Below, piece after piece: positions 1 to 35,229 of a stretch of DNA of 35,229 bases (position 1 is the stretch's first letter; the number at the start of each line of letters is the position of its first letter). A program made the translations under genes and the position numbers. Source of the stretch: Klebsiella pneumoniae (lineage in GTDB: Bacteria; Pseudomonadota; Gammaproteobacteria; Ga0077536); the NCBI GenBank assembly GCA_945876945.1, contig CAMCQE010000026.1:1-35229 (forward strand). The letters run 5' to 3'. The notes beneath the pieces were generated by a model, which was not told the DNA's origin, searched no databases, and worked only from the letters and a program-made list of their open reading frames with translations.

Positions 1-148
1 GGTCCAGGCCAATCTCGCCAAATTCGTTGATCAGCACCGCGGTGCCAGCCAGCGCCGGATCGTGCAGCCAGCGGTTAAGGAGCGTGGTTTTACCGCTGCC
101 GAGAAAGCCGGTGAGGACTATTAGCGGACGACCGGCGGGCGCGCTCAC
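1..148 (-). CDS. CobW/COG0523 family GTP-binding protein (N-terminus only, runs off the window)
   Basis: Only about 49 N-terminal residues are inside the window. They read as a typical COG0523 start: a hydrophobic strand, then the P-loop GFLGSGKTTLLNRWL, then a segment ending INEFGEIGLD, which is the switch region typical of CobW/YeiR/ZigA G3E GTPases. These proteins bind GTP and act as metal chaperones or insertases (zinc, cobalt or others); the metal cannot be told from this fragment. The start is GTG at 148-146. It overlaps the TGA stop of the upstream small gene as GTGA, so the two are probably translationally coupled. The fold assignment is secure, the specific role is not. Confidence 0.9.
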   Translation of the reverse strand, partial: MSAPAGRPLIVLTGFLGSGKTTLLNRWLHDPALAGTAVLINEFGEIGLD

Positions 149-462
149 GGGGCCTTGATGGCCTTTAAGGCGGCGAGCAGCGCGGGCGACAGTGGGTCGA
201 TGGCTTCGCCGGCGATGGCTTCTACCAGCGTCCAGACTTCGGGCAGGGCGCTCACGATTTCGCTGCGACCGCGCAGGCTGCGCACGATGTATTGCCCGCC
301 GTGCCAGTCTTCCACCGTGCAGCCGTAGGCCTGCACCACTGCGTTCAGCAAGCGCAGGCGCTGGCGGCGCACGGCCTGACGCGTGAGCTCGTCGGGCGCG
401 TCCCCCGTGGGGAGCTCGCTCCAGTGCGGGCTGCCGGCAAACACGGCGCAAAAGCCGCACAT
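145..462 (-). CDS. Conserved small CxxC protein linked to CobW-type GTPase
   Basis: A 105-residue soluble protein without signal peptide or membrane segment. It opens with a CxxC pair (C2, C5), followed by a PHW segment around residues 12-14 and an Arg-rich stretch (TRQAVRRQRLRLL) in the middle. Its stop overlaps the start of the COG0523 GTPase by GTGA. From memory, small proteins with this Cys-rich start recur beside CobW-like genes, but I cannot name a characterised member. Inference: C2, C5 and a nearby His could bind the metal handled by the GTPase. The ATG at 462 has no obvious Shine-Dalgarno; see the finding on the upstream in-frame ATG and amber codon. Function unknown. Confidence 0.75.
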   Translation of the reverse strand: MCGFCAVFAGSPHWSELPTGDAPDELTRQAVRRQRLRLLNAVVQAYGCTVEDWHGGQYIVRSLRGRSEIVSALPEVWTLVEAIAGEAIDPLSPALLAALKAIKAP

Positions 463-531
463 CTAGAGAGTGCTCAATTCAGTCATGGGTGAAGGCTAAC
501 GGCTTTCCGGGCGCCACCGCAAAACGGGCAT

Positions 532-556
532 AAAAAAAGGGGCGTTGCCGCCCCTT
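532..556 (-). terminator. Rho-independent terminator downstream of the LLM oxidoreductase gene
   Basis: A perfect 8-bp stem (AAGGGGCG at 537-544, CGCCCCTT at 549-556) with a 4-nt loop. Read on the minus strand it is followed by seven T residues (532-538). It sits 25 bp beyond the stop of the monooxygenase gene and separates it from the CxxC/CobW pair. It is the only strong intrinsic terminator I find in the window. Confidence 0.9.
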
Positions 557-580
557 CTTCGTGGTCGTCTACGGCTGGCT

Positions 581-1810
581 TCAGGCCTTGGCGCGCATCC
601 GGGTCACGTTGCCGCTGCCACCGATTTTGTCAGTGAAGTTGGGCCACACTTTTTCGGTCAACAATTCCAGGCTCTTCATGCACTGGGCATGCGGCATGTG
701 GTTGTAGATAAACATCCAGAAGTAGTCGACCGGCAGGTCCTTCAGGAGTTTTTCCAGCTTGCGGTTGATGGTGTCCGGGCTGCCGTAGATCACCAGACCG
801 CGATCGGCCAGGGTTTCAAACGTGGCCGGCATATCGAACGGGCCTTCGCCGGGACCGGCGATGGCGGCGTTGAAGCCGAAGGGCACGAAGAAGTTGTTCC
901 AGATGAAGGCACCGGCTTCGCGCGCAATGGCTTCGGCTTCTTCATCGGTGTCGGCCACGATCAGCTCGCGGCTCATCGCCATGCCCTGACCAAATTTAAG
1001 ATCGCGACCGGCCTTCTGCGCGGCCTTCATGCCGGCGTCGAAATGGCCTTTGATGACTTCCGGATGGGTCATGATGGTCACCGGCACGATGCCGCGTTCC
1101 ATGCCCCAGGCGATCGAACGCTCGGAGGTGGCGAAGGGCATGAACATGTCGGGAATTTGCTTGTTGTAGGTCGGCGGGGCGATGCCGATTTCGACGATGT
1201 CGTTGTTCTCATCCAGACCCTGACCGTACTTGGCGGCCACTTCGTGGGCCAGCCACTTGATGGGCTTGCCCGGGATCTGCCAGTGCTTGCCTTCGTGACG
1301 GAAGGTGTCCTTGGTCCACGCCTTGTGCATGATTTCGAAGTGCTCTTCGAACAGCGAGCGCTTGAGTTCTTCGTAGTCCGCGCCTTCACCGGGCTCCTGC
1401 AGGCCCACCTGCTGACCCAGCACGTTCACCCAGCGCGGCTGATAGCCACGGGCGAAACCGGCAAAGGTACGGCCCTGCAGCATCTGCGAAATCATCGCGA
1501 TGTTTTCGGCGAGGTTGATCGGGTTCTGGGAGGGCAGCACGTTGCCGAGCTGGCCGAACTTCATGTTCTTCGTCTGCATCCCGAAGTAGAGGTCGAGAAT
1601 GACCGGGTTGGTCGAGACTTCCTCGCCTTCAATGTGGAAGTGGTGCTCGGTGAAACCGGCGCCGTAGTAACCGTATTGGTCCATGTAGCCCACCTGCTCG
1701 CTGATCTCTTTCAACATGCGCTGATAGAGATCCGTCCGCTTGCCGGCCATGCCCTGCAAAATTTCTTCTTTCGTGCCGACTGACGGCAGATAGAACGCAC
1801 CTACTTCCAT
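581..1810 (-). CDS. LLM-class flavin-dependent oxidoreductase (bacterial luciferase-like monooxygenase)
   Basis: A 409-residue protein of the luciferase-like monooxygenase superfamily, TIM-barrel enzymes that use reduced FMN (or F420) and O2 to oxidise an organic substrate. Visible family features are the early FTEHHF motif near residue 55, GNVLPSQNPINLAENIAM near residue 90, the RTFAGFARGYQPRW segment, and a C-terminal YGSPDTINRKLEKL stretch. Length suits the family. There is no signal peptide, so it should be cytosolic. The start is well fixed: GAGGAGAGAG lies just upstream of the ATG at 1810. It is a single-gene unit ending in a clear terminator, divergent from an AcoR-like regulator that is the natural candidate controller. 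Substrate cannot be assigned from sequence; alkane, ketone or terpene-like substrates are all possible. Confidence 0.9.
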   Translation of the reverse strand: MEVGAFYLPSVGTKEEILQGMAGKRTDLYQRMLKEISEQVGYMDQYGYYGAGFTEHHFHIEGEEVSTNPVILDLYFGMQTKNMKFGQLGNVLPSQNPINLAENIAMISQMLQGRTFAGFARGYQPRWVNVLGQQVGLQEPGEGADYEELKRSLFEEHFEIMHKAWTKDTFRHEGKHWQIPGKPIKWLAHEVAAKYGQGLDENNDIVEIGIAPPTYNKQIPDMFMPFATSERSIAWGMERGIVPVTIMTHPEVIKGHFDAGMKAAQKAGRDLKFGQGMAMSRELIVADTDEEAEAIAREAGAFIWNNFFVPFGFNAAIAGPGEGPFDMPATFETLADRGLVIYGSPDTINRKLEKLLKDLPVDYFWMFIYNHMPHAQCMKSLELLTEKVWPNFTDKIGGSGNVTRMRAKA

Positions 1811-2041
1811 CTTCTCTCTCCTCTACGGTTCTGGTGAGCCCTGGCGCCTTTTGAATGGGCGGCGCTCCGGGCCTTATTGAAGGTTTGACCCCTACATCAT
1901 TCACGCCCACGCCCTAAAAGGCGAGCCTGCCCGCGCATTTCAGCCATAAAAAGATGGCAAAACCGGCTTCCGCGCAGGCTTGTCGCAAATTGCGACACTG
2001 CCGGCTTGTGTCTGGCGCAAAGGCAGCCCGACAATCCGGGG
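1811..2041. promoter_or_regulatory. Divergent intergenic region between LLM oxidoreductase and AcoR-like regulator
   Basis: About 230 bp holding the control elements of both divergent genes. The only strong element is the palindrome at 1981-1997, listed separately. I looked on both strands for a sigma-54 promoter (GG-N10-GC with TGGCAC/TTGC character) and found no convincing match; a weak GG-N10-GC at about 2012-2026 on the plus strand lies too close to the regulator start to be useful. No clear sigma-70 promoter stands out either. Confidence 0.5.
1981..1997. promoter_or_regulatory. 17-bp palindrome, candidate operator of the adjacent AcoR-like regulator
   Basis: TGTCGCAAATTGCGACA has perfect 8-bp arms around one central A. 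It lies 45-61 bp upstream of the regulator ATG and about 170 bp upstream of the monooxygenase ATG. Fis-type helix-turn-helix proteins of the AcoR/NtrC group bind such dyads as dimers, so autoregulation and control of the divergent gene is the simplest reading. Binding itself is inferred. Confidence 0.6.
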
Positions 2042-3997
2042 ATGGACATCCAGAGTTTTGGCCGCACTCCCCGCGAGGCTGATCGTCTCTACCGCAAGCA
2101 GGTGGAGCGCGCGTGGCTGACGCTGGTCGAGCGTGGCGGCGTGGTGGATCCGAATCTGCGCGAGGTGGTGCGGGAGTCCTGGCTGCGCTGTCTGGCGATG
2201 GGGGTCGCGCCGGTCGCGCAGCGCCCAAGCCAACGGGCGGGCACCACGCTCGAGCAACTGCGCGACCACAACAGCGAGCTTTTGCGCGCCTTCCAGCACA
2301 CCTGGCGGGTGCTGGGCGACATTCTCTCCGACACCCAAAGTTGCCTCATCATCGCCGACGCCAGCGGCACGATGCTGGATATTTGCGGCAGCCCCACGGT
2401 GGTCGACCGTGGCGCGCGCGATTGCGTCTCGCCGGGTTACGAATGGAGCGAGCAGAGCGGCGGCACCAACGCTATTGGCACGGCGATCGCGCGCAACGCA
2501 CCGGCCGAAGTTCACAGCGCCGAGCACCTGCTGGCGGTGGCTAAAATCTGGAGCTGTTCGGCGGCGCCGGTGCGCGACGCGGTGGACGGCCATCTGGTGG
2601 GCGTGGTGGATGTGACCAGCTTCGGCGACAGCCACCAGCAGCACTGCCTCGCGCTCGCCGTGACGGCAGCCCATCAAATTGAAGAAACCCTGAACTCCCG
2701 CGAACTCGCCCGCTCGGTGCAGCTACTGCACTGGTATCAGCAACAGACCTCCCGGCGGGGGCTGCAGGCGCTGGTGTTGCTCGACCGGAAAGGCCGGGTG
2801 CTGGCGGCCAATGAGCTGGCGCGGGCCTTGTTCGCCGGCGCGCCGGAGGCCACCCCGCTGGCGCGCGGCCGGCAGTTCCTGCAGGTCAGTCGCGAGCCCG
2901 AACTCAAACATCTCATCGCCGCCCTCCCCCCGCGCACGCGGGCGCTGGCGCTGGAGCCTTATGGCCCGCGCGGCCAAGGCTGGGAGGGCGGCTTGCTGGT
3001 CCTCGAGCCTCGGCGCGAGGTCGGCCAGTTGCGGTCCAGACCCGCCCCGGCCCCGGCGCCGAATGCCTTCTCCGGCATCATCGGTGTTCATCCGCAACTG
3101 CTGGACGCCAAACGCCGCGCGGCGCGGATGGCGCGCGCGTCTGCGCCGGTCCTGTTGCTGGGCGAGCCAGGGGTCGGCAAGCAGCGTTTCGCTCGCGCCA
3201 TTCACGAGAGTTCCGCCGTTGCGGCCGGGCCGTGGCACAGCCTGCGCTGTCGCACTTTCACCCCCGAGCAGCTCGCCATCGAGCTGTTCGGCGACGAGGT
3301 CAGCGGTCGGCTTGGCCGCTTGCAGGAAGCCGACGGCGGCACTTTGTTTCTCGACGACATCGACGCCCTGCCCCTGTCCGCCCAGCTCGGACTGGTGCGC
3401 GCGCTGCAAGACAACGTGGTGTTGCGAGTGGGGGGACAGCGCGAGTACCCGGTGCGGGTCCGCCTCGTTGCGGGCACCCAAAGCAAGTTAAACGAGGCCG
3501 TGGCGGCCGGCCGCTTTCGGCTCGACCTCTTTTATCGCCTGAAGGTGTTTGGGCTGCGCTTGCCAGCCTTGCGCGACCGCCTGAGTGATCTGCCGCTGCT
3601 GGCCCATCGTCGCCTGCTAGCACTCGAGGCCCGCTACGGGCTCGGCCCGCGCCAGCTCTCGCTCGCCTTGCAGGCAACGCTGACCCACTTCCGCTGGCCC
3701 GGGAATGTGTATGAGCTGCACAACCTGCTTGAGGCGATGTATCTGCAAAGCGAGAGCAGCACCCTGACCGAGGCTGATTTGCCGGAAGAGTACCGGCCGC
3801 AGTTGGGGCTGTTGGCGTCTGCGACGGATCAACATGAGCACAGCATCAGCGGGCTTGAGCGCAGCGCGATCGAAGCCGAACTGCTGCGGCAGGGCGACAA
3901 CCTGTCTGCCGTCGCCCGCCGTCTGGGGATCTCCAGAAGCACGCTCTATCGCAAGATGAAGCGCTACGGCTTGGCGGGCGCGCCTTCGGCAGACTGA
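2042..3997 (+). CDS. AcoR-like GAF/AAA+/Fis-HTH transcriptional regulator lacking the GAFTGA motif
   Basis: About 651 residues from the ATG at 2042; a TTG at 2006 would add 12 residues but would move the start nearer the palindrome. Domain order: N-terminal region like AcoR (RESWLRC near residue 45), a GAF sensor domain (about 65-220, with SEQSGGTNAIGTAI), an AAA+ domain (about 340-560) and a Fis-type HTH at the C-terminus (NLSAVARRLGISRSTLYRKM). Walker A is GEPGVGK (about 373) and Walker B is GGTLFLDDID (about 432). Between ELFG and the Walker B block the normal GAFTGA loop is absent: the sequence runs ELFGDEVSGRLGRLQEADGG. That loop contacts sigma-54, so this protein probably does not activate sigma-54 promoters in the standard way and may act more like TyrR. 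Ligand unknown. Confidence 0.88.
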   Translation: MDIQSFGRTPREADRLYRKQVERAWLTLVERGGVVDPNLREVVRESWLRCLAMGVAPVAQRPSQRAGTTLEQLRDHNSELLRAFQHTWRVLGDILSDTQSCLIIADASGTMLDICGSPTVVDRGARDCVSPGYEWSEQSGGTNAIGTAIARNAPAEVHSAEHLLAVAKIWSCSAAPVRDAVDGHLVGVVDVTSFGDSHQQHCLALAVTAAHQIEETLNSRELARSVQLLHWYQQQTSRRGLQALVLLDRKGRVLAANELARALFAGAPEATPLARGRQFLQVSREPELKHLIAALPPRTRALALEPYGPRGQGWEGGLLVLEPRREVGQLRSRPAPAPAPNAFSGIIGVHPQLLDAKRRAARMARASAPVLLLGEPGVGKQRFARAIHESSAVAAGPWHSLRCRTFTPEQLAIELFGDEVSGRLGRLQEADGGTLFLDDIDALPLSAQLGLVRALQDNVVLRVGGQREYPVRVRLVAGTQSKLNEAVAAGRFRLDLFYRLKVFGLRLPALRDRLSDLPLLAHRRLLALEARYGLGPRQLSLALQATLTHFRWPGNVYELHNLLEAMYLQSESSTLTEADLPEEYRPQLGLLASATDQHEHSISGLERSAIEAELLRQGDNLSAVARRLGISRSTLYRKMKRYGLAGAPSAD

Positions 3998-4016
3998 CCC
4001 AGCGCGCCTGCTCGCA

Positions 4017-4820
4017 TCAAGCCGCCAGAATCTTCGTGCGCAGTCGCGACGACACATAGTCCGCCGTCATCACCATCGCCAGAATCACCAGCACGCAGGT
4101 CGCGGTGTCGCGATATTGGAAGAGCTTCATCGAGCCGTAGAGCTCAAAGCCTATGCCGCCGGCGCCAATCATGCCGAGGATGGTGGCGGCGCGCAGATTC
4201 ACTTCGAAGCGATAGAGCGTGGAGGCGATCCACGCGGGAATGACCTGCGGCAGCACGCCAAACACAAACACCTGCAGGGGCCGCGCACCGGTGGCGCGCA
4301 GGGCTTCCACCGGGCCGGCATCGATTTCTTCAATCGCGTCCGCGTAGAACTTGCCCAGCAGGCCCGCGCCGTGAATGGCCAGCGACAGCACGCCGGCAAA
4401 CGGGCCGAGCCCCACGGCGGCGACAAAAATCAGCGCGAACACAAACTCGTTGATCCCGCGGAGCAGATTGAGCGCTTGGCGCGTCAGGTGATAGAGCGCG
4501 AGATTGGGGCTTAGGTTACGCGCGGCCAGCAAGCCGAGCGGCAGGGCGAGGGCCATCGACAGCAGCGTGCCCCATAGCGCGATTTGAATCGTCTCCAACA
4601 CCGGGCGGCCGAGACGCGGCAGAAATTCCCAGTTGGGCGGCACCATGCGCGAGACCAGATCCACCACCCAGGGCAGGCCGCGAATGAATTCACGCAGGTT
4701 GAGATTCACCCCCTGCGCGCTCCACACCAGGATGGCGGCCGCGGCCAGCCCGCCGATGGCCCAGCGCAACAGGCGGCCGCGGCCCCAGCGCCCGCCCAGC
4801 AACAGGCGCGAGCCGCTCAT
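4017..4820 (-). CDS. phnE: Phosphonate/phosphite-type ABC transporter permease PhnE
   Basis: A 267-residue inner-membrane permease. It has an N-terminal membrane segment (about 20-37), then the BPD-type permease region starting near ETIQIALWGTLL, with five or so further hydrophobic segments. The EAA-like loop reads EEIDAGPVEALRATGARP, and the ending GMIGAGGIGFELYGSMKLF is characteristic of PhnE. It forms the membrane channel for the PhnD/PhnC partners. The start ATG (4820) overlaps the PhnC stop as ATGA, so translation is coupled. The stop is 19 bp from the convergent regulator gene, with no visible terminator. Substrate could be a phosphonate, phosphite or another phosphorus oxyanion. Confidence 0.92.
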   Translation of the reverse strand: MSGSRLLLGGRWGRGRLLRWAIGGLAAAAILVWSAQGVNLNLREFIRGLPWVVDLVSRMVPPNWEFLPRLGRPVLETIQIALWGTLLSMALALPLGLLAARNLSPNLALYHLTRQALNLLRGINEFVFALIFVAAVGLGPFAGVLSLAIHGAGLLGKFYADAIEEIDAGPVEALRATGARPLQVFVFGVLPQVIPAWIASTLYRFEVNLRAATILGMIGAGGIGFELYGSMKLFQYRDTATCVLVILAMVMTADYVSSRLRTKILAA

Positions 4821-5563
4821 GCCGCGTGGGTCTCGAGTTCGGGGTAGATGCGGGCCAAGGCCGCGTCGTCAAGGTCTGCTGGCGGCCCGTCAAACACGAT
4901 TTGGCCAGCCGCGATGCCGACGATGCGGTCGGCAAACTGTCGCGCCAGCGCCACCTGATGCAGATTGCACAGCACGGCGATCTGGAGCTCGTGGGCGGCG
5001 GCCCGCAGGTCGTTCAACACCACCTGCGCGGTTTTGGGATCGAGGCTCGCCACCGGCTCGTCGGCCAGAATCACCTGTGGCCGCTGGGCCAGCGCACGCG
5101 CGATCCCCACCCGCTGCTGCTGGCCGCCGGAGAGCCGATCCGCGCGGTCTTCGGCGCGGTCGGCCAGGCCTACGCGGGCGAGGGCTTCCATTGCAATGGC
5201 GATGTCCTCGCGTGGGAAAATCTGCAGCACCGAAGACCATAGCGGCAAGCGCGCCAGTCGTCCGCTCAGCACGTTTTTGAGCACCGACAGGCGCGGCACC
5301 AGATTGTGATGCTGGAAAATCATGCCGATGCCGGCGCGTAGTTCGCGCAGCTCTGCGCGGGTGGTCGGCGCGGGGCGTCCGTTTACCCGGATCTCGCCGC
5401 CGCCGGGCTCTATGAGCCGGTTCACACAGCGCAGCAGCGTGGATTTCCCCGCGCCCGAAGGCCCCAGAATCACGCACATTTCCCCGGCCGGCACCGTCAT
5501 CGAAATGCCGTTCAGCGCGGGCAGCGCGCCGTAGGCTTTGGTGAGGCGGAGGATTTCGATCAT
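4817..5563 (-). CDS. phnC: Phosphonate-type ABC transporter ATP-binding protein PhnC
   Basis: A 248-residue ABC ATPase. Walker A is GPSGAGKST (about residue 35), followed by a Q-loop in IGMIFQHHNLVPRLSVLKNVLSGRL, which is typical of PhnC. The signature is LSGGQQQR, Walker B ILADEPVASLDP, and the H-loop lies in LCNLHQVALARQFADRIVGI. I chose the ATG at 5563, which overlaps the PhnD stop (ATGA at 5560-5563); an upstream extension of the frame would run back through phnD and is not real. It energises uptake through PhnE. Confidence 0.93.
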   Translation of the reverse strand: MIEILRLTKAYGALPALNGISMTVPAGEMCVILGPSGAGKSTLLRCVNRLIEPGGGEIRVNGRPAPTTRAELRELRAGIGMIFQHHNLVPRLSVLKNVLSGRLARLPLWSSVLQIFPREDIAIAMEALARVGLADRAEDRADRLSGGQQQRVGIARALAQRPQVILADEPVASLDPKTAQVVLNDLRAAAHELQIAVLCNLHQVALARQFADRIVGIAAGQIVFDGPPADLDDAALARIYPELETHAA

Positions 5564-6438
5564 TTCATTTTGCTTAAATCGAGATTGAGCAGCGTGGCCA
5601 TGCCCCGCACCGCCTCGAAGTGCTGGTCGGTTATCGGCACCCAGCTTTTGATGACCGTGCCCTTGCTCCAGGGCACGTCGTGCATGGCGGCGAAGGCCGT
5701 GCGCAGCCGGAGTTTGAGGTCTTCCGGCAGGTCGCGCCGCATCACCGCCGGCGCGCCGGGAATGGGCTCGGACTGCCACACCACCACCAGATCTTCGCGC
5801 TTTGCCAGCCCGCGCCCGACCACGGCATCCAGCAGCCGGTCGGCAACGGCGGCGGCGTCGACTTTGCCGTTCAGCAGCGCCAGCACGCTGGCATCGTGGC
5901 TGCCGGCGAAAATCGCCCGCATGTCGCGGTCGGGATTAAGGCCCGCCTGCAGCATGCCGGTTTTGGGAAACAGATGACCCGCGGTGGAACTGGGGTCGAC
6001 GAACGAAAACGTGCGGCCTTTCAAATCCGCCAGCGTGTGAATGCCGGTGTCTTTGCGAGTGATGATGAGCGAGTGATAGAAGGGCCCCTGATTGGCTATA
6101 TCGGGAATGGCGATGGGGTCAACCTCGGCCACGGTGGCGGCCAGCACATAGGCAAACGGCCCCATCATGGCGATATCCAGGCGCTTCGCGCGCAGCGCCT
6201 CAATCACGCCGTTGTAGTCGGTGGCAATGAAAGGTTTGACCTTCATCCCCAGCGAGGCTTCGAGCGCTGCGATGATGGCCTGATTGTCGGTCACCAGCGC
6301 GCTGGGGTCTTCCGCGGGCACCAGGCCCAGCAGGATCTCGCCATCGGCCAGCGCGGGCGCTGAATTGCCGAACAGGCTCAGCAGCGTTAGCCAGCACACG
6401 CCAAGGGCGCGCGGAAGTGTGCTCGAAAGTAGGCGCAA
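5560..6438 (-). CDS. phnD: Phosphonate-type ABC transporter substrate-binding protein PhnD
   Basis: A 292-residue periplasmic binding protein of the PhnD/SsuA/transferrin group. A signal peptide with a hydrophobic core (about residues 10-31, ending SAPALA) precedes the mature protein. The ligand-region motifs GPFAYV and FVDPSSTAGHLFPKTGM match the PhnD pattern of a Ser/Thr cluster that holds the phosphorus oxyanion. The start is TTG at 6438, supported by GGAG about seven bases upstream and by the immediate signal peptide; no in-frame ATG gives a better start. No C-P lyase, phosphonatase or phosphite dehydrogenase gene is in the window, so the downstream use of the substrate is unknown. It lies 72 bp after the haemoglobin gene and may share its transcript. 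Confidence 0.92.
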   Translation of the reverse strand: MRLLSSTLPRALGVCWLTLLSLFGNSAPALADGEILLGLVPAEDPSALVTDNQAIIAALEASLGMKVKPFIATDYNGVIEALRAKRLDIAMMGPFAYVLAATVAEVDPIAIPDIANQGPFYHSLIITRKDTGIHTLADLKGRTFSFVDPSSTAGHLFPKTGMLQAGLNPDRDMRAIFAGSHDASVLALLNGKVDAAAVADRLLDAVVGRGLAKREDLVVVWQSEPIPGAPAVMRRDLPEDLKLRLRTAFAAMHDVPWSKGTVIKSWVPITDQHFEAVRGMATLLNLDLSKMK

Positions 6439-6510
6439 GGGAGTTCTCCGAAAGGACGCTGGCGCGGAAGGTAACAGACTCGGGTTGCCGCTTCATGCCC
6501 GGCACGCGCG

Positions 6511-6945
6511 CTAGCGGCGATTGACCATCCAGGCCGAGAAGCCGTGCAGAAAAGCGCGAAACGCGTCGAGATGCTCCGCCGGAAAGTGATAGCGAGACGG
6601 CGCATGGTCGAGCACGCGTTCAAAACATTCCAGCCATTCACGCCGGCGGTCTTCGTTGATGGCAAACGGCAGATGGCGGGCGCGCATCATGGGATTGCCG
6701 TGACGCTCGTGATAGCGCGGCGGGCCGCCCAGCAGCCCGACGAAAAACGCCGCCGACCGGCGCGACGCGGCCACCATATCTGCCGGAAACAGCGCGCGGA
6801 GTTCGGGCGAGCCCCGGTCGAGCTCCAGATAAAAATCTTCCAGCATGCGTTCGATATTCGCTTCGCCCATCACCGCAAACACTTCTTTGGGCGGCGGCGG
6901 CACCGCGCCGGGATTCATCTGCGGGACGTAAATCTCGTTATCCAT
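6511..6945 (-). CDS. Group II truncated haemoglobin-like protein
   Basis: A 144-residue small globin. Consistent with a 2-over-2 group II globin are a Tyr at the B10-like position (Y39 in LEDFYLEL), the segment RSAAFFVGLLGGPPRYHERHG, the proximal His H91 in RARHLPFAI, and Trp104 (G8-like) in REWLECFERV. Such proteins bind O2 or NO through haem and serve in NO or peroxide chemistry; some databases mislabel them as bacitracin-resistance proteins. The ATG is only 6 bp after the stop of the outer-membrane efflux gene, so it looks like the last gene of the RND operon. It ends with TAG. An N-terminal extension of about 20 Pro-rich residues precedes the globin core. Confidence 0.85.
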   Translation of the reverse strand: MDNEIYVPQMNPGAVPPPPKEVFAVMGEANIERMLEDFYLELDRGSPELRALFPADMVAASRRSAAFFVGLLGGPPRYHERHGNPMMRARHLPFAINEDRRREWLECFERVLDHAPSRYHFPAEHLDAFRAFLHGFSAWMVNRR

Positions 6946-6951
6946 GACCGG

Positions 6952-8376
6952 TTACCAGCTACCGCCCAGCGCGCGAATCAAGGCCACCGTAGTTTGCAGC
7001 CGGGCGCCTCGCAGTTGCTGCTGCTGACGCGCGGTGGCCAGCGTCTGGCGGCGGGCGTCAATCACATCCAGATAGCCCACCGCGCCGGCGTCATAGCGCT
7101 GGCTGGCGATGCCGAGCGCGCGCTCGGCCGCGTCGTGGGTGGCGGCCACCGTATCGGTTTGCTCGGCCAGCGTGCGCAAGCCCACCAATGCGTCTTCCAC
7201 TTCGCCGAACGCGCGGAGCACGCTTTGGCGGTACAGGGCAGTTTCTTCCATGAGCGCCGCTTCAGCCCGTTTGAGATTGGCGCGATTGCGTCCGCCGTCA
7301 AACAGCGGCGCGGTTAGCAGCGCGCCGGCCAGCGGGCCGAGCGACCAGGTGCGGGCCGACCATGAAAACAGCTCACCAATATCGCCCGAGGCAAAGCCGG
7401 CGTCGGCGGTCAGATTGAGCACCGGGTAGAAGGCGGTCTTGGCCACCCCGATGCGGGCGTTGGCAGCAGCCAGCCGATTTTCGGCGGCGGCAATATCCGG
7501 ACGGCGTTCCAGCAGGGTCGATGGCAAACCTGCGGGCACGCTCGGCGGCCGGGCGGCCAGCGCCGCCGGTGCCAATTTGAAACTGGCCGGCGCCTTGCCG
7601 AGCAAAATCGCGAGCGCGTGGCTGAGTTCGGCGCGGGTGCGGGTGAGCCCAATCTGCTCGGTGCGGGTGGCTTGAAGTTCGGCTTCGGCCCGCGCCAGAT
7701 CGAGATCGCTGATGTCGCCCGCATTGGCCTGCGTGCTCAACAGGCGCACCGCGTCACGTCGCAGCTGCACCGCTTCTGTCAGCACGCCGAGTTCGGCATC
7801 CGTCTGGCGGAGCAGGAAGTAGGTGCGGGCGACCTCGGCTTGCAGCGCCAGCTGCAGGGATTGGTAGAGCGCTGCGGCCGCTGCGCTGTCGGCCCGCGCG
7901 GCCTGCACGCTGTCGCGCACGCGGCCAAAGAGGTCGATTTCATAACTGGCAGCCACGCCGAAGCGGTAGCGCTCGAAGGAAGGGAAATCGCCATCGGCCC
8001 GTGCCAGCGGGCCCACGTTCTCGGCCTTGCCGCCGGCCGCGCCGGCGCCGAAATTGAGCCGGGGCAGGCGTTCGGCGGCGGCGGTGTTGACCAGCGTGCG
8101 CGCCTGCTCCAGGCGGGCCGCAGCGGCCATGAGATCCTGATTGGCCGCGCCGGCGTCCGTCACCAGTGCGTTCAGCGTGCTGTCGTCAAATACCGTCCAC
8201 CACGCGCCGCGCGCGCTGGCCTCGGCGGGCGCCGCTTCCTGCCACTGCCCGTCGACGCTCGGCGGCGCTTCCTGCCACTCGGCGGGCAGGTCGACCTTGG
8301 GTGGGGTGAGCGGTGGTGCCATCGAGCACGCGTTGAGCGTGGCGATCAGGCCCAGGCTGATAACGCGCCAGTTCAT
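6952..8376 (-). CDS. RND efflux outer-membrane lipoprotein, NodT/OprM family
   Basis: A 474-residue outer-membrane channel subunit of a tripartite pump. It has a lipoprotein signal with lipobox LNAC (Cys17). Two copies of the outer-membrane efflux (TolC-type) domain follow, with typical segments such as RRPDIAAAENRLAAANARIGVAKTAFYP (shown here only as a landmark near residue 300) and a C-terminal SQRYDAGAVGYLDVIDARR. The start ATG overlaps the pump stop as ATGA (8373-8376). It should form the trimeric exit duct for the pump and adaptor encoded upstream. Confidence 0.95.
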   Translation of the reverse strand: MNWRVISLGLIATLNACSMAPPLTPPKVDLPAEWQEAPPSVDGQWQEAAPAEASARGAWWTVFDDSTLNALVTDAGAANQDLMAAAARLEQARTLVNTAAAERLPRLNFGAGAAGGKAENVGPLARADGDFPSFERYRFGVAASYEIDLFGRVRDSVQAARADSAAAAALYQSLQLALQAEVARTYFLLRQTDAELGVLTEAVQLRRDAVRLLSTQANAGDISDLDLARAEAELQATRTEQIGLTRTRAELSHALAILLGKAPASFKLAPAALAARPPSVPAGLPSTLLERRPDIAAAENRLAAANARIGVAKTAFYPVLNLTADAGFASGDIGELFSWSARTWSLGPLAGALLTAPLFDGGRNRANLKRAEAALMEETALYRQSVLRAFGEVEDALVGLRTLAEQTDTVAATHDAAERALGIASQRYDAGAVGYLDVIDARRQTLATARQQQQLRGARLQTTVALIRALGGSW

Positions 8377-11300
8377 ACGCCGGGCTCGGAAGTGGGCGGG
8401 ACGATGGCGGCGGGCTTGGGGCGTTTGGCCAGCAACACGTAGAACACCGGGGTGAGGAAGAGGCCAAATAACGTCACCCCGACCATGCCCGAGAACACTG
8501 CGATGCCCATCGCACGCCGCATTTCCGCTCCCGCGCCGTGCGAAAGCACCAGCGGCAGCACGCCCATGATGAACGCGATGGAGGTCATGAGAATCGGCCG
8601 CAGGCGCATGCGGCAGGCTTCGAGCGCCGCCTTGACCGGCCCGATGGAGGGGTCGTGCAGTTCGCGCTCGCGGGCGAACTCCACAATAAGAATCGCGTTT
8701 TTACACGCCAGCCCCATCAGCACAAACAGCGCAATCTGCGTGAAGATGTTTTTGTCGCCGCCGGTATACATCACCCCGCCAATCGCAAACAGCAGGCACA
8801 GCGGCACGATAAGAATAATGGCGAGCGGCAGGCGGAAACTCTCGTACAACGCGGCCAGCACCAGCATCACCAGCAGCGCGCACAGCGGATACACCAGCAC
8901 CGCCGAATTGCCGGCGAGAATTTCCTGATAGGTCAGTTCGGTCCACTCGTAGGCGATGCCGCGCGGCAGGGTCTCGCGCAGGATCTCTTCCATTTTTGCC
9001 CGCGCCTCGCCCGAGCTCACGCCGGGTGCCGCCGCGCCGTTGATGTCGGCTGAAGGGAACGCGTTGTAGCGCAGCGCGCGGTCGGGTCCGAAGGACGGCT
9101 GCATTTTCACCAGCGCACCGAGCGGCACCATTTCGCCCTGTGCGTTGCGGGTTTTGAGCTGGGCCACGTCTTCCGCCTGATGGCGATATTGGCCATCGGC
9201 CTGCACCACCACGCGATAGGTTTTGCCAAAGCGGTTGAAGTCGTTGACGTAGAGCGAGCCGAGATAAATCTGCATGGTCGCAAAGAGCTCGTTCAGATTG
9301 ACGCCCATCTGCTTGGCTTTTTCGCGGTCGATGGCGGCGTTCAATTGCGGCACGTTGATCTGGTAGCTGGAGAACACGCCGGCCAGCTGCGGCGTTTGCC
9401 AGGCTTTCATGAGCGCCGCCTGCAAGGACTGATACAGCACCTCGTCGCCGAGCCCGGCCTGATCTTCCAGCTGCAGCTTGAAGCCACCAATCGCGCCCAG
9501 GCCGTCTACCGGCGGCGGCGTGAAGAAAGCAATAAAAGCGCCCTGGATGCCGAAGTACTGCTGGTTCAGATTCTGCGCGATCGCGGCCGCCGAGAGTGCC
9601 GGCGTGGTGCGATTCTCGAAGTCGTCGAGATTGATGAACAGCAGCCCCGCGTTGGACGAATTCATGAAGCCGTTAATCGACAGGCCCGGGAAGCTCACCA
9701 CGTTTTTCACGCCCGGCGTCTTGAACGCGATCTCGGTCATGCGCTTGAGAATTTTGTCCGTGCGCTCGAGTGAGGCGGCGTCTGGTAGCTGCGCGAAGCC
9801 AATCAGGTACTGCTTGTCCGGCGGCGGAATGAAGCCGCCGGGGACTTTCATGAAGGCCTGCCAGGTGGCGAACAGCAGGCCCAGATACACCAGCACCAGC
9901 AGAAATTTCACCCGCATGAAGCGCGCGACCACCCACGCATAGCCGCCGGCGCTGCGGTGGAAAACCGCATCGAACCCCCGGAAAAACCAGCCGAACAGCC
10001 TATCCATCACGCGCGTTAGCCAGTCTTTGGGGGCGTCGTGTCCGCGTAGCAGCAGCGCCGCCAGCGCGGGTGACAGCGTGAGCGAGTTAATCGCGGAGAT
10101 CACCGTGGAGATGGCAATCGTCAGCGAGAACTGGCGGAAGAACTGCCCGGTCAGGCCGCTGATGAAGGCAATGGGCACAAACACCGCGCAGAGCGTGAGC
10201 GCGATGGCGATGATGGGCCCGGAGACCTCCTGCATCGCCCGGTAGGACGCGGCCTTGGGTGTCAGCCCCATTTCGATATTCCGCTCAACGTTCTCCACCA
10301 CCACGATGGCGTCGTCCACCACGATGCCAATCGCCAGCACCAGCCCGAACAGCGTCAGCGTGTTGATGGAAAAGCCGCAGAGCGCCATCACGGCGAAGGT
10401 GCCGATGATCGACACCGGCACGGCGGCCAGCGGGATGATCGACGCGCGCCAGGTTTTGAGAAACACGATCACCACGGCCACCACCAGCAGCACCGCCTCG
10501 ATCAGGGTCTCAATCACGGCGCGGATGGATTGACGGACGAACTGCGTGGGGTCGTAGACGATTTCGTATTTCACGCCCTGCGGGAAGTCCTTTTTCATGT
10601 CTTCCATCATGTCGCGGACCTGATTCGACAGGTCGATGGCGTTCGACAGCGGCGCCTGAAACACGCCGAGCGCGACGGCCGGTTTGTTGTCGAGCAGGCT
10701 GTGGGTCGAATAATCGCTGGCCGCGAGTTCGATCCGCGCCACATCGCGCAGGCGTAGCACGCCGCCTTGCGCGGAAGTCCGCAGGATGATGTCGCCAAAT
10801 TCGGACTCGGTCGTGAGCCGGCCCTGCGTGTTGACCGAGAGCTGGAATTCGGTGCCGGCCGGCGCCGGCGGGGCGCCGATCACCCCGGCCGCCACCTGCT
10901 GGTTTTGCTCCTGAATGGCGGCCACCACATCGGTGGCGGTCAGGTCGCGCGCGGCGAGTTTGGTGGGATCTAGCCACATGCGCATCGCGTAATCGCCGCC
11001 GCCAAACACCTGCACATCCCCCATGCCCTGAATGCGCCGCAGCTTGTCGCGCACGTTCAGCACCGCGTAGTTGCGCAAGTAAAGTTCGTCGTAACGGGAA
11101 TCGCTGGAGAGCAGGTGCACCACCATCGTGAGGTTGGGCGACTGCTTCTGGGTAATCACGCCAATCTGGCGCACTTCGGCCGGTAGGCGCGGCAAGGCGC
11201 GTTGCACGCGGTTCTGGACCTGGGTTTCGGCCAAGTCCGGATCGGTGCCAATTTTGAAGGTGACCGTCACGTTCAGCACGCCGTCGGTCGTCGCCTGCGA

Positions 11301-11543
11301 CGAGAGATACAGCATGTTCTCCACGCCGTTGATCTGTTCTTCGATAGGCGCAGCGACGGTTTCGGCAATGACTTTGGGATTGGCGCCCGGATAGGTCGCG
11401 GTGACGACCACCGCCGGCGGCACCACGTCCGGGTATTCGGAGACCGGCAAAAACGGCAGCGCCATGAGGCCGGCGACAAAAATGCCGATCGACAGCACGG
11501 CCGCGAATACCGGCCGGTCAATGAACGTCCGGGACAGGCTCAT
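8373..11543 (-). CDS. RND multidrug efflux permease, HAE1 family (MexF/AcrB-like)
   Basis: A 1056-residue inner-membrane proton-driven pump, close to the usual length. It starts MSLSRTFIDRPVFAAVLSIG, a hallmark of HAE1 pumps, and the first periplasmic loop resembles MexF. The TM4 proton-relay pair is present (GIVVDDAIVVVENVERN), and the TM10 lysine is in MGLACKNAILIVEFARE. Twelve membrane segments and two large porter loops are apparent. HAE1 pumps export antibiotics, solvents, dyes or metabolites; the substrate is not predictable here. It begins 7 bp after the adaptor gene stop, and its own stop overlaps the channel gene. No dedicated regulator gene adjoins the operon. Confidence 0.96.
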   Translation of the reverse strand: MSLSRTFIDRPVFAAVLSIGIFVAGLMALPFLPVSEYPDVVPPAVVVTATYPGANPKVIAETVAAPIEEQINGVENMLYLSSQATTDGVLNVTVTFKIGTDPDLAETQVQNRVQRALPRLPAEVRQIGVITQKQSPNLTMVVHLLSSDSRYDELYLRNYAVLNVRDKLRRIQGMGDVQVFGGGDYAMRMWLDPTKLAARDLTATDVVAAIQEQNQQVAAGVIGAPPAPAGTEFQLSVNTQGRLTTESEFGDIILRTSAQGGVLRLRDVARIELAASDYSTHSLLDNKPAVALGVFQAPLSNAIDLSNQVRDMMEDMKKDFPQGVKYEIVYDPTQFVRQSIRAVIETLIEAVLLVVAVVIVFLKTWRASIIPLAAVPVSIIGTFAVMALCGFSINTLTLFGLVLAIGIVVDDAIVVVENVERNIEMGLTPKAASYRAMQEVSGPIIAIALTLCAVFVPIAFISGLTGQFFRQFSLTIAISTVISAINSLTLSPALAALLLRGHDAPKDWLTRVMDRLFGWFFRGFDAVFHRSAGGYAWVVARFMRVKFLLVLVYLGLLFATWQAFMKVPGGFIPPPDKQYLIGFAQLPDAASLERTDKILKRMTEIAFKTPGVKNVVSFPGLSINGFMNSSNAGLLFINLDDFENRTTPALSAAAIAQNLNQQYFGIQGAFIAFFTPPPVDGLGAIGGFKLQLEDQAGLGDEVLYQSLQAALMKAWQTPQLAGVFSSYQINVPQLNAAIDREKAKQMGVNLNELFATMQIYLGSLYVNDFNRFGKTYRVVVQADGQYRHQAEDVAQLKTRNAQGEMVPLGALVKMQPSFGPDRALRYNAFPSADINGAAAPGVSSGEARAKMEEILRETLPRGIAYEWTELTYQEILAGNSAVLVYPLCALLVMLVLAALYESFRLPLAIILIVPLCLLFAIGGVMYTGGDKNIFTQIALFVLMGLACKNAILIVEFARERELHDPSIGPVKAALEACRMRLRPILMTSIAFIMGVLPLVLSHGAGAEMRRAMGIAVFSGMVGVTLFGLFLTPVFYVLLAKRPKPAAIVPPTSEPGV

Positions 11544-11550
11544 CGGGTGC

Positions 11551-13302
11551 TCAATGCGTCAAGGCGGCCAGCGCCTTCACCGAGCGCGGCCAGGCCTGCA
11601 CTGCCTTGCGAAGTTCCGGACTTAACTCGGCAACGGCGGCCTGCGCCTGGGCGGCATCCGGGTAGTGGCCGGTCACCACGACGAACCAGGGTTTGTCGGC
11701 GCGGCGGGTTTCCAGAATGGCGGCTTTATCGGTCAGCGCATGGTGTTTCAGAAAGCGCTCGCTGCCCTCACGGTCAGCACCCGCGAGCAATTGCAGCGCA
11801 TAGCTCTCGGGGGCTTGCTGACGCAGCCAGTCGGCGGAGTAGGGATTCGGCGCGGCGCTCGTCGGCGCGGCGTCGGCGGCGTTGGCGTCCGCCGCCTTGG
11901 TGCTCGCCGCAGGCTTCGGTGCGCTGGTAGCTGGCGGCGCTTCAACGGCTGGTTTGGGGGCTTCAACAGGGGCTTTCGGTGCCTCGGCGGTGGGCTCGGG
12001 CGTTTCCGCCGCCGCCTTGGGTGCCGCGGCCGTTGCCGACAGCGCTTCGGCGCTGGCGGGTGCGGCGTTGGCCTTGGCCGCAGGCGTCTCAGCGGTGGCC
12101 GCCGGGGCGTCTTTGCTCGGGGCAACCGGGGCGGCGGAGAGGTCCGCAGGCGCCATGTCGACCACGGATGGCGTCACCGGCGAGCCTGGCCGCACGCGCT
12201 GCAGGCCGTCGATCACAATTTGCTCGCCGGCCTTGAGCCCGCTTTCCACAACGCGTAATCCAGCGGTCGCGCGGCCGGGTTTGATCTCGCGGTACTGGGC
12301 GTTTTTATCGGCGTCCAGCACCAGCACAAAACGCTTGCTTTGGTCGGTGCCGATCGCGCTGTCCTGCACCATCACCACCCGCCGCGTGCCACTGCCCCCG
12401 GCCAGGCGCACGCGGGCATACAGCCCCGGCGTGAAGCGCCGGTCGGGATTGGGCAATTCGGCCCGCAGGCGAACGGTGCCGCTCGCCATGTTGATCTGGT
12501 TATCCACGAACTGGAGGGTGGCGTTGTGGGGCGTGCCCTCCTCGTTCGCCAGACCCACCTGAACTTTCAGGCCGCGGCTGCGGTCCTTGCCGATGTACTT
12601 CAGGTAGGCGGCTTCATCGGCTTCGAAGCTGACGTAAATGGGATCGAGCGCCACCAGCGTGCTCAGGCGGGGCGAATCCGGCGCGTCGCCGCGGATGAGG
12701 TTGCCGATGGTGAGTTCGTCTTTGCCCATGCGACCCGCCACCGGCGCGGTGATGCGGGTGTAGCCAAGGTCGACACGGGCGGCGTCAATGCGCGCGGCAT
12801 CGGCCTTCCGCGCCGCCTCGAGCGTGGCAACCGCCGCGTTCGCGGCCTCGAACTCGCGCCGCGAGGTGGCGCGCGAGGGCAGCATTTTGCGTTGGCGGGC
12901 GAGTTCCAGTTCGGCCAGCGCGAGCTGCGCGCGGGTATTGCCTGCGGCGGCTTCTGCTTCGGCCAAACGGGCCGCGAAGGGGGCGGGGTCGATCTCGAAC
13001 AACAGCGTGCCGGCGGCGACTTCATCCCCCGGCGTGAAATGAATGGCCTGCAGATAGCCGTTCACCCGCGCGCGCAGGTCAACGTGCTGGGTGGCCTCGA
13101 AGCGGCCCGCAAATTCGTCGGTCTCGGCGACTTCGCGTTCAATCGCCGCGGCTACGGTGACAGGCGGTGGGGCGGACGGCATCATGCCGGGGTCACCGGC
13201 GGGCGGGGCTTTGCCGCAGGCGACCAGCGCCATCGTGAGGACCCACGGCAGGGCGCGAGCGCCGGCCAACACGGAGCGCGGGATCGCGCGGGTTGCGGTC
13301 AT
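11551..13302 (-). CDS. RND periplasmic adaptor (membrane fusion lipoprotein) fused to a C-terminal SPOR domain
   Basis: 583 residues from the ATG at 13302, clearly longer than the usual 370-400 for an adaptor. A lipoprotein signal ends in LVAC (Cys29). The normal adaptor follows: barrel-sandwich hybrid (about 73-107), an alpha-helical hairpin (about 110-165), a second sandwich half with ITAPVAGRMGKDELTIGN, then beta-barrel and membrane-proximal domains to about residue 380. Next comes a roughly 100-residue Ala/Pro/Glu/Lys-rich linker (about 383-485, DNA 11848-12156). The last 98 residues (11554-11847) look like the SPOR domain of DamX: YALQLLAG, then ETRRADKPWFVVVTGHYPD and AVAELSPELR. SPOR domains bind peptidoglycan lacking stem peptides, enriched at division sites. 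An AAGG lies nine bases before the ATG; the frame is open further upstream but without a better start. Confidence 0.9.
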   Translation of the reverse strand: MTATRAIPRSVLAGARALPWVLTMALVACGKAPPAGDPGMMPSAPPPVTVAAAIEREVAETDEFAGRFEATQHVDLRARVNGYLQAIHFTPGDEVAAGTLLFEIDPAPFAARLAEAEAAAGNTRAQLALAELELARQRKMLPSRATSRREFEAANAAVATLEAARKADAARIDAARVDLGYTRITAPVAGRMGKDELTIGNLIRGDAPDSPRLSTLVALDPIYVSFEADEAAYLKYIGKDRSRGLKVQVGLANEEGTPHNATLQFVDNQINMASGTVRLRAELPNPDRRFTPGLYARVRLAGGSGTRRVVMVQDSAIGTDQSKRFVLVLDADKNAQYREIKPGRATAGLRVVESGLKAGEQIVIDGLQRVRPGSPVTPSVVDMAPADLSAAPVAPSKDAPAATAETPAAKANAAPASAEALSATAAAPKAAAETPEPTAEAPKAPVEAPKPAVEAPPATSAPKPAASTKAADANAADAAPTSAAPNPYSADWLRQQAPESYALQLLAGADREGSERFLKHHALTDKAAILETRRADKPWFVVVTGHYPDAAQAQAAVAELSPELRKAVQAWPRSVKALAALTH

Positions 13303-13427
13303 GAGCACAAACCTTAAAGCCCGGAAAGCGGGGGAGGCGGCATGATAGTCGTTAAGCCCGGTGACAGAAACCAAGCCCGCGTGCGCCCGACACGAGCGTC
13401 CGGCCCCAAACTTCAGGAACTGCCCCG
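13303..13427. promoter_or_regulatory. Divergent intergenic region between RND operon and NhaD-like transporter
   Basis: 125 bp that must carry the promoters for the minus-strand RND operon and the plus-strand transporter gene. I find no convincing -35/-10 pair or palindrome. A Shine-Dalgarno-like AGGA at about 13415 serves the transporter start. Confidence 0.4.
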
Positions 13428-14681
13428 ATGACCCCGATAACGCCTTTCGGTATCCCGCTGGAATTTGTGCTCTTTGCCGCGACCTTGCTGGGCGTGGCGC
13501 TGTTCCATCATCACACCCTCGCTGTGGCGCTCACCGGGCTGGCGACATTGATGGGCTACAAGCTGCTTTTCACCGGCTTTCACGCCGGCCCCGGCGTGCC
13601 GGGACTCATCGCCCACCTACAGCACGAGTGGGTGACGCTGGCCAATCTGTTTGGCCTGCTCATGGGTTTTGCGCTGCTGGCGCGCCATTTCGAGAAAAGC
13701 CATGTGCCGGTAATCCTGCCCAAATATCTGCCCGACGACTGGAAGGGCGCCTTTGTGATGCTGGTGATGGTGTTTGTGATGTCGAGTTTTCTCGACAACA
13801 TCGCCGCCGCCCTGATTGGCGGCGCGATGGCGCATCAGTTGTTTCGCGCACGGGTGCACATTGGTTATCTGGCAGCGATTGTTGCGGCCTCGAATGCCGG
13901 CGGTTCGGGCAGCGTGGTGGGCGATACCACCACCACCATGATGTGGATCGACGGCGTGGCGCCGACCGATGTCCTTACTGCCTACACGGCCGCTGTGGTG
14001 GCGTTGGTGGTGTGCGGCATTCCGGCGTCCATCCAGCAGCAGCGCTACTCGCCCATTCTTAAAGATGCCCATGCCCACACCCATGTGGACTGGACGCGAT
14101 TATTCATCGTGGCCTTCATGCTGGTGGCCGCCATGCTCACCAATATCGTGGTGAATACCCACTACACCGAGCAGGCGGGCGATTTCCCCTGGCTCGGCGC
14201 GGCGGTGTGTGTCGCGCTATTGCTTACCGTGAAGTTACGCCGTCCGGACTGGGAGCTGCTGCCCGAAACCGCCATGGGCACCGTGTTTCTGCTGTCGCTG
14301 GTCACTGCTGCCTCGCTGATGCCGGTGGAAGAACTACCCACGGCCTCCTGGCACACGGCGCTTGGCCTGGGCTTTGTGTCGGCGGTGTTCGACAACATTC
14401 CGCTTACCGCACTCGCGCTGAAGCAGGGCGGCTACGACTGGGGCGTGCTCGCTTACGCGGTGGGCTTCGGCGGGTCAATGTTGTGGTTCGGCTCCAGCGC
14501 CGGCGTCGCCCTGACCAACCTCTATCCGGAGGCGCGCTCGGCCGGTCTTTGGCTGCGCCATGGCTGGCACGTGGCGCTCGCTTACGTGCTGGGCTTCGCC
14601 GTGATGATGGCCGTCGTCGGCTGGGAGCCGCACGAGCGGCATAAGGCGCCGGCGGCAACGCCAGCCAGCCTCGCGCGCTAA
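13428..14681 (+). CDS. NhaD/ArsB-type (ion transporter superfamily) permease
   Basis: A 417-residue polytopic membrane protein with about ten to twelve hydrophobic segments. Paired family motifs are visible in each half: VMSSFLDNIAAALIGGAMA and GGSGSVVGDTTTTMMW in the first, VSAVFDNIPLTALALKQ and VGFGGSMLWFGSSAGVALTN in the second. The inverted-repeat arrangement with conserved Asp/Asn pairs is that of the ion transporter superfamily, which includes NhaD sodium/proton antiporters, ArsB and SLC13-type carriers. A His-rich loop (DAHAHTHVDW) sits mid-protein. Sodium/proton exchange is the best guess, but an organic anion is possible. The ATG has AGGA about nine bases upstream. It is a single gene, divergent from the efflux operon. 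Confidence 0.8.
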   Translation: MTPITPFGIPLEFVLFAATLLGVALFHHHTLAVALTGLATLMGYKLLFTGFHAGPGVPGLIAHLQHEWVTLANLFGLLMGFALLARHFEKSHVPVILPKYLPDDWKGAFVMLVMVFVMSSFLDNIAAALIGGAMAHQLFRARVHIGYLAAIVAASNAGGSGSVVGDTTTTMMWIDGVAPTDVLTAYTAAVVALVVCGIPASIQQQRYSPILKDAHAHTHVDWTRLFIVAFMLVAAMLTNIVVNTHYTEQAGDFPWLGAAVCVALLLTVKLRRPDWELLPETAMGTVFLLSLVTAASLMPVEELPTASWHTALGLGFVSAVFDNIPLTALALKQGGYDWGVLAYAVGFGGSMLWFGSSAGVALTNLYPEARSAGLWLRHGWHVALAYVLGFAVMMAVVGWEPHERHKAPAATPASLAR

Positions 14682-14688
14682 AAATGAG

Positions 14689-14705
14689 GCGCCGCTGAGC
14701 GGCGC
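14689..14705. terminator. Weak hairpin after the NhaD-like gene
   Basis: GCGCCGCT-G-AGCGGCGC forms a strong 8-bp GC stem just beyond the stop at 14681. On the plus strand it is followed by AAATCC rather than a T-run, so it is not a canonical intrinsic terminator; a run of T follows only on the minus strand, where no gene is read. It may still slow or stabilise the 3' end of the transcript. Confidence 0.35.
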
Positions 14706-14746
14706 AAATCCTGCGGACGCCATTAGGTGTTGGCTCATTTTCAACC

Positions 14747-14752
14747 TATAGT
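14747..14752 (+). promoter_or_regulatory. Candidate -10 element (TATAGT) upstream of leader ORF and first kinase
   Basis: TATAGT in the context ACCTATAGTC lies 46 bp before the leader ATG. No good -35 is found at 16-18 bp spacing. The same CCTATAGTC word occurs upstream of the GST/kinase-2 pair at 18980, which is the main reason to note it. Confidence 0.35.
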
Positions 14753-14798
14753 CGCCGCAGGCTCGCACCGTGACGGGCTTTCCAGCAGGAACCACAGC

Positions 14799-14867
14799 AT
14801 GTCCGAGCGCTCTCTGGACCTCCATCGTCATGTCGCCGCCGCGCGTCCGGGGGAGCGGCGGGCGTGA
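14799..14867 (+). CDS. 22-codon leader ORF overlapping the kinase start
   Basis: ATG at 14799 is preceded by CAGGA with eight-base spacing. The peptide starts MSERSLDLHRHV and is basic, with several Arg and two His residues. Its TGA (14865-14867) overlaps the kinase GTG start (14864-14866) as GTGA. Such an arrangement usually means translational coupling, so the leader may set how often the kinase is made. No similarity to a known leader peptide is recognised, and it has no runs of one amino acid that would suggest attenuation. The kinase also has its own purine-rich GGGGGAG upstream of the GTG, so the leader could be dispensable. Confidence 0.5.
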   Translation: MSERSLDLHRHVAAARPGERRA

Positions 14868-17575
14868 GCGAGAGTTCGCCGGGAGACGCGCCGCCCGACC
14901 TCGCCTGGCGCAACGCGCCGCGCTATCAGCCGGATGCGCCGGTGCTGGCGGCGCTGGATCAAAAGCTGGATATCCTGCGCAATCTCGACACCCCCGTGTG
15001 GGTGTTTGACGTTGAACGTTGCCAGTGCCTGTGGGCCAATGCGCCGGGGCTCGAGGTATGGGGCGCCGACAGCGTCACCGCGCTTCAGCAGCGCGACATC
15101 GCCTCGACGCAGTCCGAGGCCACCTACGCGCTGGTCAACGACTACCTTCGCCGCGTGCTCGCTGGCGAGAAAATCACGCAATGGCTGACGCTCGACATCC
15201 AGGGCAAAACGCGTCGTTTTCGCCACAGCTATCACGCCCTCGCGCTAGCCGATGCGCGGCAGGTGCTGTTTGTCGAAGCCAAGCCCGAGCCCTCGGCCGA
15301 AGAAATGCTGGCGTTTGCTTCGGACTACACGCTGACCATTGGGCTCTATGCGCTGGATGGTCAGTTGATCAGCAGCAATCCCGCGTTTCGCCAGCTCGCC
15401 GCCCACAACGCGATGGACAATCTCAACGCGTTATTGCCGCCGGACAGCGGTCTCGCCGACTGGCCACGCCAACTGGGCGAGCAAACCCAGTTGCGCTTCG
15501 AAACCAATTTCGAGACCGGCCACGGACTGGGTCACTTCCGGGGCGAGTTGCGCCGGGTAGTCACCCAGAGCGGCGAGGTCCGCGCGCTGCTCACGCTCGA
15601 TAACCTCACCGAGCAGCGCATCAAGCAGACCGAGCAGGCGCTGCAGGAAAATCGCGCCCGCACGGAGCGCCTGCTGGACAGCGCTGAGGTCGCCACCGTG
15701 GTGCAGGATTTCCAGGCCCAAGTGGTGAAAGCCGACCGCCGGTGGTGGGCGATGCTGGGTTACGGACCGGACGCTCTCGCGCTCACGCCGGCCAGTTTGC
15801 TGGCGCTGATTCATCCGGATGACAGGCCCTTGCTGTTACAGGAAACGGCGCGGCTGATGGGCGGCGAAATCGTCCACTGGGCGCTCGAATACCGGCTGCG
15901 CACGGCCGACGAGAGCTGGCGCTGGGTGCTGGACCGCAGCCTTGTGACCCGCCGGGGCCGGGACGGCGCGCCGCTAGAAATCGGCGGCATCCATCTGGAT
16001 GTGCACGCTCGAAAAGTGGCCGAGTTGGCACTGGCCGGCAGCGAGTTGCGGCATCGGGCGATGCTCAACGCGCTGCCCGATTTGATGGCCGCCTTCGACT
16101 TGGAAGGGCGGATAGTCGACCTCCATATGTCGTCCCCCGAAGACTGGGGGTTTCCGACCGAGCGGGCCATCGGCCGCAATCTCCACGACATTCTGCCGCC
16201 GGAAGTTGCGGCCAGACTGGGTCCGCTACAGGTCCAGGTGCTGTCCTCCGGGCGGATGGTGCAGGGTGACTACGTTATCGAGCATCCCCGCCTTGGCGCG
16301 CGCCATCGCGAGTTCCGCATGGTGCCCTACGGCCCCGACCGAACCCTCGCGCTGGTGCGCGACGTCACCGATCGCCATCTCGCCGAGCAGCAGCACCAGC
16401 AAACCCTCAAGCAACTCCAGCAATCGCAAAAAATGGAAGCGCTCGGCCAGCTGACCGGCGGTATCGCGCACGATTTCAACAACATTCTGGCCAGCGTCAT
16501 CGGCTACACCTGGCTGGCCCAGCAGCACCCCTTGGTGGCGACCGATCCGAAGTTGAACGAGTACCTGAAAGTGATCGCGAGCGGCAGCGAACGCGGCCGC
16601 GATCTGGTGCAGAAGATGCTCACCTTCAGCCGGCGCTCTGAACCCGCGGCAGTGTCTGCGATCGATCCCCTGCCGGTGGTAAAAGAAGCTTTCCTGATGC
16701 TGAAGTCGGTGATCCCCGCGACGCTCGACCTCCAGCTGGCACTGCCCCCCGCCACGCCGGCGGTCGCGGTCGAGGCAGTGGAGCTTCATCAGGTGCTGGT
16801 GAATCTGGTTATCAACAGCCGGGACGCCATGCCGGAACACGGCACGATCACGCTCAGCATTGTGTCTGGTGCCCGGCCCGGCCACTTTTGCGCCAGCTGC
16901 TCGCAGGCGGTGCCCGCCGATGCCCTCGTCTTTGCCGTGCGCGACACCGGCAGCGGCATCCCGGCGGCGGCGCGTGACCGCATCTTCGACCCCTTTTTCA
17001 CCACCAAGGCGGTGGGCGCCGGCACCGGCATTGGCCTGTCGGTGGTCGATGGCATTGTTCACCGCTACGGCGGCCACATTCTCGTCACCAGCGAACCCGG
17101 CGCCGGCACGCTGATCGAAATCGTCTTGCCGATCGCAGAGCCGCTCGCGACCACAAGCGCGGGCAGCGCGCCGAGTCTCGCGCGGCGGAGTGCCGGTGGC
17201 ACCTTGATGGTGGTGGACGACGAACTCTGGGTGGGCGCTTTCCTGCGCGAGTTGCTGGAGGAAGACGGTTACACGGTGGAAGTTTTCACGCAGGGCAAAG
17301 CGGCGGTCGCAGCACTGCGGGAAGCGCCGACGCGCTACGCGGCGGTGGTGACCGACCTCACCATGCATGAGATGACCGGGCTCGAGCTCGCGACCGCCGT
17401 CCATCGCAGCCTTCCGAGGCTACCCGTGTTGCTGTGTACCGGCGCGGGCGACATGCCGAACCCCGCAGCCCTCGCGGCGGCCGGCGTGCAGCACGTGTTT
17501 CCCAAGCCCATTCCCGTCGACCAGCTCCGTACCGTGTTGGCCGAACTGTTACTGCCGTCCGAGCCCGTCGTATGA
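14864..17575 (+). CDS. PAS-domain hybrid histidine kinase with C-terminal receiver (copy 1)
   Basis: A 903-residue soluble sensor kinase without membrane segments. Order: four PAS-like domains (about 40-140, 150-250, 265-385, 395-505); a HisKA-type dimerisation region with phospho-acceptor H536 in GGIAHDFNNILAS; HATPase with N-box VNLVINSRDAMPEHG, G1 DTGSGIP and G2 GTGIGLSVVDG; then a receiver domain with acidic DDE and phospho-acceptor D831 in VVTDLTMHEMTG. A CASC pair (C676, C679) is inserted between N-box and G1. The start is GTG at 14864, backed by GGGGGAG and overlap with a leader ORF. The stop overlaps the following symporter gene (ATGA), which suggests a shared job, such as sensing the transporter's substrate or state. 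No separate response regulator with output domain is nearby. Confidence 0.93.
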   Translation: MSESSPGDAPPDLAWRNAPRYQPDAPVLAALDQKLDILRNLDTPVWVFDVERCQCLWANAPGLEVWGADSVTALQQRDIASTQSEATYALVNDYLRRVLAGEKITQWLTLDIQGKTRRFRHSYHALALADARQVLFVEAKPEPSAEEMLAFASDYTLTIGLYALDGQLISSNPAFRQLAAHNAMDNLNALLPPDSGLADWPRQLGEQTQLRFETNFETGHGLGHFRGELRRVVTQSGEVRALLTLDNLTEQRIKQTEQALQENRARTERLLDSAEVATVVQDFQAQVVKADRRWWAMLGYGPDALALTPASLLALIHPDDRPLLLQETARLMGGEIVHWALEYRLRTADESWRWVLDRSLVTRRGRDGAPLEIGGIHLDVHARKVAELALAGSELRHRAMLNALPDLMAAFDLEGRIVDLHMSSPEDWGFPTERAIGRNLHDILPPEVAARLGPLQVQVLSSGRMVQGDYVIEHPRLGARHREFRMVPYGPDRTLALVRDVTDRHLAEQQHQQTLKQLQQSQKMEALGQLTGGIAHDFNNILASVIGYTWLAQQHPLVATDPKLNEYLKVIASGSERGRDLVQKMLTFSRRSEPAAVSAIDPLPVVKEAFLMLKSVIPATLDLQLALPPATPAVAVEAVELHQVLVNLVINSRDAMPEHGTITLSIVSGARPGHFCASCSQAVPADALVFAVRDTGSGIPAAARDRIFDPFFTTKAVGAGTGIGLSVVDGIVHRYGGHILVTSEPGAGTLIEIVLPIAEPLATTSAGSAPSLARRSAGGTLMVVDDELWVGAFLRELLEEDGYTVEVFTQGKAAVAALREAPTRYAAVVTDLTMHEMTGLELATAVHRSLPRLPVLLCTGAGDMPNPAALAAAGVQHVFPKPIPVDQLRTVLAELLLPSEPVV

Positions 17576-18918
17576 CCGAAGCGACCGCTCACCTGCCACC
17601 GTCGCCGGCCGCCAGCGGCGGGCATGGCCGCATCTTGCTCGGGCTCGCGCTGGGCGCTGTCGCGGGCCTCATTGCCCACAGCATGGAGAGCGCCCAGAGC
17701 CTCGTTCACGCCCTTGTGACTCAAGTGACGGCGCCGCTCGGTCAGCTGTTTCTCAACCTGCTGCTGATGCTGGTGGTGCCGCTCGTGTTTTCCTCGCTGA
17801 TCACCGGGGTGGCCGGCATTGGTGACCTGCGCCGTCTGGGGCGCGTGGGGCTGCGCTCCTTTGTGCTCTCGTTGGTGCTGTCGGCGATATCGGTGCTGAT
17901 TGGATTGGGGCTGTCGAACACGATTGAGCCCGGGCGACATCTGGATCCGGCGGCCGCCGCCGCCCTGCAGAGCGCCTACGGCAAAGATGCCGGCAGCCAG
18001 ATCGCCAAGGCGGCGCCGGCGGCCAGCGCGGCGGCGCCGCTGGCGCAGGTCATCGAGACCATCGTGCCGCGCAATCCGCTGGCCTCCATTGCCCAGCCGG
18101 TCCCCAACATGCTGCACCTGATGTTTTTCGCCCTCGCGCTCGGCGTGGGCGCCACGCTGCTGCCGAACACCCGCAGCGCAGCCTTGCTGGCGCCGCTCGA
18201 GACCCTTTACGAGATCACCGCCGGCCTCATCGGGCTGGTGATGCAACTCGCGCCCTATGCGGTGTTTTGTCTGGTGTTCAACAACGTGGCGCAGTTTGGC
18301 GGCAGCCTGCTAGCCTCCCTCGGCTGGTTTGTGGGCACGGTGCTGCTGGGGCTTAGCCTGCAACTCTTCGGGGTGTACAGCGTGCTGGTGCGCTGGGGCG
18401 CGGGGATTAGTCCGGCATTTTTCTTTCGCGCTATTCGCACCGCCATGTTGACCGCGTTTTCCACCTCGTCTTCCAGTGCCACGCTGCCGACCGCGCTGGC
18501 GGTGGGCGAGCAGGCGCTCGGCGTGCCAAAGGAGATCAACAGCTTTGTGCTGACGGTGGGCGCCACCGCCAACCAGAACGGCACCGCACTGTATGAAGGC
18601 GCGACGGTACTGTTTCTGGCGCAAATTGCGGGCATCGACCTCACGCTGGCCCAGCAACTGGGCGTGGTGTATCTGGCCATCCTCGGTGGCATCGGCACCG
18701 CAGGGGTGCCGGCGGGCTCGATTCCGTTTGTCATCGGGATACTGGCGGGCCTTGGCATCGACCCGGCGCTGATTGCGGTGGTGATGGGGGTCGATCGCCT
18801 GCTCGATATGTGTCGGACCACGCTGAATGTCAGCGGTGATCTCGCCATTGCGGCCTGCGTGGCGCGCGGCGAGGGCTATCGGTTGGGTGAGCATCGCACC
18901 GCCGCGCCAGCGGCCTGA
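17572..18918 (+). CDS. DAACS-family dicarboxylate/amino acid:cation symporter
   Basis: 448 residues from the ATG at 17572, which overlaps the kinase stop (ATGA). About eight membrane segments and two re-entrant loops are evident. Family motifs: LLLMLVVPLVFSSLITGV near residue 65, the serine-rich hairpin FSTSSSSATLP, and TM8 VDRLLDMCRTTLNVSGD with the Asp and Arg that hold the substrate. The TM7 motif, usually NMDGT in characterised members, reads NQNGT here, so one sodium-site Asp is replaced by Asn. DAACS proteins import glutamate, aspartate or C4-dicarboxylates with Na+ or H+. The long Ala-rich insert between TM3 and TM4 (DPAAAAALQSAYGKD and on) is common in the family. Confidence 0.92.
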   Translation: MTEATAHLPPSPAASGGHGRILLGLALGAVAGLIAHSMESAQSLVHALVTQVTAPLGQLFLNLLLMLVVPLVFSSLITGVAGIGDLRRLGRVGLRSFVLSLVLSAISVLIGLGLSNTIEPGRHLDPAAAAALQSAYGKDAGSQIAKAAPAASAAAPLAQVIETIVPRNPLASIAQPVPNMLHLMFFALALGVGATLLPNTRSAALLAPLETLYEITAGLIGLVMQLAPYAVFCLVFNNVAQFGGSLLASLGWFVGTVLLGLSLQLFGVYSVLVRWGAGISPAFFFRAIRTAMLTAFSTSSSSATLPTALAVGEQALGVPKEINSFVLTVGATANQNGTALYEGATVLFLAQIAGIDLTLAQQLGVVYLAILGGIGTAGVPAGSIPFVIGILAGLGIDPALIAVVMGVDRLLDMCRTTLNVSGDLAIAACVARGEGYRLGEHRTAAPAA

Positions 18919-18979
18919 ACGCGCATAACAGCGCCAGAATCGCGCCGTTTGCCGGCTGGGTAGCCTGCGCTTTCCGTCC

Positions 18980-18985
18980 TATAGT
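18980..18985 (+). promoter_or_regulatory. Candidate -10 element (TATAGT) upstream of the GST-like gene
   Basis: TATAGT in the context TCCTATAGTCC is 70 bp before the GST-like ATG, inside the 137-bp gap after the symporter gene. The -35 region is not recognisable. It shares the CCTATAGTC word with the site ahead of the first kinase. Confidence 0.35.
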
Positions 18986-19055
18986 CCGGTTACTGAACGC
19001 CAATTCCGCGCGCTCAAACCCGCTGTCCTGACCACTCATAACGCAAGGAACTCCG

Positions 19056-19658
19056 ATGCGATTGGTCTACTTTGATTTCCCCGGCCGCGGTGAAGCCATT
19101 CGAGATGCGTTACGCATGGGCGGTGTGGCGTTTGAAGATGTGCGGCTCAGCTATCCAGAGTTCCGCGCGCGCCGCGAGGCCGGGGACTTGCCCTGGGATA
19201 CTTTGCCGGTGCTGGAATTCGATGACGGTCGCAAGCTCGGACAAAGCAACGCGCTTTTGCGCTGGGCCGGGAGCGCCGCCGGCTTAACGCCTGCCGATCC
19301 GTTAGACGCGCTCCGGGTCGACGCCTTGCTCGACAACATCGAAGACTACGGCACGCGGCTTAGCGTCAGCATTCGGGTGACCGACGAGGCCGTGCGCGAC
19401 GCGCTCCGCGCCGAACTGGCGGCGCGCTGGCTGCCCGAGTGGTTTGCGCTCCTCACCCGACGGCTGAACGAAGCAGGTGCCGGCTGGCTGGTGGGCGGTG
19501 CGCTCAGCGTGGCCGATCTGAAGGCCGTGCACCTGATCGACAAACTCATCAACGGCTCGCTGGCCGGCTTGCGCACCGATGCGCTGGATGATTTTCCGGC
19601 GCTGGCCGCCTGGCGTGAGCGGGTGCATGCCGAACGTCTGCGGCGCCTGCCTGCATGA
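19056..19658 (+). CDS. Glutathione S-transferase-like protein (sigma-class-like)
   Basis: A 200-residue cytosolic protein with GST architecture. The N-terminal thioredoxin-fold domain starts MRLVYFDFPGRGEAIRDAL, matching the YF..RGR.E.IR start of sigma/alpha/mu-type GSTs with catalytic Tyr (Y5). It continues to the cis-Pro of TLPVLEF and the glutathione-binding GQSNALLRW. The C-terminal helical domain begins near residue 75, with LSVADLKAVHLID near 147. The start has AAGGA upstream. Its TGA overlaps the ATG of the second sensor kinase, so the two are likely made together. It could conjugate electrophiles to glutathione or bind a ligand for the kinase; neither is shown. Confidence 0.88.
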   Translation: MRLVYFDFPGRGEAIRDALRMGGVAFEDVRLSYPEFRARREAGDLPWDTLPVLEFDDGRKLGQSNALLRWAGSAAGLTPADPLDALRVDALLDNIEDYGTRLSVSIRVTDEAVRDALRAELAARWLPEWFALLTRRLNEAGAGWLVGGALSVADLKAVHLIDKLINGSLAGLRTDALDDFPALAAWRERVHAERLRRLPA

Positions 19659-22390
19659 AGAATTTGCCGGCAAGGGATGCTGCCGGAACCGACGATTGGC
19701 GTAGCGCGCGCCGTTACCAGCAGAACGATCCGGCCGACCGACTCGTGCTCGACGACCTCGAGCGGCAGTTCAGCGGTCTGAAATTTATCGATACCCCGGT
19801 GTGGGTGTTCGACCCCGAGCGCTGCCAGTGTCTGTGGGCCAATCCCTCCGGGCTTGAGATCTGGCGGGCGCCGAGCGTGGTGGAGCTGCAAGGTCGCGAT
19901 GTCGCCGCCACCCAGTCCGAAGCCGTCTACACCTTGCTCAACGACTACCTCCGGCGGGTGGAAGAGGGCGAGCACATTGCGGTGTGGGTAACGCTCGATC
20001 CGCGCGGCACCACCCGGCGCTTCTACCAAAGCCATCATCTGGTGACGCTGGCCGATGGCCGCAAGGCGCTGCTGATTGAAGCGCAGGCCGAGCCGCCCGC
20101 CGAGGAAATGCTGGCCTTTGCCTCCGACTACACGCTGACCATTGGCCTCTACGAGCTGGACGGCACGCTGGTCAGCGGCAATCCCGCCTTTCGCCGCTTG
20201 GGCGAGCGCCACGAACTCGATAATCTGAACCTGCTGATGCCGACCGACGGCAGCCTGCTCGCCTGGCCGCGCTTGCTGGGCGAGCAGAGCCAGCTGGTCT
20301 TTGAGCGGGAAATCGATACCGCCCGCGGGCGCGGCCTGTATCGCTGTGAACTACGACGGGTTTTTACCAAGGACCGCCATCCCCGCGCGATCCTCACGCT
20401 GTACGACCTCACTGAGCAGCGGATCCGGCAATCCGAGCAGGCCTTGCGCGACAACCAGCTGCGTACCGAGCACCTCCTCGACAGCGCCGAAGTCGCGACC
20501 TACGTTTGGGACGTTGCCCGCAACGTGTTCGCGCTGGACCATCGCTAGTGGTCAATGCTGGGTTATTCGCTGAACGCTTTTGAATTCACGCTCGATGTCT
20601 GGGCCGATCTCCTGCACCCGGAAGATTCGGCCGCGCTACAGGAAGCCGCTGCCCGGCTGCTGTCGGGTGAACTCACTCACTGGAACAACGAATACCGCCT
20701 GCGCACCGCCGACGGCAGCTATCGCTGGATCCTCGACCGGGGTCTGGTGACGCGGAAGACCCCCGACGGCAAGCCCCTGGAAGTCGGCGGCATTCATCTC
20801 GACGTGCACCCGCAAAAGCTGGTGGAAAGCGCACTCGGCGCCAGCGAAATGCGCCAGCGCGCCTTGCTTGGCGCGGTCCCGGACCTGCTGTGCATTCACG
20901 AGCGCGATGGCCGCCTGATGGACTTCCACGCCGCGCGCCCCGAAGACTGGCTGCTCCCTACGGGCGCGATCGGCATGACCATGGCTGAAATGTTGCCGCC
21001 TGATGCGGTGGCCGAGCTGAAATCGGCGCAGGCCGAGGTGTTGGGACGGCGGCGGAGCGTACAGGGGGAGTATCGGGTTGAGCACCCGCAGAAAGGCCAG
21101 CAGTTTCGCGAGTACCGGATGGTGCCCTATGGCGAGCACCAGACCCTGACCCTGGTGCGCAACGTCACCGACCGCCATGTCGCCGAGGGACAGCGCCTGC
21201 ATGCGCTCAAGCAACTCCAGCAGGCGCAGAAGATGGACGCCCTCGGCCAACTGACCGGCGGCATCGCGCACGATTTCAATAATATTCTGGCCAGCATGAT
21301 GGGCTATGCCTGGCTGGCGCGGCAGTTAAAGCCGGTGAAAGAGGACGAGAAAGCCGCCGAGTATCTGAGCATCATCAGCGCCGCCGGCGAACGCGGGCGA
21401 GAACTGGTCCAGAAGATGACGAGCTTTAGCCGGCGCGCTCCCGCGACACCGGGGGTGCAGGCGGTGGAGCCGCTGCCGGTGCTGGAAGATGCCTTCCGGA
21501 TGCTGAAATCCATTATTCCCTCGCGGCTCAATCTCACCCTGGCACTCGACCCGGCGCTGCCGAGGATCTCGGTTGAGCCCATCGACCTCCATCAGGTCTT
21601 GGTGAATCTGGTGGTCAATAGCCGCGACGCCACGCCCGGTCATGGCGAGATTGCGGTGTCGATGACACAGCGACGCTACGCCGATCGTTTTTGCGCCAGC
21701 TGTCACGAGAGCCTCAACGACGAGTATGTGACGCTCGCCGTGGTCGACTCCGGCAGCGGCATTCCGGCGGCCACGCTGGAGCGCATTTTCGACCCGTTTT
21801 TCACCACCAAAGAGGTGGGCGCGGGCACTGGCATTGGCTTGTCGATGGTGGACGGGATCGTCCATCGCCACGGCGGACATCTGCTGGTGTCCAGTGAGCC
21901 TGGCGTGGGGACGCAGTTCGAAATTCTGCTGCCGGGTGTAGCGGTTCCCGCCCCTCCGGAAGCGCCAGGCGGCGCGCCGGTGGCTGATCCGGCCGGCGAG
22001 CGGCTGGCCCGCGGCAAGCTGCTGGTGGTGGACGATGAACCCTGGGTGGCCGCTTTCCTGAGTGAGATGCTGCGGCTCGAGGGGTACACGGTGGAAGTCT
22101 TCGATAACGGACGCGATGCCCTCGCCGCGCTGGCCTCAGCCGCCCCGCCGTTTGACGCCGTCGTGTCGGATTTCATGATGCCGCACATGACCGGGCTGGA
22201 ACTGGCGAGCGCGATTCAGTCCCGCTATCCGGGTTTGCCCGTGGTGTTGTGCACCGGAGCCGGCGAGCCGCCCGACGAGCAGGCGCTGCAGCTGGCCGGG
22301 GTTCGTCGTCTTTTCCCGAAACCGGTGCCGGTCGAAGAACTCCAGCAGTTGTTGATGACGATGCTGGCGCTCCAAGGCACGAGCGCCTGA
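19655..22390 (+). pseudogene. PAS-domain hybrid histidine kinase (copy 2), interrupted by an in-frame amber codon
   Basis: A paralogue of the kinase at 14864, with the same domain order. The reading frame runs 19655-22390 (911 residues) except for TAG at 20546-20548, codon 298, inside the third PAS domain. The aligned position in copy 1 is Trp (RRWWAML versus R-stop-WSML), so a TGG to TAG change explains it. Downstream features are intact: H539 in GGIAHDFNNILAS, N-box VNLVVNSRDATPGHG, CASC (C680, C683), G1 DSGSGIP, G2 GTGIGLSMVDG, and receiver D839 in VVSDFMMPHMTG. The start ATG overlaps the GST stop. An ATG at 20555, six bases after the TAG and in frame, could restart translation and give a separate 611-residue kinase. 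It may therefore be a split gene, a recent mutation or a sequencing error. Confidence 0.85.
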
Positions 22391-22400
22391 GGTCTGCCCG

Positions 22401-23399
22401 CTAGCCGGCGTCTGCTTGGCCGGCGCCAGCCGCCGCTCGATTAAGGCGGTCGTGGATGCCGGCCCAATCCGGGCCCGGCGGCGGTTGTTCCACCAGAATT
22501 TCCACGCAGCCGAGTGCGTCCAGCGTCCGCAAATTGGCATATAAGGTCTGCGCGTAAGCGGCGGGCGCGTCCGCCGCCGGCAGTGTTTTGCAATCCTTGC
22601 CGAGTCCCGCCAGCACGTGCGCGCTGGCGAGTACCGCGACCCTGTGGCCGAGCCTGATGAGTGCGGCGGCGCGCGCAGCGCAGCCGGCAGCATCGAGCAG
22701 CTGTAAGGGCGTGCGCGGGGCATAGTGTGCCGCGAGGCCGCCCGAAACCCGCGGTGCGGCGGCATCGGCGGCGGCCAGCGGCGTCGTCAGCAGGCTCGCG
22801 ATCCGATCCGCGCTCAACATGCCGGGACGCAGCACGCGTGGCGTGGCGCCCGACACATCGACGATGGTCGACTCAATGCCGACCGCACAGGGGCCGCCGT
22901 CGAGGACCTGGGCCAGCGTGGCGCCAAATTCCGCCGTCACATGCGCGGCGGTGGTGGGGCTGATGCGGCCAAAGCGATTGGCCGAGGGCGCCACCAGACC
23001 CCACACCCCGCGCGCCGCGCAGGCCTCCAGCAACGCGATGGCGGTCGGATGCGACGGGCAGCGCACCGCGACCGTGTCCTGCCCGCCGGTGATGCTGTCC
23101 AGCACGTGCGGCGCGCGCGGCAACACCAAGGTCAGCGGTCCCGGCCAGCATGCCGCCGCGAGCACGCCGGCGGCCGGCGGGATCTCGCGCACCCAGTGCT
23201 GGAGGTGTTCAAAGCGCGCGATATGCACGATGACCGGATGGTTCGTCGGCCGGCCTTTGGCCGCGTAAAGGCGGGCGATGGCGGCCTCGTCGGCCGCATT
23301 GGCGCCGAGGCCGTAGACGGTTTCGGTAGGGAAGGCCACCAGTTCGCCACGGCAGAGGGCCTCGGCGGCGGCGCTGATCAAGAGGTCGCGCAGAGTCAT
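22401..23399 (-). CDS. L-threonylcarbamoyladenylate synthase (YrdC/Sua5 type)
   Basis: 332 residues from the ATG at 23399; a TTG at 23402 would add one residue. The N-terminal YrdC domain (about 1-200) carries VAFPTETVYGLGANA, KGRPTNHPVIVHI, WPGPLTLVL, VAVRCPSHP, PSANRFGRISPT and GIESTIVDVSG, all typical. The C-terminal Sua5 domain (about 205-332) starts after the linker SGGLAAHYAPRTPL. The enzyme makes threonylcarbamoyl-AMP from threonine, bicarbonate and ATP for the t6A37 modification of tRNAs reading ANN codons. It is the long two-domain form rather than the short TsaC. It follows a small lipoprotein gene by 6 bp on the same strand, and its stop is TAG. The stop is 10 bp from the convergent kinase gene. 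Confidence 0.95.
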   Translation of the reverse strand: MTLRDLLISAAAEALCRGELVAFPTETVYGLGANAADEAAIARLYAAKGRPTNHPVIVHIARFEHLQHWVREIPPAAGVLAAACWPGPLTLVLPRAPHVLDSITGGQDTVAVRCPSHPTAIALLEACAARGVWGLVAPSANRFGRISPTTAAHVTAEFGATLAQVLDGGPCAVGIESTIVDVSGATPRVLRPGMLSADRIASLLTTPLAAADAAAPRVSGGLAAHYAPRTPLQLLDAAGCAARAAALIRLGHRVAVLASAHVLAGLGKDCKTLPAADAPAAYAQTLYANLRTLDALGCVEILVEQPPPGPDWAGIHDRLNRAAAGAGQADAG

Positions 23400-23405
23400 C
23401 AAGCG

Positions 23406-23621
23406 TTACTGCCGCGGGGGCGTCTCGTCCCCGGCGCTCTGGGCCTCGATCGCCGCGTCCAGCGTTTTGGTGTTGGCGTCGATCGCGCTTTCCACCTTGG
23501 CCTGCGTTTTTTGTTCGATATTGGGCGCGGGGGCCGGGTTGGGCGGACTGCTCGGACTGCAGGCGCTCAAGCTCAGCATCAGGAGCGCGAAACACGGTGC
23601 TTTATCGCCGATGCGCGGCAT
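23406..23621 (-). CDS. Small lipoprotein, unknown function
   Basis: A 71-residue protein starting MPRIGDKAPCFALLMLSLSAC. The hydrophobic run ending LSAC is a lipobox with Cys21. The mature part is about 50 residues: a Pro/Ser/Ala-rich stretch, then a polar, probably helical tail (KVESAIDANTKTLDAAIEAQ). The start is well set by GAAGGAG a few bases upstream; upstream extension of the frame would run into the SDR gene. It sits between the SDR and Sua5 genes with gaps of 11 and 6 bp, so it belongs to that operon. I do not recognise a family. Confidence 0.75.
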   Translation of the reverse strand: MPRIGDKAPCFALLMLSLSACSPSSPPNPAPAPNIEQKTQAKVESAIDANTKTLDAAIEAQSAGDETPPRQ

Positions 23622-23632
23622 GAGGGTCTCCT

Positions 23633-24373
23633 TCAGGGAATGACGGGGCTGCCGTCCCAGGCCAGCACTTGCCCGCTGTGGTGAGCCTCGAGCCCGGCAC
23701 AAACGGTGAGCAGGGCCTGCGCCGAACGGGCCGGGGTAAACAGCTGCGCCGGCGGCACCCGGGTCTGGAAGGGCCGCGACAGCGGCGTATCCACCGTGCC
23801 CGGATGCAGGCCCACACAAATCGCCCTCGGGTTACGCCGGGCCAGCTCCAGCGCCAGCGTGCGTAACAGCATATTGAGCGCGGCCTTCGAGGCTCGATAG
23901 CCGTACCAGCCGCCGCTGCGATTATCCCCGATGCTGCCCACCCGCGCCGACAGCGCGGCGAACACGCTGGGCGTGTCCTGCCGCAGGCGGGGCAGAAAGT
24001 GCTTGGCGCATAGCGCAGGCCCGATGCTGTTGCTGAGAAAAAGTTGACTGAGCACCGCCGCGTCGAGCGACTCCCAGCGTTTCTCCGGCGCGACGCCCGT
24101 CGCGTGCAGCAGGCCGGTGGCCAGCAGCACTAAATCGAGCGGGCCGTCGGCGGCGGCGAGGTTCGCGGCCGCGCTGATGCTCGATTCGTCGGCCAGCTCC
24201 AGCACCCCGCCGCAGATCTTCGGATGGTCGACGCGCGGCAGCTGGCGGGAGAAGGCGTAGATCTGCGCGACCTGCGGGCTCTCGGCCAGCGCCTCGCAGA
24301 GCGCATGGCCAATGCCGCCGTTCGCGCCCACCACGACGGCGCGCAGCGGCTGATGCAGCCGGGGGAAGTCCAT
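23633..24373 (-). CDS. Short-chain dehydrogenase/reductase (C-factor/CsgA-like)
   Basis: 246 residues from the ATG at 24373, which shares one base with the upstream stop (TGATG); an alternative start at 24388 would add five residues. The Rossmann nucleotide site reads VVVGANGGIGHALCEAL, the NAG-like segment is LLATGLLHA, and the catalytic YxxxK is YGYRASK with Ser before it in SARVGSIGD. PGTVDTPLSRPF near the end fits classical SDRs. It should reduce or oxidise a carbonyl/alcohol with NAD(P)(H); substrate unknown. Probably cytosolic, although both its operon neighbours are exported proteins. Confidence 0.88.
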   Translation of the reverse strand: MDFPRLHQPLRAVVVGANGGIGHALCEALAESPQVAQIYAFSRQLPRVDHPKICGGVLELADESSISAAANLAAADGPLDLVLLATGLLHATGVAPEKRWESLDAAVLSQLFLSNSIGPALCAKHFLPRLRQDTPSVFAALSARVGSIGDNRSGGWYGYRASKAALNMLLRTLALELARRNPRAICVGLHPGTVDTPLSRPFQTRVPPAQLFTPARSAQALLTVCAGLEAHHSGQVLAWDGSPVIP

Positions 24374-24999
24374 CACCGGGCTTCGCAAGTGGTTTTGATT
24401 TCAGCCAGTGCGCGTTCGCGCTCATCGTCGCTGGCCCGGGCATCCGCGCGCGTGAGGTCGTGCCAGTGCGCCAGCGCCGCTTCGCAGTGCTCGGCGCGAA
24501 TCAGGTCCTGCTCTGCAAGGGCCGGATCCTGCAGTTCCGGATAGGCGGCGCATGCGGTCTCCCGCGCCGCCTGCTGGCGGGTGATTTCGGCGCTGCGCTC
24601 GGCGTCCGAGAGATAGGTCCGCGGCCCGGCATAGACATCCCGTTGCCGCGGCGGGCGCTTTACGCGGTAAATCCCGCTGCCGTCGCGATAGACCGGTCGC
24701 TGCGTCTGCAGCGCCGCGAGCGCCCAGCGCGCGCGGTCGCAGGCGACACGCAGATCGGCCGCCGGCGCCGGGCTTACGGGCGGGACCTCCGGCGGCGTCA
24801 GCGTTGGTAGCGTGCGGGCCCGAAGCACGGCGGGAACGGCGGGCAGCACGACCTTGCTGGCCGCGACCCCTACGGGCGGTCGATCGCCAAAATGCGCCAC
24901 GCCGTTGCGGTCCTGCCAGCGGAACACATCGCCCGCCTGCGCCTGCGGGCCGGCAAGCCAGATGAGGGCAAAAAGCCACGGGCGAAGGAGCAGATTCAT
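24373..24999 (-). CDS. DUF4124 domain-containing periplasmic protein
   Basis: 208 residues from the ATG at 24999, chosen because it begins directly with a signal peptide (MNLLLRPWLFALIWLAGPQAQA). An earlier in-frame start at 25035 would put charged residues before it. The mature N-terminus, DVFRWQDRNGVAHFGDRPP, is the DUF4124 signature, common in gammaproteobacteria. The rest is Arg/Ala-rich and helical with several Cys residues (for example VACDRARW, ETACAAYPEL and AEHCEAAL). Function unknown. It is the first gene of the four-gene minus-strand run, and its stop overlaps the SDR start. Confidence 0.85.
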   Translation of the reverse strand: MNLLLRPWLFALIWLAGPQAQAGDVFRWQDRNGVAHFGDRPPVGVAASKVVLPAVPAVLRARTLPTLTPPEVPPVSPAPAADLRVACDRARWALAALQTQRPVYRDGSGIYRVKRPPRQRDVYAGPRTYLSDAERSAEITRQQAARETACAAYPELQDPALAEQDLIRAEHCEAALAHWHDLTRADARASDDERERALAEIKTTCEAR

Positions 25000-25109
25000 G
25001 CCGGCACTTGAACCCAGCCCGGGGGATTTGTCCACCCGTTACACGCGGGCGGAATGCTTTTGGGCGCGGCCCGCGTAGAATTGAGGCCTCCCCCCTGAAG
25101 GACGCGGCT

Positions 25110-25454
25110 ATGTCTACCTTTGCTCGACTGCTGGTGCTGCTGTGTGGCCTGCTGGTACTGCCGGCGGTGCACGCGTTTGCTGACGACTACGACGACAATG
25201 ACGACGAAGAGGATTACAAAACCAAGCAGACGCGCGTGACGCGGCTCGAAACGCCGCGCGACCGCTACAACGCCAAACTCGAAATTCTCAACGCCAAAGT
25301 GGAGCGGCGGCGCCAGATCTGCAAAAACCAGCGCTCGAGCGGTGCGGATTACTGCATGAAGGAGGCGGATCAGGTGGAGTACGAAGGTCGCCGCGAACTG
25401 AAAGACGAGCTGGAAGCCGCGCTGGAAAAATCAGCCACTACCGAGCGCAAATAA
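25110..25454 (+). CDS. Small exported acidic/helical protein, unknown function
   Basis: 114 residues from the ATG at 25110, with AAGGA upstream. A clear signal peptide (ARLLVLLCGLLVLPAVHAFA) is followed by an acidic run (DDYDDNDDEEDY) and then a charged helical region with two Cys (C71, C82) that could form a disulphide. No family is recognised. The Asp/Glu run could bind cations. It is a single gene, divergent from the DUF4124 operon and convergent with the ammonia-lyase gene 10 bp away. Confidence 0.75.
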   Translation: MSTFARLLVLLCGLLVLPAVHAFADDYDDNDDEEDYKTKQTRVTRLETPRDRYNAKLEILNAKVERRRQICKNQRSSGADYCMKEADQVEYEGRRELKDELEAALEKSATTERK

Positions 25455-25464
25455 ACGTCGGGCG

Positions 25465-26427
25465 TCAGGCCTCGCGCAGCACTTCCGCGAAGACCGCCGC
25501 ATCCACGTTCCCACCGCTTAACACCACGCCAACGCGCCCACCGGGGCGCGTGCCGCTTTCCACCAACAAGGCCGCCAGCGCGGCCGCGCCCGCACCCTCG
25601 GCAAGATTGTGGGTGTCGGTGTAATAGGCCCGCATCGCGGCCTTAATTTGCGGTTCCGACACCTGCACGATCCGCGCAAGGCCCGATTCAAGAATTTCCA
25701 GTGCGGCGGGTGAGGGCGAGCGGCAGGCAAGTCCATCGGCGATGGTCAGCGCCTGCGCGGTGGCGACCGGCGCACCGGCGGCTAGCGAGAGGGCGTAGCA
25801 CGGCGCACCTTCGGCCACCACGCCGACTATCTCCGTGTTGAGGCCGAGCGCGTCGCGCGCGGCAATCAGGCCGCTGGCGCCCGAGCCCAGTCCAATGCCC
25901 ACATAAACCCGTTCCAGCGGCGGGCAGTGGCGGAAAAATTCCAGCGCGTAGGTGGCCACACCGCAGACCAGCGTGAGATTAAACGAACTCACCATCTCCA
26001 GACCGCGCTCCGCCGCCAGCGCTTCGGCGCCGAGGCGCGCGTCTTCATAGTCGTCGCCGATTTCCAGCAGCGTTGCGCCCAGCGCGCGCATCGCGGCGTT
26101 TTTCTCAACGGAATTGCCGTGCGGGACCACGATATGCACCGGCACGCCGAAGGCCCTGCCGGCCAGCGCGAGGCTTTGACCGTGGTTGCCGCGGGTGGCG
26201 CTAATCAGGCCATTGCAGCGCCGGCCGCTCGCGCGCAGACGGTGCAGGTAGTACAGCCCCCCGCGCAGCTTGAAAGCGCCGATGGGCGTTTGGTTTTCAT
26301 GTTTCACCCACACCTCGCTGCCGGCGCGGGCGGCCAGCAGCGGCCAGGCGTACTGCGGCGTGGGTGGACACCAGGGGCGGATGATCGCGGCTGCCGCTTC
26401 GATTTCGCGCAGGGTGGGTAAGCTCAT
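25465..26427 (-). CDS. PLP-dependent threonine/serine dehydratase-like enzyme
   Basis: 320 residues, the length of short catabolic-type dehydratases without a regulatory ACT domain. The PLP lysine is K53 in IGAFKLRGG. The substrate loop reads ATRGNHGQSLA, the phosphate-binding Gly-rich loop is GIGLGSGASGLIAA, and a Ser/Gly at the end (VVLSGGNVD) holds the PLP ring nitrogen. Fold type II enzymes of this kind remove ammonia from threonine, serine or hydroxyaspartate. The exact amino acid is uncertain, and GNHGQ preceded by ATR instead of the more usual SSGN could affect specificity. It starts 20 bp after the glycogen synthase stop, with GAGG about nine bases before the ATG, so it is probably co-transcribed. 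Confidence 0.9.
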   Translation of the reverse strand: MSLPTLREIEAAAAIIRPWCPPTPQYAWPLLAARAGSEVWVKHENQTPIGAFKLRGGLYYLHRLRASGRRCNGLISATRGNHGQSLALAGRAFGVPVHIVVPHGNSVEKNAAMRALGATLLEIGDDYEDARLGAEALAAERGLEMVSSFNLTLVCGVATYALEFFRHCPPLERVYVGIGLGSGASGLIAARDALGLNTEIVGVVAEGAPCYALSLAAGAPVATAQALTIADGLACRSPSPAALEILESGLARIVQVSEPQIKAAMRAYYTDTHNLAEGAGAAALAALLVESGTRPGGRVGVVLSGGNVDAAVFAEVLREA

Positions 26428-26447
26428 CTGGTCTGGCCTCGTGACGC

Positions 26448-27860
26448 TCAGAGGAGTGATTCGTAAAGGGCGAGATAGGCTCGCGCGCTGCGCGCCCAGG
26501 AGAAGTCGGTCGCCATGCCGCGCGCCTGGCGCGCCTGCCAGCGCGCGGGATCCCGGTAGCTCTCGTGCATCCGCTGTAAGGCGGCGAGCAACGCGGGCGT
26601 GCTGGCGTCATCGAACACGAAACCGTTGCCGTCCTCGCTTTCAAACACGCTATCTGCCAGCCCGCCGGTGCGGCGAACCACGGGCACCGCGCCGTAGCGC
26701 AGGCTGTAGAACTGCGACAGCCCGCAGGGTTCGAAGCGCGAGGGCATCACAAACGCGTCTGCGCTGGCGAAGACCTGATGCGACAGCGCGGTGTCGTAGC
26801 CGAAGTGCGCGGCAATGCGTCGCGGGAATTCCTGCGCCAGGGCGCGGATCGCGGCTTCGAGCCACGGGTCGCCGCTGCCCAGCAGCACGCACTGCAGCTC
26901 GGCGGTGGCCGGATCGCGCAGCGCTTCCAGCAGCAGGTCGATGCCTTTCTGATCGGTGAGCCGGCTCACCACCCCCAGCAGGCAGCGGTGCGGGTCCACG
27001 CTGAGTTCGAAGCGATGCTGGAGAAAAGCCTTGTTGGCCGCGCGGGTCGCCCACTGCTCGGCGACAAATGGCGCGTGCAGATAGCCGTCCTGGGCGGGGT
27101 TCCAGACCGCGTCGTCGATGCCGTTCAAAATGCCGTGCAGGTCGGTCGCCCGGTGCCGCAGCAGGCCATCGAGCCCCTGACCAAACGCCGGCGTGAGGAT
27201 CTCCTGTGCGTAGGTAGGGCTAACGGTGGTGAGGCGGTCGGCGTACACCAGCCCGCCTTTGATAAACGCGCAGCTGTCGTGAAATTCGAGGCGCTGCCAG
27301 TCCCACCACTCCGAAGGCAGGCCCAGTTGCTCGAAGGTGCTGCGGTCGCAACGACCGGGATAGGCGAGATTGTGAATCGTGAACACGCTGGCCGGCGGCG
27401 CGGGTTCGCGCTTGAGCCAGGCCGGGACGAGGCCGGTTTGCCAGTCGTGGCAGTGCACCACATCGGCCCGCCACTCGGGGCTTACGGCCAACTGCGCGGC
27501 GGCGCGCGAGAAGCAGGCAAAGCGGTGCGGGTTATCGTGCCAGTCGCGACCCGTTTCGTCGGTGTAAGGGCCGCCGGGTCGATCAAAAAAACGCGGCGCA
27601 TCGAGCAGCCACAGTTCGAGGCCGGGCTCGAGGGTGAGCGTGAGCAGGGTGCAGGGTTCGGGGTGGCCGGGCACCTGCAAGGTTCTTGCGTGAAGCAGGT
27701 TCGGCAAGCGCGCTTTAAGCGCACCATAGGCCGGCAGGAGCAGCCGCACCTCGCAGCCCAGCTGCGCGAGCTGCTTCGGCAGACTGCCGCAGACTTCGCC
27801 CAGACCGCCGGTTTGCGCGTAGGGTGAGGCTTCGGCAGAAACAAAGAGCACGCGGGTCAT
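26448..27860 (-). CDS. glgA: Glycogen/starch synthase (GT5, GlgA)
   Basis: 470 residues from the ATG at 27860, beginning MTRVLFVSAEASPYAQTGGL; the frame is open further upstream but that part lies opposite glgP and is not coding. The GT5 features are present: HCHDWQTGLVPAWL, TVSPTYAQEIL, GILNGIDDAVWNP, GVVSRLTDQKGIDLL, and the C-terminal PSRFEPCGLSQFYSLRYG. The enzyme transfers glucose from ADP-glucose (or UDP-glucose) to alpha-1,4-glucan. The usual KTGGL motif is QTGGL here (Q16); that lysine contacts the sugar nucleotide phosphates in E. coli GlgA. It is divergent from glgP across 87 bp; glgB and glgC are not in the window. I see no Shine-Dalgarno before this ATG. Confidence 0.93.
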   Translation of the reverse strand: MTRVLFVSAEASPYAQTGGLGEVCGSLPKQLAQLGCEVRLLLPAYGALKARLPNLLHARTLQVPGHPEPCTLLTLTLEPGLELWLLDAPRFFDRPGGPYTDETGRDWHDNPHRFACFSRAAAQLAVSPEWRADVVHCHDWQTGLVPAWLKREPAPPASVFTIHNLAYPGRCDRSTFEQLGLPSEWWDWQRLEFHDSCAFIKGGLVYADRLTTVSPTYAQEILTPAFGQGLDGLLRHRATDLHGILNGIDDAVWNPAQDGYLHAPFVAEQWATRAANKAFLQHRFELSVDPHRCLLGVVSRLTDQKGIDLLLEALRDPATAELQCVLLGSGDPWLEAAIRALAQEFPRRIAAHFGYDTALSHQVFASADAFVMPSRFEPCGLSQFYSLRYGAVPVVRRTGGLADSVFESEDGNGFVFDDASTPALLAALQRMHESYRDPARWQARQARGMATDFSWARSARAYLALYESLL

Positions 27861-27947
27861 GTCGCGATGATAACGGCAAACGCCGCGCCTTCGGCGCTTT
27901 CCCTGCGCCCGGTTTCCAGTGCCTTCAAATCCAGATCGGAGTAGCCC
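27861..27947. promoter_or_regulatory. Divergent glgA-glgP intergenic region
   Basis: 87 bp between the two glycogen genes, so their promoters must overlap or sit inside the genes. It contains a small GC hairpin (GCGCC-TTC-GGCGC) near 27888. GGAG precedes the glgP ATG. I see no clear promoter hexamers. Confidence 0.4.
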
Positions 27948-30509
27948 ATGCAGGACACCGCACCGACCCATTTCCAGTTTGAAATCCAGCCGGTGATGCC
28001 GCCCGCGCTGGCCCGACTGCACGAATTGGCGAACGACCTCTCCTACACCTGGGACCGGCGCATTCAGGATCTTTTCAGCAATCTTGACCGCGAGCTGTGG
28101 ACTGCCTGCGGCCACAATCCCAAGATGTTTCTGCGCCGCGTAGGGCAAGACCGGCTGGCGGCGGCGGCAGCCAACGCGGTCTTCCTGCAGGAATACCAGT
28201 CGGTGCTCTCCGGCCACGCCAGCTATCTGCAAAAGCCGCGCGATATGCGGGTGCGCCAGCTGTTTGATGCCGAATCCGACCTCATCGCCTATTTCTGTGC
28301 CGAATACGGTTTGCACGAAAGCCTGCCGCTCTACGCCGGCGGTTTGGGTGTGCTGGCGGGGGATCACTGCAAGGCGGCGGGCGACCTGCGCCTGCCGTTT
28401 GTCGCGGTGGGGCTGTTCTATCGCGCCGGCTATCTCAAGCAGGAAATCGACGCCGACGGCCAGCAGCAGGTGCACTACCTGCCGGTGCACGGCGCCGACC
28501 TCGCATTCAACGAGGCGCTGGACGAGGCCGGTGCGCCGCTGCGCTTACACGTGGATTTACTGGGCCGCGATGTGGCCATTCGGGCGTGGATCGGTTTGCT
28601 GGGCGACATCCGGATCATCCTGCTTGATACCGATCTGGAATCGAATACGCCGGACGACCGCCTGATCACCAAAGAGCTGTATGGCGGCGGGCTCGAAACC
28701 CGCATCGCGCAGGAAATCGTGCTGGGCATGGGCGGCGCGCGGGCGCTCCGGGCGCTCAAGCTTGTGCCCGGCGTGTGGCATGTGAACGAAGGCCACGCCG
28801 CGTTCATGGTGCTGGAGCGGCTGCGCGAGTTGGTGCGCGACGGACTCGATTTTCACAGCGCGCTGGAGCAGGTGGCGGCAGCGACGGTGTTCACTACCCA
28901 CACGCCGGTGCCGGCCGGCCACGATGTCTTTCCGCACGACCTCATGCGGCACTATTTCCCCCGGCTACTGGCGGATTTGGGCGTGCCCGAGCAAACGGTG
29001 TTTGCCTTGGGCGAGAGCCCGCAAAATGCGCTGGGGTTCAATCAAACCTCGCTGGCCATTCGTGGCTCGCGTTTTCACAACGGCGTGAGCGCGGTGCACG
29101 AAGGCGTGGCCGCCAGCAACGAGCGCTTCATCTGGCCGGAGATCGCGCCGCACGAAAATCCGATGTCGCACGTCACCAACGGGGTGCATACACACACCTA
29201 TCTGGCCACCGCCTGGGTCAATTTATTCGACCTGCGCTTTGGCCGTCAGTGGCGCAACGAACTGTGCAACGAGAAGTTCTGGGCGTGCATCGACGAACTG
29301 CCGGACCACACCTGGTGGAGTGTGCGTCAGCTACTGAAACTCGACCTTCTGCAGGATTTGCGCGAACGCCTCACGCGGCAGTACGCCCGCAACGGGCTCG
29401 CGCCCGCCGACATCGCGCGGCGCTTGCAGACACTCTCCGCCGAGCGCGATCCCTTGATCGTCGGTTTCGCGCGGCGCTTCGCCACCTACAAGCGCGCCAC
29501 GCTGCTGCTGACCGATCCCGAGCGCCTCGCGCGCTTGCTGAACGACGACGAGCGGCCGGTCATTCTGATCTTCGCCGGCAAAGCCCACGTGCGCGATGTG
29601 GGCGGGCAGGCGCTGATTCGCCAGCTGCACGAATTCTCCATGCAGCCGGCGTTTGCCGGGCGGCTATTTTTGGTGGAGAACTACGATATTGCGCTCGCGC
29701 GGCGGCTGGTGACGGGCGTCGATATCTGGCTGAACAACCCTGAATACCCGCTGGAAGCCAGCGGCACGTCGGGCATGAAGGCGGCGATGAACGGCGCCGT
29801 GCATTTATCGATTCTGGACGGCTGGTGGGCGGAAGGGTTTACCGGCGACAACGGCTATGGCGTCGCCCCGATGGGCGCGCAGTTACCCGAGCACGAACGC
29901 AATCGGCTGGAGGCGGATGAAATCTGTCGGCTGCTCTTTGAAGTGGCAAAGCCGTGCTATTTCGAGCGCGGCGGTCGCGGCTATGCGCCGGCCTGGGTGA
30001 AGCTCGCCAAAACCTCGCAGCGCACCGTGCTGCCGCGTTTTAACGCCGAGCGGCAGGTGATCGAATACGCCGAAAAGTTCTACGCCCCGGCACTGCGCCA
30101 TGCCCGCACGCTGGCCGCCAACGGCTACGCTGGCGCGCGTGAACTCGCGGCCTGGAAAGCGCGGGTCGCAGTGCTGTGGCCCGCGCTCATGCTGCGCCTT
30201 GACGAGGGTCCGCCCGCGACGCTCGAAGCCGGCGCAAGTTTCACGCTGTCTGTGGCGGTGACGCTGGGCGAACTGGGGGCGGCCGACGTGCACGTGGAAT
30301 GTCAGCTCGGTGTGGTGAACGCACAGGGCAAGTTTGAAGTGCGTGACACGCTGCGCCTGCTGTCCGCTGCAGCGCGCGCGGGCGAGACGCTTTATTCCGC
30401 TGTCGTCACGCCCGCGCTGTCGGGTCTCGCGGCCATGCGCATCCGCGCCTGGCCCACGCATCCGCTGCTCGCGCACCGGTTTGAAGTGGGCCGCATGCGC
30501 TGGCTGTAA
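27948..30509 (+). CDS. glgP: Alpha-glucan (glycogen) phosphorylase, GT35
   Basis: 853 residues, the length of the alpha-glucan phosphorylase subgroup that carries an N-terminal extension domain (ARLHELANDLSYTWD opening). GT35 motifs: YFCAEYGLHESLPLYAGGLG near 115, VFTTHTPVPAGHDVF, VTNGVHTHTY, GFARRFATYKRATLL, and the PLP-lysine block EASGTSGMKAAMNG with K611. It releases glucose-1-phosphate from glycogen or maltodextrins, opposite in effect to the divergent synthase. A tail of about 100 residues after the catalytic core (about 750-853) looks like a beta-rich domain. The ATG at 27948 has GGAG upstream. The stop is 3 bp from the convergent gene. Confidence 0.95.
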   Translation: MQDTAPTHFQFEIQPVMPPALARLHELANDLSYTWDRRIQDLFSNLDRELWTACGHNPKMFLRRVGQDRLAAAAANAVFLQEYQSVLSGHASYLQKPRDMRVRQLFDAESDLIAYFCAEYGLHESLPLYAGGLGVLAGDHCKAAGDLRLPFVAVGLFYRAGYLKQEIDADGQQQVHYLPVHGADLAFNEALDEAGAPLRLHVDLLGRDVAIRAWIGLLGDIRIILLDTDLESNTPDDRLITKELYGGGLETRIAQEIVLGMGGARALRALKLVPGVWHVNEGHAAFMVLERLRELVRDGLDFHSALEQVAAATVFTTHTPVPAGHDVFPHDLMRHYFPRLLADLGVPEQTVFALGESPQNALGFNQTSLAIRGSRFHNGVSAVHEGVAASNERFIWPEIAPHENPMSHVTNGVHTHTYLATAWVNLFDLRFGRQWRNELCNEKFWACIDELPDHTWWSVRQLLKLDLLQDLRERLTRQYARNGLAPADIARRLQTLSAERDPLIVGFARRFATYKRATLLLTDPERLARLLNDDERPVILIFAGKAHVRDVGGQALIRQLHEFSMQPAFAGRLFLVENYDIALARRLVTGVDIWLNNPEYPLEASGTSGMKAAMNGAVHLSILDGWWAEGFTGDNGYGVAPMGAQLPEHERNRLEADEICRLLFEVAKPCYFERGGRGYAPAWVKLAKTSQRTVLPRFNAERQVIEYAEKFYAPALRHARTLAANGYAGARELAAWKARVAVLWPALMLRLDEGPPATLEAGASFTLSVAVTLGELGAADVHVECQLGVVNAQGKFEVRDTLRLLSAAARAGETLYSAVVTPALSGLAAMRIRAWPTHPLLAHRFEVGRMRWL

Positions 30510-30512
30510 GCG

Positions 30513-31235
30513 CTACTTCGGCGGTTGCCAGCCCTTCAGCCAGAACTTTTGTTGGGGCTCTAACGCGCCCAGTTGCACGCCGACATCGCGGAAATTCCAG
30601 TGCGTGAACTCGCGCACGATTTTGCGATTTTTGTAGGCGTGAAACGTGATGCCCCGGCAGAAGGTGGTTTTGCCTTTGGCCGGCAGCCCGAGAAAGTCCA
30701 TGTTGTGCTGGGCTTTCCACACCCAGTTCATCACCGCCCATTCGTCGTAATCGTAGGCCGCGCCTTTGAGGGTGTCACCGCTCCACTGCGCCCACAGCGC
30801 CGGCGTGTAATGCTCGGGCGGCGCGTCCCGTGTCACCCCGCGCCGGTCGCCGGCCAGGCCCCCGTCGTAGCGAATGACATCAAACTGATGCACACCGGCG
30901 GGCGAGTCTGGGCCCGCATTGCCGAACGGCAGGAAGGCGCGATAGAGGTCTTCCTTGTTGTCGATAGTCTGAAACAGCGTGACGTCTTCAAACACAAACT
31001 CATCCGCGTAGAAGTGAATGATGGCGTCCGCGCCGCCGTTGAAGAAGGTATCGATCCAGTCTTCGCCGGTGCTCATGCCCATGCGGCCTTCGCCTTTGAA
31101 GCCACCTGTCGCCCCCGGCGCGGCGAGCGCGCTGGCGCTACCCAATAGTGCGGCGGCGCCGGTCTGCCGCAGAAAACGCCGCCGAGCGGTGTTGATGTCG
31201 ACGTCTTTCATATCATCGAAGTAGCCGAGATGCAT
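30513..31235 (-). CDS. Tat-exported NTF2/SnoaL-like protein
   Basis: 240 residues. The N-terminus has a twin-arginine signal, TARRRFLRQTGAAALLG, followed by a hydrophobic stretch and an Ala-x-Ala-type end (ASALAA), so the protein is probably exported folded. The mature part resembles the SnoaL/NTF2 cone fold: FFNGGADAIIHFYADEFVFEDVTL near residue 65 and a final HAYKNRKIVREFTHWN stretch. Such folds act as cyclases, isomerases, hydrolases or binding proteins. The start is certain (AAAGGAGGTTCC before the ATG). It follows the TetR gene by 25 bp and so joins the P450 operon; a role in the same substrate pathway is an inference. Confidence 0.82.
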   Translation of the reverse strand: MHLGYFDDMKDVDINTARRRFLRQTGAAALLGSASALAAPGATGGFKGEGRMGMSTGEDWIDTFFNGGADAIIHFYADEFVFEDVTLFQTIDNKEDLYRAFLPFGNAGPDSPAGVHQFDVIRYDGGLAGDRRGVTRDAPPEHYTPALWAQWSGDTLKGAAYDYDEWAVMNWVWKAQHNMDFLGLPAKGKTTFCRGITFHAYKNRKIVREFTHWNFRDVGVQLGALEPQQKFWLKGWQPPK

Positions 31236-31260
31236 GGAACCTCCTTTGCGTCATTAAGCC

Positions 31261-31860
31261 TTAAGGCGCCAGATAGCCGAGCACCAGCGACTGCACCGTA
31301 TGGGCAATCTGGGCGCGCGTGCTGCCAGCGAATTTCATCTGCACAATCATGTGCGCCAGACTAACGATCACGCGCGACGCGTCTTTGCCGTCTACGCTGC
31401 GCGCGATGGCCCCCTGGCGTTTGCCGCGCGTAATCAACTGCCCCACGCCGCGGAGCGCGCTGGCGTAGAACTCGAGATAAGGCGGCCACAGTTCGCCGCG
31501 CACGGCGACGCTCCACTCCAGCCAAATTCGCACGTGGTGCGGGTGGGTTTCGATGGCGTCGTCAAAGCCCAGCAGCACGGCGGCGATCGCGTCGGTCGCC
31601 GCGCGATGTTGTTTGGCCTGCGTGGCGAGAATGTCTTCCAGCAGGAAACGGGAGACTTCCGCTAACACCAGATTGACCAGCACTTCGCGGCTCGGGAAGT
31701 AATGCAGCGTGGTGGGCAGCGACACGCCGGCCGCGCTCGCCAGATCGGTGTGCCGCGCCACCGACAGGCCCTTGCTCGCAAACACTTTGATCGCGTGGCC
31801 GAGCAGCTGCTGGCGGCGCGCATCCGGGCTGAGCCGCGCCGCGCGGGGGGCTTTGCTCAT
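31261..31860 (-). CDS. TetR/AcrR-family transcriptional regulator
   Basis: 199 residues from the ATG at 31860, which overlaps the P450 stop as ATGA. The N-terminal HTH reads LLGHAIKVFASKGLSVARHTDLASAAGVS, followed by TTLHYFPSREVLVNLVL, a classic TetR helix-turn-helix and start of helix 4. The C-terminal ligand-binding helices (about 65-199) include IETHPHHVRIWLEWSVAV. Position inside the operon suggests autoregulation, with the P450 substrate or product as the likely inducer. Inverted repeats upstream of the P450 gene are the candidate operators. Confidence 0.93.
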   Translation of the reverse strand: MSKAPRAARLSPDARRQQLLGHAIKVFASKGLSVARHTDLASAAGVSLPTTLHYFPSREVLVNLVLAEVSRFLLEDILATQAKQHRAATDAIAAVLLGFDDAIETHPHHVRIWLEWSVAVRGELWPPYLEFYASALRGVGQLITRGKRQGAIARSVDGKDASRVIVSLAHMIVQMKFAGSTRAQIAHTVQSLVLGYLAP

Positions 31861-33062
31861 GCCGCGCGCACGCGCACCGGCAGCGTCTTCGGCCCGCGCA
31901 AATAGAACGCATCGCACCAGTCGATCCCCGGGGTGGCGACCTCCACGCGGGCGTAGCGGTCGAACAGCGCGTTCATGGCGAGCTCGCCTTCCAGATTGGC
32001 CAAGGCCTTGCCCACACACAAATGAATGCCCCAGCTAAAGGCCAGTTGATTGCGCAGATCGCTGCGTTCGATGTTCACCCGCTCCGGTGCCTCGAAGGCG
32101 CGTTCGTCGCGGTTGGCGCTGGCAAAAATCGGCATGACGATCGAGTCCTTCGGCAAACGCACGCCGGCAATTTCGGTGTCCGCCGTGGCGCGTCGAAACA
32201 GCAGTTGCACCGGCGATTGAAACCGTAAGCTCTCGTCGATAAGCGCAGGCACCAGCGCGCGCTCCCGCCGCGCCAGTGCGTCCTGATCTGGGAATTGGTT
32301 CAAGGTCACCACCGCGTTCGAGAGCAGGTTGGTGGTGGTTTCGTTGCCGGCGATGAGCAACAACACCGACATCGCCAGCACCTCGTCGGCCGACAGTTGC
32401 TGGCCCTGCTCTTCAGCGTGCACAAGTGCCGAGATGAGGTTGTCTTCCGGCTGGCGCCGCACGGCCGCAATGCGCTCGAGAAAATAGGCGCGGAAGTCGC
32501 TGGCGTCGCTGCGGATGGCCTCACGCTGCGCGTCGCTTAGCGCTTCCGCATTACCGCCGGCCGTCACGTTGTTCGACCAGCGCCGAAACGCGGCGTGCAT
32601 GGAAGGTTCAACGCCCAGGATATTGCCCACCACCGTCACCGGCAGCGGCGCGGCAAACTCGGCAATGAAGTCAAATTCCTCTCGGTCGCCGAGCGCGTTC
32701 AGCAACTGCTGGATGGTGGCGTCGATCTCGCCGCGGAGTTCCTGCACGTAACGACGCGAAAACGCTTTGTTGACCAGCGTGCGAAGCCGGGTGTGGTCCG
32801 GCGGATCGCTGGCGATGAGATATCGCGCATCCGGCGCGGGATTAAATTCGCCGAAGGCGATGCGGATTAAGGGGTCGGACGAAAACTGTCCGTGTTCCAG
32901 CAGCAGCTTGCGTACGTCCTCGTGACGTGCCACCGCCCAGGCCCCCACGCTCTCAATGAATTTCACCGGCGCGTGATCGCGCAGATGGGCGTAGTAGGGA
33001 TAGGGGTTTTCGCGTACCGCAGGGTGCAGCGGATCGTAGTGGGCGTAGGCGGTATCAGACAT
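31857..33062 (-). CDS. Cytochrome P450
   Basis: 401 residues, soluble bacterial class I length. Features: I-helix LLIAGNETTTNLLS near residue 240, K-helix ESLR, and the haem loop FSWGIHLCVGKALA with the thiolate Cys C349. The haem loop has Trp in place of the common Gly in FGxGxHxC, with the rest conserved. The start has GGGGAG just upstream. It should hydroxylate an organic substrate (perhaps lipid, terpene or alkane) with electrons from a ferredoxin and reductase that are not in the window. First gene of a P450-TetR-NTF2 operon. Confidence 0.95.
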   Translation of the reverse strand: MSDTAYAHYDPLHPAVRENPYPYYAHLRDHAPVKFIESVGAWAVARHEDVRKLLLEHGQFSSDPLIRIAFGEFNPAPDARYLIASDPPDHTRLRTLVNKAFSRRYVQELRGEIDATIQQLLNALGDREEFDFIAEFAAPLPVTVVGNILGVEPSMHAAFRRWSNNVTAGGNAEALSDAQREAIRSDASDFRAYFLERIAAVRRQPEDNLISALVHAEEQGQQLSADEVLAMSVLLLIAGNETTTNLLSNAVVTLNQFPDQDALARRERALVPALIDESLRFQSPVQLLFRRATADTEIAGVRLPKDSIVMPIFASANRDERAFEAPERVNIERSDLRNQLAFSWGIHLCVGKALANLEGELAMNALFDRYARVEVATPGIDWCDAFYLRGPKTLPVRVRAA

Positions 33063-33110
33063 GAGCGCTCCCCGCGGCGACCGAGAGAAAAGCCCGGTCG
33101 AATCTTTTTA

Positions 33111-33126
33111 TTGAAGCCCGCTTCAA
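33111..33126. promoter_or_regulatory. Inverted repeat, candidate TetR operator of the P450 operon
   Basis: TTGAAGCCCGCTTCAA has 7-bp arms around a 2-bp centre, about 50 bp upstream of the P450 ATG. A second, looser repeat, TATTGA-N8-TCAATA, lies at 33153-33172. A possible minus-strand promoter (TTGACG at 33170-33165, 17-bp spacer, AATGCT at 33147-33142) sits between them, so the first repeat would lie just after the transcription start. This fits repression by the operon's own TetR protein, but it is inferred. Confidence 0.55.
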
Positions 33127-33185
33127 CAGCGGATTGGGCGGAGCATTCTCGATATTGAATCGGGCGTCAATAAGTCGGGTCGCGC

Positions 33186-34748
33186 TCATTCCTCAGAGAG
33201 TTCGCCGGCAAGCTCAAGTGGCGCGTCGTCGATTGCCGCAGTCCATTGCGAGCCGAGCGCTTTGGTCGGCTTCACGCCCAGTTCTTTCAGGACCTCCGCT
33301 TGACGGATCGCGCTGCCGCGACCGGTGCGCAGCTTCTTGCGCGCCTCGTCGTGAATGCGGCGGGCGTTGTCGAGGGCGACGCCGACCTTGTCGAGGTCTT
33401 CCACAAAGCCCACGAGCTTGTCGTAAAGGTCGGCGCCTCTCTTGGAGATCTCGCGGGCGTTCCGGCTCAGCGCATCTTGCCGCCACAGGTGCGCAATCGT
33501 GCGCACCACAAACAGCAGCGTGCTGGGGCTCACCAGCAGCACGTTCTTGCTCCAGGCGTGGGAGAACAGTTCGGCGTCGTTGGTGACCGCGAGCATGAAG
33601 GCGGGCTCGAGCGGAATAAACATCACCACGAAGTCGAGCGTCTGCAGCTCGTAGAGCGTTTGGTATTTTTTCTCCGAGAGTCCGTTGATGTGATTGCGAA
33701 TGGCGGTGAGGTGACGCTTCAGCGCGGCCGCGCGCGTGTCTTCGGCATCGGCCTCAGCAAAGGCGCGATAGTCGGGCAGCGTGAATTTGGAGTCGACCAC
33801 AATCTGGCGCTCGCCGGGCAGGCGAATGACCACGTCGGGAATCACGATCGAAGCGCCGTCTTCAGCGCGCATGGCGTTCTGCCGCGTGTAGTGATCGCCC
33901 TCTTTCAGGCCCGCTTTTTCCAGCACGTCGTCGAGGATGATTTCACCCCAGTTGCCCTGCGCCTTGCGGTCGCCCTTGAGTGCAAGCGTCAAGTTTTGCG
34001 CGTCCTGATGCAGCGTGGTGTTAAGCAGCTTCAACTGCGTGACCTGTTCGGCCAGCGCCGAGCGGTCTTTGCTTTCGTTGACGTAGACCTCTTCCACCTT
34101 TTTGCGGAAGTCGGTGATTTGTTCGCGCAGCGGATTAAGCAGATGCCCGAGATTGGTTTGGTTCTGCTCGGTGAACTTGCGGCTTTTATCGTCGAGGATT
34201 TCGTTGGCGATAGTTTTGAATTCGTGGGTGAGGGTTTCGCGCGCCTGCGTGAGCACGGCGAGTTTTTCGGTGCTCTGCGCGCGCTCGCTGTCCAGCGCCT
34301 GGGTGGTGGCGGCGAATTGCGCGCCGAGTGTTTTGAGTTCTTCCTGCTGGCTGGCAAGGGTGGTGATGAGCGCCTGATGCTCACGCTGCAGGGCTTCCAG
34401 TTGCGTGAGTTGGGCGCGCTGCAGGCTGCTCAAGCCGCTGTTTTTCTCGCGCTGCTCGGCCAGCGCCTGTTCTTTTTCGTGCAGCGTGGCTTCAAGGTCG
34501 GCCAGCTTTTGTTCCAGCGCGGGGATGCGCTCGGCCCGTTCACCCAGGCGGGTGCGGGCTTCGCTGGCCTCGCGTAAGGCGGCCTGTAGCTGGGTGTTTT
34601 GTTGCTCGCTTGTCGCCAGTTGCGCGGTGGCTTGGGCCAGCGCTGAACGCGCGCTCGCCATCGGCCCGCGGGCGAGTAGCCACAGCAGCGCGGCGCCAAG
34701 CACAAGCCCGGCGCCGAGGAACAGGAGATCGAGCGGGGTAATAGCCAT
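33186..34748 (-). CDS. rmuC: RmuC-family DNA recombination protein
   Basis: 520 residues from the ATG at 34748, preceded by GGGAG; an earlier in-frame start at 34805 lacks this. A single N-terminal membrane segment (LLFLGAGLVLGAALLWLLA) is followed by a long coiled coil rich in Gln, Glu, Ala and Leu (about 30-210). The RmuC nuclease-like domain then has KGDRKAQGNWGEIILDDVLEKAGL, VVIRLPGERQIVVDSKF and ALSRNAREISKRGADLYDK. RmuC limits DNA rearrangements between inverted repeats. It is a single gene, divergent from the SulP gene. Confidence 0.94.
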   Translation of the reverse strand: MAITPLDLLFLGAGLVLGAALLWLLARGPMASARSALAQATAQLATSEQQNTQLQAALREASEARTRLGERAERIPALEQKLADLEATLHEKEQALAEQREKNSGLSSLQRAQLTQLEALQREHQALITTLASQQEELKTLGAQFAATTQALDSERAQSTEKLAVLTQARETLTHEFKTIANEILDDKSRKFTEQNQTNLGHLLNPLREQITDFRKKVEEVYVNESKDRSALAEQVTQLKLLNTTLHQDAQNLTLALKGDRKAQGNWGEIILDDVLEKAGLKEGDHYTRQNAMRAEDGASIVIPDVVIRLPGERQIVVDSKFTLPDYRAFAEADAEDTRAAALKRHLTAIRNHINGLSEKKYQTLYELQTLDFVVMFIPLEPAFMLAVTNDAELFSHAWSKNVLLVSPSTLLFVVRTIAHLWRQDALSRNAREISKRGADLYDKLVGFVEDLDKVGVALDNARRIHDEARKKLRTGRGSAIRQAEVLKELGVKPTKALGSQWTAAIDDAPLELAGELSEE

Positions 34749-34925
34749 AGTGACTCCCAAGGGGCTAGCGGTAAGACCGCCGGCAGAGCGGCCGGCTGGC
34801 GGCATTGTGCCGCATGTGCCGGCTCAGCCGGTGCGCCAGCCGCAGCGCGATCAGGGAGCGGCGCGAAGAAGGGATTAAGGTGACGCCGGACGCGCGGCTT
34901 ATCGCGTGGCTGGAGGGCTGGGCAG

Positions 34926-35229
34926 ATGCTGACGATCGTGGAGGCATGGCGCGGTGGACTGTTCGCGCAGCGGCATTGGGCGCGCAACATCTTTGCCGGC
35001 TTGGTCGTTGGCGTGGTGGCGCTGCCACTCGCGATGGCGTTTGCGATAGCCTCCGGCGCGCGGCCCGAGCAGGGCATCTACACCGCGATCGTCGCCGGAC
35101 TGGTGGTGTCGACCTGCGGCGGTAGCCGGCTGCAGATCGCAGGCCCCACCGGGGCCTTCATCGTCATCCTTGCTGGCATCACCGCCCGCTACGGCGTGGA
35201 CGGCTTGCAGCTCGCTACGCTGATGGCCG
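34926..35229 (+). CDS. SulP-family anion transporter (N-terminus only, runs off the window)
   Basis: About 101 residues are visible from the ATG at 34926, which has GGAGGG upstream. NIFAGLVVGVVALPLAMAFAIASG is the standard SulP first segment, followed by GIYTAIVAGLVVSTCGGSRLQIAGPTGAFIVI, matching the conserved GPTGA motif. These carry sulfate, bicarbonate or other anions, usually with a C-terminal STAS domain that is outside the window. Confidence 0.93.
   Translation, partial: MLTIVEAWRGGLFAQRHWARNIFAGLVVGVVALPLAMAFAIASGARPEQGIYTAIVAGLVVSTCGGSRLQIAGPTGAFIVILAGITARYGVDGLQLATLMA

Follow-up and report, generated by a model that had tools for sequence, protein, structure and literature searches.

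A predicted MexE/OqxA-type RND efflux adaptor with a C-terminal SPOR domain of the DamX type

The gene at 11551–13302 of the window, by which we mean the whole analysed stretch of 35,229 nucleotides, is predicted to encode the periplasmic adaptor of a tripartite RND pump, a lipoprotein of the MexE/OqxA type. Sequence comparison indicates that a SPOR domain of the DamX type joined this adaptor once, within the genus of the window, which belongs to environmental gammaproteobacteria. In our view the tail probably binds denuded peptidoglycan of the septum and thereby holds the pump, or concentrates it, where the cell divides; we put the probability of this reading at roughly 60%. The fusion gives the impression that a transport system has taken up a domain from a division protein, and it bears on the placement of RND pumps and on how a fixed-length trans-envelope machine copes with peptidoglycan.

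The frame runs on the minus strand from an ATG at 13302 to a stop at 11551 without internal stops. The features of the gene and of the pump genes behind it are as follows.

11551..13302, minus strand: adaptor-SPOR gene, 583 aa (open reading frame and Pfam/NCBIfam profile matches)
13216..13302, minus strand: signal peptide and lipobox, residues 1–29, LVAC29 (sequence)
12145..13173, minus strand: adaptor core, residues 44–386 (HMM matches, AlphaFold2, AcrA/MexA structures at Z 20–25)
11848..12138, minus strand: linker, residues 389–485, 42% Ala and 19% Pro, predicted disordered (sequence, AlphaFold2, orthologues)
11554..11847, minus strand: conserved C-terminal block, residues 486–583, SPOR with the lead-in YSADWL (orthologues, fold)
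11602..11811, minus strand: Pfam SPOR match, residues 498–567 (Pfam)
8373..11543, minus strand: RND permease of the AcrB/OqxB type, 1056 aa (profile matches, ACR_tran)
6952..8376, minus strand: outer-membrane factor (OMF) of the NodT type (OEP), 474 aa (profile matches)

The lipobox can be read at the adaptor N-terminus as LVAC29-GK behind the signal peptide. The core comprises barrel-sandwich, alpha-hairpin, beta-barrel and membrane-proximal domains. The adaptor gene is the first in a compact row of adaptor, RND permease, NodT-type OMF and bacterial globin genes. The permease start lies 7 bp downstream of the adaptor stop, and the permease and OMF genes directly follow on the same strand, as in an operon of an RND periplasmic adaptor. 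The lipobox and the intact permease/OMF operon together argue for a periplasmic topology. The globin gene (truncated type, 6511–6945, minus strand) begins a few bases downstream of the OMF gene and is perhaps part of the pump operon. An NhaD-like antiporter gene is divergent from the adaptor and starts at 13428; a promoter scan gave no signal higher than that of shuffles. Frames of up to 325 aa on the plus strand opposite the gene were dismissed as shadow frames of GC-rich DNA; nothing speaks for their being genes. Elsewhere in the window, two large hybrid histidine kinases lie near each other at 14864–17575 and 20555–22390, both on the plus strand, and the top profile matches of each include CckA- and VirA-like ones.

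The NCBIfam profile TIGR01730 (RND_mfp) matched the protein with 238.5 bits against a curated cut-off of 94.9, and the Pfam profile HlyD_D23 matched residues 70–296 (E = 1.6e-11). The closest named profile was MexE (NF045904; E = 2.4e-99, 332.9 bits against an equivalog cut-off of 714), and the OqxA profile gave 273.7 bits (E = 2.3e-81, cut-off 835). Since both scores are below the curated cut-offs, the protein is assigned to the same broad type and, by score, is neither of the named proteins. The model of residues 44–386 has the adaptor fold, with Z values of 25.5 for the AcrA model 9a2v and 22.8 for MexA 2v4d. The earlier note had described a complete lipoprotein RND adaptor core, a description borne out by the profile score, the lipobox and the modelled fold. 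In common with the MexE/OqxA adaptors, the protein is a predicted lipoprotein with a barrel-sandwich core, encoded in an operon with an OqxB/AcrB-type permease and a NodT-type OMF; it differs from them in about 200 additional C-terminal residues, the linker and SPOR, and the MexE and OqxA profile matches stop at residues 389 and 385, respectively.

In the tail, the Pfam SPOR profile (PF05036) gave 33.6 bits against a gathering cut-off of 21 (E = 5.1e-8). The DamX profile PRK10905 matched residues 390–576 weakly (E = 0.0035, 16.5 bits against a curated 256), a score below the cut-off that points to a DamX-type domain and not to a DamX protein. A search against all PDB sequences returned a single match, the E. 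coli DamX SPOR domain 2LFV (E = 9.3e-6). AlphaFold2, supplied with residues 483–583 and two orthologues, gave a best tail model with a mean pLDDT of 77.7 and the order beta-alpha-beta-beta-alpha-beta; the remaining four of five models scored lower (51–65). In the full-length prediction from 13 sequences, the adaptor core was confident, residues 387–484 were disordered, and the tail was folded from about residue 490 with a pLDDT of mostly 77–92. Foldseek placed the DamX SPOR 2LFV first for the tail model (E = 4e-6), and its top eight also included RlpA (6i05/6i09), DedD and CwlC SPOR domains at weaker E values of 0.03–0.09. In VIA, where clearly unrelated rows reached a Z of about 4 or less, 2LFV aligned with Z 9.1 (rmsd 2.6, 86 aligned), followed among known SPOR domains by RlpA (6.9), CwlC (6.2) and DedD (5.9). 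The predicted RNP-like SPOR fold thus matches 2LFV, 6I05, 6I09, 1X60 and 6ZTG. Residues 80–171 of PDB 6ozd, a putative exported protein of Burkholderia, came second after DamX (Z 7.9, rmsd 2.9, 82 aligned), and the title of that entry does not name a SPOR domain.

The proposal of a SPOR domain at about residues 486–583, preceded by a linker of about 100 residues, was made in the earlier note from the sequence; the profile search and the prediction of the C-terminal structure both came out positive, and the modelled disorder and the start of the fold agree with these boundaries. The label DamX-like stood as well: among PDB entries the DamX SPOR ranks first in both the sequence and the fold comparison, and within the genome DamX is the only other protein that phmmer matched to the tail.

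SPOR domains bind peptide-stripped (denuded) glycan strands, which are enriched at the septum through amidases (PMC6895207). In DamX, Q351, W416, R380 and K418, with the conserved Gln and the basic patch, are likely glycan contacts; Q351 and W416 have been linked to septal localisation, R380 and K418 to the basic patch, and the side-chain hydroxyl of S354 is reported to be dispensable (PMC6895207). In the alignment of the tail with DamX, Q504 corresponds to Q351, R534 to R380, W539 to W385, W571 to W416 and R573 to K418; Q504, R534 and W539 fall within the Pfam match, with W571 and R573 immediately beyond it. The residues at Q351, R380, W385 and W416 are identical, and K418 is replaced by Arg, in all five fusions found, which therefore retain the conserved Gln and the basic patch (Q504, R534, R573 and W571 by alignment to the DamX positions). 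The S354 position carries Ala or Gly in the fusions, and the W364 position is Phe both in the adaptor tail and in the genome's own DamX. These kept glycan-contact residues are consistent with a tail that would localise to the septum or anchor the pump to the wall.

The genus was sampled with nine genomes, the adaptor being found in six; the genomes compared are mostly fragmented assemblies. Linker and SPOR are present in five of the six adaptor-bearing species, namely our own, G008 (89% identity), G005 (68%), G007 (64%, the frame starting at a contig/locus edge without a signal peptide) and G002 (68%). In the sixth, G001 (63%, same genus), the adaptor ends behind the core, the permease start comes directly after it, and the operon is otherwise the same, indicating that SPOR is not essential for the pump. 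The tail is also absent from nine orthologues of three other genera of the family (57–62% identity). In a tree of the core only, the five SPOR-bearing proteins form one clade (100/99) with G001 as its sister (98/99). Because the five form a clade and both the sister and the outside orthologues are free of SPOR, a single gain within the genus accounts for the distribution, with no loss needed. In the G001 locus (L011), a frame resembling a LysR-type regulator occupies about 3000–3900, between the adaptor and NhaD, where the window has a gap of about 125 bp.

A search of the family and order (36 genomes, 10 genera) found SPOR-bearing adaptors solely in the genus of the window. No further fusion appeared when the class was searched with the adaptor (369 genomes, best three candidates per genome scored), and of 30 loci read from a class search with the SPOR tail, the window's own frame was the only one to contain an adaptor core; many of the other loci carry a P-loop, as in DamX. 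Among 200 genomes of the phylum, no match at E ≤ 1e-75 entered SPOR without stops, the 507-aa open frame of G573 being left out, and a plasmid collection yielded just one weak, unrelated SPOR-like match. With few candidates per genome scored, these wider searches could miss rare fusions elsewhere, and convergent fusions may exist in other adaptor families or phyla.

Five places in the genome contain SPOR, the adaptor frame being one; the others are DamX, RlpA, an FtsN-like and a DedD-like protein, the last two labelled partly from neighbouring translations read as ArgS-, CvpA- and PurF-like. The phmmer match to the tail is the DamX homologue on contig 17, and the two SPOR domains are about 42% identical. 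The Y/FSxxWLxxQ lead-in that precedes the adaptor SPOR also occurs in several DamX proteins of the family, which makes DamX the likely donor. A SPOR tree of 30 rows and 100 columns groups the adaptor domains only weakly (61/0) and does not settle whether DamX was the donor. The tail shares with DamX the C-terminal SPOR, its best solved match by sequence and fold, and the glycan-contact residues; DamX is an ATPase-like transmembrane protein, whereas the adaptor tail has neither an ATPase-like domain nor a transmembrane segment. RlpA is likewise a lipid-anchored periplasmic protein with SPOR behind other modules, but its catalytic domain is a DPBB and it plays no part in transport, and the genome encodes it separately.

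The block 486–583 has a dN/dS of 0.32 between our own species and G008 (dS 0.09; core 0.11) and of 0.22 between G007 and G002 (dS 0.47; core 0.10); for distant pairs the values of 0.32–0.47 are read at dS > 1.2, hence near saturation. The core stays lower, at 0.10–0.21, indicating weaker constraint on SPOR. Where dS is usable, the tail thus appears to be under purifying selection that is weaker than in the core. Core dS among the five fusion species ranges from 0.24 to more than 1, and SPOR block identity among distant members is 45–50%. The linker varies in length and composition across the five orthologues, whereas SPOR is constant; in G007 (L009), the linker is formed by near-perfect tandem repeats of 13 residues, ATPDAPALTPAPV, and linker length in the fusions therefore seems to grow by tandem repeat expansion. 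Between the two closest species (window and L007), the SPOR-block dS of 0.09 is below the core dS of 0.24, a small sample from which recombination at the 3' end is possible.

In the septal-tether reading, the flexible linker of about 50–100 residues would allow SPOR to extend to the wall from the adaptor's membrane-proximal end, and several SPOR copies per pump would give avidity for glycan strands stripped by amidases. The known stoichiometry of AcrAB-TolC is six adaptors per pump. The pump would be retained, or become concentrated, at the division site and the new poles, and its transport is assumed not to differ from that of other MexEF/OqxAB-like pumps. We hold only tentatively a more far-reaching version in which SPOR tails deliver the pump to the constricting septum and the pump works there, linking efflux to the splitting of the wall and passing it on at the new poles; such a pump would guard a locally weakened envelope or clear septum-generated substrates.

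Even RND adaptors that lack a domain of this kind are found against peptidoglycan: AcrA contacts it in situ (PMC6570770), and pull-downs show that it makes the MexA-OprM complex more stable (PMC8158685). AcrA and MexA resemble the present case in lying against a wall that stabilises the assembly (PMC6570770, PMC8158685), but they make contact through the hairpin/lipoyl core and have no conserved wall-binding motif, whereas here there is a dedicated domain of the wall-binding type. The same observations favour the main rival, a general tether in which SPOR binds any denuded or glycan-rich peptidoglycan and mainly stabilises the adaptor-OMF assembly, with no septal enrichment; a fixed-length pump, moreover, must pass the wall all over the cell. 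The computed data fit both readings. Known SPOR domains, however, are specific for denuded, septum-enriched glycan (PMC6895207), and the tail retains the residues behind this specificity; we regard a tether of no septal preference as rather unlikely. A further reading takes DamX and DedD as its model: the tail would bind or stimulate divisome proteins or peptidoglycan synthases, and the pump would regulate or follow division. This is improbable, given that only the SPOR region is shared with DamX, and not its ATPase-like domain or transmembrane segment.

A tail without selected function, left by an accidental in-frame duplication of the DamX 3' end, would agree with the dN/dS above that of the core and with the tailless sister species. 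Against it, the SPOR has been kept with intact frames in five species over the core divergence given above, its dN/dS is well below 1, and the binding residues are invariant despite linker turnover, so that we give this explanation very little credence. The assembly is fragmented (219 contigs), and the earlier note had recognised that the frame might be an assembly join of two genes, here the adaptor and the DamX 3' end. Four orthologues in separate genomes share the architecture (64–89% identity) and the gene order, with the permease start 7 bp downstream, and the DamX gene of the genome lies apart, on a different contig; this excludes chance and a two-gene join, and the probability of an artefact is practically nil.

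Literature searches, which covered open-licence PMC papers and are thus no proof of novelty, found, going by titles and abstracts, no paper on a fusion of SPOR with an RND/HlyD adaptor, in line with the earlier remark that no characterised RND adaptor has this domain. In the text examined from a long review on tripartite pumps, SPOR is not mentioned. The genus offers a natural experiment, the same operon occurring with a wall-binding-type domain in five species and without it in the sister G001, and this comparison asks whether wall tethering alters pump placement or assembly. In several gammaproteobacterial genomes, DamX-type SPOR domains apparently also stand in tandem within one open frame (G158:C1 351571–352173, G054:C1 1280082–1280771, G358:C73, G248:C205 and G070:C76).
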